Below, piece after piece: positions 1 to 64,000 of a stretch of DNA of 64,000 nucleotides (within the stretch, counting starts at the first letter, position 1; every line of letters starts with the position of its first letter). The translations under genes were made by a program, and so were the position numbers. Below the pieces are notes generated by a model. The model did no database searches. It saw only the letters and a list, made by a program, of their open reading frames with translations, and had not been told where the DNA came from. The DNA is taken from assembly GCA_015143295.1 (NCBI GenBank), contig CM026567.1:8946416-9010415 (forward strand), read 5' to 3'. Origin of the DNA: Tetracentron sinense. Its lineage: Eukaryota > Streptophyta > Magnoliopsida > Trochodendrales > Trochodendraceae.

Positions 1-273
1 GATCCATGCCTCCGCAGCAAGAGGGTCCACACTCCCATGGAAGGATGGAGGCCTCAATCTCCTGAATGCCTCAACTCCAGCGGTACGATGTACTGGAGCT
101 GCGGGTGGTGGAGTAGGTGCCGCTGACGATGGTATAGCTTGCCGAGCCACCAGTATGGCGAGTGTCTCAGTAATAGAGCCTAAGACCTGAGAGAGGTCCG
201 GCTGCTCATCCTCATCTCTGGAAGAAGATGAAGCTCGGGTGTGTGGTCCACGACCCCGTGTGCCCCGCCTCAT
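1..273 (-). pseudogene. Element A: gag N-terminal fragment (Ty3/gypsy)
   Basis: Reading leftward from an ATG at 273, the frame opens with MRRGTRGRG, then an acidic Ser/Asp/Glu stretch, then a segment resembling the start of other gypsy gag proteins in this window (SxxETLAxLxxR, later EAFRRLRPPxFxG). It runs off the left edge. The same segment is seen in element I around 35100-35395 and in H at 17641-17925, so the family call is firm. It would encode the amino end of the capsid polyprotein. Only the start is in the window, so intactness cannot be judged. Confidence 0.85.
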
Positions 274-633
274 GACTAAAGTCCTGAGAACAATAGCACC
301 ACATAAGTCTCACTTGAAACCACAATTTATCGCATTTCCATTTCACAATAATTCAATTTGTATTAGTTATATAATACTAATATACATCACATCAAGTCAT
401 CAGAGTATTCATCACATCATACTTATACTTTAGTGTTCTAGCGTACCTAGGACTCGTACTTGGTTGAAACAACCATTTTAACTAAGACTAAAGTTTAGTC
501 TTTCACTTGGATCAAGACTCTCTTCCAACTGACTTTCTTCCTAACTTGTTTCCCAACATATGCTCTTGTCAAGCCGTGGTATAAGAATCTAAGTGACCCT
601 AGAGACCTAAAGCCTAAGCTCTGATACCACTTC
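274..633 (-). other. Element A: leader with tRNA-Met primer-binding site
   Basis: Untranslated leader between LTR and gag. The minus strand carries TGGTATCAGAGC at 618-629, matching the 3' end of plant initiator tRNA-Met, four bases after the LTR terminus. Nothing else is recognisable here; small plus-strand ORFs look fortuitous. Confidence 0.85.
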
Positions 634-937
634 TGTCACGACCCGAAACCCACCCTAGGAGTTAGAGTGAACTTTGGACGACTAATCATGGCTTACATGA
701 CTTGCTTGACAAACCAACCTGCAAAAACCCACAGAGCATATACAATAGAGGACATAAACAGCGTAAACATACTCTAACATAGCACAGCGGAAGTCTACCA
801 AACCTCTATGTACATACATACGCAAATCCAAGTTTATACAAAAAGTAACCAAAAGAAAGCGCGGACAGACCCGCCAAAATACATGGATATAACCTCTCAT
901 CTCACCCACAGCTAATCCACTCAGAATCTACAACCAC

Positions 938-1057
938 CTATTGGTAACCCTCTACTGGAGGTTCCTCCAAAGGTTCCTCGACGTACTCCTCTTCCATCCA
1001 TGGACCAGGAGCACAAACATCAAATGGCACAGCAGCTCCCTCAGAACCTGCCGACAT
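938..1057 (-). CDS. Micro-ORF in LTR A (39 codons), conserved across gypsy LTRs
   Basis: An ATG at 1057 opens a 39-codon frame that begins MSAG, then carries AAVPFDVC, then PWMEEEYVEEP, and stops at 938. Element I has a frame of exactly the same length (36025-36144) with about 28 of 39 residues the same by my count, and many differences are conservative (V/I, M/V, E/D). Related frames occur in LTRs C, H, J, O and P. It is acidic, with no membrane segment. Function unknown. The peptide-level similarity between LTRs that otherwise differ strongly suggests it was translated, but this is inference. Confidence 0.5.
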   Translation of the reverse strand: MSAGSEGAAVPFDVCAPGPWMEEEYVEEPLEEPPVEGYQ

Positions 1058-1094
1058 AAGAAGTACGGCTGAGCATGGAATACTCAGCAGGTAC
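1046..1094 (-). promoter_or_regulatory. Twin-hairpin leader module, LTR A
   Basis: In sense (minus) direction the arms GCTGAGTAT and ATGCTCAGC enclose a TCC loop. A second stem follows at once (GCCG...CGGC) and contains the ATG of the micro-ORF in its 3' part. The same pair of stems recurs in nearly all gypsy LTRs of the window (see findings). Confidence 0.55.
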
Positions 1095-1384
1095 TAAGCA
1101 CTAACCAACAGTCATAGCATACGGATAGCATACATAAAGCATAAAACAATTCATATCATACAAGGAAGTAAAGCTATTTATAATCATGCTTGTATTTCGT
1201 AGAAAACCGATAAAACCTCTTGAAAACATCGTGCACTTGACTTGGCTTGAAATCTCTTTTCGTACTTGAAAGCTTGTCTTGTCTATCTTGCTTGATTCTT
1301 GTAGGTCGTGTCATGTCATGCATGTCATGCGTGCTTGCTTGTGATCATGTAACTTGTGAGATACACTTGTGAGATGTCCTTGTG

Positions 1385-1545
1385 AGATGCACTTGAGAGG
1401 GAAGGGAGACCCTTCTTTATGCAATGCACTTGCGAGGGAAGGGAGACCCTTCTTCATGATATGTATGTACTTGCGAGGGAAGGGAGGCCCTTCTTCATGA
1501 TATGCACTTGTGAGTGAGGGGAGACCCCTCGTGGAATGTTGGTTC
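1385..1545. repeat. Tandem array, about 50-bp unit, in LTR A
   Basis: About four units built on GCGAGGGAAGGGAGACCCTT followed by a TCATGATATG-type stretch. It occupies the same relative place as different arrays in LTRs C, L, O and P. The overlapping antisense ORF is a by-product of the repeat. Confidence 0.8.
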
Positions 1546-2444
1546 TTGTCTTCTTGTGAAAAGTGAGGTAAAACATATCGTAGGATATGTCCCACCTCTA
1601 ACCATGTTCTTGTAAACCTCGATAAATCATGCCATGCATGCCGTGCTCGTGGGAACCGTGTACATACTTGCATTTAAATTTAAACATGACATTTGGGAAA
1701 TTTCACAACACATATAGTATCAATGATTGAGCAATGTAATATTCATATCATTTAGGGAAATCAGGAAACACACTATCATAGGCCCTAGCAATATTCAGAA
1801 TTTATTAGGCATGCATTTACTAATTTACAGCTCACTTTATTCACCTTGGCATTTCATCAAACATGGTGTGTTCATTATGGATTTACCCTACAACATGCTT
1901 TTCTAGATGGGTTTTACTCAAATCATACATGTATGTTCATTATTGGAACAATGCCCTTCCCCATTTGTTCATCACACACAACCATTGGCATCCAATCGCC
2001 CAGTCCATCTCCACTCACCATTCACAACCATCCATCTCATAGCACATGTGTAAATAAAGAAAATCAAAAGAAATAAAGGGAAAAGAGGAACTATAACTAG
2101 GAGGGTAGTAAAAAGTACCGACCTTGAAGAAATGAGGAAGAAATCCCCTTTCCAAAACGACTGTGTAGCTGCTGCCCTAGCTTGGATCGCGAGCTCCACG
2201 AAAGCTTGAACCGAAATCTTGAAGAAAACGGGCTTGAGGTTGATCTAGGGTTTCAAAACCCTTTGATTTCTCTCCAAAATGGAAACCCTAGGTTGGAATC
2301 GCCTTCTCCCCTTTCTCCTATTCTCTCAAACTCTCTAAGTGTCGAATGATGCCCTAAAGGCTCGGGTTAAACTCTTAAGGTAAGAGTGAACCGACCAAAA
2401 GACCATAATACCCTTACTTAATTTATGTAAAAACACGAGTGCCG

Positions 2445-3015
2445 AACTCGTTGTGCTGTGAATAGTGCCCACTCGTTGTGCGGTGAATAGTGCCAACTCG
2501 TTGTACTGTGAACAGTGCCACACACGTTGTGCTGTGAACAATGCCCACTTGTTGTGCGGTGAACAGTGCCAACTCGTTGTGCTGTGAACAGTGCCCACTC
2601 GTTGTGCGGTGAACAGTGCCAACTCGTTGTGCTGTGAACAGTACCACACACGTTGTGCTGTGAACAGTGCCGAACACGTTGTCCGTTGTGAAGGGTGCCG
2701 AGCCCCTTGTCACGTCGTGTCGTGCATAGTGGTAAACCCGTAGTCCGTTGTCTTATGTACAACGTGCCGGTTGTGCTGTACAACGTGCCCGTTGTGCTGT
2801 ACAACGTACCCGTTGTGAGATGTACAACGTACCCGTTGTCTGTCGCACAATGCACCCGTTGTCTGTGCATTGTCTGTGCCTTATCAGAGCACGTCCTTAG
2901 TGCCTAACCGAGCTACGTCCTTAGCCCATAACCGAGCTACGTCCTTAGAGCATAACCGAGCTACGTCCTTAGCGCATAACCGAGCTGCGCCCTTAGCGCA
3001 TAACCGAGCTACGAT
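2445..3015. repeat. Three successive tandem arrays in U3 of LTR A
   Basis: First array (about 2445-2700): units of about 25 bp on the theme CGTTGTGCTGTGAACAGTGC. Second (about 2755-2870): units of about 21 bp with TTGTGCTGTACAACGT, whose core is self-complementary. Third (about 2880-3015): about six units of 23 bp with CATAACCGAGCTACGTCC. All three recur in the same order in LTR B. Long minus-strand ORFs over the first array (SQHNELALFTAQRVGT-type repeats) come from the unit being open in several frames. Confidence 0.85.
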
Positions 3016-3228
3016 TTCTTACAGGTCCAGACTGTTTTGGCCATATCTTTTGACTCGATCGTCCGATTTTGACGATTCAACTTGCGTTGTGTTCGTACTT
3101 CGAAAAGGAACATTTCTAACCTTTCGAAATTTCCAAATTCTTCCTCATTTATTAATTATACCTCTTAAGAAGGCAAAATGACAACGAAAGTGTCATGTAT
3201 TAAGCATGAAAAAGTCTGGGGCTTTACA

Positions 3229-4573
3229 TATTTTCCATCCAAACATCAAGGTAAGTTCATTATTGGTAAAATACCCATCCACCATTTCCATCGCACACAT
3301 CACACAACATACAGCTCGGCATCCAATCGCCACATCCAACATTCCATCCACACATCCACACCTTTTCCATTATCTTGTTTATATTTAATGGGGGATAACA
3401 CATTTCATAAAAAGGAAAACATAATATAAAAAATCACATTTTTATATAGAAAACCTAGATTTTTGCTAGGGAAAGTTAGTAGGGTGTACTAACCTTAGAT
3501 CAAGGCTTGATCCTTGGTAGAAACCTTGATTGAAGCTCCAACTTGAAAGAAGAACACCTTTGCTTGAAGGAGACTTGAGTTGGGGAAGAAACCCCTTTCA
3601 AAAACGTGCTTGGGTTGCTGCCCTAGCTTGGAGAACGCTCTCCACGAGTGCTTGAGCCGTGATCTTGGAGAAAAACCGGACTTGAAGTGATCTAGGGTCT
3701 CAAAACCCCTTTGATTCTTCTCCAAAAGCAAAACCCTAGCTTAGGAAACCCTTTCTCCTCTCTTCTAATCCCCCAAATCCTCTAAGTGTTGAGAATGAGC
3801 CCTAAAGGCTCAGGTTAAACTCTTAAGGTAAGAGTGAACCGACCAAAAGACCATAATACCCTTACTGAAATTTCTGCAAAAACACGAGTGCCGAACACGT
3901 TGAGCTGTGAATAGTGCCAAACACATTGTGCTGTGAATAGTGCCGAACACGTTGTGCTGTGAATAGTGCCGAACACGTTGTGCTGTGAATAGTGCCAAAC
4001 ACGTTGTGCTGTGAATAGTGCCGAACACGTTGTGCTGTGAATAGTGCCGAACACGTTGTGCTGTGAATAGTGCCGGACACGTTGTCCGTTGTCTTATGTA
4101 CAACGTGCCCGTCGTGAGCTGTACAACGTACACGTTGTTTGCTGTACAACGTACCCGTTGTCTGTTGCACAACGGATGCACAACGTATACGTTATCAAAG
4201 CTAGAGCCACGTTATCAGAGTACGTTGTCTATGCGTTGTCTGTGCCTTATCAGAGCACGTTGTCAGAGCACGTTATCAGAGCTACGTCCTTAGTGCCTTC
4301 CGACCTACGTCCTTAGTGCCTCTCCAGAGCTCGTCCTCAAGTGCATAACCGAGCTATCGATTGCCTGCAGGTCCAGACTGTTTTGGCCATATCTTTTGAC
4401 TCGTTCGTCGGATTTCGACGATTCAACTTGTGTTGGGTTCGACTTTCGAAAACGCACATTTCTAATGTTTTGGAATTTCCTATTTCTCTCTTATTTATTA
4501 ATTACACTATGAGGAAGGCCAAGTAGCTACGAAAACGGTATTCATTAAGTATAGAAAAATCCGGGGTGCTACA
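3229..4573 (-). mobile_element. Element B: partial gypsy LTR
   Basis: U3 part of an LTR closely related to LTR A: the same GGCATCCAATCGCC block (about 3320), the same three-array zone, the same U3 block (about 4383-4440), ending CCGGGGTGCTACA at 4573. Its left part is missing at the junction with LTR A. It interrupts the leader of element C at 4574. Confidence 0.75.
3885..4350. repeat. Tandem arrays in U3 of LTR B
   Basis: About eight units of 26 bp (ACACGTTGTGCTGTGAATAG theme, 3890-4090), then units with TGCTGTACAACGTACCCG, then TTATCAGAGCACG and GAGCTACGTCCTTAG units. Same order as in LTR A but different copy numbers. Confidence 0.85.
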
Positions 4574-4670
4574 GTATCAATCTATAACGAGTTCATCTGA
4601 GTTCTAACTTCAACTCAAAGAACACCCTTTAGTCCCTCTGGTTCTAATGGCTAAGCTCTGATACCACTTC
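4574..4670 (-). other. Element C: leader remnant with primer-binding site
   Basis: Minus-strand TGGTATCAGAGC at 4655-4666, four bases after the terminus of LTR C. The rest of the element's body is not in the window; LTR B has inserted here. Confidence 0.8.
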
Positions 4671-4956
4671 TGTTGTGACCTAAAGTCCCACCTAGGAGTT
4701 ATGAGACTTTGGCGTCGTGATCTCACATACAAACCATCCTACGAGAGAGCATCCAAGGCATTCTAAATAGTGAACCTAAAAATTTCTTCTATATAGAATA
4801 GTGTCTCATATACAGGAATCAACTAAGACTGAATACAAACTAAAACTTGTACATAAATAGAAACGAACTCTATACACAAAATCCATCACTTGAGTTACCA
4901 ACTCAAGTCCAATGCAAAACCCCCAAAATTAAACCCCAAATACAAGTCACTCTCCC

Positions 4957-5067
4957 TCACCCATAAGGCCACATGTCCAGGCCCCTAATATCGGTATGAT
5001 GATCCCAAGCAAGCTCCTGCTCAACTCTTAGTTCCGGAGCACGATCGTCCAACCTGTAACCTACCAT
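4957..5067 (-). CDS. Micro-ORF in LTR C (36 codons)
   Basis: ATG at 5067, MVGYRLDDRAPELRVEQE, ending DMWPYG and a stop. The same DMWPYG ending occurs in the corresponding frame of LTR L (around 55811-55940). Weaker match to the PW-x-EEEY core than in A, I or O. Function unknown. Confidence 0.35.
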   Translation of the reverse strand: MVGYRLDDRAPELRVEQELAWDHHTDIRGLDMWPYG

Positions 5068-5424
5068 TACAGTTCGGCTGAGCATTGAATATTCAGAATA
5101 TACAAACTACTAACTAACAATGTTATAAAACATTAACATATAACATAGTGTATAGTTCATCATATAACATGCAAAATTAGAGTACAGAAATCAAATTGAA
5201 TTAACAAGTGTATACATTGAATCATAACGTATTCCAATATCTTATGAGTTCCTTATGAATCTTATGAGTCTTGTGAGTTCCTTAGTAGTCTTATTATGAT
5301 ACTTATGAGTTCCTTATTAGTCTTATTCGTCTTATGAGCTTTCGTGTAAAACCATAAATCTTAGGAGGTCTTAAGAGAATCAATAGCTTATGAGTTGGTA
5401 TGAGTCCTTATGAGTCGTGTGAGC

Positions 5425-5660
5425 CTCATATGATGCCTTGAGAAATATATATGATGCCTTGTGAGATATACATGATTCCTTGAGAGATATGTATGATGCC
5501 TTACGAGATATACATGATGCCTTGAGAGATATGTAAGATGTCTTGTGAGATATACATGTCTTACGAGAATCAATAGCTTATGGGTTCGTATGAGTCCTTA
5601 TGAGTGGTGTGAGTCACATATGATGCCTTGTGAGATATGCATGATGCCTTCTGAGATCCT
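5425..5660. repeat. Tandem array of about 25-30 bp units in LTR C
   Basis: Repeats of GATGCCTTGTGAGATATACA with variants. The minus-strand ORF rich in YLSRHHVYLTRH is a by-product of the repeat, not a gene. Confidence 0.8.
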
Positions 5661-6634
5661 TATGAGCATAGAGAACGTATGAGACTTATGAGCGTTGGTT
5701 ATGAGAATTCCTTATGAGCTTTACTTATGAGCTTTTCCTTATGAGTTATACTTATGAGCCTTCGGATACCTGTACTTCTGAGAAATCTCAGTAATACAAA
5801 ACATACACGTGTATAGCATGGAGTACTTGTGAGCATAGAGAAATTGTGAGCATCATGGTATAATTAAAAAGTATTTAAGCATCATCACATGCCCATAGAA
5901 CTACAACCATAGAAATATCATACATGTGCTTAGAGCATTGGTGAGCATTAGAGAGTACTTGTGAGCATTATAGTGATAATAGAAAGCTTCCAACATTGAG
6001 TCACATGCATAAGGTACTTAGGAACATCATGCATAGAGTACTTAGAAGCAGCATGGTATTCTTAGAGATCGATTAAAATATAGAAATAAATCATGGAATT
6101 TCATTCATGGAGTTGTAATAGTGTGCACATGATCTACTTAGCCTATTTCATCAGAGCCATCCATTTCCATATTCTCAGTTATACAAAAACTCTATTATGA
6201 AAACATGGTAGGCAAGGAAAGCCATTAAACTAATGGAAACCCCAATTTCATTTCAGTTGCTTCAATAGTATACACATATAAGGCTCTATGCCTCAGATTT
6301 CTCCAAAACGTGTTTCAATAGATACTAATCATTAATGAATTAGAACATGAAGAGAGTTAGTAGATTGTATCTATTTTATTTCATCTAAATAACATACTTT
6401 TCATCTTACTTTAAATATGTTTCATCAAAACTATGTATTTTTCATAAAAATTCAAGTCTTTCATTATACTTAATCATGAAACATAACATAGCTAGTTAGT
6501 ATAGATACCTTTTGAAGGATTGATCTCCTTCAATTTCAGAGCTTTTAGAAAGCTTAAGGAACAAGATCCAATCTTTGAGAAAGCTAGAGCCGAAATCCCT
6601 TTTCCAAAGACACGAACATAAATTGTTGCCCAGA

Positions 6635-7425
6635 TATGGACCCTAGAGGGGGGGTGAATAAGGTCAATGGCAAATACAAAAATTTGTTTACCCTTAAGTA
6701 CGGAATTTGAAAATCAAAGGGAAATGCAGCAAACAGTTGATATAGAAATCTAACAACAAAATATTCTAAGAGATAGAGGAGAGAAAGATAGAAGTGCAAA
6801 CTCAGTCTGTTATCGAGGTTCGGCTATCTCTAGCCTACTCCTTGCCTCTACAACCCGCAAGAGGTTCCACTACGATCCTTGATTGTACAAGCTCCGTCAT
6901 AGGTGAAGCTTAAACCTTTAACAATCTCTCTTCTGGTCGTGATACAACCGTACAATCCCTCTTCAGGTCAGGATGAAACCTTACATAGTCAAAGCACAAC
7001 CCTCTCTAACTAAACCGAAGCAGTAGCTTCACTTTGCAAGAACACGCAGGTTCTTGACTGACTGAAGAATAAATATTTTTGGATATAATAATCCGAAATA
7101 AAAATTCCTTACGAGTTAGATATGATTGGAATAGCTCACTCTAAGAAATCTCTCATGAAATGATCTGGATTTTAACTCAAAGAGAAAAACATATTGTCGT
7201 TTTCTCATGATTGGGATTTTTAGCTTAAGAGAATGATTGATCAATAGAACAGTGTAAAAGTCAGTGTTGTTGTTCTTGGATCTTTCAAAAATCATTTACA
7301 TTTATAGTGATCCAGAATTTATTACCGTTGATGAGCATTTAATGAAAAATCACCCATTATAAATATAGCCATTGAACATTAAATATGGGTCTCAGATTTT
7401 TCTGAGCTATCCAGTTGATCACAAG
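6635..7425 (-). mobile_element. Element D: copia LTR fragment
   Basis: Begins with TGGACCCTAGAGGGGGGGTG, which resembles the LTR end of element F (CTAGAGGGGGG...GGTGAATAGG at about 13200), read on the minus strand. The stretch up to the start of element E has no coding potential. A SIRE-like or other copia LTR is likely; exact ends are not visible. Confidence 0.5.
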
Positions 7426-9635
7426 TGTAATGACCCTAATTTAAATTAAATACACCCAGGGGTAAATTGGTAAATGATACCTTGAGGGTAATTTAGTAAT
7501 TGATTTTTGTGTTTGATCATATGGCTAACCTTGGTGGGGTAGGGCTAACCCAATGATTTAATTTAATAATTTGAATTAATTAAATCTAGGTTATAAACAA
7601 ACAGACCTTAGTGGGGGTATATTAGTAATTCTCTAAACAGAGTTTAATATAAATAAAATTGTTTAACCTAATAGTGATATTTTTTGCTAAACCTGATTTA
7701 GGAAGCTGAGATACATACTTTTGGAGGAGAGGGAGAATGGCCGTAGGGTTTGGAGATCGGTGAATGCTCGTAGAGAACCGGATCTCGAAGTTTTGGATCA
7801 TCCGGGATAGCAGCAAATGTCTCATAAGCAATCAATCTCGTCTTCTTCTCAAAATCAGATCTAGAGGCAAGTGAATATTTCTATAATTTAGATGTAGGGT
7901 GTGTTGTGATCACACAATAATAATTTTAATGGGTTTTTCTTCTTTTGTTAATAATTATGTGTATGAAAATATGCTAGATCGGATAAATATTTTATACAAG
8001 TATTATTTTGATTTATTAAATATGTTATGGGTGATTTTAATAAATGATATAATAATATATTATATTTTAGGGAAGAAAATATAAGAGATCTAGGAGATTA
8101 AAATTAGCGATTTTCGGAATTGAGTTAAGTTAAATGAGATTTATCCAGTTTCGGTATTTGGGTCATAACTTTATGACATTAAGTCCAATTTTGGTCTAAT
8201 AGTACATCGTTTCGAAGAGCTCGAAAAGATCTACAACTTTCGTGAAGAACGTTTTCCCAAAATCAATATTTTTATGGGTCAAAAGCTTAGTTGAAAATCA
8301 AAAACGGGAAAAAGGGATATTTTTCACATTAATTTTCTTAAGATATTTTAATTAAATGTATATATTATTTGAGTGTGGGAATATTGGTTTGTTGAGATTC
8401 CTTTATAACTAATTACTTAGTTTGTTAGATGGTTGAAAGATACCTCTAACAAATTTAAATAATTAGTTATTAAATAATTTGTTAGTAACGTGACTTATAT
8501 TTTTTTAGTTAATTTGTTTGGTGGTTGAAAGATACCTCTAACAAACTTAACTAATTAGTTACTAACCAATTGGTTACTAACTGAACTCTTTCATGCTAGT
8601 ATAAGGGTTTTACTAAACTCACTAGCATAAAAAAAAGGGTTTTTCCAAGCCCTTGGGGTTTGTGAAACCCTGAACCCCATTACCATGGGAAATTGAGAAT
8701 TTGTAGGGTTATAAATATGTGATATTTATAACTAAAATTTCAGTTGCAGAAACACAACTGAAATCCCTTTTGAAATAAGGTATGTTTTGTCTGCCTAGAT
8801 ATTAATTGTAAATTTTAATTATGAATTATGATGTTGACTATTATAATTGTCATTTAATGTTTTGCTATATTTTCATAATAGTTGGTATTCATTTTCTAAA
8901 ATAATGGTGATTCAATAAACATTGTTTTAACCTTGGTTAAGGGTCATTCAAGGAGTAAATTATGTAAAACCTCCTTAAATTGATCATAGGGTGATGTTGT
9001 GTACCACCCAAATGATTGTTTCAGGGTGGTGTAGAGTACCTACCCAGAAACAGAGGATTGAGTTGAGTTGTGTAAGACACTCAATTCTCAGATGGGTGAA
9101 CTGTGTGAGACCCAAGGGATAGGGTAAGCTGTGTGAGATCCCAAGAATTCCCTTGATCAATAGGGTAAGTTGTGTAAGACCCCTATTGACTGGACTGAAC
9201 CATAAGTAAAGACTTAATTGAATATTATGCATAATTTGTTAGTCATCTTATCATATGAATTGTTAATGCATTTAAATTATAGTGTATTCTCTTGTTGAGC
9301 TGTGGGCTCACCCTTGTTGATTCTTCTTTTTCAGGTGGTGATTAAAAAGAATAGGAATTGCTTTCGTTTGAGCAAGTGAGACCAACCCTAAAGTTTTCTT
9401 CTCTGTTAGAGTGTGAGAGAACTATAGTGAGGTAAACTATATGAAATCTTTGGATGATTTAGTTTTTGTGAAAACTCGTGTTATTGAGTCTTTTAGTGAT
9501 GCTGGTTATTTAAATCTGTTTAATGGAGTATTAAATTATTTTAATTTCCATTAATATTGGAAATTTGTTTCCGGTTCACGCCTTGATATTTATACAAATA
9601 TTAGTATTATTGTATATAGATTTTGGGGCGTGACA
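7426..9635 (+). mobile_element. Element E: 5' LTR (Ty3/gypsy, plus strand)
   Basis: Starts TGTAATGACCC at 7426 and ends GGGGCGTGACA at 9635, directly before a primer-binding site, so about 2.2 kb. The five bases before it are acaag; the partner duplication is not found because the right part of the element is missing. It carries a direct repeat with GGTTGAAAGATACCTCTAAC (near 8430 and 8520) and a short GTGTAAGACCC/GTGTGAGATCC repeat (about 9060-9185). It lacks the hairpin module of the other gypsy LTRs, so it is a different lineage. Confidence 0.8.
8709..8719 (+). promoter_or_regulatory. Candidate TATA box of LTR E
   Basis: TTATAAATATG in the middle of the LTR, in sense orientation. Positional call only. 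Confidence 0.35.
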
Positions 9636-9797
9636 GATTGGTATCAAAGCCCTAGGTTTAGAAACTCTGGTGTAACAAGAGTGACATCCAAGAAAGTTCT
9701 TAGGGTCCTTGAGTTGTGTTTAGCTAAATAGCTATTCTTCCTTCCATTATTATAGTATTACCAGACTAATTATTTTCCTTATTGTGTGATAAGGATT
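9636..9797 (+). other. Element E: leader with primer-binding site
   Basis: TTGGTATCAAAGCCC at 9638-9652 is a near match to the tRNA-Met-type site. Short untranslated leader follows. Confidence 0.75.
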
Positions 9798-10900
9798 ATG
9801 TCTGGAGGTAGGAGAGGATGAGGTAGAGGTGGTGGTAGGGCACTAGGAGGCCCTACAGGACTGAATGAAGTATACCGGGTCTTGGGAGAAACGACAAGGC
9901 TTCTGGAAGAGACTGCTAGGAAATGGGTAATAGGTCTGATTCATCTAGCCAACAGTCAGTGGATACTCCGATGGCAAGTCTGATAAAAGAATTCAAGAGA
10001 TTGAATCAATCAAACTTTAGTGGAACTGCGGATCCGATGGAGGCAGATAAATGGATCCTTGAGTTGGAGAAGATCTATGAGATAATGGATTGCACTGAGG
10101 TTCAGCAGAGGAAACTGACAGTATTCCTTCTGAAAGGAGAAGCACATCATTGGTGGGATTTGGTAGCCAGGACTGAGGATGTGGTTGAGATGGGATGGGA
10201 AGAATTTAAGGAGAGGTTCTATGCCAGTACTTTCCAAAGACTGTTTGTGAGCAGAAGGCCTTAGAGTTCATTAATCTGACACAGGGATCTCTTACTGTTA
10301 GTCAGTATGAGGCAAAATATGTTGAGTTGTCTCGCTTTGCCACATACATGGTGGAAGATGAGGTGCGCCGAGTTCGGAAGTTCGAACAAGGCTTGACTCC
10401 TTCTATTCGCAAGATGGTAGTAGGACATCGACTGAGAACTTATTTAGAAGTTGTGGAGCGGGCCCTAGTGATTGAGCAGGATAATGCAACTTACCAGAGA
10501 GGCAGGGAGCAGAGGTCAGTGCAGAAGGGCAAGGACAAGCCAGTGCCTCAACAGAATCCAAAGGGTCAGTTTAAGGGACATCAGCAGCCATGGAAGCTTC
10601 AGAAGACGAATACACCAGGTGTGTCCTCTGTAGTGGTTCTAGTCGTTCCTGTTCAGCGAGATGAGCCAAAGCTTTTTATGGGATGTGCTACAATTGCAGG
10701 GAGAAGGGACATCTTGCTAGAGACTATCCGAAACCCAAGACGGATTGACCTCAGACTCAGGCTCTCAGTCAGCAGAAGAACCAGGGCCGAGTATTTGCAG
10801 TAGTTCAGAAGGATGCAGAGGCATCAAATGCGGTAGTTGAAGGTACACTTTCAGTTTATAACAGCATTGCTAGAGTACTTTTGATTCGGGAGCTACACAT
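9798..10900 (+). pseudogene. Element E: gag and start of protease (fossil)
   Basis: Gag starts near 9798 (MSGGRRG). The capsid part carries FSGTADPMEADKWILELEK, HHWWDLV, WEEFKERFY and VRRVRKFEQGL. A CCHC-like knuckle lies near 10680-10740 and the protease start (ARVLxDSGATHSF-like) near 10870. The element looks broken, with a few breaks in this stretch, and ends near 10900, where sequence of copia F begins. Ty3/gypsy family call is firm. Confidence 0.8.
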
Positions 10901-11182
10901 TCTTTCAGTTTATAACATCATTGCTAAGATGGTCTATCTGATCGACTGGATAGACCATTTTATTTGCAGAATCCATTTTCAAAACTTTTAAGATAGGATT
11001 TGATTCTAAGGTTTTGTACTTAACCTTTATGAGTAAGATGATCTTGTTTTAAGGTCTTTAACCATATTTTTATATTTGTTCAAGGGACCTATGATCAATC
11101 TAAGGTATTTTGAGCTTTTTCACCAAATCACTACTTGAGAATTTTTACAAGAAATCCTAGACAGACCATTAACTACCTAAAC
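10900..11182 (-). other. Non-coding stretch between E and F
   Basis: No protein similarity recognised. It holds the perfect inverted repeat ATGGTCTATC...GATAGACCAT (10929-10958) and is the inferred left breakpoint zone of a large inversion. Confidence 0.5.
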
Positions 11183-13096
11183 TTAGACGTTGATGGAGTT
11201 GATCCTTTGGTAGCAAGTGGGAATGAATCTAGGAGGAGGAGATCTTTTAGCCTGGGGCTGAACTTTAGTTCTCTCAGTTTCTGTTGAGTTTTTACCGTAT
11301 CCAGATGTCACAAAAGTTTGGTATAGCTGAGAGTTTGGCATCTTAGCTTTTGATCCTGAGGAGTTGGAACTCACAAATCTTGGATTTTCATATATTGGCT
11401 CAAATGTTGCAGTAGACATTGTATCGACATTCAAGGGACCAAGTGGTCTGTTTGGATGTCCTATGCCAGAAATGTTTACTGTTGAGCACTACATACTAGC
11501 CAGTTTGTCCAAGATTTGAGTGTTGCTAAGGAGTCTAGCTTCTTTTTCAAGTTTAGTCACTTTCTTAGCTAGCGCATCCTTAACTTTCAGAATATTAAGA
11601 AATTCCTTTTCTAGAGATCTCACTTTTTCAATAAGGTTATTTCTTTCAGATTTCAATTCTGAAATGCAAGTCTTTAACTCTTCAGATACACTCATGGAGT
11701 TATCTTCCTCAGTTTCTAGAACCATGATCCATTTGGACAGAGAGGCATTTTCTTCCTCAAGATATTCTATTTTGGACACCAGTTCAGCTTTTTTACTTTC
11801 AAGCTAAGATACTAGAGCATTATTTCCTTCTGCTTCTATTTTGCAAGAGTCTCTTTCCTGTTGAGCAATTTTAAGTTTTTTGTTCATAGAGATCTTAGCT
11901 TTCTTCTGCTTGAGACTTTCAGAAAACATCATTTCATATGTTGTATCCATATCTTCATCAGACTCAGAGACAGTGTGACTCTGATCATGATCTTCACTAG
12001 ACTCACTCACTTGATCTTCATGATTAGTGGGAGAATTGACAATCTCAGATAGGGTGACAATGAAAGCCATATGGTTCTCAAATTCCTCACTTGAGGTGGA
12101 GCTTTCGGATTGTTCATCCTCAGATTCACTGTCATCCCATGTGGCATTCATTACCTTTCCCTTACTCTTCTTCTTGCTAGGGCAATCAGGTGAAATGTGG
12201 CCAAAGCCTTTGCATTCATAGCATTGAATGCCACGAGATTTCTTGTCAGTTCCTTTGGGGACTTGTTATCCCAAGGTTTTGACTTTGGCTTTTCAAGAGA
12301 TTTTCTTATTGTTTAGGATTGAACCTTCTATTTGTTTTCAGATGTTTTTGAAATTTCTTAACAAATAGAGCCAACTCCTTCTCTCCCAACTCAACATCAC
12401 TGTCATCTTCATCCAAGATTTTCTTGACAGTTTTCAAGGCCATAGACTTGTTTTTCTTGGATGGTCAAAAATTGAGTTCATAGGTTTGGAGTGATCCGAC
12501 CAATTCCTCAATCTTGAGAGCATCAACATTCATGCTCTCCTCAATGACAGTGACCTTAGATTGAAACCTTTCTGGTAAAGATCTAAGGATTTTTCTAACA
12601 ATTTTGGACTCACTAATTTTCTCACCTAGGTTGAAACTGGAGTTAACAATGTCACTTAGTTTAGCATAGAATTCATCAAAAGTGTCATTGTCCTCCATTT
12701 TCAGATTTTCAAATTTAGTGGTGAGAATTTGGAGCTTTGAGATCTTGACAGTGGTTGTACCTTCATGAGTCATTTTCAGAATATCCCATGCCTCCTTTGC
12801 TGTTCAACATGAAGAGATTCGTCTGAATTCTTCAACAGTGACAATAGTAAAGATTGCATTGAGACCTTTCGTGTTCCAACCACTTGTCTTGAGCTCAGCT
12901 TTGCTCCAATCCTTGGTATTTTTAGTGAGAATTACATCACCTAGAATATTCACCGGTATTAATCTTGAATAGACATCCAAATTCTCTCGTCCATGGATTT
13001 GAGAAATGCTCTCATTCGAGCTTTCCAATATGCATAGTTGTTCCCATCAAGCGATGGGGGATGACAGATAGATCCACCCTCTCTTAGAGTAGTCAT
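11183..13096 (-). pseudogene. Element F (left part): gag of SIRE-like copia
   Basis: Starts at an ATG at 13096 (MTTLREGGS, then DGNNYAYWKARM, the usual copia gag opening). A UBN2-like capsid segment lies at 12465-12773 (FENLKMEDNDTFDEFYAKLS). A CCHC knuckle lies near 12180-12230 (CYECKGFGHISPDC), then a very acidic Ser/Glu/Asp segment (11804-12151) and a coiled-coil tail (11489-11779, LEEENASLSK...LEKEARLL). This order is typical of SIRE/Maximus gag. It looks broken, with a few breaks. Confidence 0.85.
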
Positions 13097-13166
13097 TGAC
13101 TTAAAGATAGACACAAGATCACACTTTAGGAATTAACCTTATGAGTGTACCCGTTCTAATACCAAT
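13097..13166 (-). other. Element F: leader with primer-binding site
   Basis: Minus-strand TTGGTATTAGAACGGG directly after the LTR end, a diverged tRNA-Met-type site. Confidence 0.75.
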
Positions 13167-14862
13167 TGAAATTTCTTATTTCATTGAACTCTTTGATCTA
13201 GAGGGGGGGGGGGTGAATAGGTCTTCTTAAGGTTTTCTGCCAATTTTAATTTTATGCAATCACACACAATCAATCTCACATGAACACACGAGAATTTTAC
13301 GTGTAAAACCCTTCCGGGAAAAACCACGTGACCTAGTCCAGTACAAAATTCACTATGAGAAGATTTAAGCAATACAAGACTCGAATCTTACCCAACCGGA
13401 CACGACACACCGTTCCTCGGTATTGATTCCTTAACTTGTAAACCACAAACACAACACGTTCGATCTCCGCTATCGCGACCCAAAATACCCCCTAGGAGTT
13501 AAGGATACTTTGACTCGTGACCTCCATATCATACCTCCAGTATGATACATAAGGCACACGTGGAAACCTGTCAGAGTACCTGAATATACATAGCGAAAAT
13601 GAAATACAATGCACAGCGGAAAATAAAATACTAAACATAGCTGAAGCAAAATGAATACTCCTATAACTTGGCTCAAGTAAGAACCAACAAGTATACATGT
13701 GTGAGAAACCCAAAAGTGGAGTGGACAAACCCCACACTCACATAACAAAATGACACAAGTTCTAAGTCGGTCGATCAACAGAAATCGAAGTCACGACTCC
13801 TATCTAAAGCACCATTGTCATGATAGTGATCCATGGAAGGCTCCGGGTCACGGTACTCTTCCTCGACCCAAGGTTCTTCGCCACACAAATCTAATGGAAC
13901 CCGAGCACCTGCCGATCATAAAAATATCGACTGAGCATGGAATACTCAGTGTATACAAACTAATAACAATAAAGCGGTTAGGCATGGAGCATACAAGACA
14001 TGGAGAATGAAATCCGTAAATTCCTTAAAGCATGGAAACCGTGAAAACGTATGTGAGATAATATTCGAAACCAAAACTGTAACCGTGTGAGTCAATCGAT
14101 AATCATAGCCTAATGAGTTCTTGTGCGTTCATGGAGTTACTTAGAGTCATTATGATCCGTAGAGACATAGAGCATAGAGCAATAACCTTAGAGCATTTCC
14201 ATAGAGCATAACCTTACAGATCTTAGAGCATTTCATTGTGATCCGTGGAGCTTGTGAGACGATCTTAGAGCATTATCATAGAGTTTCCTTGTGAGCATGG
14301 TATGATCCTTAGAGCTTGTGAAACGATCTTAGAGAAATCATAGAGTTACTTAGAATCATTCATTATTCGTCTTTTCGTGAAAAACCTTTGTTTGTACTTG
14401 GAGAAATCCATGGAAACCATCGGTTTATGTGAGACATGCGAGCATATGCACTTAATAAGAGAAATCATCGTATTTAAGCATAGAATCCCTTAGAGGTATT
14501 TTATCAAACACTTAGAGTGCATCATAATAGTAACCTTCATCCAAGTATATAATCACACCTTTTCATACATAAAATCAATACATATAGATAGGGCATAGAT
14601 AAGAAGAATCATAATTAGTAACTAATAGGATTGCAAGATTGTAGTAGAGTGTATCTACCTTAGAGAAATCAATGAGTTTGACTCCCAATGGCTGGAACAA
14701 GCAAGAACAGTGAGTTCTTGGTTGGAAAACACCAAATGGAAAAGAAGAACTTGATCTTCCACAAGCTTGAACGATCACCAAGGTCCTCTCCTCCTTCTCT
14801 TCTTCAAATCCCTCAAAAACAATGCACAAAGGGTTTGTGAAACCCTAAGGCACGAACCCAGC

Positions 14863-14873
14863 CCTTTTATAGG
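14863..14873 (-). promoter_or_regulatory. Candidate TATA box of LTR G
   Basis: Sense sequence CCTATAAAAGG, about 920 bp upstream of the hairpin module. The same site is in K at 21418-21428. Confidence 0.55.
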
Positions 14874-14924
14874 CAAAGGGTGATGTTTAAAGTCTTAAAC
14901 ACCCTTAATGAAGAAAATCTGCGT

Positions 14925-15115
14925 ATGACCGATCGATCGGTGGTATGGATCGAGCGATCGGTGGCTTACCGGTCGATCGGTGTTATGACCGGGAGATCGG
15001 TCAAAAACACTCTCTGGAATTTTTCCCCATACAAAAAAGTTGACCGTACGACAGCTATCGAGCGATCGGTAGTTGACCGATCGATCGCAGGTAATGACCG
15101 AGCGATCGGTCGACC
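14925..15115. repeat. Palindromic cassette zone of LTR G (GATCGATCGGT type)
   Basis: Seven or so short units such as GACCGATCGATCGGT, each self-complementary or nearly so, spaced by about 10-25 bp. Located upstream of the TATA box in U3. Confidence 0.85.
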
Positions 15116-15764
15116 CCTGCTTTGCTGAAAAACCTTGTTTACACCACTCGAATCTTCCCCAATGCACTTCCAACACTCTTTTATGCTTTCAACACATTCC
15201 CTAAGGACATATAGACCCATTGGAACATATACGCCATAATTTCAAACACATATATTAACATAAGACCCATAAGTGTACAAAACCACACTTGGGCACTATT
15301 CACACACTATTCATTCTTAGTGAAATGAAATTTCGGGGCTCTACATCCGCAACAGTAGCTCCGGTTCCTCACCGACCAATCCTGCTCAAAGTGATCAACC
15401 ACGATCTCCGAAGATTGATCTCCGTCTTTGATGGCTTTAGATCAAGCCAACCAATGCTCACAGTAGAGCACACTATGGGTTTCAGGGTTTAGAAAAGCTC
15501 TTGGGTGATCTCATCAAAGGTTGAGGATCATCTAATGCTAGTTCATAATAATGTGAGTGAAAAGCTTGCAAACCCTAGAGAAAGCTAATGGGGAGGAAGA
15601 GAGATAATCTCCAGAGTTTAGATGAACTCTAGAGTGACCCTAAGATGCTCTAACAACTCTCCAAAAGATGGGATTCACGGACTAGGGAAGTCCCATTAAA
15701 CAAAAGAACAACCCAAGAAATTTAGAACATGCTAAAAACACATTTAGAATGTTTTTCCATATCA

Positions 15765-16000
15765 GGGTCGACCCTGGGAGTTAGTTGGGTCGACCCTGAG
15801 GTGCTAGAATCATTATTTAAAGAAAAACCCATATCGGGGTCGACCCTGGAAGACATTTGGGTCGACCCAACATGGTACTTCGGTCAACCCAAACGTCCTC
15901 CAGGGTTGACCTTGGAAAAATCAACTCTCTGCCATTTTTTCCCATTCATTTTTTGGGAGACTCAGGGTCGACCCTAAGTGGTCAGGGTCGACCTTGAGGA
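15765..16000. repeat. Palindromic cassette zone of LTR F (GGGTCGACCCTG type)
   Basis: Repeated CAGGGTCGACCCTG units and variants. The same zone is in the other LTR of F at 53065-53280. Confidence 0.85.
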
Positions 16001-16283
16001 GCCAATTTCGGATTTTTTGATCCTTTTTCCCTTAGAACATTTCTTTACTTCACCTAGGCTTTTTATCTAGTTTCCAATATTTTGGTCATTTCTAAATGGG
16101 TGATTTTTGGTCTTCTAGGTCTCACTTACTATCCTAAAGCTTAAGCCTTTCTTAGGTGATGAATCTTCATGCTTTATCATGGCTTCTTCTTCACTTTTCA
16201 TCGAACCGAATTTTGAGACCTAAGGCATACTATATAATCTTTTTGGGCTCGGAATTTTGCAAACACAAAACTTTGACTTTACA

Positions 16284-17358
16284 AATATGAATGATAAAGC
16301 CAGACATTGGGCTGGTCAAGGGTAGTGCATATCCTTAGGATATGTCATGCTTGGCTCATAAGGAAAACAAGCAAATTGATAAAGCTGGACATCGGGCAGG
16401 TCAAGGGTAGGGCATATTGCAAGATATGTCATACCTGGCATACAAGAAAACAAGGAGGTTGGTGTACCCTTTTCTATATATATATTTCGCTGAATGGAAT
16501 TTACATTCCTGGCTCACAAGTCACTTCAAGGGCACTAACCTCTGGCTCACAAGAAACAAGCAAGTCAAGTCAAGAACATGTCAAGAACATGACAAGAACA
16601 AGCAAGAAAAGTGATTCCAAGCAAGACAAGATAATCATGTGTGATTCTCACGAACAAGACCAAGACAAGAACAAGTTTTCAAACATTGACAAGCAAGTTT
16701 TGAAAGAAGCACGAAAGGCTATTTTCAAGAATAAGACATGACTTTTAAAGTACGAGTTTTACCAGAGTTTTTGCATTCATCCAAGCATATCATGATTATT
16801 ACATTGCTTTACTTTCAATGCTATGAATGTCATATGTTGCTATTTTTGTCTAAATTGATGTGATGAATTACATCCTGTTGCCTTTGTGTGATTGTTATTA
16901 CTGTGGTTAGCTAGTAGCTTGTACTCGCTGAGTATTCCATACTCAGCAATACTTTTATGTCGTTAGGTACCGTGGATGCCCTCAACCCTGAGCTTTGGGT
17001 TGAGGAGGAGTATGTAGAGGAGAGGGAGCCTTCTATCTCGATGTAGTCGCAGGAGGATAGAGATCGCGACATGTGGCCGTATTTAGATTATTGCTGAGCA
17101 TAGTAGGGTCTATATTTTGTTTGTGTTTTGATAGGTGGGCATGTCGACCTTTATTGTTTATGTTTTATGTATAAACTTGGAATACTGAGATGGGTTATGG
17201 AAAGAAAAAGAAAAAGTTGAATCTCGCTTCCGCACTCATGTTTTAGCTTCCGTGCTCTGTATCATGTATGGATTTAGAATGCTTTACCTTGTTCATTCAA
17301 GGACAGTTTGGCAGGTATGAATAGTCACTCCTAAAGTATCCCTTAACTCTTAGGGGGT
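16284..17358 (+). mobile_element. Element H: LTR right part (Ty3/gypsy)
   Basis: R-U5 half of a plus-strand gypsy LTR: an about 85-bp direct repeat with GGTCAAGGGTAG...ATATGTCATACCTGGC (16290-16455), the hairpin module at 16928-16950, a micro-ORF at 16957, and the TTAGGGGGTATT terminal block near 17350. The sequence left of it fits the end of the H segment at 53988 on the minus strand (compare the continuous LTR P near 57830-58060), which is part of the evidence for the inversion. Confidence 0.75.
16957..17046 (+). CDS. Micro-ORF in LTR H (29 codons)
   Basis: ATG at 16957, MSLGTVDALNPELWVEEEYV, then EEREPS and a stop at 17044-17046. It matches the MSAG...PWVEEEYVEE core of micro-ORFs in A, I and O, immediately after the hairpin. 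Function unknown. Confidence 0.45.
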   Translation: MSLGTVDALNPELWVEEEYVEEREPSISM

Positions 17359-17640
17359 ATTAGAGCTCTAGGCATTAGAGTCCCTAGGGTCACTTAGAAC
17401 TGATACCATGTTTGAACAAGGCATTGGAGTCACCTTAAAGAGTCATACTCCAAGCATAGACTAACAAGTTAGTCTTAGTCAAAATGGGTTGAACTTCAAC
17501 CTATCTTAGTGTAATACGCTAGAAACACGATTGTATGCCTATCATGTTGTATGTATACCTGGGGGTATTGATACGTGCTTAAGTGAATATGTATTGAGTT
17601 AATTATTACTAAAGGCGTATCCAAGTTAGACTCATGTTGT
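17359..17640 (+). other. Element H: leader
   Basis: Untranslated leader resembling that of I read in the other direction (GGTCACTTAGAA, TGATACCATG). No separate feature seen. Confidence 0.6.
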
Positions 17641-17925
17641 ATTGTCATCTTCAGGAGTAATCAAGAGGCGTGGTGCACGGGGTCGCGGATACAATACAAG
17701 GGGCAATGGAAGTGATGCTCGTTCGGGTGATGAGCAATCTGATTTTGCTCAAGCTTTTGCTTCAATAGCCGAGACCTTGGCTATGTTAGCAGTGAGGCAA
17801 CCTGCTACTCCTCCTCCTGTCGGCACCCTTATAGCTGCTCCTCCAAATAGAGCACAAGCCGGAATAGAAGCCTTACGGAGGATGAGACCTCCGGTGTTTT
17901 GTGGAAGCATTGATCATGTACAATT
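17641..17925 (+). pseudogene. Element H: gag N-terminal fragment
   Basis: RRGARGRGYNTRGNG, then DEQSDFAQAFASIAETLAML, then EALRRMRPPVFCGSIDH, matching the gag start of J (26692-27165) and A. It stops at 17925, where the LTR of element I begins. Broken fossil. Confidence 0.8.
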
Positions 17926-18374
17926 AAGGATGACATTAGCATAGAAAGCATTTGCATTTAATCAAGAATTAAATCAAACAATTAAGCATTTAATCTATCC
18001 ACATGCCATTCTAGGAATTAAAGGAATTCATACATGCATCTTTTGTGAATAAATCATCATCTTCTTCATTGAGGCATTTCATCAAACATTTGGTATGTGC
18101 ATTATGGTTAAATTTAAGTCTTGAATTTCTAGGTGGGTTAATGCTCACACCATACATGTGTGTTCATTATTAGTACAATGCCCTCCCCATTTCGTTCATT
18201 ACATAACATACACACGGCATCCAATCGCCCATACACACTCCATCAATACATCCCAACCATTCTTATTCTTAGAAATTAAGGAAAACAAAGAAAAATGAAG
18301 AAAAGAGAGAAGAAGGTGAACTAGGAGGGTAGTATAGGGTCCCGACCTTGCTTTGGGATGAAGAACACCCTTGA
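17926..18374 (-). mobile_element. Element I: 3' LTR, left piece
   Basis: Matches 36770-37215 in the 5' LTR of I. The part corresponding to 35721-36765 is absent. J is inserted at its right edge with a near-perfect target duplication (cttga at 18370-18374, gttga at 29756-29760). The LTR resumes at 29756. Confidence 0.8.
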
Positions 18375-18638
18375 TGTCGTGACCCAAAATACCCCCTAGG
18401 AGTTAGGGATACTTTAGCTCGGGCCGCCGTATCATACCATCCTGTATGACACATAAGGCACATATACTTACCATCCTATCAGAGTAAACAAGTTGTAAAA
18501 CATAGCGGAAACGATTTATAATAATATACTCCTATAATTCAGTCCAAGTCTGGACCAACATAACATATCCAAAAATATGGAGTGGACAAGTCCCACTCTC
18601 AACATACTCAAAATATCAGTATTATCTCCCTCCCTCTC

Positions 18639-18821
18639 TCAACAGAAATCAAAATCGAGCCATTTATCCAGCGATCCATCATCCTGGTAGTGGTCCATAG
18701 AGGGCTCCGGATCATAGTAGTCTTCCTCTATCCAAGGCTCCGTGCCATAGACATCAAATGGAACACGTGCACCTGCCGAAGTCAATAGTCCGCTGAGCAT
18801 GGAATACTCAGTGATATACAA
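18639..18821 (-). CDS. Micro-ORF in 3' LTR of J (60 codons)
   Basis: Opens MYITEYSMLSG over the hairpin, then SAGARVPFDVYG, EPWIEEDYYDPEPSMDHY and LDFDFC. The twin copy in the 5' LTR (27800-27982) keeps the frame and nearly all residues. The SAG...PFDV...PW-x-EE core is shared with A, I and O. Function unknown. Confidence 0.5.
   Translation of the reverse strand: MYITEYSMLSGLLTSAGARVPFDVYGTEPWIEEDYYDPEPSMDHYQDDGSLDKWLDFDFC
18793..18811 (-). promoter_or_regulatory. Hairpin of leader module, 3' LTR of J
   Basis: Sense CTGAGTATTCCATGCTCAG, the conserved first stem with TCC loop. Copy in the 5' LTR at 27954-27972. Confidence 0.5.
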
Positions 18822-19803
18822 ACTACTAACTAACGGTGGATAATATCATAAACATGCATAAGCTTAGAGAACAACATTCGTGAAAGTAGTTACAAAAATC
18901 CTTTTCTTAACAATATTCGTGTGAAATCAAAACCAGGTAAATCTTGTCATATGATAATCATGTTCTTATGAGTTCTTGTGAATTCTTACGAAAGTTGGGA
19001 TTCCTTGTGAGCATGCGAGGATCTGAGTATGCATGATTTTCTTGTGAACTTGCGAGCTTGTGAACTTGTGAGCTTGTGAGACATGACTACTTGTGAGTCC
19101 AAGTATAGTGGGATTCCTTGTGAGCTTTGAAACGATCTTAGAACTTGTTACTTACCAACCCATAGTTTGGCTTTATCACTTGTGAGAATTCTTTTAACAA
19201 AACCTTGCTTATGAACTTTTAAAAATACCTTTCTTGTGAGAAATCATCGAATCATACGAGACTTAATAACATCATGCTAGACTTGTGAACATACATTGCA
19301 TATAATACTTGTGAATATTGTGGTGATCTTAGAAAGCTTGTAAACATGGCATCTTATTTATAGAAATCAATAATGGTGATAACTTACATTCCATATACCA
19401 ATCATCATCCAATTCCATCCAAGAACAACCTTAACATAGTGTTTTGCCTTTAAAATAATAGCACAAGGTAGGTAGTAGAGTGTATCTACCTAAAATGGAA
19501 GTTTTTACACTTCTGTGAAACAAGAATCAAGCTTGAGGAAGCTTGATTGAAGCTTTGAGAAAGCTGGAAAATCTGAAATCCCGTTTCCAAAGACACTAAC
19601 AGAATTTTCTTTGGAAACTTCTAAGTTTAAGAATTACTTTGGGGATAAAATCCACAGGAAGCAAGAAGGACTCTTCCTTTGGTGGAAAACATGAACTCAA
19701 GAACACCCAAGAACTACCTTAGCTTCCTTCTTCTTCTTCCCTTCCAATCTCTCAAAAAATCTAAGCTTAGGGTTTGTAAACCCAAAGACACAAATTTAGG
19801 GTC

Positions 19804-19814
19804 CTATTTATAGC
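19804..19814 (-). promoter_or_regulatory. Candidate TATA box, 3' LTR of J
   Basis: Sense GGCTATAAATAGG. Twin in the 5' LTR at 28953-28965. Confidence 0.5.
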
Positions 19815-19914
19815 CTAAAGGTTGGAAAAATATCCCAAAAGATCTCAGAAAATATCCCAAAATATCTCCCAAGGTCGGTGGAACAGTTCTGAACGTTTTT
19901 ACCATCATCTGGGT

Positions 19915-19985
19915 TGAATTCGTCGATGAATTTCAGCCCCCGAGCAACTTCATCGACGAATTTGAGCCCCCTTCAGCAATTTGTC
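19915..19985. repeat. Palindromic cassette zone of LTR J (TTCGTCGA type)
   Basis: Units such as TTCGTCGATGAATTTCAGCC with TCGTCGACGA as the ideal palindrome. Copy in the 5' LTR at 29065-29135, where the GTCGACGAA form is better kept. Confidence 0.8.
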
Positions 19986-20026
19986 GTCGATATTGGATGA
20001 CAGGCCCCGGTTTTTCCCACATTAGT

Positions 20027-21902
20027 TGTCGCGACCCAAAATACCCCCTAGGAGTTAAGGATACTTTGACTCGTGACCGCCATATCATACCTCCAGTATG
20101 ATACATAAGGCACACGTGGAAACCTGTCAGAGTACCTGAATATACATAGCGGAAACGAAATACAATGCACAGTGGAAAAATAAAATACTAAACATAGCGG
20201 AAGCAAAATGAATACTCCTATAACTTGGCTCAAGTAAGAACCAACAAGTATACATGTGTGAGAAACCCAAAAGTGGAGTGGACAAACCCCACACTCACAT
20301 AACAAAAGACACAAGTTCTAAGTCGGTCGATTAACAGAAATCGAAGTCACGACTCCTATTTAAAGCACCATCGTCATGATAGGGATCCATGGAAGGCTCC
20401 GGGTCACGGCACTCTTCCTCGACCCAAGGTTCTTCGCCACACAAATCGAATGGAACCCGAGCACCTGCCGATCATAACAATATCGACTGAGCATGGAATA
20501 CTCAGTGTATACAAACTAATAACAATAAAGCAGTTAGGCATGGAGCATACAAGACATGGAGAATGAAATCCGTAAATTCCTTAAAGCATGGAAACCGTGA
20601 AAACATATGTGAGATGATATTCGAAACCAAAACTGTAACCGTGTGAGTCAATCGATAATCATAACCTTATGAGTTCTTGTGAGTTCATGGAGTTACTTAG
20701 AGTCATTATGATCCGTAGAGACATAGAGCATAGAGCAATAACCTTAGAGCATTTCCATAGAGCATAACCTTAGAGATCTTAGAGCATTTCATTGTGATCC
20801 GTGGAGCTTGTAAGACGATCTTAGAGCATTATCATAGAGTTTCCTTGTGAGCATGGTATGATCCTTAGAGCTTGTGAAACGATCTTAGAGAAATCATAGA
20901 GTTACTTAGAATCATTCATTATTAGTCTTTTCGTGAAAACCTTTGTTTGTACTTGGAGAAATCCATGGAAACCATCGGTTTATGCGAGACATGCGAGCAT
21001 ATGCACTTAATAAGAGAAATCATCGTATTTAAGCATAGAATCCCTTAGAGGTATTTTATCAAACACTTAGATTGCATCATAATAGTAACCTTCATCCAAG
21101 TATATAATCACACCTTTTCATACATAAAATCAATACATATAGATAGGGCATAGATAAGAAGAATCATAATTAGTAACTAGTAGGATTGCAAGATTGTAGT
21201 AGAGTGTATCTACCTTAGAGAAATCAATGAGTTTGACTCCCAATGGCTGTAACAAGCAAGAACAGTGAGTTCTTGGTTGGAAAACACCAAATGGAAAGGA
21301 AGAACTTGATCTTCCACAAGCTTGAACGATCACCAAGGTCCTCTCCTCCTTCTCTTCTTTAAATCCCTCAAAAACAATGCACAAAGGGTTTGTGAAACCC
21401 TAAGGCACGAACCCAGCCCTTTTATAGGCAAAGGGTGATGGTTAAAGTCTTAAACAGCCTTAATGAAGAAAATCTGCGTATGACCGATCGATCGGTGGTA
21501 TGGACCGTGCGATCGGTGGCTTACCGGTCGATCGGTGTTTTGACCGAGAGATCGGTCAAAAACACACTCTCTGGAATTTTTCCCCATACAAAAAAGTTAA
21601 CCGTGCGACAGCTATCGAGCGATCGGTAGTTGACCGATCGATCGCAGGTAATGACCGAGCGATCGGTCGACCCCTGTTTTGCTGAAAAACCTTGTTTACA
21701 CCACTCGAATCTTCCCCAATGCACTTCCAACACTCTTTTATGCTTCCAACATATTCCCTAAGGACATATAGACCCATTGGAACATATACGCCATAATTCC
21801 AAACACATATATTAACATAAGACCCATAAGTGTACAAAACCACACTTGGGCACTATTCACACACTATTCATTCTTAGTGAAATGAAATTCCGGGGCTCTA
21901 CA
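20027..21902 (-). mobile_element. Solo LTR K (Ty3/gypsy)
   Basis: TGTCGCGACCC at 20027 to CGGGGCTCTACA at 21902, flanked by ttagt and tcagt (one mismatch). It splits the 3' LTR of J at a site that is continuous in the 5' LTR (about 29170). Nearly identical to solo LTR G, so both are recent products of one family. It has the cassette zone at 21480-21672, TATA at 21418-21428, the hairpin at 20487-20505 and the micro-ORF core at about 20330-20470. Confidence 0.93.
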
Positions 21903-22483
21903 TCAGTATTTTGAGTATAACTTTTGACTCGTTTATCCGATTTTGACGATTCAGTTGCGTTGGATTCTTCTTTCTAAGTGTTACAACTTTCATGTTTTAT
22001 AAATTTTCTAATTCATCTGTCTTCATAGACCAAATTACCCTTAAAGCTGACTGGTCTGAAAATAGAATTCAGCAGCCCAGATTTTCAGTAGACTCGTTTC
22101 TGGAAATCTGACGTTTGACCCATCCTCGACTCAAAATCTGGAAATGTGATAAACATGAACCTCAAATAAAGTTTCAATACCTTTCCAAAAATTTAAGAAT
22201 CACTCGATTCCAATCAGCGGTGAGAATTCTAGACCTCGTCAAAGTTGAGGGTATGTTTATGCATTCCTTTCTTTGACACTCAGACTATACCATACTCTCA
22301 CTTTTCATTTATCCCAAACCCCCAGAACACTTTCCATACATATTTTGATTCATTTAATACCTCATTTCATTATAAAACATGAACCCATAACTTCATTAAG
22401 GCTTTAGGCCTTGAAGGCACTATTCACAGCACTATTCACACACTATTCACATGAATAGTGAACCTAAATTCCGGGGCTCTAAT

Positions 22484-22552
22484 TTCTTCCTCGAAATTAG
22501 GATGATACAAAAACATACCAATGAACAAAAGACATGGAATCTAGCAAAAGAA
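22484..22552 (-). other. Element J: 3' end of internal region
   Basis: Short untranslated stretch with a purine-rich sense strand beside the 3' LTR, where the polypurine tract is expected. Confidence 0.5.
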
Positions 22553-24143
22553 CTATACAAACAAGTGAAGGTACTTTTCTCTCACTTCGGCCTCACGCTC
22601 CCATGTAGCCTCTTCTTTGGAATGATGCTGCCATTTGACAAGGATAAGTGGAATAGTCTTGTTGCGCAAGACTTGATCTCGACGATCCAAGATCTGAGCC
22701 GGTTGCTCCACTAATGTGAGATCCTCTCGAATCTCCAGAGGATCAAGATCAATGACATCCGAAGGGTCCGACACATATTTCCTGAGCATGGAAATATGAA
22801 AGACATTATGGACCGCCGCCATGTGAGGAGGTAAAGCCACTTTGTAAGTGACCTGTCCAATGAGTGTGATCACCTCAAAAGGTCCAACATAAGTCGGGCT
22901 AAGCTTCCCCCTCTTGCCAAACCTCATAATTCCTCGGTTCGGAGAAATCTTCACAAAGACTTGATCCCCAACCTGGAGTTCCAAATCTCTGCGGTGAGTG
23001 TCCGCATAGCTTGTCTGCCTGTCCTGGGCAGTCTTCAACCTCTCCCCGAATGACCCTGACTATCTCGGTAGTCTTCTCGATCAACTCAGGACCCAAAACC
23101 TTTCTTTCTCTAACCTCATCCTTGTAGAGAGGAGACTGGCAACTTCGCCCATACAAGGCCTCAAAAGATGCCATCTGGATGCTCGCTTGATAACTGTTGT
23201 TGTAGGCGAGCTCAACCAAAGGTAAATGATCCTTCCAACTGCCCTAGAATTCTAGCATGCAAGCTCTGAGCATATCCTCAATCACCTGGTTCACCCTCTC
23301 GGTCTGCCCATCAGTCTGAGGGTGAAAAGCGGTGCTGAAATCTAATCGAGAACCCACAGCACTCTGAAAGCCCTTCCAGAATCTGGAAGTAAACCTCGGG
23401 TCCTGATAAGAGACAATGGTAATTGGCACATCGTGCAGCCGAAGCACCTCCTTGGTGTACAAAGCCACAAGCTGACTCATGTTGTAGGTAGTCCGATATG
23501 GTAAGAAATGCACAGACTTTGTCAATCGATCTACAACAACCGAGATAGCATCGGAGCCCCTTGCCGTCCTTGGAAAACCAACTATGAAATCCATCAAGAT
23601 ATTCTCCCATTTCCATTCCAGAATGGGGAGGGACTGTAAAAGACCTGCTGGCCTCTGATGCTCGGCCTTCACCTGCTGGTACACCAAACATCTAGAAACA
23701 TACTCCGCGACTTCCCTCTTCATGTTTCGCCACCAGTAATGCCTCTTCAGATTCTGGTACATCTTAGTACCTCCAGGATGTACCATGTACTTGGATTGAT
23801 GAGCCTCGTTCAAGATCTCACTCCTCAATACTGCGTTAGCAGGAACACACAACCTGCCTTTGAATGTAATGGCACCATCACCATTCAAAGCAAACTCCTG
23901 ACTGCCACTGCTTACCGACTTGTCTCGATAAGCAAGCAACTCTGCATCCGAACTCTGTAACTCCTTAATCCAAACCAGGATATGAGGCTTGACCGTAAGA
24001 TTAGCCATGACTGGCCCAAAAGTAGACATGCTAAAGCTAGTATCGAGGTTCGCCATTACCTCCAATATCTTCCACTCGTGAACCATCATGTGAGCCAAGT
24101 GTCCAGGAGGCTTCCTTCTAAGAGCGTCTGCTACCACATTCAC
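22553..24143 (-). pseudogene. Element J: integrase and chromodomain-like end
   Basis: The zinc-binding part of integrase is near 23700-23790 (HPGGTKMYQNLKRHYWW). The catalytic core follows (MDFIVGFPRTARGSDAISVV, FHPQTDGQTERVNQ). After a GPF-type segment (YVGPFEVI, PPHMAAVHNVFH) comes a chromodomain-like end (ILVKWQHHSKEEATWERE). This order marks a Tekay/Del-type chromovirus. It looks broken at a few points. The chromodomain would steer insertion to heterochromatin, which fits the nested setting. Confidence 0.85.
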
Positions 24144-24158
24144 CTTACCAGGGTGGTA

Positions 24159-25841
24159 TTAGATAGCGCAGTTGTAATCCTTCAGAAACTCCAACCATCT
24201 ACGCTGCCTTAAATTCAGCTCTTTCTGGGAAAACAAGTACCTTAAGCTCTTGTGGTCCGTAAACACATCGAACTGTTCCCCATAAAGGTAGTGACACCAA
24301 ATCTTCAGTGCAAAGACCACTGCAGCAAGTTCTAGATCATGCATAGGATAGTTCTTCTCATGGTCTTTTAACTACCAGGAATCATAGGCTATGACCTTCC
24401 CATGTTGCATCAGCACACATCCTAGGCCGATAAGTGACACATCACTGTAGACTACAAAACCACCGCTCCCAGATGGTACTGTAAGCATAGGGGCTGTAGT
24501 AAGCCTCTTCTTCAACTCCATGAAGCTTGCCTCACACTTCTCGCTCCAAGAAAATTTAGCATTCTTCCTTCTAAGGTAGGTAAGCGGAGCCGTTAAGCTG
24601 GAGAACCCTTCCACAAACCTCCTGTAGTACCCTGCCAGGACGAGAAAACTGCGAATCTCGGTGACACTCTTCGGCCTCTCCCAGTTCATCACTACATCTT
24701 TCTTCGTAGAATTAACTGCGATACCCTCGGGAGATACCACGTGGCCAAGGAATGCCACCTTCTCCAACCAAAACTCGCACTTGCTCAACTTAGCATACAG
24801 GCAATGCTCTCGAAGAGTCTACAACATAAGGCAAAGATCTCTCGCATGATCGTCCTGTGTCTTGGAATACACAAGGATATCATTGACGAACACGATCACA
24901 CATCGATCGAGAGATGATCTGAAAACCCGGTTCATCAAATCCATGAAAGTAGCCAACGAATTCGTCAGACCAAAAGGCATGACCAGGAACTCGTAGTGCC
25001 TGAAGGCAGTCTTGGGAACATCTTCGGCCTTGATCTTTAACTGATGATACCCAGATCGAAGATCAATCTTCGAGAAGAACCTCGCTCCCTTGAGCTGATC
25101 GAACAAGTCGTCTATCTGAGGCAATGGATAATGATTCTTGATCATGACCTTGTTCAGTTACCTATAGTCAATGCACATCCACATCGACTCATCCTTCTTC
25201 TTCACGAAGAGTACAAGAGCTCCCCATGGTGAAACACTCAGCCGGATGAAGCCAAGGCCCTGCAATTCCTTCAATTGCTCCTTCAACTCCTTAAGCTCAA
25301 TAGGGGCCATTCTGTATGGAGCCCTAGAAATCGAAGTAGTGCTAGGAGTAAGCTCAATAGCAAACTCTATCTCTCGATCAGGAGGTAATCCTGGTAACAC
25401 CTCTGGAAACATGTCCAGGTACTCACTCACTACCGAAATGGCTGAGGAATCTCATACTTCCAAACTCGATAGACTAAGGGCAGCAAGGCGAGCGATGTCT
25501 CTCCTCCGTAGCCCTTGGAAATGAAACGGCTTCTTCCCAATTGGTTTGAAGTTCACCATCTTCTCGAAGCACGCTACATGCACATGGTGAGTTGAGAGCC
25601 AATCCATCCTGAGAATGACATCAAAGTCTAGGTCTTGGAACTCGAGGATGATCAGATCGACTGGTAACTCATGCTGCTCAACTTGCATAACACAACCCCG
25701 ATACACTTTGTCTACATCAACCGTCTTGTCGAGCGGAGTCGAAATAGACAACTCCTGGGGCAATCGACTTGGCTCTGAGGCAAAGCCCTTAGCAAAGCTT
25801 GGCGAGATAAAAGAATGCGATGATCCAGTGTCGATCAACAC
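24159..25841 (-). pseudogene. Element J: protease, reverse transcriptase, RNase H
   Basis: Protease: LIDTGSSHSFIS near 25800-25840. RT: from [20 protein letters not shown] through [27 protein letters not shown] and [10 protein letters not shown] to the catalytic block near 24880. RNase [21 protein letters not shown] and [15 protein letters not shown]. Domain order PR-RT-RH-INT is that of Ty3/gypsy. Fossil with several breaks. Confidence 0.88.
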
Positions 25842-25860
25842 TCGCTAATGAGCAAGGCGC

Positions 25861-25949
25861 CTGAATATTTAAAGCATGTTTGTACAAGCATGTATATACA
25901 TCACATATAGTCAACATTGCATGAACTTAACAATTTGACTTGATCGTAC
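25861..25949 (-). other. Element J: intron-like segment between gag and protease
   Basis: An AT-rich 89-bp stretch with GT at its sense start and CAG at its end, lying after the ASDDVVQ motif and before the protease. Element I has a 146-bp segment of the same kind at the same place. Ogre-type gypsy elements are known to splice an intron in their gag-pol transcript; whether this one was spliced is inference. Confidence 0.4.
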
Positions 25950-27165
25950 CTTGCACAACATCATCTGATGCATGTGCATCCTGTTCGGTCATGGCGAAAA
26001 CTCGACCCTGATTCGCCTGGCGAGGCTGCTGGGTGGGCCGTGGAGATCGAGAAGCCTGTGAAGACCCTTGCTGTGTCGTCGGCCTAAGTGGAGGTCAGAC
26101 TCCTTGAGGTGTGGCCTGCAACTGCCTCTTCGGGCAATCCCTGATCATGTGGCCTTGTTCGCCACAATGGAAACAACCACCTGAGAGTTTACGGCACTCT
26201 TCTACCCTGTGTCTCTTGCCACACATGGCACATTCATCAAAAGAAAACGATGCTGAGGAAGCTAGCGGTGTATATCTGGGGGCCTACGAAACAACAGAGC
26301 GCGGTGCCTGTTGGACAAAAGGAGGTCTCTGAGTCTACATAGGCTGAGAAGTCTGGAATGGAGCAGTCCTAGCCCTCTTCTCAGGCTGTACTGAGCCACT
26401 GGACTATCCTTGGGACATGCCTCTTCTGAAGCTACTGTCCCTTCTCTTGAGAAACTCTGCAGAATTCCTCTCGGCGATCTTCGCCTTCCCCACAATATCC
26501 TTCCAGGTCTCTACTTGAAATTTAGAAACCCGATCTCGGATAAAAGACCGCAGCCCATCCTCAAACATTCTGACTCATATACTCTCAGTAGCGATCAGAT
26601 GTGGAGCAAATGTCGACAATCCGATGAACTTCGCCTTGTACTCGGCTACGCTCGCCTCTCCCTGCTCGAGGAGCACAAACTCTCTCACCTTCTACTCTCT
26701 AACAAATATGGAGAAATATTGCTCATAGAATACATCTAAGAACTCACCCCATGTCCAGGGTAACCCTGCCTTTGCAACATCCCTCTGACTCTGGGCAGCT
26801 CTCCACCAATGCTCGACTTCACCCTCCATCATGAAGGAAGCCCACTCGATTCGCTGCTCATCTGTACAATGGAGGGCCTTGAAGATCTTCTCCAGCTGCA
26901 TAATCCATGTCTTTGAAACCAGGGGATCCAGAGTCCCATAAAAAGTAGGAGGCCGCAGTCTCCTAAAAGCCTCTAGTCCTGAGGTATGATGCACTGGAGG
27001 AGGTGCAGGAGTAGCAGCAGCAGTAGCAGGCCTAGCTACCAATATAGCTAAGGTCTCTGCGATCGAACTAAAGGCCTGAGCAAAGTCGGGCTGCTCACCA
27101 CCCATAGGAACATCTCCTCCATTTCCTTGGGTCTGATACCCTCTACCTCGAATGTTTCGCCTCAT
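25950..27165 (-). pseudogene. Element J: gag
   Basis: Starts at the ATG at 27165 (MRRNIRGRGYQTQGNG), then EAFRRLRPPTFYGTLDPL, HWWRAAQ, WGEFLDVFYEQYF, a FxxLxxF-type capsid end, and one CCHC knuckle near 26130-26175 (CFHCGEQGHMIRDC). It ends with the GRVFAMTEQDAHASDD motif that precedes protease in this clade. Several breaks. Confidence 0.85.
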
Positions 27166-27535
27166 GACAACAATCTTGAGGACAATAACGAACGTCAAGC
27201 TCTTGAATACTGCAGTTCAATAAGTACTTAGTGCTTTATATAAGCATCGTATACATCGAAGTATACACATAAAGCATAAGCATACTACAGAGTCCTAGCA
27301 AAGCTACGTTCTCATAGTCTCGTATTTCGAAGTTCATTTGTGTACTAAGTTTAACTCAAAGAGCACCATAGCCCTAGGGATGCTACCTTGAATAACAATA
27401 TCAGTCCGAGGGATTCTAATTCCTAAGCTTTGATATTAAGTCTATCATCAGACATATCCTCAAATTGATAATGGGTTCAATCTAGATCTACACCTCAATC
27501 CCAATGATCAAATGTATGGGCTCTGATACCAAGTC
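27166..27535 (-). other. Element J: leader with primer-binding site
   Basis: TGGTATCAGAGC on the minus strand at 27520-27531, four bases inside the LTR end. Otherwise non-coding. Confidence 0.85.
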
Positions 27536-29755
27536 TGTCGTGACCCAAAATACCCCCGAGGAGGTAGGGATACTTAAGCTCGGACCACTGTATCATACCA
27601 TCCTGTATGACACATAAGGCACATATACTTACCATCCTATCAGAGTAAACAAGTTGTAAAATATAGCGGAAACGATTTATAATAATATACTCCTATAATT
27701 CAGTCCAAGTCTGGACCAACATAACATATCCAAAAATATGGAGTGGACAAGCCCCACTCTCAACATACTCAAAATATCAGTATTATCTCCCTCCCTCTCT
27801 CAACAGAAATCAAAATCGAGTCGCTTATCCAGCGATTCATCATCCTGGTAGTGGTCCATAGAGGGCTCCGGATCATAGTAGTCTTCCTCTATCCAAGGCT
27901 CCGTGCCACAGACATAAAATGGAACACGTGCACCTGCCGAAGTCCATAGTCGGCTGAGCACGGAATACTCAGTGATATACAAACTACTAACTAACAGTGG
28001 ATAATATCATGAACATGCATAAGCTTAGAGAATAACATTCGTGAAAGTAGTACAAAAATCCTTTTCTTAACAGTATTCGTGTGAAATCAACACCAGGTAA
28101 ATCTTGTCATGTGATAATCATGTTCTTGTGAATTCTTGCGAAAGTTAGGATTCCTTGTGAGCATGCGAGGATCTGAGTATGCATGATTTTCTTGTGAACT
28201 TGCGAGCTTGTGAACTTGTGAGCTTGTGAGACATGACTACTTGTGAGTCCAAGTATAGTGGGATTCCTTATGAGCTTTGAAACGATCTTAGAACTTGTCA
28301 CTTACCAACCCATAGTTTGGCCTTATCACTTGTGAGAATTCTTTTAACAAAACCTTGCTTATGAACTTTTAAAAATACCTTTCTTGTGAAAAATCATCGA
28401 ATCATGCGAGACTTCATAACATCATGCTAGACTTGTGAACATACACTGCATATAATACTTGTGAATATTGTGGTGATCTTAGAAAGCTTGTAAGCATGGC
28501 ATCTTATTCATAGAAATCAATAATAGTGATAACTTACATTTCATATACCAATCATCATCCAATTCCATCCAAGAACAACCTTAACATAGTGTTTTGCCTT
28601 TAAAATAATAGCACAAGGTAGGTAGTAGAGTGTATCTACCTAAAATGGAAGTTTTTACACTTCTGTGAAACAAGAATCAAGCTTGAGGAAGCTTGGTTGA
28701 CGCTTTGAGAAAGCTGGAAAATCGGAAATCCCGTTTCCAAAGACACTAACAGAATTTTCCTTGGAAACTTCTACGTTTAAGAATCACTTTGGGGATAAAA
28801 TCCACAGGAAGCAAGAAGGACTCTTCCTTTGGTGGAAAACACGAACTCAAGAACACCCAAGAACTACCTTAGCTTCCTTCTTCTTCTTCTCTTCCAATCT
28901 CTCAAAAAATCTAAGCTTAGGGTTTGTAAACCCAAAGACACGAATTTAGGGTCCTATTTATAGCCTAAAGGTTGGCAAAATATCCCAAAAGATCTCAGAA
29001 AATATCCCAAAATATCTCCCAAGGTCGGTGGAATAGTTCTGGATGTTTTTACCATTGTTTGGGTTGAATTTGTCGACGAATTTCAGCTCTCGAGCAACTT
29101 TGTCGACGAATTTGAGCCCCCTTAAGCAATTCGTTGCCGAAATTGGATGACAGGCCTCCGGTTTTTCTCACTTTGTTATTTTAAGTATAATGTTTGACTC
29201 GTTTATCCGTTTTTGACGATTTAACTTGCGTTGGATTCGTATTTCAAAGGGCTACAACTTTCATGTTTTATAAATTTTCTAATTATTCTATATTCATAGA
29301 CCAAATTGCCCTTAAATCTGACTGGTCTGAAAATCGAATTCAGCAGCCCAGATTTTCAGTAGACTCGTTTCCCGAAATCTGACGTTTGACCCATCCTCAA
29401 CTCAAAATCTGAAAATGTGATAAACATGAACCTCAAATAAGGTTTCAATACCTTTCCAAAAATTTAAGAGTCACTCGATTCCAATCAGCGGTGAGAATTC
29501 TAGAGCTCGTCAAAGTTGAGGGTATGTTTATGCATTCCTTTCTTTGACACTCAGAGTATACCTTACTCTCACTTTTCATTTATCCCAAACCCCCAAAACA
29601 CTTTCCATACATATTTTGATTCATTTAATACCTCTTTTCATTATAAAACATGAACCCATAACTTCATTAAGGCTTTAGGTCTTGAAGGCACTATTCACAA
29701 CACTATTCACAGCACTATTCACATGAACAGTGAACCTAAATTCTGGGGCTCTACA
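27536..29755 (-). mobile_element. Element J: 5' LTR (Ty3/gypsy)
   Basis: TGTCGTGACCC at 27536 to GGGGCTCTACA at 29755, 2220 bp, uninterrupted. It contains the micro-ORF (27800-27982), hairpin (27954-27972), TATA candidate (28953-28965), cassette zone (29065-29135) and U3 block (29176-29235). Confidence 0.92.
27800..27982 (-). CDS. Micro-ORF in 5' LTR of J (60 codons)
   Basis: Copy of the 3' LTR frame: MYITEYSVLSR, SAGARVPFYVCG, EPWIEEDYYDPEPSMDHY, LDFDFC. In the RNA it would lie downstream of the TATA box by about 1 kb, ahead of the primer-binding site, so it could be read from the 5' leader. Function unknown. Confidence 0.5.
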   Translation of the reverse strand: MYITEYSVLSRLWTSAGARVPFYVCGTEPWIEEDYYDPEPSMDHYQDDESLDKRLDFDFC

Positions 29756-30636
29756 GTTGATGTGGATTTCCAACTTGAGGAAGAATCCCTCTTTGGTTTT
29801 GAGGAACTCTAGTTGCTTGAGGAAGGTCCTTTGCTTGAAAATCTTCAAGAATGAGCCTCCCTCGATCTCCAATCCAAGCTCCTTTGGAGGATTTTCCCAA
29901 AATCTTCTTCTCCTTTCTCCCCTCTTTCTCTCATCTCTAGGTTAGAAATACGTCAAATGAGGATCCCTAACAATACAAGGGTTTAAGACCCTCAAATTCG
30001 GCTTCAGTTACTGCATGCGATCGATAGCATGCTTATCTGCGATCGGTCGTAGGTCCTTGCGATCGATCGCACCTGGATGCGATCTATCGTACATGAACCC
30101 GAACACATTGGTCTGATTTCCTCCTGCATGCGATCGATTGCAACTCTTGCGATCGATCGTAGATCCCTACGATCTATCACACTTGGGGATCCATCTATCA
30201 CATATGGCCCAGAGGGTTTAGGACCCATTTCGCCTGCATGCGATCGATTACACCTGACTTGCGATCGATTGCACCCTTCAGATTTTGTTGTTTTCTCCCA
30301 GTTTTCCCTTAATTTGGTAATCCGGCCATAACTTTTGACTCGGTTGTCCGATTTGGACGATTGAACTTGCGTTGGATTCGTCTTTCGAAGGGGAATTTTC
30401 TTGGAATTTTAGAATTTCCAATTTCTACTTTATTTATTGACTAAATTACCCCTGAAGTTGACTGATCCACAAATGAGATTCAGTAACTCGGGTTCTCGAC
30501 ATATCCGACTTAGGGATACTACTTCTTAATACTTAGAGTTCTTTAAATTTTCTCATTTCATAGAAATAGGAGGATTACAAAGGCATAATGCCTTGGCATG
30601 TGTCCCAATACATGGAAAAAGTTCTGGGGCTCTATA
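29756..30636 (-). mobile_element. Element I: 3' LTR, right piece
   Basis: Continues the LTR interrupted at 18374, matches 37215-38095, and ends TTCTGGGGCTCTATA at 30636 beside a polypurine tract. It holds a GCGATCGATCGCA cassette zone (30015-30275) and the U3 block (about 30320-30380). Confidence 0.88.
30015..30275. repeat. Palindromic cassette zone of LTR I (GCGATCGATCGCA type)
   Basis: About ten units around TGCGATCGATCGCA with near-palindromic variants. The twin zone at 37470-37735 has the same spacing. Confidence 0.88.
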
Positions 30637-30649
30637 TCCTCCCCCCTTA
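30637..30649 (-). other. Element I: polypurine tract
   Basis: Sense ATAAGGGGGGAGGA directly before the 3' LTR, the expected primer for plus-strand synthesis. Confidence 0.8.
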
Positions 30650-30780
30650 TAAAAATTTCATCCCCGAAATTTCGACAACACATGCATTACAAATCCCAAA
30701 ACATCATTACATAACACAAACAAAACCTATTCAAATAACTCCGGGTACTTCGCTTTGATTTTGACTTCGCGCTCCCATGT

Positions 30781-32391
30781 GGCCTCTTCCCGAGTATGAT
30801 GTTGTCACTGAACGAGTACCAATGGAATAGTCTTGTTGCGAAGGACTTGATCTCTCCAGTCCAACACTTGAATCGGCTTCTCTACTAGATTGAGATCGTC
30901 TCGGACTTCCAATGGTTCCAAGTCTATGACATGCGAAGGGTCCGCAATGTATTTTCGAAGCATAGATAAGTGGAAAACGTTATGAACCGTGGCCATGTGA
31001 GGTGGTAGTGCTACCCTGTAAGCAACTTCACCAACTCCCGTGATTATCTCAAAGGGGCCGACATATCGAGGACTCAGCTTGCCTCTTTTACCAAATCTCA
31101 TAATCCCCTTGCTAGGAGATACCTTCACAAAAACTTGATCCCCTACTTGGGATTCCAAGTCCCTACGGCGAGTGTCAGCATAGCTTTTCTGATGATCTTG
31201 GGCAGCTTTCAACCGATCCCGGATGATCATAATCTTGTTCACAGTTTGCTCGATCAACTTCGAACCAAGTATTTTCCTCTCTCCTACCTCATCCCAGTAG
31301 AGAGGAGACCTGCAACTTCGCCCATACAAGGCCTCAAATGGTGCCATTTGGATGCTCGCCTGATAGCTATTGTTATAGGCGAATTCAACCAATAGAAATT
31401 GCTCTTCCCAGCTGCCCTTGAAATCCAACATACATGCCCGAAGTATGCCTTCGATGAGTTAGTTCACCCTCTCGGTTTGTCCATCCGTTTGTGGATGAAA
31501 GGCGGTGTTGAAATCAAGCCGGGAACCCATGGCTTCCTAAAAACTCTTCCAGAACCTAGACGTGAATCTTGGATCCTGATTTGACACAATACTAACTGGC
31601 ACCCCGTGCAACCGAACGATCTCCTTGATATACAGTGCGGCTAACTAGCTGGAGTTAAAAGTATTCTAGTAAGGTAAGAAGTGTGCGGACTTTGTTAAAC
31701 GGTCTATTACAACCCAAATCGCATCTGAGTTTCTTACCATTTTTGGCGATCCCACAATGAAGTCCATGGATATGTTCTCCCATTTCCACTCGGGGATAGG
31801 AAGAGACTGTAATAGACCCGCTGGTCTCAAGTGCTCTGCCTTCACTTGTTGGCACACCAAGCACCGTGCCACATACTCCGCAACATCTCTCTTCATATTC
31901 CGCCACCAAAAGTGACTCTTGAGGTTCTGGTACATCTTTGTACCCCCAGGATGCACAGTATACTTCGATCGGTGGGCTTCATCCATAATCTCGCTCCGAA
32001 GATCTGCATTGGCTGGGACACACAGCCTTCCCTTGAATGTAATAGCACCACGGCTAGTGAGAGAAAAGTCTTTACTACCCTTGATAACCTCCTTGTCCTG
32101 GAAAGCCAATAATTCAGCATCTGTGGCTTGATACTCTTGGATCAAGTCTATAATGTATGATCGAACCATGACATTTGCCAAGATAGGACTGCGGACAGAA
32201 TCATTCACACTGATGTCCAGATTTGCTAAATCTTCTAGTAGTCTCCATTCCTGCACCAACATGTGTGCCAATAGACTCGAAGGTCTTCTACTCAAGGCGT
32301 CTGCTACAACGTTTGCTTTGCCCGGGTGGTATTGGATGGTGCATTCATAGTCTTTCAAAAATTCCATCCAACGCCGTTGACGTAGATTCAA
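30781..32391 (-). pseudogene. Element I: integrase and chromodomain-like end
   Basis: HPGGTKMYQNLKSHFWWRNM (zinc-binding), MDFIVGSPKMVRNSDAIWVV (core), QMAPFEALYGRSCRSPLYWD, YVGPFEIITGVGEVAYRVAL, then EEATWERE near 30790-30810. Very close to J in sequence and order. Fossil with a few breaks. Confidence 0.88.
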
Positions 32392-32397
32392 CTCCTT

Positions 32398-34033
32398 TTA
32401 GGAAAAGAGATACTTGAGGCTCTTGTGATTCGTGAACACATAGAACTCTACCCCGTAAAGGTAGTGTTGCCAGATCTTGAGTGCAAACACGATAGCAGCA
32501 AGCTCCAAGTCGTGCGTGGGGTAATTCTTTTCATGCTCCTTCAATTGCCTTGATGCATAGGCAATGACCTTCTTGTGCTGCATGAAAACACACCCAAGTC
32601 CAACGTGTGAGGCATCACTGTACACCTCATAACTACCACACGTCCGGACGGCACAGTAAGGACGAGGGTTGTGGTAAGCCTCTTCTTCAGTTCTGTGAAA
32701 CTGATCTCACATTTGTCGCTCCATACGAACTTCGTGTTCTTCCTTGTCAGATAAGTGAGCGGTGCTGTAAGGTTGGAGAAACCCTCAAAAAATCTCCTAT
32801 AGTAGCCTACCAACCCAAGAAAGCTATGTATCTCTGTGACACTCTTGGGCCTTGCCCAACTCATGACTGCCTCTATCTTCTTCGGATCTACTGAGATGCC
32901 TTCCGTAGATACAACGTGGCCTAGAAATTCCACCTCTTCCAACCAAAACTCACACTTGCTAAGTTTGGTATACAACTTGTGCCCTCTCAGCATTTCCAAA
33001 GCAAGGCGAAGGTTTCGCGCGTGATCTTTCCGTGTCTGGGAGTATATCAAGATATCGTTAACGAACACAATCACGCATCTATCCAAGTATGGTCGGAACA
33101 CCCGGTTCATCAAATCCATAAAAGTCACCGGCGCATTCGTGAGACCAAAAGGCATCACCAAGAACTCGTAGTGTCCGTACCGAGTCCGAAAAGCAGTTTT
33201 GGGCACATCTGCACCCTTAATCTTCAATTGGTGGTAACCCGACCGAAGATTGAGCTTTGAGAAAAATCTTGCTCCCTTTAACTGATCGAACAAGTGGTCA
33301 ATCGTATGCAATGGATACCTATTCTTTATAGTGACCTTGTTCAATTGCATGTAATCGACGCACATTCGCATCGAGCCATCCTTCTTCTTGACAAATAAAA
33401 CTGGGGCACCCCACGGTGAGACACTTGGTCGAATGAAACCAAGGCCTTGCAATTCCTCCAACTGCGTCTTCAACTCCTTGAGTTCAATCGGGGCCATTCT
33501 ATACGGAGCCCTATAGACGGGAGCTGTGCCTGGTGCAAGCTCAATCACAAACTCAATCTCCCTGTCTAGAGGCAACCCTGGCAACTCCTCTGGAAATACA
33601 TCCAGGAATTCACTCATAACAGGGATAGTCAAGAGTCCTTTGCCTCGGGGTTCGCTAAGCTTAGTGCCGTAAAGCGAGCAATCTCCTTACTCCTTAACCC
33701 CTGAAAATGAAATGGCTTCCCTTCCACCGGCTTGAAGAGTACCATCTTCTCAAAGCAAGCCACATGCCCATGATATGCTGCTAACCAATCTATTCCCAAG
33801 ATGATGTCGAAGTCTTGAAATCCAAGGATGATTAGATCAACTGCCAACTCGTGACTCCCCACTTGAACCACACTATTTATATACACTTTATCTGCCACTA
33901 CTGTCTTGCTGAGAGGAGTCGCAATGGCTAACTCCGGTTTCAACTGGCTAGGCTCGGAGGAAAAGCCTTGAGAGAAACTCGACGATACGAATGAAGAGTA
34001 GACCCGGTGTCGATCAATACTCGAGCCAAACAT
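32398..34033 (-). pseudogene. Element I: protease, reverse transcriptase, RNase H
   Basis: Protease near 33630-34033 (ending in LGIDWLAAYHGHV). RT at about 32800-33632 with [58 protein letters not shown] and the catalytic block near 33060. RNase H follows ([34 protein letters not shown]). The RT stretch is the longest open one in the window (363 codons). A few breaks overall. Confidence 0.9.
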
Positions 34034-34052
34034 TCATTGACTAGTAAGGTTC

Positions 34053-34198
34053 CTGAAATTTTAGCTAGCTAAGTCAATCCATGCATCAACAGCGTATACA
34101 TATAGGTATATATACATATAACATGCCATATACGTACACAATTGAAGAATACATAACACTTTAATTTACGGATAATTAAATAAACTACAACTGCGTAC
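34053..34198 (-). other. Element I: intron-like segment between gag and protease
   Basis: AT-rich, 146 bp, GT at the sense start and TTTCAG at the end, followed by a GTLLVNECLARVLIDTG-like protease opening. Same place as in J. Confidence 0.45.
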
Positions 34199-35395
34199 CT
34201 TGCACTACATCGTCAGATGTAAGTGCATCACCCCCTGTCAAGGCAAAAAATCGCCCCTGATTCACCTAGCGAGGCAGAGGTGCAGAACGTGCAGGCTGGG
34301 AGGACGCCTGGTATGATCCTGCTGGACGAGCTGGGGGCCTAATCCCCTGTGACTAGCCAAGAAAATGCCTCGTCAGGTACTCCCTGATCATGTGGCCCTA
34401 GCGACCACATTGAAAACATCCGCCCGATGCCTTCCGATAATCTCCTGCCGAGTGCCTTCTACCACAAGACGAGCAAACCTCATACATGTAGGTCGGAGGG
34501 GCCGGAGGTGGAGCATACCTTGCTACTTGAGGTGCAACGGGCCGTGGGGCCGGAAGAGCCTGAGCTCTCGGTGCCTGAGGCGCATACTGCCTCGAAACTG
34601 GAGTCGCATAAGACGGCCTCTGAGGTGGTGCTGGCCATGCATACTGATAAGGACCAGTTCCCTCTTCTTGGACATGGTCTCTAAATTGGCCTCAACCAAC
34701 AAGGCTTTATCCACTACTTCGGCGTAAGTGGTGTGCCTGTAGATCGAGACTCGGTCCATGATGAAATCTCTGAGCCCTTGCTCAAACCTCCTTGCCTTCA
34801 TTGCCTCGGTGGTAATCATGTGTGTCGTGAAGTGTGATAGCTCCGAAAACTTGGCTTCATACTGAGCTACCAACATAGAGCTTTGCTCAAGGTTAATGAA
34901 TTCTCTCTCTTTCTTTTCCCGAGCTCCAATCGGAAAGTACTTCTTATAGAACGTGTCCTTGAACTCCTCCCAAGTCTAGGGTTGACCTTGCATGGTCAAA
35001 TCCCGAGTCCTCAAGGCGGACAACCACCAATGGTGTGCCTCACCCTCTAGCATGAAAGTAGCCCATGCCACTTTATCTTCCTCTATGGGTGAGAGGACAG
35101 TAAAAATCGTCTCCAACTGGAGAATCCAAGCCTCCGCGGCAAGAGGGTCCACACTCCCATGGAATGATGGAGGCCTCAGTCTTCGGAATGCCTCAACCCC
35201 AGCTGTGCGATGTGCTAGTGCTGTAGGCGGTGGAGTAGGTGCCGCCGATGATGATATAGTTTGCCGAGCTGCCAGTACGGAGAGAGTCTCAGCAATAAAG
35301 CCTAAGACCTGAGAGAGGTCTGACTACTCAACCTCATCTCGAGAAGAAGATGAAGCTCTAGTGTGTGGTACGCGACCCCGTGTGCCCCGCCTCAT
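34199..35395 (-). pseudogene. Element I: gag
   Basis: Starts at the ATG at 35395 (MRRGTRGRV-like opening shared with A), passes through a capsid segment with MKARRFEQGLRDFIMDRVSI and YAEVVDKALLVE (34523-34876), and ends in zinc-knuckle sequence near 34370-34480 and the GRFFAL-like motif near 34240. A few breaks. Confidence 0.82.
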
Positions 35396-35720
35396 GACTA
35401 AAGTCCTGACAACAATAGCACCACATGAGTCTAACTTGGAACCACAATTTATCACCATTTAATCTCACAAAATTTCAAGTAATACTATTGCTATAATATT
35501 AGTATACATTGCATCATACCCATCGGTGGTTCCTAAGACTCGTACTTGGTTGAGACAACCATTTAAACTAAGACTAAAATTTAGTCTCACACTTGAAATC
35601 AGGACTCGCTTCCGACTTACTTCCTTCCTAACTTGCTTCCTAACATATGCTCTTAGCAAGCCGTGGTACCAGATTCTAAGTGACCATAAACACCTAAAGC
35701 CTAAGCTCTGATACCATCTC
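35396..35720 (-). other. Element I: leader with primer-binding site
   Basis: TGGTATCAGAGC on the minus strand at 35705-35716. The leader is clearly similar to that of A at 274-633. Confidence 0.85.
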
Positions 35721-36024
35721 TGTCACGACCCAAAACCCACCCTAGGAGTTAGAGTGAATCTTGGATGACTTATCATGACTTGCATGACTTGCTTGACAAA
35801 CCATCCTGCAAAATACGTAGAGCATATACAATAGAGGACAATAACAGTGGAAGTATACTTTAACGTGGCACAGCAGAAGTCTAACAAAACCTCTATGTAT
35901 ATATGTGCATGATCCAAGTTGATACAAAAAGGAAATCAAAACTAAGAAAGCATAGACAGGCCCGCTAAAATACATGAATATAACTCTCACGCTCACCTAC
36001 AATCTCTCACTTAGAATCTACCAC

Positions 36025-36144
36025 CTAATAGTGACCGTCTACGTGAGGTTCCTCCATAGGTTCCATAACATACTCCTCCTCCACCCAAGGGCTCGGAGCA
36101 CAGATATCGAAAGGAACAGCCGCTCCGCTATCACCTGCCGACAT
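36025..36144 (-). CDS. Micro-ORF in LTR I (39 codons)
   Basis: ATG at 36144: MSAGDSGAAVPFDICAPSPW, then VEEEYVMEPMEEPHVDG and a stop. Same length as the frame in LTR A, with mostly conservative differences. The start codon sits in the second hairpin. Acidic, no signal peptide or membrane segment. Function unknown. Confidence 0.52.
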   Translation of the reverse strand: MSAGDSGAAVPFDICAPSPWVEEEYVMEPMEEPHVDGHY

Positions 36145-36155
36145 AAGACGTACGG

Positions 36156-36174
36156 CTGAGCATGGAATACTCAG
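36156..36174 (-). promoter_or_regulatory. Hairpin of leader module, LTR I
   Basis: Sense CTGAGTATTCCATGCTCAG. The flanking second stem (GCCG...CGGC) covers the micro-ORF start. Confidence 0.5.
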
Positions 36175-37469
36175 CAGGTACCAAACACTAACCAACAGTC
36201 ATAATAGAGCAATAACAATATAAAGTAGGAAGCAATTGATATCAACAGGAAGCAGTATTTGTATTTCATGCTTGCATCACAGAAAACCGATAAAACTCTT
36301 GAAATCTTTGTGTTCTTGTCTTGACTTGAAAACATTCTTTTCGTGCTTGAAAACTAGTCTTGACATGTTTTGTCATATTGGTCTTGTCGAGTCATACTTG
36401 TCTTGTCATTCTTGTCATGCGTGTCATGTCATGTATCATGCTTGCTTGCTTGGAAAATAAACATGTTCTTGCTACTTGTGAGGGAGGGAAGGCCCCTCTT
36501 CCTAAATGAGAAGCAACTTGTGAGGGAGGGGAGACCTCTCTCTAACGAAATGCATTGAATGTGACATGCATGCTTGGGGTGTTCTTGTTCGTGTCAAAAG
36601 CGAGGGAAAACGTATCGTAAGATATGCCCTACCTCTATTTACCAACCCTTTCATTTGGCCTTGTCATGGTGTTCGTGAATCGGGAATAAAACCTTGAAAG
36701 CAAACATGGTGTTTAATGCTTGAAGATCCTACTCGTGGACTACATGCCATGCTCGTGGATTCATGTATAATTAAGGATGACATTGGCATAGAAAGCATTT
36801 GCATTTAATCAAGAATTAAATCAAACAATTAAGCATTTAATCTATCCACATGCCATTCTAGGAAGTAAAGGAATTCATACATGCATCTTCTATGAATAAA
36901 TCTCATCTTCTTCATTGAGGCATTTCATCAAACATTTGGTATGTGCATTATGGTTAATCCTAAGTCTTGGATTTCTAGGTGTGTTAATGCTCACACCATA
37001 CATGTGTGTTCGTTTTTAGTACAATGCCCTCCCCATTTCGTTCATTACATAACCTACACATGGCATCCAATCGCCCATACACACTCCATCCATACATCCC
37101 AACCATTCTTATTCTTAGAAATTAGGGAAAACAAAGAAAAAGGAAGAAAAGAGAGAAGAAGGTGAACTAGGAGGGTAGTATAGGGTACCGACCTTGATTT
37201 GGGTTGAAGAACACCCTTAATGTGGATTTCCAACTTGAGGAAGAATCCCTCTTTGGGTTTGAGGAACTCTAGTTGCTTGAGGAAGGTCCTTTGCTTGAAA
37301 ATCTTCAAGAATGAGCCTCCCTTGATCTCCAATCCAAGCTCCTTTGGAGGATTTTCCCAAAATCTTCTTCTCCTTTCTCCCCTCTTTCTCTCCTCTCTAG
37401 GTTAGAAATACCTCAAATGAGGATCCCTAACAATACAAGGGTTTAAGACCCTCAAATCTAGCTTCAGTT

Positions 37470-37735
37470 ACCGCATGTGATCAATCGCACGCTTATTTGC
37501 GGTCGATCGCAGGTCCTTGCGATCGATCGCACCTGGATGCGATCTATCGCACATGAACCCAAACACATTGGTCTAATTTCCCCCTGCATGCGATCGATCG
37601 CAACTCTTGCGATCGATCTCAGATCCCTGTGATCTATTGCACCTGGGGATCCATCTATCGCATATGGCCCAGAGAGTTTAGGACTCATTTCGCCTGCATG
37701 CGATCGATCACACCTGACTTGCGATCGATCACACC
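37470..37735. repeat. Palindromic cassette zone, 5' LTR of I
   Basis: TGCGATCGATCGCA-type units, the partner of the zone at 30015-30275; individual units have diverged at CG positions, as expected for methylated DNA. Confidence 0.85.
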
Positions 37736-38095
37736 CTTTAGATTTTTTTGTTTTCTCCCAGTTTCCCTTACTTTGGTAATCCGACCATAACTTTTGACTC
37801 AGTTGTCCGATTTGGACGATTCAACTTGCGTTGGATTCTTCTTTTGAAGGGGAACTTTCTTGGCATTTTAAAATTTCCAATTTCTACTTTATTTATTGAC
37901 TAAATTGCCCCTGAAGTTGACTGATCCACAAATGAGATTCAGTAACTCGGGTTTTCGACATATCCGACTTAGTGATACTACTTCTTAATACTTAGAGTTC
38001 TTCAAATTTTTTCATTTCATAGAAATAGGAGGATTACAAAGGCATAATTCCTTGGCACGTGTCCCAATACATGGCAAAAGTTTCGGGGCTCTACA

Positions 38096-38111
38096 ATTTT
38101 GGGGCGCGACA
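38096..38111 (+). mobile_element. Element H: last 16 bp of its 3' end
   Basis: ATTTTGGGGCGCGACA is a plus-strand gypsy LTR terminus, followed by actag (38112-38116). The same five bases flank the other end of H at 55321-55325 (ctagt on the plus strand). The rest of this end of H is replaced by element I. Confidence 0.7.
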
Positions 38112-40305
38112 ACTAGTACCCGAACTATGGATGGACAGACATACCAGTTTCATACATTCTTTACTAATACCCAAACTATGAATGGATGGACATATTAGCA
38201 TTACATATTTTAACTAGTACCCAAACTATGAAATGGATGGATGTACCAGCGTTCTCATGAGTTTCTTATGAGTTTTACTAGTACCCAAACTATGGAAGGC
38301 GAACATACTAGCGTTCTTATGAGTTTCTTATGAGTTTTATTAGTACCTGAACTATGAATGAACAGACATACTAGCATTCTTATGAGCTTATGAGACATAT
38401 GAGCGTTGCTTATGAACTTTACTTATGAGGTTTTGCTTCTGAGTAATTCTTATGAGCATTTACTTGTGAGATTTCGGATATCCGTACTTATGAGATCATG
38501 CAAGACATAGTGCATAGAGTACTTGTGCGTATCATAGAGTTTCATTAATAGCCAATTCATAAAAGACATATGTACAATACGTGTAAGCAATATGGTAGAT
38601 ATGGAAAACCTTTAAACATTGAGACATACTCATAGGTTTCATTCATAGTTAGAGCACATGCCCACATGAGAATTGCATGCATCATTTCCTCACTTTCATA
38701 TGCTTTTCCTCACGCTTCATTCATGTCGGAAAGCAAAACATATTTGTAAGGGAATGAAACATAACAAAGCTTGGATGGCAGTCTAAACCATAAGGAAATC
38801 CCAATAAGGTTAGACAATCATCAAACTAACATGCTCTTCGTACTTTAAATAACCATAGTTTACAAGGAACAAGGTCTTATACCTTGATTTCATTTCATTA
38901 TTTTCAATAGCATATATATAAACCTATAAACCTTAATTTTCACCGAAGATCATGCATCAAAGCCTTCTATTAGTCAATGAATCAAAATATGAAAAGCTAG
39001 TAGATTGTTCTACCTTTTGAAGAATTGATTTTCTTCAATTTCAGAGATTTTTGAAAGCTTGAGGAACAAGATCCAAGCTTGAAAAGCAAGATCCAAGCTC
39101 CTCCTTTAATCACAAAGCCAAGCTAAGAACATACCAAGAAAACCCAACCTCTCCTTCTTCTTCCTCTTTAAAATCCTTCTCAACTCTCTCTCTAAGGTTT
39201 GTGAACCCATTCCCACGAAATGTGGGTTTATATAAGTGTTTGGAGGTTGCCAAAACCCCAAAACACCCTTAAAATATCACTAGGAGTCGGCTAGAGCACA
39301 AAAACACATGTGATCGGTCGATCCGTCGCAAATCTGGTCAATCGGTTTGGTCCTCCTTTTTCCCGTTTTTCCTGTTGTGGTATTTCAACCATAACTTTTG
39401 ACTCACTTATCAGATTTTGACGATTCAACTTGCATTGGACTCATCATTCAAAAATGAACAATTTTATCGCTAATAAAAAAATCCTAATTCTGAGTTCTTA
39501 ATAACCTAAATGGGCTCTAAAGCTTACTGGTCCAAATTGACTGTTGCATTTACAGCAGACCAACCCCCGAAAAACCCCCATTTTACCTAATGTTGACTCA
39601 AAATATGGAAAAGTGATTAACATGAGCCTCTAAGAGGGTTTCAATACCTTTCTAATGGCTTAAGAATCACTCGATTTCGATCAGCGGTGACGAAACTAGA
39701 GTCCCTACAAGTTGAGGGAATGTTTAGACATCCCTGTTTTTGACACTTAGAACCTTTTCTACACTTTTGTTCTTACCATTCTAAACACTTGGAGTATTTC
39801 CTATACCATTTATTTTCACACTAATACAACCCAATTGCTTTTAGAGTACTTTTACTCTTTGTTTCATTGCCCACATACCTCGAGTAATGCATATTCTTTG
39901 TTTAAACTCCCAAGGACATGGAGTATTTCATACTATTGGTTTCAACACACCGACATACACCACACATATTTCTACCCAACTAAACTCAAGGTGAAAACCC
40001 GCCTTATTATTTTTCATAACATCATAATAATACAAGAAGGCTTTTGGCCTTCAACCCAAGTACCGTGACACTAGTCACAACGTTGTGAAATTGGTTCCCG
40101 GGGTTCTACATTCACACTTAGGGTATCTTATACCCTAGATACTTGAGTATTAGTATACTTTTGTTTTGAGACTCAACATACACATATAAAATCCTCACTT
40201 CACTTTACCCAATATCAAGAACACATGGTAAGCCTTAGGCCTTTACATGCACTGTACACTAGCACTAGTCACTTGAACAGTGCACGTGAAATCTAGGGCT
40301 CTACA
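38112..40305 (-). mobile_element. Element L: LTR, U3 part (Ty3/gypsy)
   Basis: Relative of LTR C. Holds an about 55-bp tandem array (38112-38385, theme ACTAGTACCCAAACTATGAA), a TATA candidate at 39227-39235, a weak cassette stretch (39310-39345) and the U3 block (39386-39440). Ends CTAGGGCTCTACA at 40305, then catga. The matching R-U5 part is at 55321-56207 in opposite orientation. Confidence 0.78.
39227..39235 (-). promoter_or_regulatory. Candidate TATA box of LTR L
   Basis: Sense CTTATATAAACCC between the purine-rich leader block and U3. Confidence 0.5.
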
Positions 40306-41585
40306 CATGATGAGTTACAAACAAGAAATCCATGTTCATTAAATTGAGAGATTATCCAAGTTCCGGGTAAGACAGTCGATTAAGCTTAAATCCTGCACAG
40401 GTGATTTCTAAATCAAACAAGTTTGAAATATATTTTTATTAAAATAAATTATACTTAACAAAAGTTTTTCTCAAAATTTTTTACATGATAAAAAGTTTCT
40501 AATGGCTTAATCAAATGTCTTGGAAACCCGAATGATGTATAATGGGCTATGAGTTAGATAGTATATTAATCTCGAAGGCCCATTAGGGATAATGTTATTG
40601 AAAGGATCAATTGAATTAAAAAGTTCATGCGGTGGGATTCTTAATGGTTAATAATTTTACACTGGATTCAATTGCAACATGGATATCTCATGTCACTTGC
40701 AATTCTGATGTCATTCCTATTTAAGGGTCAATGGGATAACATTGGGTAAGCCAAGGTTAGAATGTCCCAGAGAAACCTATGGAGATGCCCACTAAGAAAT
40801 ACAAGCTCAATTAATAAATTAAATGTTAATTTATAAATTAAAGGATTAAAATTTAATCTTTAATAAAATGGATTAAATGTTAATCTATGGTTTAGATTAA
40901 AAGTTAATCTAAATTAAAGGATAATAATAATGATTATTTAATTAATCCAATATAAGGGGAAATGGGTTTGACCCATAACCATAAAACCCAACAAAAGTTG
41001 ACCTTATATGTGGGCCCAAACCCATTGGATTAAATCCCTAGGGTGGGCGCTTGGAGTTTCCTAATTGGTTAGGATTTTGTTAATTAAAGAATTAATCCTT
41101 ATTTCATGGGATTAGATTCCAATACTTGGAATGTAAGAAACTAGGAGATAAGATTGGATGTTTTTCAAAACTTGGAGTGCAAGACTCCATAGGCTCACGC
41201 CCTTCTTTAGCCATGCCCCCCCTTATGGGGTTTCCTAATTTGATTAGGATTCCTAATTGTTAGGAGTTTGTTGGGATCCCTAGAATCTAGGGAAGTAGTT
41301 ACACCCCTTTAATTAAGGAGTCCTTTTAAGAAAAAGAATCCTAAATTTGAAAGTTTGTTATAACTAATGATAAGAATTATCATTATTTAGTAACTCTTTT
41401 AAAAAGGGATAACTTCCAATTGGAGTAGGATTTGGATTTGATCTAACTCTATATAAACTCCAATATCCAAAACCTGTGGAATATAATTCATTCAATATTT
41501 TTTTTCTTCTCCACTCCAAACCGTGAGCTTAAGGGAGAGAATTCCCTTCTCTAATTTTTGTGAGCCTCTCGGGTGTGTCCAAGTT
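40306..41585 (+). mobile_element. Element M: LTR right part (copia-type)
   Basis: Plus-strand sequence matching Q (about 61330-62490) closely over the part beginning CAAACAAGAAATCCATG. Contains runs such as GATTAAATGTTAATCTA, and a TATA candidate at 41449-41458. Its other part is 56208-56797 on the minus strand. Copia is inferred from the AAGTGGGAGAT polypurine tract beside the other part. Confidence 0.65.
41449..41458 (+). promoter_or_regulatory. Candidate TATA box of LTR M
   Basis: CTATATAAAC followed about 40-100 bp later by a pyrimidine-rich leader. LTR promoter rather than a host gene promoter. Confidence 0.55.
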
Positions 41586-43067
41586 TGTAGAATCCCGGAA
41601 CTTTTGCCATGTATTAAAAATCATGCCAAGGCATTTTGCCTTTGTAATCCTCCTATTTCTATGAAATGAGAAAATTTAAAGAAACTCTAAGTGTTAGGAA
41701 GTAGTATTCTTAAGTCGGACATATCGAAAACTCGAGTTACTGAAACCCATTTGCGGATCAGTCGACTTTAGGGGTAATTTGGTCAATAAATAAAGAAGAA
41801 ATTAGAAATTCTAAAATTTTAGGAATGTCCCCCTTCAAAAGAGGAATCCAACGCAAGTTGAATCGTCTAAATCAGACAACCGAGTCAAAAGTTATGGCCG
41901 AAGTACCAAAGTAAGGGAAAATGAAATAAAACAACAAAATCTGGGATGTGCGATCAATCGCAGGTTTGGTGCGATCGATCGCATGCAGGCAAAATAGGTC
42001 CCAAGGTCTCAGGACCATATGCTATAAATGGGGATCCCTGTGCGACAGATCGCAGTGATCTGCGATCGATCGCAAGAGTGTGCGATCGATCGCATACAGA
42101 GGGAAATCAGATCAATGCATTCGGGTTCAAGTGCGATAGATCGCATTAATGTGCGATCAATCGCAAGGACCTACGATCGATCCCAGATAAGTGCGCGATT
42201 GATCGCATGCGGTAGCAGATTCCAAATTTGGGGGTTTTAAACCCTTGTCTTGTTTAGGGATCCCATTTGGGGATTTTCTAAACCTAAGGATAGGAAGAAG
42301 GAGAAAAAGGAGGAGGAGAGATTGAAGGCAAAATCCAAAGAGGGCTTTGGGATTGAGATCAAGGGAACAAGCTTGAAGGATTCCAAGCTAGAACCATCCT
42401 CAATCAAGGGATTCTTCAAAGATCAAGCTTGATCTTCAAGGTTAGTACACCCTACCAACTTACCCTAGCAATAATCTAGGTTTCTATATGGAATGTGATC
42501 CTTGTCATTAGGTTTCTTCTTTATGAAATGTATTATCTCTAATGAACATCTCTAATGAACATAAACAAGATAAGGAAAAATGGTATGGATATTTGGATGG
42601 GTATGGATTGAGGCGATTGGATGCCGAAGGAATGATGTATGATGTGTGGGGTGTGAATTGGAAAATGGAGGATGGGCATTGTACAAATAATAAACTTACC
42701 CTTGTGTGATTGGAAAATATGCATAAAAAGGAAGAAGATGAACTACTAAGGAACAATGTATGTTATGTATTTGAAAAAATGCCGAATCTATAAAATCATG
42801 ACTTAAGGGAAGAAAATGCTTTAAATACTCAAATGCCATGTTAATTACTCAAATGCTCACATGAATATATCATGAATGGAATTGTGATGCCTATCTCTTG
42901 TTATCCTCATTCCACTATTGTCACGATTGACACGTACACGAGCACGCATGATAGCATGAATGTGGAGTGAAGGGTCACACCCGACCTAACTGCAATGCCT
43001 TTAGGAGAAATCCCCGGAATGGTTCATGGAATCAAACTCAACATCAAGGGAATCTCCAAAGGCAAAA
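41586..43067 (+). mobile_element. Element N: gypsy LTR, U3 part
   Basis: Starts TGTAGAATCCCGGAAC at 41586. Contains the U3 block (about 41840-41900), a GCGATCGATCGCA cassette zone (41945-42205) and the GGCGATTGGATGCC block (about 42610), all in sense orientation on the plus strand. It stops near 43067, where sequence of copia F begins. This is the inferred right breakpoint of the inversion. Confidence 0.75.
41945..42205. repeat. Palindromic cassette zone of LTR N
   Basis: About ten GTGCGATCGATCGCA-type units, the same cassette type as LTR I. Confidence 0.85.
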
Positions 43068-43767
43068 AGCATTAGCATAAAAGTCTAGGAGTTTGAGTGA
43101 AGAAGTGATGAAAATTGCTCAACTCTTTAGTACGTAACATGGTCGTGACACTTCTTATGCTCATCATGAAGAAGGTAATAGGATGAACCAAAATGCTAGG
43201 GTCTCTCAGAAAACAAGGAAGAACATGAGATCTAACAAGAAGAAGGTCATGCCTACAAATGAAATGAACAAAGACAATAGGGTTCCCCAAAAGTCTAAGT
43301 TCATTAATTATGTGGGAAAGGATGAAATGCCTTATCATTCACACCGCTTTGAAAGCCCAAAATTCTGACATGAGGTATTTTGATAGTGGATGTTCCAGAC
43401 ACATGATAGGTAACAAGTCCCTCTTCACTCATCTCGAGGAATGCTTAGATGGGACTGTTACTTTTGGCAAAGAAAGCAAATCCTCTGTGAAAGGAAAAGG
43501 TGTCATCCAAGCACCAAGCATTCCAAAACTGAAGGATGTCTTGTTTTTAGAGGGACTGAAAGCTAATCTAATTAGCATAAGTCAATTGTGTGATGATCAC
43601 CATGTTGTCCATTTGTCCAATAACAAGTGTTCTGTTGTGGATGACAAAGGTGTGTGTGTTTTGGAAGGGTCAAGAACCACTGAAAATTGCTATGGTTTAA
43701 TTCCAAGTGATGGTTCTTCTCAAATTTGCAATAGGGCTAAAGTTGAAGAAGTTGAACTGTGACACAG
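43068..43767 (+). pseudogene. Element F (right part): protease region
   Basis: Basic linker (RKNMRSNKKK), then the copia protease motif DSGCSRHMIG near 43381-43410, then LKDVLFLEGLKANLISISQL and the start of the pre-integrase segment (CYGLIPSDG). Solo LTR O is inserted after 43767. Fossil. Confidence 0.85.
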
Positions 43768-44038
43768 TGTCACGCCCCAAAATACCCCTAGGAGTTAAGG
43801 TATACTTTAGGTGTGACCATACTTAACCTGGCAAAGCATCCTGTAATAAACAAGGTATAACATGCTCTAATAGAAATATAATACAGAATGCGGAAGCTAA
43901 AATATGGCGGAAACACAACCAACTTTTTCTTTTCAATTAACCTAACAAGTATTCCAAGTTTATACAAAATATGACATGTAAAGGTGGACATGCCCACCTA
44001 TCAAAATACAAAAATGTAACTCTCTCTCTCTCTCTCTC

Positions 44039-44194
44039 TCAGTAGTCAGCCCCATGGGGCCAATGGTCTAAGTCCTTTACCTCAGCCTGAGGCTCAACTA
44101 ACGAATCCTCATATGGTTCTTTCTCACCGTAGTCCTCCTCAACCCAAGGACCCGAGACACAAATGTCAAACTGGACTCGTGTACCTGCCGACAT
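44039..44194 (-). CDS. Micro-ORF in solo LTR O (51 codons)
   Basis: ATG at 44194: MSAGTRVQFDICVSGPWVEE, then DYGEKEPYED and an end with DLDHWPHGADY. The first half matches A and I; the DxDxWP ending recalls the DMWPYG end of C and L. Acidic. Function unknown. Confidence 0.48.
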   Translation of the reverse strand: MSAGTRVQFDICVSGPWVEEDYGEKEPYEDSLVEPQAEVKDLDHWPHGADY

Positions 44195-44204
44195 AAAAGT
44201 ACGG

Positions 44205-44223
44205 CTGAGCATGGAATACTCAG
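44205..44223 (-). promoter_or_regulatory. Hairpin of leader module, solo LTR O
   Basis: Sense CTGAGTATTCCATGCTCAG with outer G-C pair, then a second stem GCCG...CGGC containing the micro-ORF start. Confidence 0.5.
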
Positions 44224-44408
44224 CGAGTACAAGCTCCTAGCTAACAATAATAATAACGAACAAATCATCATATGCAAGTACTAGAAGGATACAGTTCATA
44301 ATCATTTAAAACAACCTCATACATAACCATTTATTCAATCACAACTCTAATGAAAACCCAACCATATCTATGAAACATATGAGTCCTTATGAGTTTTCCT
44401 TTCCATAT

Positions 44409-44808
44409 TTCTTATGAGCCAGAGGTTAGTACCCGCACTCCTTGGGTTACCAACCTCCTTGACAGTACAATACTTTTGAGTCTTTTCTTATGAGCCAGGG
44501 GTTAGCACCCGCACAACCCTGGGCTACCAACCCCCTTGACATTTTCAATACCTTTTTTATGAGCCAGAGGTTAGCACCCTTAACCGAGGCTACCAACTTC
44601 CTTGACAGTCCAATACCTTTCTTATGAATCAGAGGTTAGCACCCTTAACCGAGGCTACCAACCTCCTTGACAGTCCAATACCTTTCTTATGAGTCAGAGG
44701 TTAGTACCCTTAATCGGGGGTACCAACCTCCTTGACAGTCCAATACCTTTCTTATGATTCAGAGGTTAGCATCCTTAACCGGGGCTACCAACCTCCTTGA
44801 CATTTCCT
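44409..44808. repeat. 65-bp tandem array in LTR O
   Basis: Six units on the theme TTATGAGCCAGAGGTTAGCA, then CGAGGCTACCAACCTCCTTG. The halves GAGGTTAG and CTAACCTC/CCAACCTC make each unit partly self-complementary. Confidence 0.88.
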
Positions 44809-45639
44809 CCATATACATACGAGCTCGTGCATAGTTATTTATGAAAAACATGATGACATATACGATTTGAGGAGTAACATATAGCATTTCAATTCTTATC
44901 AAATTCATATGAGAATTTAAACAAGCATATAGAAATATGGTCACAATCGCCATTTTAGGGAAACTACAGGAATCATGCTTTTCGAACCTTCATTTAATTC
45001 AAAGTATTCCCATTCATGCATTTTACCAGGCAAGTGGTGTTCTATATTTTCTTTAGTTCTTTAAACTCATAATTTCTTTCTCAAGCATCACATGTGCATT
45101 CATCATGTGTACAATACCCTCCCACCATTTCCATCATTCAACACATCACAACATGGCATCCCATTGCCTCAATCCCCTCCTCCATCCATACATTCCATCA
45201 TTTATTCATATTATCTTGTTTATGTTTTAGGGATTTAGAATATTTCATCACAAGGGAGAAATGGGAAAAATTCAATACACTATATTCACAAGAAAATCTA
45301 GGTAATTACCAAGGTAGCTAGGAGGGTGTACTAACCTTGAAAGGAAGGGGAAGAAAGCCCTTGAGAATGCCAAGGAGAATGCTGCCCGAGCTTGGAGAAG
45401 GTACTCCATGCGTGCTTGAGCTTGGGCTAAAGGAATCCAAGCTTTTGGAATGATTCTAGGGTTCTCAAACCCTTGATTGTCTCAAGTTGAAACCCTAGGA
45501 GAAAAACCCCTTTCTCCTCTCTCCCTCTCTCAAAATAAAATCTCTAAGGGTTTATGAACCCTTAAGGCTCAGGCAATCCTTATAGGCAATGGTTGAATAC
45601 ATCAAAAGATGAAAAAGTCCTTAATGAAATTCTGCAAAC

Positions 45640-45865
45640 ACGCGAAGGACCGAGTGATCGGTGGTTAGGACCAAGTGATCAGTCACCTACCGAGCGACCG
45701 GTGTTTTTGACCGAGCGATCGGTTAAAAACACCCTCTCTGGAATTTTTCCCCATACAAAAAAGTTAACTAGTCGATAGATACGAAATCGATCGATTGTGG
45801 ACCGATTGATCGCTATATTGGACCGAGCGATCGGTTTTGGACCGAGCGATCGCTAAAGATCGGTG
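45640..45865. repeat. Palindromic cassette zone of LTR O
   Basis: Units such as GACCGAGCGATCGGT and CGATCGATTG, related in type to those of G, K, H and P. Confidence 0.82.
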
Positions 45866-46084
45866 TTCTGTAATTTTGGCACATTTTACTATTTCGGCCA
45901 TAACTTTTGACTCGTTCGTCGGATTTTGACGATTCAACTTGCATTGGATTTGTCTTTCAAAAAGGAACATTTTTGACATGTCAAAATCTTCAAATTCTTC
46001 TTTATTTATTTATTATACTACATGAAAGATCAATTGAGTATGAGAACACTATTCATTAGGTACGAAAAGTTCCGGGGTGCTACA

Positions 46085-47059
46085 CACAGGAAGCTAGGTC
46101 ACATGAATTTCAAAGACCTAAGCAAACTCTCAAAATACGAGCGTGTGAGAGGTGTGCCTAAACTAGGGAAGCCCTCTACTACTGTGTGTGGGCCATGTCA
46201 AATTGGCAAACAAATTAAAAGCTCACACAAGAAGGCTTCAAATATCACTACCTCACACCCACTAGAACTAATACACATGGATCTCATGGGTCCTACTCGA
46301 ACTGAAAGTCTAGGAGGTAAGCAATACATCCTAGTGATTGTTGATGATTTCTCAAGGATTTCATGGGTTGTATTCATAAGAGAGAAGTCAGATGCCTTTG
46401 AGAACTTCAAGAATATTTGCTTGAGAGTATAAAATGAAAAGGGATGCCCTACCACTCGAATTTGAAGTGATCATGGAAAGGAGATTGAAAATTCCAAGTA
46501 CAATGAGTTTTGTGATGAATCTGGCATCAAACATGAATTTTTAGCACCAATAACACCTCAGTAAAATGATGTTGTGGAAAGAAAGAATAGGGTGTTGCAA
46601 GAGATGGCTAGGGTGATGCTTCATAGCAACAACCCGGCTGCTCATTTCTGAGCTGAAGCAGTTAGCATTGCATGCTATACTGTAAACAGAGTCTATACTA
46701 GGCTCGGAACTACGAAGACACCCTATGAGTTGTGGTACAACAAGAAACCCAATGTCAATTACTTTCGAGTATTCAGAAGTAAATGCTATATCCTTAGGGA
46801 TAGAGAGCAATTGGGTAAGTTTGATTCCTGGAGTGATGAAGCGATTTTTCTTGGATATTCCACAAATAGTAGAGCATATCAAGTGTACAACTTGAGAACC
46901 TCTACTGTTATGGAGTCCATAAATGTGGTGGTTGATGAATCAGAATCTGAGACATTGCAACTAAAGGATGACAATGTTGATGAAGGTGTGAAAATTCCAA
47001 CTCTAAATCAAAAGATGAATCACCTTCAAGTCACCTACAAAAAAACCTACACATCCTAG
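46085..47059 (+). pseudogene. Element F: integrase
   Basis: HRKLGHMNF and CGPCQIGKQ (zinc-binding part), HMDLMGPTRTESLGGKQYIL and VDDFSRISWVVF (catalytic core), then NYFRVFRSKCYIL and FLGYSTNSRAYQVYN of the copia integrase C-terminal part, ending in an acidic linker. Several breaks. SIRE/Maximus-type copia. Confidence 0.88.
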
Positions 47060-47063
47060 GGTT

Positions 47064-48697
47064 ATGAGACCTCACTCCTCAGCTGAAATTATCGAAAACC
47101 TTGAAAGTGGAGTGAGAAATTTAAAACAAGTTGAAAATGAAGCTAGCCACTTTTGCTATACTTCTACATTCGAACCCAAAAATGTAACTGAAGCTCTCAC
47201 AGATGAAAACTGGATAAATGCCATGCAAGAAGACTTAAATCAGTTTACAAGGAATAATGTATGATTTTTAGTTCCTGGGCCTAAAAGTACAAATGTTATT
47301 AGTACTAAATGAATTTTCAAGAATAAATCTGATGAACATGGTACCATTGTAAAAAACAAGACCAGGTTAGTTGCACAGGGATACACTCAGATTGAGAGCA
47401 TTGATTTTGATGAAACCTTTGCTCCTGCTGCCCGGCTAGAGTCAAATAGAATCTTGCTAGCTATTGTATGTCATCTCAAATTCGAACTCTTTCAGATAGA
47501 TGTCAAGAGTGCCTCTCTGAATGGCATTCTTCAGGAGAATTTTATGTGGAACAACCAAAAGGGTTTGAGGACCCCAATCATCCTGATCAGGTTTACAGAT
47601 TAAAAAGGGCTCTCTATGGTTTGAAACAAGCTCCCAGATCTTGGTATGAGAGACTAACTACATACCTATTAGAAAAGGGATTTTCGAGAGGGAGAGTAGA
47701 CAGGACCCTATTTATTAAAAACATCAAGGAAGATATGGCCATTGCTTAGATCTATGTTGATGATATTGTCTTTGGTTCCACATTAGACACACATGCTCAC
47801 TCATTTGCTGAATAAATGAAGAATGAATTTGAGATGAGCATGGCTGGTGAGCTGAATTTATTTCTTGGTCTGTAGGCTAAACAAATGAACAATGGGATTT
47901 CTGTATCCCAAACCAAATATGCCAAAGACCTTATAAAGAAATTTGGCATGAGCTCAGCAAAACATGCTCATACTCCTATGAGCACCACCACTAAACTTAG
48001 CAAAGATGCTTCAGGCAAAAGTGTCGACCAAACCACATACCGAATTATGATTGGTAATTTGCTCTATCTAACTGTCAGTCGTCCTGACATTGCCTTTAGT
48101 GTTGGAGCTTGTCCTCACTATCAAGCAAGCCCCAAAGAGTCTCACTTACTAGCTGTCAAATGCATTATTCGATATGTAAGTGGAACTCTATCTTTTGGCC
48201 TCTAGTATCTCTTTGATACTACTGCCGTGGTTGTTGGATATTCCGATGCCGACTGGGCCAGAAATGCTAATGATAGGAAAAGCACCTCCGGAGGATGCTT
48301 TTATGTTGGAAACTGTTTCATTGCTTGGCTTAGCAAAAAACAAAATTCCATCTCCTTGTCTACTGCCAAGGCTGAGTACATTACAGTTGGCAGTTGTTGC
48401 ACTTAACTTCTGTGGATGAAACAGATGTTACAAGACTACGGGATAAAACAAGGTACCATGACTATGTATTGTGATAACACAAGTGCCATTAACATCTCCA
48501 AAAATCCCGTGCAACACTCTCGCACCAAACACATAGGCATTAGAGACCACTTCATTCGAGAGCTTGTTGAGTAAAGTGTTGTGACATTGGAATATGTGCA
48601 AACGGATACTCAACTTGCGGATCTCCTCACCAAACCTCTAGACTCCCTTAGGTTTGAGTTTCTTAGGAAATCAATCGGTGTGTGCAATATTGAGTGA
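47064..48697 (+). pseudogene. Element F: reverse transcriptase and RNase H
   Basis: EALTDENWINAMQEDLNQF starts the copia [22 protein letters not shown] and [19 protein letters not shown] follow, then the catalytic region near 47750-47780. RNase H spans about 48190-48697 (YSDADWARN, KSTSGGCFY and HIGIRDHFIRELVE-like motifs in order). Several breaks. Confidence 0.88.
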
Positions 48698-50694
48698 TTG
48701 AGTGCTTTCTGTTAGACTAGGTGTTCTCATATCCATATCCTTTCCTAGCTCTCTTCCTCTGGTGTACATTATCAGTTTTTGAGTATTGTTGTTTTTGCTT
48801 GTCTCTTTTATTTCCGAAAATCCAAAAACATTGAAAAATTCAGAAAATCTAAAAACATTGAAAAATCAAAACAAAAACAAAAAAAAACTCCAAAAAGATT
48901 TTTGTTTTCTTTTAGTTTCTCCCTTGATGTGCATGGCTGAAATTTTCTTGTGCTCATAATGCTTGTCCAAGATACATATTTGATAGAATTGAGTTAAAGG
49001 ATATCATACCAACCAAAGTATCTTTTGGGAGTATGCACATAGACTATCTTGCTAAATACAGTTAGAAATATTGTTTATACTGTTGCACTATCACATGCAC
49101 TTGCACTTTGACTGTCACCTGCAGATGGTACATATCCCTATGAATAGGTGATGACATTAGTCATGATGGTTCTCCGAGTTGATAAAGTCTGTTTTGACCA
49201 TGAAGGTACCATCCCTCAAAATGTGCCCCAGTTTAAATTCTTATGCAATGGAAAGGGCTACCTCTGGGATAGTGTGAAAGTCACTATTGGATGCAAACAG
49301 TATGAAATGGCTACCTAGGCGGACAGTAGGCCAGTAGCTAGGGCTACCTACCCAGTCAGTGTAAAAGCCGCTATTGCATTCAAAATTTCAAAAGAAAAAG
49401 ACTGAACAAAAATAGCTTCAGAAAACAGTAAATTTCACAAATACTGTGAGTACAAAATATGAAAAAGGGTAAAAAATAGCACATTAAAAAGTTTTAAAGT
49501 TTTCTGGATTACCCTAAGTGAGTCTCCCAGTATTTTTTGAAGCTTGTGGTTCCTGAAATGCACTAATGTTTTTCTCAGTCTAAGGGTGCCTACCTCTAAA
49601 GGAGTCAAATCAGAATTTCACCTCACACACTTCACAATATTGGTAAAGCCTATTACTAACTGTACATTAGCTTGTGTGACTGTGTCTTGATCTCCCTTGT
49701 GCCTAATGGCGATGGAAATATCCTTGTTTACTCATCCTTACATGATACACAATCTTGGAAAATGTATTATGTGTTTCTTGGAAATTCTAATAGACTTGCT
49801 TTGATTTTTGAAAAACTCAAGTCACAGGTGTTTGAGCAAAATGGGTGTTTTATTTTGACAACTCTGTGAAAAATTTGCCAGCTTTTGGGATGAGGTTGAG
49901 TTGGTTTTAGGGTTGTTTTAATTTACAATTTTTTTGAACTCTAATGTGCAATTTTCCTCTCAAAATATGTTCCACAAGATGCCGAATAGGGTTGGTCTTT
50001 GTCCATACCAACTTGTGAACCTAGAGTCACTAGGGTGCCATGGTATTTTGAATTGTGTTGCCTTTTTTGCAAATTTTTCAGAGTTTTTTCCTTGGGAGAT
50101 TCTCTCCCAAAAAGCTGCCCCATACCATGCCAAAGACAAAACAAAAGGGTCAAACTCACTCTTACACAGGTTCAAAATTTTTCGGGTAGAGGGTCAATCT
50201 TGGGAGTGGGTTCGATCGACCGAACACAGTGACATGGGGTTTTCAAAACCCTCAATCGAGTCTCTTGGATGCACTTTCCCCTTTTTCCTTCTTTTCTTGC
50301 CAAATCCAACAAGTTCCTTTGCCATTTGCAACACCTCCTAGCCGTGTTACAGGCTGTCCCAGCCCTCATCTTCACAGACGTGCTTCAAGCTTCCATATAA
50401 TCTCCAAGCTCCACGGTTTTGCTGGGTTCTCTCTTCCATAATGAGTTCGATTACTCTACAAGCTAGTCAGTTCGTGCTTTGAAACTCCAAGATCCACGAT
50501 TTTAGTAGAGGATCCATCTTCCATTGTGATTTCCAACTCTCCAAAGTCGACCCAGAGGGTTTCTTGTGCATTTTTCTTGCTCCTCAATCAGGTTCCGAAC
50601 CCTCAACATCCACTCCATGTTGTTTGTGTGCTTCCAAATCATATCCAAGGTAAAATCCTAGCCTTTTCCTCAGTTCTTTTTCATATTAGGGTTT
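48698..50694 (+). other. Element F: long spacer between pol and extra ORF
   Basis: About 2 kb without recognisable protein. Small ORFs at 49672-50441 have no motifs and overlap on both strands. SIRE-type elements are known to have long sequence after pol. Confidence 0.6.
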
Positions 50695-52068
50695 ATGGCA
50701 CTTGAATTCCTTCTTCTCATCATCTACATCCTCATGGCAGGTCGCTCTAAGCGTCGCCTCATCATTTCCTGGGATGAAGATGATGCTCCCCAGTCTGAGG
50801 ATGCATCATATGATGCTGGCCATAGGATTCATGTGGGCCGTGCGGTCGGTACCAAGGTTCCTCCACCCTCAGGTACCCATAAGAAAGCCATGGGTGCCTC
50901 CAATTCCAAGACCTCTGCCAAATCCGAGGTCAAAACTCAAATCCCCACTTCTAGTGAGCCAGAAATTGCGAGGTTTCGTACCCCCAGGAATGAAATTGTG
51001 TTTAATAATTTTCTCAAAACCAGGGCAGTCACAATTGAGCGGAGCACTCTCATTTCGGATTTTGATCTGCCCGATTTTGTAAACATCATTACCTCTCGTG
51101 GTTGGTCTGGCCTTTTGAAACTGTCCGAGCACGCCAATCTAGACCTTGTCAGAGAATTCTATGTGAACATTTACTCTGCCAATCCTCGCCAATTCTCTTT
51201 CAAAACTCAAGTTTGAGGTAAGAAATTTCAAATCATTCCTGATGTCATTACCTTTTTCACTAGCACTCCTTGGGTTCCGAACGCCTATTATCCTTATCAA
51301 TATCCCACTGATGAGGATAAGCATGACTTGGATATGGTTGCCAGCAATTTATGTGATGATCATTCTCAAAGATGGCCGCATCCCCATCTGCCTCACTCCA
51401 GTCTTTCCTATCTAGCTCATCTCTTTCACCTCATCATGTGCTCGAACATTCATCCTAGGGTTTACTCTACCACACTGAATCCTAATCGGGCTCGGTTTCT
51501 GTATAGTGTCATGACATGGGACACTATAGACACAGGTGTCCACATTATCGACTTGATCCTTCAGGCTTACTCTGTGTCTCAAACTCGTGCTACCCTTCCA
51601 TTTGGTGTCCTTATTACTAATATCATGGTTGCTGAGAACATCAAAGCTAGTTCTATTGAGGCGTCCAGGCATTCACTGGGCCCCATATGTAGTCGTACTT
51701 TGACCAGCAGCATGTCGTATGCCACGATGCCTGAGCATGAAGCCGATGCTGAGGATGACCTAGCTTCTTCGGCTCCGATTGCCGGTTCATCTCTTAGCCG
51801 GGTTCGACCCCCTTCGGGTCCACTCTCTTTCCGATCTATGGCTGTCATGCTCGCAAATATATCGATTGCTCATTCTGCTTTCGCCACCGATCTTCATGCC
51901 TACCTTGCCACCCATGCAGCAGCTACTCAGGAGATTTTTTCGGCGACCAATCGTCGGATTAACGCACTTTCTGACATTGTGCAAGCATCTCGCCAAGAGC
52001 TTCGTGATTTCCGTACTCGATATGAGGATGATGTCACTCACCATTTCCCTCCACGCCAGGATGATTAG
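50695..52068 (+). pseudogene. Element F: extra ORF downstream of pol
   Basis: Two neighbouring stretches (50695-51216 and 51328-52068) in sense orientation. The first opens with a short hydrophobic segment, then SKRRLIISWDEDDAPQSED, a basic/Ser-rich linker, and GWSGLLKLSEHANLDLVREF near 51090-51160, which resembles the plant-transposon domain family with EFYANL-like motifs. The second contains LAHLFHLIMCSNIHP and a likely coiled coil near its end (ATNRRINALSDIVQASRQEL). Its place matches the env-like or additional ORF of SIRE elements. Broken, at least once. Confidence 0.6.
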
Positions 52069-52776
52069 GCATGTTAGCTAGTCCTTACTTCTGTTATGCA
52101 TCTTGTGTTTTTCTGTGTATTGTGCACCCTTTGTTGATGTATATAGGATGCTACCACTTTGGTTCTGATGGTTTGATTATGACTATGCTTTTTGCTCTTC
52201 TGCTGTACTGTTTATTCTCTCTGGGATACAGGTTGTGATGCTCCCTCTGTTAGGTTGTTTCCCCTTGCAATTCTAGCCAAAAAGGGGGAGAAGTTGTGTG
52301 TAATCATTGTGCATATTTTTCTCATTATCACATGTGTATATCTCTGTGCAATTGTGCATATTATGCTTCATTATCATCATCACATGTTGCACATGATACA
52401 CTCACATGGATTGAGTCACATGCTCATGCTTATGTTTCTGACAATTGTTTATCATAAGGGATCTCTCATTTAGGGGGAGAGATCTCAAATGACAGAACAT
52501 GATGTATCTCTTTATTTTCTGAATGATCATTGCATGTATTGATTTATATTTTATGAAAATCTCCCATTCTTCACAAGGTATTGTGTTTTAAGTTTGTTTC
52601 AGGGTTGATTGATGCTCATTGGTCTCGAAAGGCATATTGCTTCATAAAAGATATACAACTGTCTAAAATCATGTACTTTTCATTCTCTTTGTTTTTCATG
52701 GGTTTAAGAGAATCTGTAATGTCATGTTCTTCAGTCTTGTTGTATGTTTTGTCTCGGAATTGCCAAAAGGGGAGAT
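52069..52776 (+). other. Element F: 3' untranslated region and polypurine tract
   Basis: AAAAAGGGGGAGAAG near 52275-52290 and AAAAGGGGAGAT at 52765-52776, the latter directly before the LTR. The earlier purine run may be a second (central-type) tract. Confidence 0.65.
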
Positions 52777-53987
52777 TGTAAAGTCAAAGGTTTGTGCTGG
52801 CAAAATTCCAAGCCCAAAAAGAATGTATAGTACACCTTAGGTCTCAAAATCCGGTTCGATAAAAAGTGAAGAAGAAACCATGAAAAAGCATGAAGATTCA
52901 TCACCCAAGAAAGGCTCAAGCTTTAGAATGGTAAGTGAGAACTAGAAGACCAAAAATCACCCATTTGGAAATCACCAAAATCATGGAAACTAGTTCCAAA
53001 AAGCCTAGGTGAAGTGAAGAAATGTTCTAAGGGAAAAAGGATCAAAAAATCCGAAATTGGCTCCTCAAGGTCGACCCTGACCACTTAGAGTCGACCCTGA
53101 GTCTCCCAAAAAATGAATGCGAAAAAATGGCAGAGTTGATTTTTCCAAGGTCGACCTTGGAGGACATTTGGGTCGACCGAAGTACCATGTTGGGTCGACC
53201 CAAATGTCTTCCAGGGTCCACCCTGATATGGGTTGTTCTTTAAATAATGATTCTAGCACCTCAGGGTCGACCCTGATATGGAAAAACTTTCTAAATGTGT
53301 TTTTAGCATGTTCTAAATTGCTTGGGTTGTTCCTTTATTTAATGGGACTTTCCTAGTCCGTGAATCCCATCTTTTGGAGAGTTGTTAGAGCATCTTAGGG
53401 TCACTCTAGAGTTCATCTAAACTCTGGAGATTATCTCTCTTCCTCTCCATTAGCTTTTCTCTAGGGTTTGCAAGCTTTTCACTCACATTATTATGAACTT
53501 ATATTAGATGATCTTCAACCTTTGATGAGATCACCCTAGAGCTTTTCTAAACCCTAAAACCCATAGTGTGCTCTATTGTGAGCGTTGGTTGGCTTGATCC
53601 AAAGCTGTCAATGACGGACATCGATCTTCGGAGATCGTGGTTGATCACTTTGAGCAAGATTGGCCGGTGAGGAACCGGAGCTGCTGTTGTGGAGATTGAA
53701 AGTACTGTGTTCGTGGTTTGTAAGCTAAGAAATCAATACCAAGGAATGGTGTGTCGTGTCCAGTTGGGTAAGATTCAAGTCATGTATTGTTTAAATCTTC
53801 TCATAGTGAATTTTCTGCTGGACTAGGTCCTATGGTTTTTCTCGGAATGGTTTTCCATGTAAAAATCTTGTGTGTTCATATGAGATTGATTGTGCGTGAT
53901 TGCATAAAATTAAAATTGGTAGAAAACCTTAAGTAGACCTATTCACCCCCCTCTAGGTCAAAGAGTTAATTGAAATAAGGAATTTCA
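52777..53987 (+). mobile_element. Element F: 3' LTR (SIRE-like copia)
   Basis: TGTAAAGTCAAAG at 52777 to GGAATTTCA at 53987, 1211 bp. Matches 13167-16283 (without G) in reverse. Cassette zone GGGTCGACCC at 53065-53280; the C-rich run before CTCTAGG near 53945 is typical of this LTR type. Confidence 0.9.
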
Positions 53988-54812
53988 GTATCGTAAATTA
54001 CATTTCATGTTCTTGGTTGTATTCATATGCTTATAAAGGGATAACCTCGGTTAATGCATGCATGTGTGCTTGGGTGTGTGTGGCAATCGTGGCAACCATA
54101 ATGACATGAACAATTTAAGAAAAGGCATATGACATTTCAATTCTCAACATGATCATGAATGAGGAAAATTAGACAAACACATAAAACATTGAATCAAGGT
54201 TAACACTTTAGGAAAGATTACTCAATTCATACTTGCATTATTATTCTTTAAGTTTACTAATTTCTCATATGTGCATTTCATCAAATACTTGGTGTGCAAC
54301 TTATTCATAACTATTTATTCGAGTTCTTAGTTCGTTCATTTCATCAAATATTACACCTGTGTTCATTATTTGTACAATGCCCTTCCAACGTTCTCCATCA
54401 CACAACAATCATCACACAATACGGCATCCAATCGCCTCAATCCCTCATCCATTCATACATCCTACCATTCACATTTATCTTGTTTATATTTAAGGAAAAT
54501 AGCATATTTCAAGGGGAAAGAAGAACACGAGATTAACATCATCATTTTTAAGAGAAGAATCTAGGTTATTGCTAAGCTAGGTAGTAGGGTGTACTAACCT
54601 TGAATACTTAAAGGAGATCTTGAGGGAACTTGAGAGGAATGGGATCCAAGCTTCAAAGAAGAAGGATCTTGGCTTGAAAGAAGAGATCCAAGCTCCAATG
54701 GATCATCCAACCCACCTTGCACCAAAACCCTAGTTTCTTCCCTCTCTTCCTTCTCTAAATCTCTCAAAACTTGAGCTTAAGGGATTATGAGACCCCAAAC
54801 CCACGAATTTTG

Positions 54813-54822
54813 GTTTATATAG
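54813..54822 (-). promoter_or_regulatory. Candidate TATA box of LTR H
   Basis: Sense CTATATAAACC just downstream of the cassette zone. Confidence 0.5.
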
Positions 54823-54879
54823 AAAAAAGGGGGTCAAAAGACCCATTTACCCTTAATGAAATCTGCAAAAACATGAAAG

Positions 54880-55045
54880 ACCGATCGATCGGTGCTTATG
54901 ACCAAGCGATCAGTGGCCTACCGAGCAATCAGTGTTTTTGACCGAGCGATTGGTTGAAAACACCCTCTCTGAAATTTTTCCCCATACAAATTTTTGGACC
55001 AATCAATAGATACCGATCGCTCGGTTTTGGACCAAGCGATCGGTG
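54880..55045. repeat. Palindromic cassette zone of LTR H
   Basis: GACCGATCGATCGGT and variants, partly decayed. Confidence 0.78.
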
Positions 55046-55320
55046 CTCTGTAAATTTTGACACTGAGTCCATTTTTCACTCAATTCCACTACTTGGACTT
55101 ATCCCACTTATATTCCAACCCCTTTTTCCTTTTGTTTTTCATCTTCATAATTTAGGGAAAACATCCCTAAGGGATTTACTACTCTAATACCTCATCTTAA
55201 TCATTAATTAAGGATACACAAGATTTAAAATTTCTTAATTCATAGAAAATGGAAGATTACAAAGGCTTAAATCCTTAATACTAGTTCCAATACATGGACA
55301 AAAGTTCTGGGGATCTACAC

Positions 55321-56207
55321 TAGTTAAGTATATACAATGAAGAATGTGATGCTTGTCCATCCATTTCATAGTTCAGATGCTAGCCAAATGAACTAAGTGA
55401 AGCTTGATTCTCATAAGAAACTCATAAGACTCATAAGACGCATAAGACGTATAAGAAACTCTTAAGACTCATAAGGAACTCTCAATAACTCATAAGGATC
55501 TAATAAAGAAAAGAAAAGGAAATTCATAAGGAACTCACAGGATTAAGGAACTTACAAGACTAAAGAACTCATAAGTTAAAGGCTCATATGAGACTCGTAA
55601 GGCTTATAAGATATCTGATTTTAATCTCAATGTATGCTTTGTAATGTGAGAACTCAAAGTGGTTAAAAGTATACTTATATACTCGGAATTAAGTTATTGC
55701 ATATTATTCTGATTGTTGTGACAAACTGTATATGTGTTTCATGTAAATGTTTTACAACATGAGTATCTAGTAGTTTGTATATGCTGAGTATTCCACACTC
55801 AGCCGAACTGTTACTTCGGCAGGTACAAAGGTAGATACACGTGCTCTAGAACCATGGACCAAAGAGGTATATGCTGAGGATCCGCTAAGCAGTTATCATG
55901 TAGATGGTAGGGGCTTTGACATGTGGCCTTATGGTTGAAGATTAAGTGAGAGCGACATGTATTTGGGTTTTCACTGGGGGTTTTTCCATTGGACTTGAGT
56001 TGGTAACTAAAGTGATGGATTTTCTGTACAGGGTTAGTTTCTATTTATGCACAAGTTTAGTATGAGTTTAAGTGGGCCCTGTTTTATATAAAAGATAATT
56101 TTAGGTTCACTATTTACAATGCCTTAAATGCTCTCTCATAGGATGGTTTGAATGTAAGTCACGATGCCAAAGTCTCATAACTCCTAGGGGGATTTTGAGT
56201 TGCGACA
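55321..56207 (+). mobile_element. Element L: LTR, R-U5 part
   Basis: Plus-strand sequence ending TTTTGAGTTGCGACA at 56207, then tcatg (the reverse complement of catga at 40306-40310). It carries the hairpin at 55784-55802, a perfect second stem GCCGAA...TTCGGC (55802-55820), and a micro-ORF core ending DMWPYG (about 55811-55940). Confidence 0.8.
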
Positions 56208-56816
56208 TCATGACTCGAACAGCTTTCTGATTATCCAACTGTCACCTTATCGTAGTCCCTCAGTTAGAGAGTACTTAGGTGTAATCAAAATAATCAGATT
56301 ACTGCTCAGTTATAAATGAACTCATCAGATCTAAGGATCATCAAAACTGTTCAATGTGAATGAGAGACCAACTATCTGATAGTATGTTTATGCAAGAGGT
56401 CTCTCATTGCATGCAATCAATCAATGTACATTTAAGCACACATATGCTGATGTGTAGTCTCCACTACAATAGTTTGAGATAAAACTATATCTAAACTATT
56501 GAGAATATCTTAGCATTGTGGCAGCCATATAAGTGAAGTGCCCAACTTCACCCATAGCTATGACAATATAAGGTATTAGGAACTGGAAAGCTATATCTAC
56601 ATGTGATAGTCTCATGACATAGCTTTCCTACAATATATCCTATGGACCTTTCTCAATATCTCACATCATATAGATCATCTCATGATCATGGTCAATTACC
56701 CATAATGAATTCACAATAGATAAAGAAGATGTCTCTATTAATCTAATTAATAAGAATCTTACAATCTAAATGACTTTTTTGGGCATCATCTTTAACAATC
56801 TCCCACTTGCCCTAAA
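56208..56816 (-). mobile_element. Element M: LTR left part and polypurine tract
   Basis: Sense (minus) LTR start TGTTAAAGATGATGCCC at 56797, preceded by AAGTGGGAGAT (56798-56810), the usual copia polypurine tract context. The segment is the reverse complement of the start of Q (60977-61335). Element P is inserted just before it. Confidence 0.7.
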
Positions 56817-57092
56817 TGTAACGCCCTAAAATACCCCCTAGAAGTTAGGATACTTTGGCGATTTGACTTAACCTTAAATCGAACCTGCAAAGAGTATACA
56901 AGGCATGCCAAATAGTGACCCAGAAAATTTCTTTAAAATAAATGTACTTCCAATTGTTAATGTAAACAACGACTGAATAAAATACAATGATCACAAGGGG
57001 TACAATTGCTTGAGTTACCCACTCAAGCTCACATAAAAATCCCCAAAATAACAACCCAAAATACATGTCTCTCTCTCTCTCTGATTTCAACC

Positions 57093-57212
57093 CTATGGCC
57101 ATCGGCCAGCCCCTAACATTTGGCTAACCATCCAAATAACCTCCTGCTCTCCCTGAGCTACCTCGATCCAAGGGACCAGAGTCCATATATCGCATAATGT
57201 ACCTGCCGACAT
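57093..57212 (-). CDS. Micro-ORF in LTR P (39 codons)
   Basis: ATG at 57212: MSAGTLCDIWTLVPWIEVAQ, then GEQEVIW and GRWP at the end. Same length as in A and I, but the middle has drifted. Function unknown. Confidence 0.4.
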   Translation of the reverse strand: MSAGTLCDIWTLVPWIEVAQGEQEVIWMVSQMLGAGRWP

Positions 57213-57220
57213 AAAAGTAT

Positions 57221-57248
57221 GGTTGGGTATGGAATACTCAACGAGTAC
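57221..57248 (-). promoter_or_regulatory. Hairpin of leader module, LTR P
   Basis: Sense arms GTTGAGTAT and ATACCCAAC around TCC. Compared with the usual arms, the second pair has changed from C-G to T-A on both sides, a compensatory change. One inner pair is mismatched. Confidence 0.5.
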
Positions 57249-57479
57249 AAGCTACTAGCAAACAATAGTAATAATGATAACATAACATACATAATACAGT
57301 TCATCATCACATTTCTAAAATCAGAGTGCGGAAGCAAGAACAAGTAACAACGAATATGAACTCTTGAATATCATATAGTAAATCATGCCTCATGTTCATG
57401 CTTTAACCAATCTTGTTTCAATTACCTTATGAGTTCCTTGTGCGTCCTATGTATCTTGTGGTTACCTTACACATTACTT

Positions 57480-57960
57480 GCTTGAATGGGAACAAATGAT
57501 AATGCCCGTACCTGATCTTAGTACATTATCACCCTTCCATATTTCATTATTCTTGCTTGGAGACCGATACTAGTACCTGTACCTGGTCTTAGTATACTAG
57601 TATCCTCTCATACTTGTTTGAAATAGATGTTAATCTGTACCTGGTCTTAGTACATTAACACCCTTCATGTTTGTCATTTTACTTGGAGATAGATGCTAGT
57701 ACCCGTACCTAGTCTTAGTATACCAGCATCATCTCATACTTGTTGGGGAACAAATGTTAATGCCCGTACCTAGTCTTAGTACATTAACACCCTTCCTTGT
57801 TTCTTGATTCTTGCTTGTCATGTTTTCTTGTGAGCCAGGTATGACATATCCTAGGGATATGCCCTACCCTTGACATTCATGCTTGTTTACTTGCGAGCCA
57901 GGTATGACATATCCTAGGGATATGCCCTACCCTTGATATTCAAGCTTGTTTCACAATTCA
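57480..57960. repeat. Tandem arrays in LTR P
   Basis: About five units of roughly 65 bp with TAGTACCCGTACCTGGTCTT-like cores, then two units with CATATCCTAGGGATATGCCC, a perfect palindrome core (ATATCCTAGGGATAT). The latter is shared with LTR H at 16320-16450. Confidence 0.82.
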
Positions 57961-58939
57961 AACTTGTTGTTCTTGGTTTTTCTTTTCATATACTTATACA
58001 AAAAAAACTTGATTCATGCATGCATGTGTACTTGTGTGTGACCCTTGGTGATATCATGTTGACATGGGACAATAAAGTAAAATATAGCATTTCTTGTATT
58101 TTCATAGTCATGAGGGATGTAATAAAATGAAAACATGTAGAGCATTTGATCAAATTAACTAATTAGGAAAACTATATGAATCATGCTTGCATAGTCTTTA
58201 TTTAATTCATTTAAATCCCATTTAGACATTTTATCAAACACTTGGTATACAACTTATTTCTAACCATTTATTTGTGTTCTTAGTTCATGTATTTCATCAA
58301 CAATACACGTGTGTTCATTATGTGTACAATGTCCATCCTCTACTCTCCACCACACATCATACCTCACATTCGTACGGCATCCATCGCCTCAACCACACAT
58401 TCACACATCCACAATTTCTTCGTTATCTTGTTTAATTTAGAGATTTAATAAAGTAAGTCAAGAAAAGAATGAATTAAAGAAATCTACAAGCATGATTTTA
58501 AAATAAACCTAGGTTATTACTAAAGTAGTTAGTAGGGTGTACTAACCTTGAGATCAAGGCTTGATCTTGAAGTAAAACCCCTTTGATTTGGGACTTCAAG
58601 CTTGAGGAAGAAGGAACCCTTTGAGAATGGATGATTATTTGCTTGATGGGTAAGAAAACCTTTGAAAATGCCAGAAGAAACGTTGCCGAGCTTGGAGAAG
58701 AAGCTCCACGCATTGCTTGAGGTTGGATTTGAAGAATCCAAGCCAAAGGGATAATCTTGGGTTCTCAACCCTTGATTTCTCTCACAAAAGGGAAGAAGCC
58801 TTTAGGAACCCTAGGTTCTCTCCCCCTCTCTCTCAAAATATTACTAAGGGTGTTTATGAACACCCTTGGCTCGAGCCAACCCTTAGTGGAGTAGCCAAAA
58901 GACCAAAAAACCCTTAATGAAATTTCTGCAAAACGTGAA

Positions 58940-59105
58940 GGACCGAGCGATCGGTGTTTTGACCGAGCTCTCGGTGGTGGACCAAGCGATCGGTGTTTTG
59001 ACAGAGCTCTCGGTCAGAAACAACCTCTCTGGAATTTTTGCCCATACAAATTTTTGAACCAGTCGATAGATACTGATCGCTCGGTTTTGGACCGAGCGAT
59101 CGGTG
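58940..59105. repeat. Palindromic cassette zone of LTR P
   Basis: GACCGAGCGATCGGT and GACCGAGCTCTCGGT alternate, two related palindromes in one zone. Confidence 0.82.
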
Positions 59106-59695
59106 CTCTACAAAAACGTACTTCAGTATTCCAGCCATAACTTTTGCCTCCCTTATCGGATTTTGACGATTCAACTTGCGTTGAATTCATCTTTCAAAGA
59201 GAAACAATGTTAATGTTTTATAAAAATTCTAATTTTGAGTTTTAATTTATCAAAAATTGCTCTAAAGACGAATGATATGCAAATGAGTTTCATCAACCAT
59301 TTTTGCAATAGATCCGATTTCGGAAATCGAACGTTTGACTTAACCCTGACTCAAAATAAAGAAAAGTGATCAACATAAACCTTGAAGAGGATTCCAATAC
59401 CTTTCCAAAAATTTGAGAATCACTCGATTTGGATTAGCGGTGACAACATTATAGTTTCTTCAAGTTGAGTGCAATGTTAAGACATTTCCCTTTTTAACAT
59501 TCAAAACGTTTTTTCACTTCTATTTTGACACCCATGAATATTACTAAAACCTTTTTAATACTATAATACCTTATCTTAATATTTAATTAAGACTACAAGG
59601 ATTTAAAATTCTTATTTCATAGAAAGTGGAGGCTTACAAAGGCTTAAAGCCTTGGCACAAGTTCTATATATGAACAAAAGTTCTGGGGTGCTACA

Positions 59696-60056
59696 TTCTC
59701 CCCCCCTTACAAAAATTTCGTTCTCAAAATTTGGATTACACAAAATCAAACGGGGACACCTTTCTCACACGCAAGCTTGAACTCTATCACCTAGTTATAT
59801 TAATGACATACTAATCATTCATCAACCAACACAAGACTAGGCACTTGCTTGATGGCAAAGCATTTAGGTTTTTCATGTCACTAACCACCCACGAAAAGTA
59901 AGAAAACTTCCATAACATAATATAATATGTTTGTACATGTAGTCAACATATTGAAACACAACATTACGTCATCCTTTACAAACCAAAATTTCTATCTCTC
60001 GGCATTCATGCAACATCATTAGATGACTGAGCACCTTTCCCTGAGATACCAAAAAA
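59696..60056 (-). other. Element P: polypurine tract and non-coding stretch
   Basis: Sense GTAAGGGGGGGAGAA at 59696-59710. The following 350 bp have no protein similarity; no RT or integrase sequence is present between the tract and gag. Confidence 0.75.
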
Positions 60057-60970
60057 TTGACCCTCATTAGCCTAACGTGGAGGCTGTATGGGCTGTGGGG
60101 GCCTCGAAGCTTGAAAGGACTCCTGTTGCATAGGCAGTTGATTTGGGAGTCTAGTCTCCTGGGTTTGAGCGCGTGGCCGATGGCTTGGAAAATCTCTAAT
60201 CCAGTGTCCCGTGTTACCGCAGTGGTAACATGCTCCCGTAAGAGCTCGACAATCCCCAGCCAAGTGCTTCCTCTTACAGTAACTGCAGAACTTGAACATA
60301 GATGTAGAAGATGCTGGTTGCACCTTTCGAGTAACTTGCATAGTAATAGGGCGAGGGGGCCTGGGGTGCAAGAGAATGGCTATGCACATGCGTAGGTCCG
60401 AGAGCTGGTATGGAGTCATTCTGGCCCTCCTCTCCGGCTTCGTTAAGCCACTGGACTGGCCTCTCAACAATTCTCTCATCTTGTAGAATTCTTCAACATT
60501 CGTTTCTGCCAACTGGGCCTTATCCACAACTTCAGCGTAGGTCTCAAGCCTGAACATGGAGACCCTGTCCTTGATGTAGGCCTGCGATCCCCTCTCAAAT
60601 TTTCTGGCCTTCATTGCCTCTGTGGCTATTCGGAGAACTTGGCTTCGTACTCTGACACTGTCATGTTCCCCTGCTCCAAGGTAAGGAACTCTAATTCTTT
60701 CTTTTCTCTTACTCCTACTGGGAAGTATTTCTTATAGAAAACATCAAGAAACTCTTCCTAAGTCCATTCTTGACCCACTCGTGTTAAGTCCCTTGTTCTG
60801 ATGGCAGATCTCCACCAATGATCGGCCTCACCCTCCATCATGAAGGTAGCCCAAATGACTTTCTCTACCTCAGTAGCCAATAATACTGAATACAGCTTCT
60901 CCAGCTATCTAATCCATGCTTCAGCAACTAATGGATCAATGCCATCATAAAATACCGGGATATAACTTTC
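60057..60970 (-). pseudogene. Element P: gag
   Basis: Capsid part with MKARKFERGSQAYIKDRVSM and TYAEVVDKAQLAE, then two zinc knuckles, CSYCKRKHLAGDC and CYHCGNTGHWIRDF, and the QFFGIS-like motif near the end. Two knuckles differ from the single one in J. It stops near 60970 at LTR Q. Broken fossil. Confidence 0.82.
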
Positions 60971-60976
60971 CGGTTC

Positions 60977-62490
60977 CTTATACCTTATATAGTCACAGCT
61001 GTAGGTGAAGCTGGGCACTTCACTTATATGGCTGCCAGAATGCTAAGATGTTCTCAATAGTTGAGATGTAGTTCTATCTCCAACTATTGTAGTGAAGCCT
61101 ACACATCAGCATATGGGTGCTTAAATGTACACTGACTAATTGCATTCGATGAGAGACCTCTTGCATAAACATACTATCAAATAATTGGTCTCTCATTCAC
61201 ATTAAACGGTTTTGATGATCCTTAGATCTGATGAGTTCATTTATAACTGGGCAGTGATCTGACTGTTTTGATTCCACTAACGTATTTTCTAACTTAGGGA
61301 ATACATTACAGTGATAGTTGGATAGTCAAAAAGTTGTTCGAGTCATGATGAATTTCAAACAAGAAATCCATGCTCATTAATTTGAGAGATTATCCAAGTT
61401 CCGAGTAAGAGAGTTGATTAAGTTCAAATCCTGCACAGGTGATTTTGAAAACAAAATAAGGTTTGAAATATACTTTTATTAAAAGGTATTATACTTATAA
61501 AAGGATTTTTTCAAAATATTTTTCATGAGAAATTGTTTCTCATGGCTTAATCATAAGTCTTGGAAACCCGGATGATTTGCAATGGGCTATAGGTTAGACA
61601 GTATGTCAATCTCGAAGGCCCATTATGGATAATGTATTTGGAAGGATAAATTGAATTTAAAAGTTCATGTGGCGGGATCCGTAATGGTTAATGTTCATAC
61701 ACTGGGATTCAATTGCAACATGGATATCTCACGTCACTTGCAATTCCGATGTAATTCCCGTTTAGGGTCAATGGAATAACATTCGATAAGCCAGGGTAAG
61801 AATGTCCCAGAGCAATCGGTGGAGGTGCTCACATAAGAAATACAAGCTCAATAATTGATTAAAAGTTAATCAATTATTTTAAGTGATTAAAAGTTAATCA
61901 TTTAATTAAATAGATTAATAGTTAATCTATTGTTTAAATTAATTGTTAATTTAAACTAAGGGATTATTTTAGTAATTATTTGATTAACATAATTAAAGGG
62001 GAAATGGGTTTGACCCATATCCATAAACCCATTAAAATGGACCTTTAATATGGGCCAAAGCCCATGGGTTTAAACCCTAGGGTGGGGCGCCCACTTGAGG
62101 AATCCTAATTGGATTAGGATTTGTTTAATTGAATAATTATTGATATATAATTCCTTTCATTATGGAATTAAAATCCAAGTGTTGGATTGCAATTAGGATT
62201 AAGATGTTATTGTAATTAGATTACAATAAGGAGTTTTAACTCCTCAAATCCTATGCCCAATAGAAGCTCACGCCCCCCCTTGTGGATTCCTAGTTTGACT
62301 AGGTTTCCTACTTTGGTGTAGGATGCTGACTTATCCCTTTTAATTAAGGAATCCTCTTATAATAGGGACTCTTTGATTAATAGGATTACTATAACTAAAG
62401 TAGTTATAGATTAAGTAGGAGTTTATTTAATTAATAATAAGAGTTATTGTTAATTAATAAATCCTACTAGATAAGATCAAGTTGGAGATA
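60977..62490 (+). mobile_element. LTR Q (copia-type, same family as M)
   Basis: 60977-61335 is the reverse complement of M at 56208-56578; from about 61340 it matches M at 40306 onward. Contains short ATTAATAGTTAATC runs. It ends in the LINE near 62490 and lacks both its first part and the TATA region. Confidence 0.7.
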
Positions 62491-62499
62491 ATTTTTGTT

Positions 62500-63255
62500 A
62501 TAATTTTGTATAAGACATTGCATAAGCTAATTGGACGATAATCACCAAAGGTTGAGGGGTTCTCCACTTTAGCTATCAAACACAAAGCAGTTGCATTAAT
62601 GGCCCTGGGAATAACACCCTGATCAAAGAAATAAATTATCGCCTTAACCAAGTCATCCTTGATAATCTCCTAGCAATGCTGAAAAAATAATCCTGAAAAA
62701 CCATCCAGCCCAGGAACTCCTGAAGATTTCATATCAAAAACCACTTGTTTAATTTCTTTCAGATCCAGTGCCTTACATAACCCTTCATTATCTTCATTCG
62801 ATACCAAAGATGGAATGCAATCCATTATATTACCAACCCCTGACACTGATTCTGACAGTAACATTCTTTGGTAGAACCTAACTGCTTCTTTGCCCATATC
62901 CTCTTCCCAAGTTAAATTGTTCCCATTTTCTTCTTTGATAGCCTGCACCATATTCCTTTTACGATTATGCTTGTAGATGGCATGAAAAAATTTAGTATTC
63001 TTATCCCTCTCTTTCAACCAGTGCTCTCTTGATTTCTGCTTCCAAAAGATCTCTTCATAATCAAGATATTTTTTCAGATCTCTCCTAGCAATACATAATT
63101 CCATGTGCCCCTCTTCAATCCAATTAACTTGCATGCTGAATAAAAATATTCCCAAACCTGGATTTGTTCCAAACAGAAAGCACTACTTTTAAAGATTTAA
63201 GTTTCAAGAAAAAAGAAGTTAGAGGGTTACCTGGTTTTTCGACAATCCACTCCTT
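62500..63255 (-). pseudogene. LINE R: reverse transcriptase N-terminal part (L1 type)
   Basis: From the linker after the endonuclease (PGNPLTSFFLKLKSLK, then SREHWLKERDKNTKFFHAIY near 62960-63060) through the RT opening GVPGLDGFSGLFFQHC and NATALCLIAKVENPSTFGDY to RPISLCNVLYKIITKIIS near 62500. There is an in-frame TGA just after DIV near 63253, a frame change near 63155-63180, and an in-frame TAG at 62670-62672 where the family has Trp (FFQHC-W). The remaining RT, including the catalytic block, is cut off by LTR Q. Dead copy. Confidence 0.9.
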
Positions 63256-64000
63256 TCACACTATATCCAAAAATTCTTCATCTTTGGTCCACATATTTTG
63301 GAATTTGAAGGATGAAGGACTACCTTTCAATCTTCCCATTGCCGAAATTAGAAGAGGTGCATGATCTGACGGACTTCTAGTCAAGTGAGTGATATTAGTA
63401 TGGATATTGGAAGCTTGCCAAGCAACATTATATAAGACTCCATCCAGCCTAGCCCAAATACAATGAGCTCTTAAACGATCATTACACCAAGTGTATCGGT
63501 TCCCAAAAAATTCTCCATCAATAAGGCCACATTGAGATATCATATCGTTGAATTCATCCATAGCACAAACATTAGGATTTCTCCCTCCTTTCTTCTCACC
63601 TGCATGCCGAATCACATTAAAGTCTCCCCCTATAATCCAAGGAGTCAACACATCCTCGCTTATATTACGAAGAAGCTCCCACAACTCTCTTCTTTCCACC
63701 CTATCGCACTTAGCATAGATAAACGAAAATCTGAACGGGCTCCCTCCTCTATAAGACATTAATATAGTAATACACTGTGAAGAGCTCCGAATAGATTGCA
63801 CCAAAATATTATCTCCCCAAAAAACCCATATTCGACTCACATCACCGTTATTAGCCGAATAATTATTAAGCCCAATCTCTTTAGCAAAAATATCTATAAA
63901 GTTTATTTTTTTTTTCGGATCAAGAATGGCCACAACTGATACCTTTCTTTCCAAGACCGCAGATTTTAATCTCCTATGGGAATTAGCGTTTCCCGCTCCT
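63256..64000 (-). pseudogene. LINE R: AP-type endonuclease domain
   Basis: The frame is open to the window edge (GAGNANSHRRLKSAVLERKV upstream of VVAILDPKK), so no start is in view. Motifs in order: AILDPKK (the catalytic Glu site, here Asp), FIYAKCDRVERRELW, IIGGDFNVI, RYTWCN, RLDGVLYN and SDHAPLL. This is the L1-clade endonuclease that nicks the target. The Asp in place of Glu would probably weaken catalysis. Nearly complete domain, one open frame of about 230 codons. Confidence 0.9.

Follow-up and report, generated by a model that had tools for sequence, protein, structure and literature searches.

A short acidic reading frame with codon-level constraint in the LTRs of plant Ty3/gypsy chromoviruses: a candidate last exon of an accessory protein

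Analysis of a 64,000-nucleotide stretch of Tetracentron sinense DNA (contig CM026567.1; hereafter the window, in whose numbering all positions are given) indicates that a short acidic reading frame, carried inside the long terminal repeats (LTRs) of nested retrotransposons, is under purifying selection at codon level. We put at roughly one in two the probability that, in a large group of plant Ty3/gypsy chromoviruses, the LTRs contain the last exon for an accessory protein that is small and acidic. A terminal spliced exon is favoured because selection on the frame ignores the ATG and respects an upstream AG/GT boundary (the slash marks the junction).

Eleven LTR copies of one locus were found in the window, of which C, H, P and Q are degenerate. 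Their common layout is a hairpin, CTGAGTATTCCATGCTCAG, followed by a T-rich linker, GGCAG/GT and an acidic frame of ~36-51 codons with the pattern G..PFD.C..PWvEEEY..EP..LDrWPY..Y and a stop; the boundary reads TTAG/GT in H and GTAG/GT in C. Full copies carry WPY..Y or DFDFC at the C-terminus before the stop. The hairpin had 10 matches in the window at no more than 3 mismatches, against 0.01 expected, and copy P carries a poorer eleventh. Inside the window, copies A, I, O, J, K, H and Q cross-matched by tblastn at E values from ~4e-3 to 1e-22.

Seven of the copies, all on the minus strand, retain the frame in good order. In copy A it begins with the GGT that follows AG and closes with the stop (938..1048), with an ATG at 1057 and the hairpin core at 1069..1087. 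Copy I is arranged in the same way at 36025..36135 (ATG at 36144, hairpin core 36156..36174), as is copy O at 44039..44185 (ATG at 44194 and a second in-frame ATG in the hairpin; core 44205..44223). Copy J1, in the 3' LTR of element J, has its frame at 18639..18773 and its core at 18793..18811, lacking an ATG at MSAG and having one in frame within the hairpin; in J2, from the 5' LTR of J (frame 27800..27934, core 27954..27972), that hairpin ATG is GTG. The solo LTRs K1 (frame 13775..13909, core 13931..13949) and K2, which lies in J's 3' LTR (frame 20331..20465, core 20487..20505), have no in-frame ATG. The first-pass annotation, which had reported a peptide-conserved micro-ORF recurring in many LTR families, was right about A (1057-938), I (36144-36025), O (44194-44039) and J (18782-18639 and 27943-27800, all minus strand), and K1 (13915-13775) and K2 (20471-20331, minus strand) are two further good copies; C and P, which it also listed, are weak.

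Among the degenerate copies, H lies on the plus strand (frame 16966..17046 after TTAG/GT, core 16928..16946) and over 16957-17046 reads PELWVEEEYVEE and then an in-frame TAG. Copy Q, also on the plus strand (55813-55938), keeps PWTKEVY in a frame at 55822..55938 after GGCAG/GT (core 55784..55802) and ends in DMWPYG and a stop. The same ending closes copy C on the minus strand (frame 4957..5061 after GTAG/GT, core 5078..5096), although C, once taken for a copy of the pattern at 5067-4957, has neither PFD nor PWxEEEY. Copy P (57212-57093, minus strand) has the MSAG and PW ascribed to it and lacks EEEY; its frame after GGCAG/GT occupies 57093..57203, and its hairpin at 57222..57241 has 4 mismatches to the window's common form. 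An exact length of 39 codons, attributed to A, I and P, holds for A and I counted from the ATG and is not general (46-47 codons in J and K, 51 in O); in the decayed copy P it is probably a coincidence. Nor is the ATG of MSAG general: in K1 and K2 TGA stands directly 5' of TCG GCA GGT, and J and Q read ACT there.

The window consists of LTR retrotransposons nested at high density. Element I has its 5' LTR at ~35721-38095 on the minus strand and a PBS at ~35710; its second LTR copy is split by element J, which is inserted within it. The LTRs of J occupy 27536-29755 and 18375-20026 plus 21907-22482, the latter interrupted by the solo LTR K2 (~20027-21902). A second solo LTR, K1 (~13471-15345), has the target duplication TCCGC. 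Nested insertions, K2 in J and J in I, span positions 17914-38095. When pieces were scanned, J gave RVT_1, RT_RNaseH_2, Integrase_H2C2, SH3_Tf2-1 and Chromo, and I gave the same set without a scored Chromo; protease, reverse transcriptase and integrase are encoded in the pieces of I. By reverse transcriptase and H2C2 integrase, and in J a chromodomain at the pol end, the carriers I and J are Ty3/gypsy chromoviruses. In each LTR, ~280-420 bases separate the acidic frame from the 3' end. The pol frame stops before the 3' LTR, without entering it, in J, in I and in one K copy.

Codon selection was first apparent in pairs of window copies. Copies A and I differ at codon positions 1, 2 and 3 by 9, 4 and 15 changes, counted without any peptide-based choice, and J1 and K1 by 8, 5 and 23. 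With differences placed at random, the 23 third-position changes of J1-K1 were reached with frequency 1e-5 and the 15 of A-I with frequency 0.0085. Scanning of whole LTRs in every phase returned the ORF in its own frame as the best window for A-I (p = 1.9e-3), J1-K1 (p = 5.9e-6) and J2-K2 (p = 1.4e-4), values uncorrected for overlapping windows; that for A-I (2e-3) would not, alone, survive correction for window number. In the same scan of I-J2 the ORF was not the best window and there was no third-position excess, nor was there such an excess in the pair C-Q. The two LTRs of J differ by 2, 2 and 2 changes, and K1 and K2 by 2, 2 and 1. The earlier statement that the LTRs are far more diverged than the peptide proved too strong for A versus I, in which LTR DNA is ~79% identical over 1.3 kb and the peptide 74% over 38 residues. 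The evidence lies in codon periodicity and not in overall identity.

Further loci were drawn from the genome to which the window belongs (1.16 Gb). A search for the hairpin plus GCAGGT, which ignores coding, found 10,444 and 10,482 sites on the two strands (20,926 together) and none for the reversed control. Forty loci were taken as a blind sample from 100 listed places on one contig, chosen by eye for distinct matched strings. The frame was open for at least 36 codons in 27 of the 40, compared with 3 and 0 of 40 for the other two frames. From these loci and eight window copies, 23 disjoint pairs were formed, taking in 46 of the 48 loci; pairs below 3% divergence were excluded, here as in every pair count. 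Differences in the ORF numbered 112, 113 and 181 at the three codon positions (rates 0.144, 0.146 and 0.234, p = 8e-6), whereas the flank from +150 on was flat in the same pairs (151, 146 and 134, p = 0.56). Third positions in the blind sample evolve at the flank rate, and first and second positions at about two thirds of it, a slowing that is diluted by decay after insertion.

Estimates of omega pointed in the same direction. NG86 values were 0.03-0.31 in 11 of 15 hand-picked between-family pairs, with dS saturated in the other four, and 0.69 for J1-J2. A GY codon model gave 0.186 for 35 sequences and 43 codons, with a program warning that parameters exceeded sites and with an input (blind loci with at least 33 open codons and seven window copies) that favours open copies. 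When the K peptide was searched against its own genome, the 150 hits scored, of 24,316 first-look candidates, were 98% identical, mostly with 46 open codons. A count over 27 pairs made up mostly of peptide-picked loci (165, 104 and 305) was set aside as biased; it drew on 55 of 96 sequences after removal of near-duplicates, with L032, L038, L039 and L040 dropped and L034, L042 and the window's copy P left out because they scored low. Six blind loci (L095, L130, L138, L142, L150 and L151) stop after LDR, where other copies carry Trp, and these stops are probably TGG turned to stop through methylation decay. Coding selection on the stretch, as first proposed, is therefore supported by the window pairs, the blind sample and the ATG-less R loci described below; neither the dN/dS near 1 nor the lack of codon periodicity that had been named as grounds against it was observed.

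These data bear on two explanations in which no peptide need be made today. The first, which we consider very improbable, is that the stretch is conserved as nucleic acid, RNA or DNA, serving as a hairpin, a promoter or a signal for splicing or packaging, with the peptide as a by-product. Hairpin and GGCAGGT are indeed conserved at the nucleotide level, but within the frame third positions are free and first and second positions slow, with a flat flank. RNA structure as the sole cause of the frame's conservation is ruled out by that periodicity and flank; the explanation is refuted for the frame and stands for the hairpin. The second, to which we give equally little credence, is that the frame is the relic of an old LTR gene, now neutral and kept by common descent and recent bursts. 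Changes between J1 and J2 do look neutral, as after any insertion, and many copies are broken. Between families, however, first and second positions are slow while third positions run at the flank rate, numerous K copies keep the frame open, and similar peptides occur in ENA contigs, so that for the time before the last bursts the relic is contradicted.

The hairpin itself was examined over 32 loci. Its 9-pair helix is paired in 92% of cells, and one inner pair is U-A in 22 loci and A-U in 9. The covariation score was 0.224, compared with 0.180 in shuffles, of which 1 in 500 scored as high, and it stayed at or below 0.09 on sliding. Pairing is weak in the outer 4 pairs (61%), and the 3 pairs showing double changes in this set were no more than shuffles gave. 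An RNA hairpin is, on this pairing, likely and moderately supported. It lies at a near-constant distance from the frame, and the linker varies in length. By eye, a second hairpin can be seen ~36-130 bases past the stop in A, J and O with its stem letters changed (GAGTGG..CCACTC in J, AGGTGG..CCACCT in O, GCGG..CCGC in A). Rfam gave no family in the window at gathering scores.

The start of the selected stretch was considered next. Of the 40 blind loci, 30 carry an in-frame ATG 3' of the nearest stop ahead of the frame, as do 28 of 49 peptide-picked loci; the place and frame of the ATG relative to the hairpin vary. A separate clade, R, has a different hairpin, GAGTAACNNGTTACTCAG (175 and 201 matches, reversed control 0), and reads TTG where other families read ATG. 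Twenty of 100 listed R places were picked by eye for distinct strings and for a linker length leaving no in-frame ATG, and all 20 lacked one. Nine pairs, covering 18 of the 20, gave 40, 23 and 66 differences (p = 1.5e-5), with p = 0.68 in the flank. Of the 20 R loci, 10 had at least 36 open codons in frame 0 and 11 had them in frame 1, so open length alone is no evidence there. As ATG-less loci show constraint, codon selection does not depend on the ATG; the description of a micro-ORF defined by its ATG gives way to one in which GGCAG/GT is kept. R linkers come in two lengths differing by one T, the shorter bringing an ATG into frame (MTLLSAG) and the longer not, and L115, a relative of the ATG-less loci L110 and L036, carries an ATG in frame within its hairpin. 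Given these shorter-linker members and L115, recent loss of the ATG in some lineages is possible.

Ranked by acceptor-like score against 65-260 AGs, the AG/GT boundary came in the top 3 in 21 of 27 loci and in the top 5 in 25 of 27, with assumed acceptor weights and with AG/G itself partly fixed by the locus-finding procedure. The score was still higher at the boundary in the blind loci, but those loci had been found by GCAGGT. G+C content goes up at the boundary, from 0.43 to 0.55, and down at the stop, from 0.48 to 0.41. Comparison of the loci shows that AG/GT, rather than ATG, marks the start of the selected stretch, and the boundary looks like a 3' splice site, from which we infer splicing. 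A strong conserved splice donor was sought in LTRs, leaders, gag starts and internal pieces of I, J and one K copy, and none was found. A phase-1 junction with the gag N-terminus was rejected, the needed GT not being conserved by eye.

Under the last-exon reading, the frame would be entered by splicing at AG/GT from a donor elsewhere in the element, in phase 1, the upstream exon supplying one base of the first codon. Some translation may also begin at the ATG in copies that have one. The product would most plausibly support expression of the element itself, like the LTR-encoded accessory proteins of some retroviruses.

Transcription could not be anchored by TATA-like sites: some families have them 3' of the ORF and A has one at -128, but the K and R copies with a PBS gave none. 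The stretch may accordingly belong to U3 or to R/U5, and the place in the leader ahead of gag given by the first-pass annotation is putative. In A, I and J, 22-26 further ATGs separate the ORF from the gag ATG. A T-rich site ending in TCAG, TTNTCTCAG/GA in most cases, occurs shortly 5' of the gag ATG (MRRG.RGRG) in the window leaders of A and I and in L004, L007, L015, L039, L041, L048 and L058, and resembles the 3' splice site of a leader intron. A second, conserved acceptor-like site was seen near the LTR end, at ~+329 from the frame start in A, I and K and at +331 in J1; in I it reads TTTTGCAG/GATGG. Overall, acceptor-like sites other than the boundary recur at ~+278 to +331 in several families, as well as just 5' of the gag ATG.

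Usable peptides, 33-52 residues long, were obtained from 39 of 60 blind loci. On average these contain 12.1 D+E, 2.2 K+R and 5.6 aromatic residues in 40, and 30 of the 39 have an aromatic residue or His at the final or penultimate position. Segments that are acidic, aromatic, proline-containing and disordered can act as activation or docking tails. This composition, which includes proline, suggests that the peptide is probably a disordered acidic-aromatic tail of activation or docking type. Six peptides compared with Pfam had no match up to E = 1.

Relatives were found in ENA contigs. A profile of six window peptides retrieved P0002 from a 753-base ENA contig (E = 2.6e-3 in 5.8 billion); with P0002 and more window peptides added, it retrieved P0003-P0005 (8e-13 to 3.5e-9) and then P0006 (6.4e-3). 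As a single query, P0005 recovered the family in the window's own genome from E = 2.2e-6. P0004-P0006 begin with or contain MAG, and the frame upstream of P0004 reads YPLSIRILSH, which may be the hairpin as translated. In the viral collection, the first profile gave no confirmed relative and one hairpin pattern no match; a locus found there with the ENA profile (L001), with 16 residues matched on a phage-like contig, was taken as chance. Among bacterial and archaeal genomes, 80 stretches were obtained and none was confirmed.

The main rival to a spliced last exon is a conserved-peptide upstream ORF (uORF), started at an ATG (MSAG, MAG or the hairpin ATG) in the 5' leader, whose peptide would act in cis on gag translation, for example by C-terminal stalling or by steering re-initiation. 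What gives it this place is that an ATG exists in most copies and that the C-terminal end next to the stop is conserved. We nevertheless consider it unlikely. The in-frame ATG of 30 of 40 blind loci and the MAG of P0004-P0006 would be accounted for, as would the aromatic or His ending, and the many ATGs ahead of gag imply that gag needs a special route; uORFs of this kind are known in plants (PMC5902531). Purifying selection on the peptide, as expected of such a uORF, was found, but the AUG start is not conserved along with it: selection extends to loci without an in-frame ATG, and the ATG occurs at differing places and frames relative to the hairpin. Moreover, K, with many near-identical copies, has a stop right before the frame. 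Most MSAG ATGs also have T at -3, a weak context.

It is more doubtful still that initiation is structure-directed or non-AUG, with the hairpin placing ribosomes so that translation starts near GCA GGT without an AUG. The near-constant upstream distance of a hairpin whose 9-pair helix is so well paired fits this, as do the retention of GGCAGGT without the ATG and the TTG of the R loci. In K, however, TGA stands one codon before GCA with no near-cognate codon close by; the linker also varies in length, and the outer helix is weak. To our knowledge, such initiation is not established for cellular retrotransposons, which also counts against it.

Taking the last-exon reading further, and a shade more tentatively, we propose that the locus is an extra, undescribed chromovirus gene: an LTR last exon with a hairpin-flanked 3' splice site, encoding an acidic protein or tail, selected across many families, found in more than one sequence source, and a plant analogue of retroviral LTR accessory genes. 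More than 20,000 exact hairpin plus GCAGGT sites occur in one genome, and those that were read usually have the selected coding stretch behind them. The peptide, if produced, would be a new product of one of the genome's most abundant element groups, with a testable role in expression, splicing or silencing escape. The hairpin, GGCAG/GT and PWvEEEY together provide a mark for searches in other plants. Such micro-exons escape gene finding from ATG to stop, and codon-level tests are needed.

Plant retrotransposon LTRs are usually treated as non-coding. Some retroviral LTRs encode accessory proteins, such as MMTV Sag, a separate protein inside the LTR. Here, too, a selected frame lies inside the LTR and separate from gag-pol, and its protein, if made, would probably arise through splicing and independently of gag-pol; the differences are that the carrier is a plant chromovirus, that the frame has 36-51 codons, and that splicing and a U3 position are putative. 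We know of no sequence relation between the acidic frame and MMTV Sag.

In open-licence papers, whose silence is weak evidence of absence, we found no reading frame or peptide of this kind in the LTRs of plant elements, the only direct match being a review on MMTV; work on retroelement-derived peptides or six-frame peptidomics (PMC6022598, PMC9070638) may bear on the question. The first-pass annotation held that a protein encoded within an LTR, in the leader ahead of gag, is not known from described gypsy families; in those papers this stands for a separate LTR reading frame, and is qualified by the centromeric chromoviruses of CRM group A, in which the polyprotein runs on into the 3' LTR (PMC3059260). 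Conserved-peptide uORFs of plants (PMC5902531) resemble the frame in being short conserved peptides, possibly in a 5' leader and conserved up to the stop codon, whereas the present frame has no constant ATG, resides in the LTRs of a mobile element and has a putative leader position. Spliced RNAs are known from BARE1, Ogre, Bagy2 and sunflower elements (PMC3735527, PMC7730604), where splicing likewise serves to express part of an LTR retrotransposon; there, the introns lie in or between the gag, pol and env regions, and the portions of these sources consulted mention no LTR-encoded exon. CRM elements share with the present carriers a plant chromovirus LTR that holds coding sequence under evident function. 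In CRM, however, that sequence is the C-terminus of pol at the LTR start, whereas here pol ends before the LTR in J, I and one K copy and the frame lies ~300-420 bases from the LTR 3' end.
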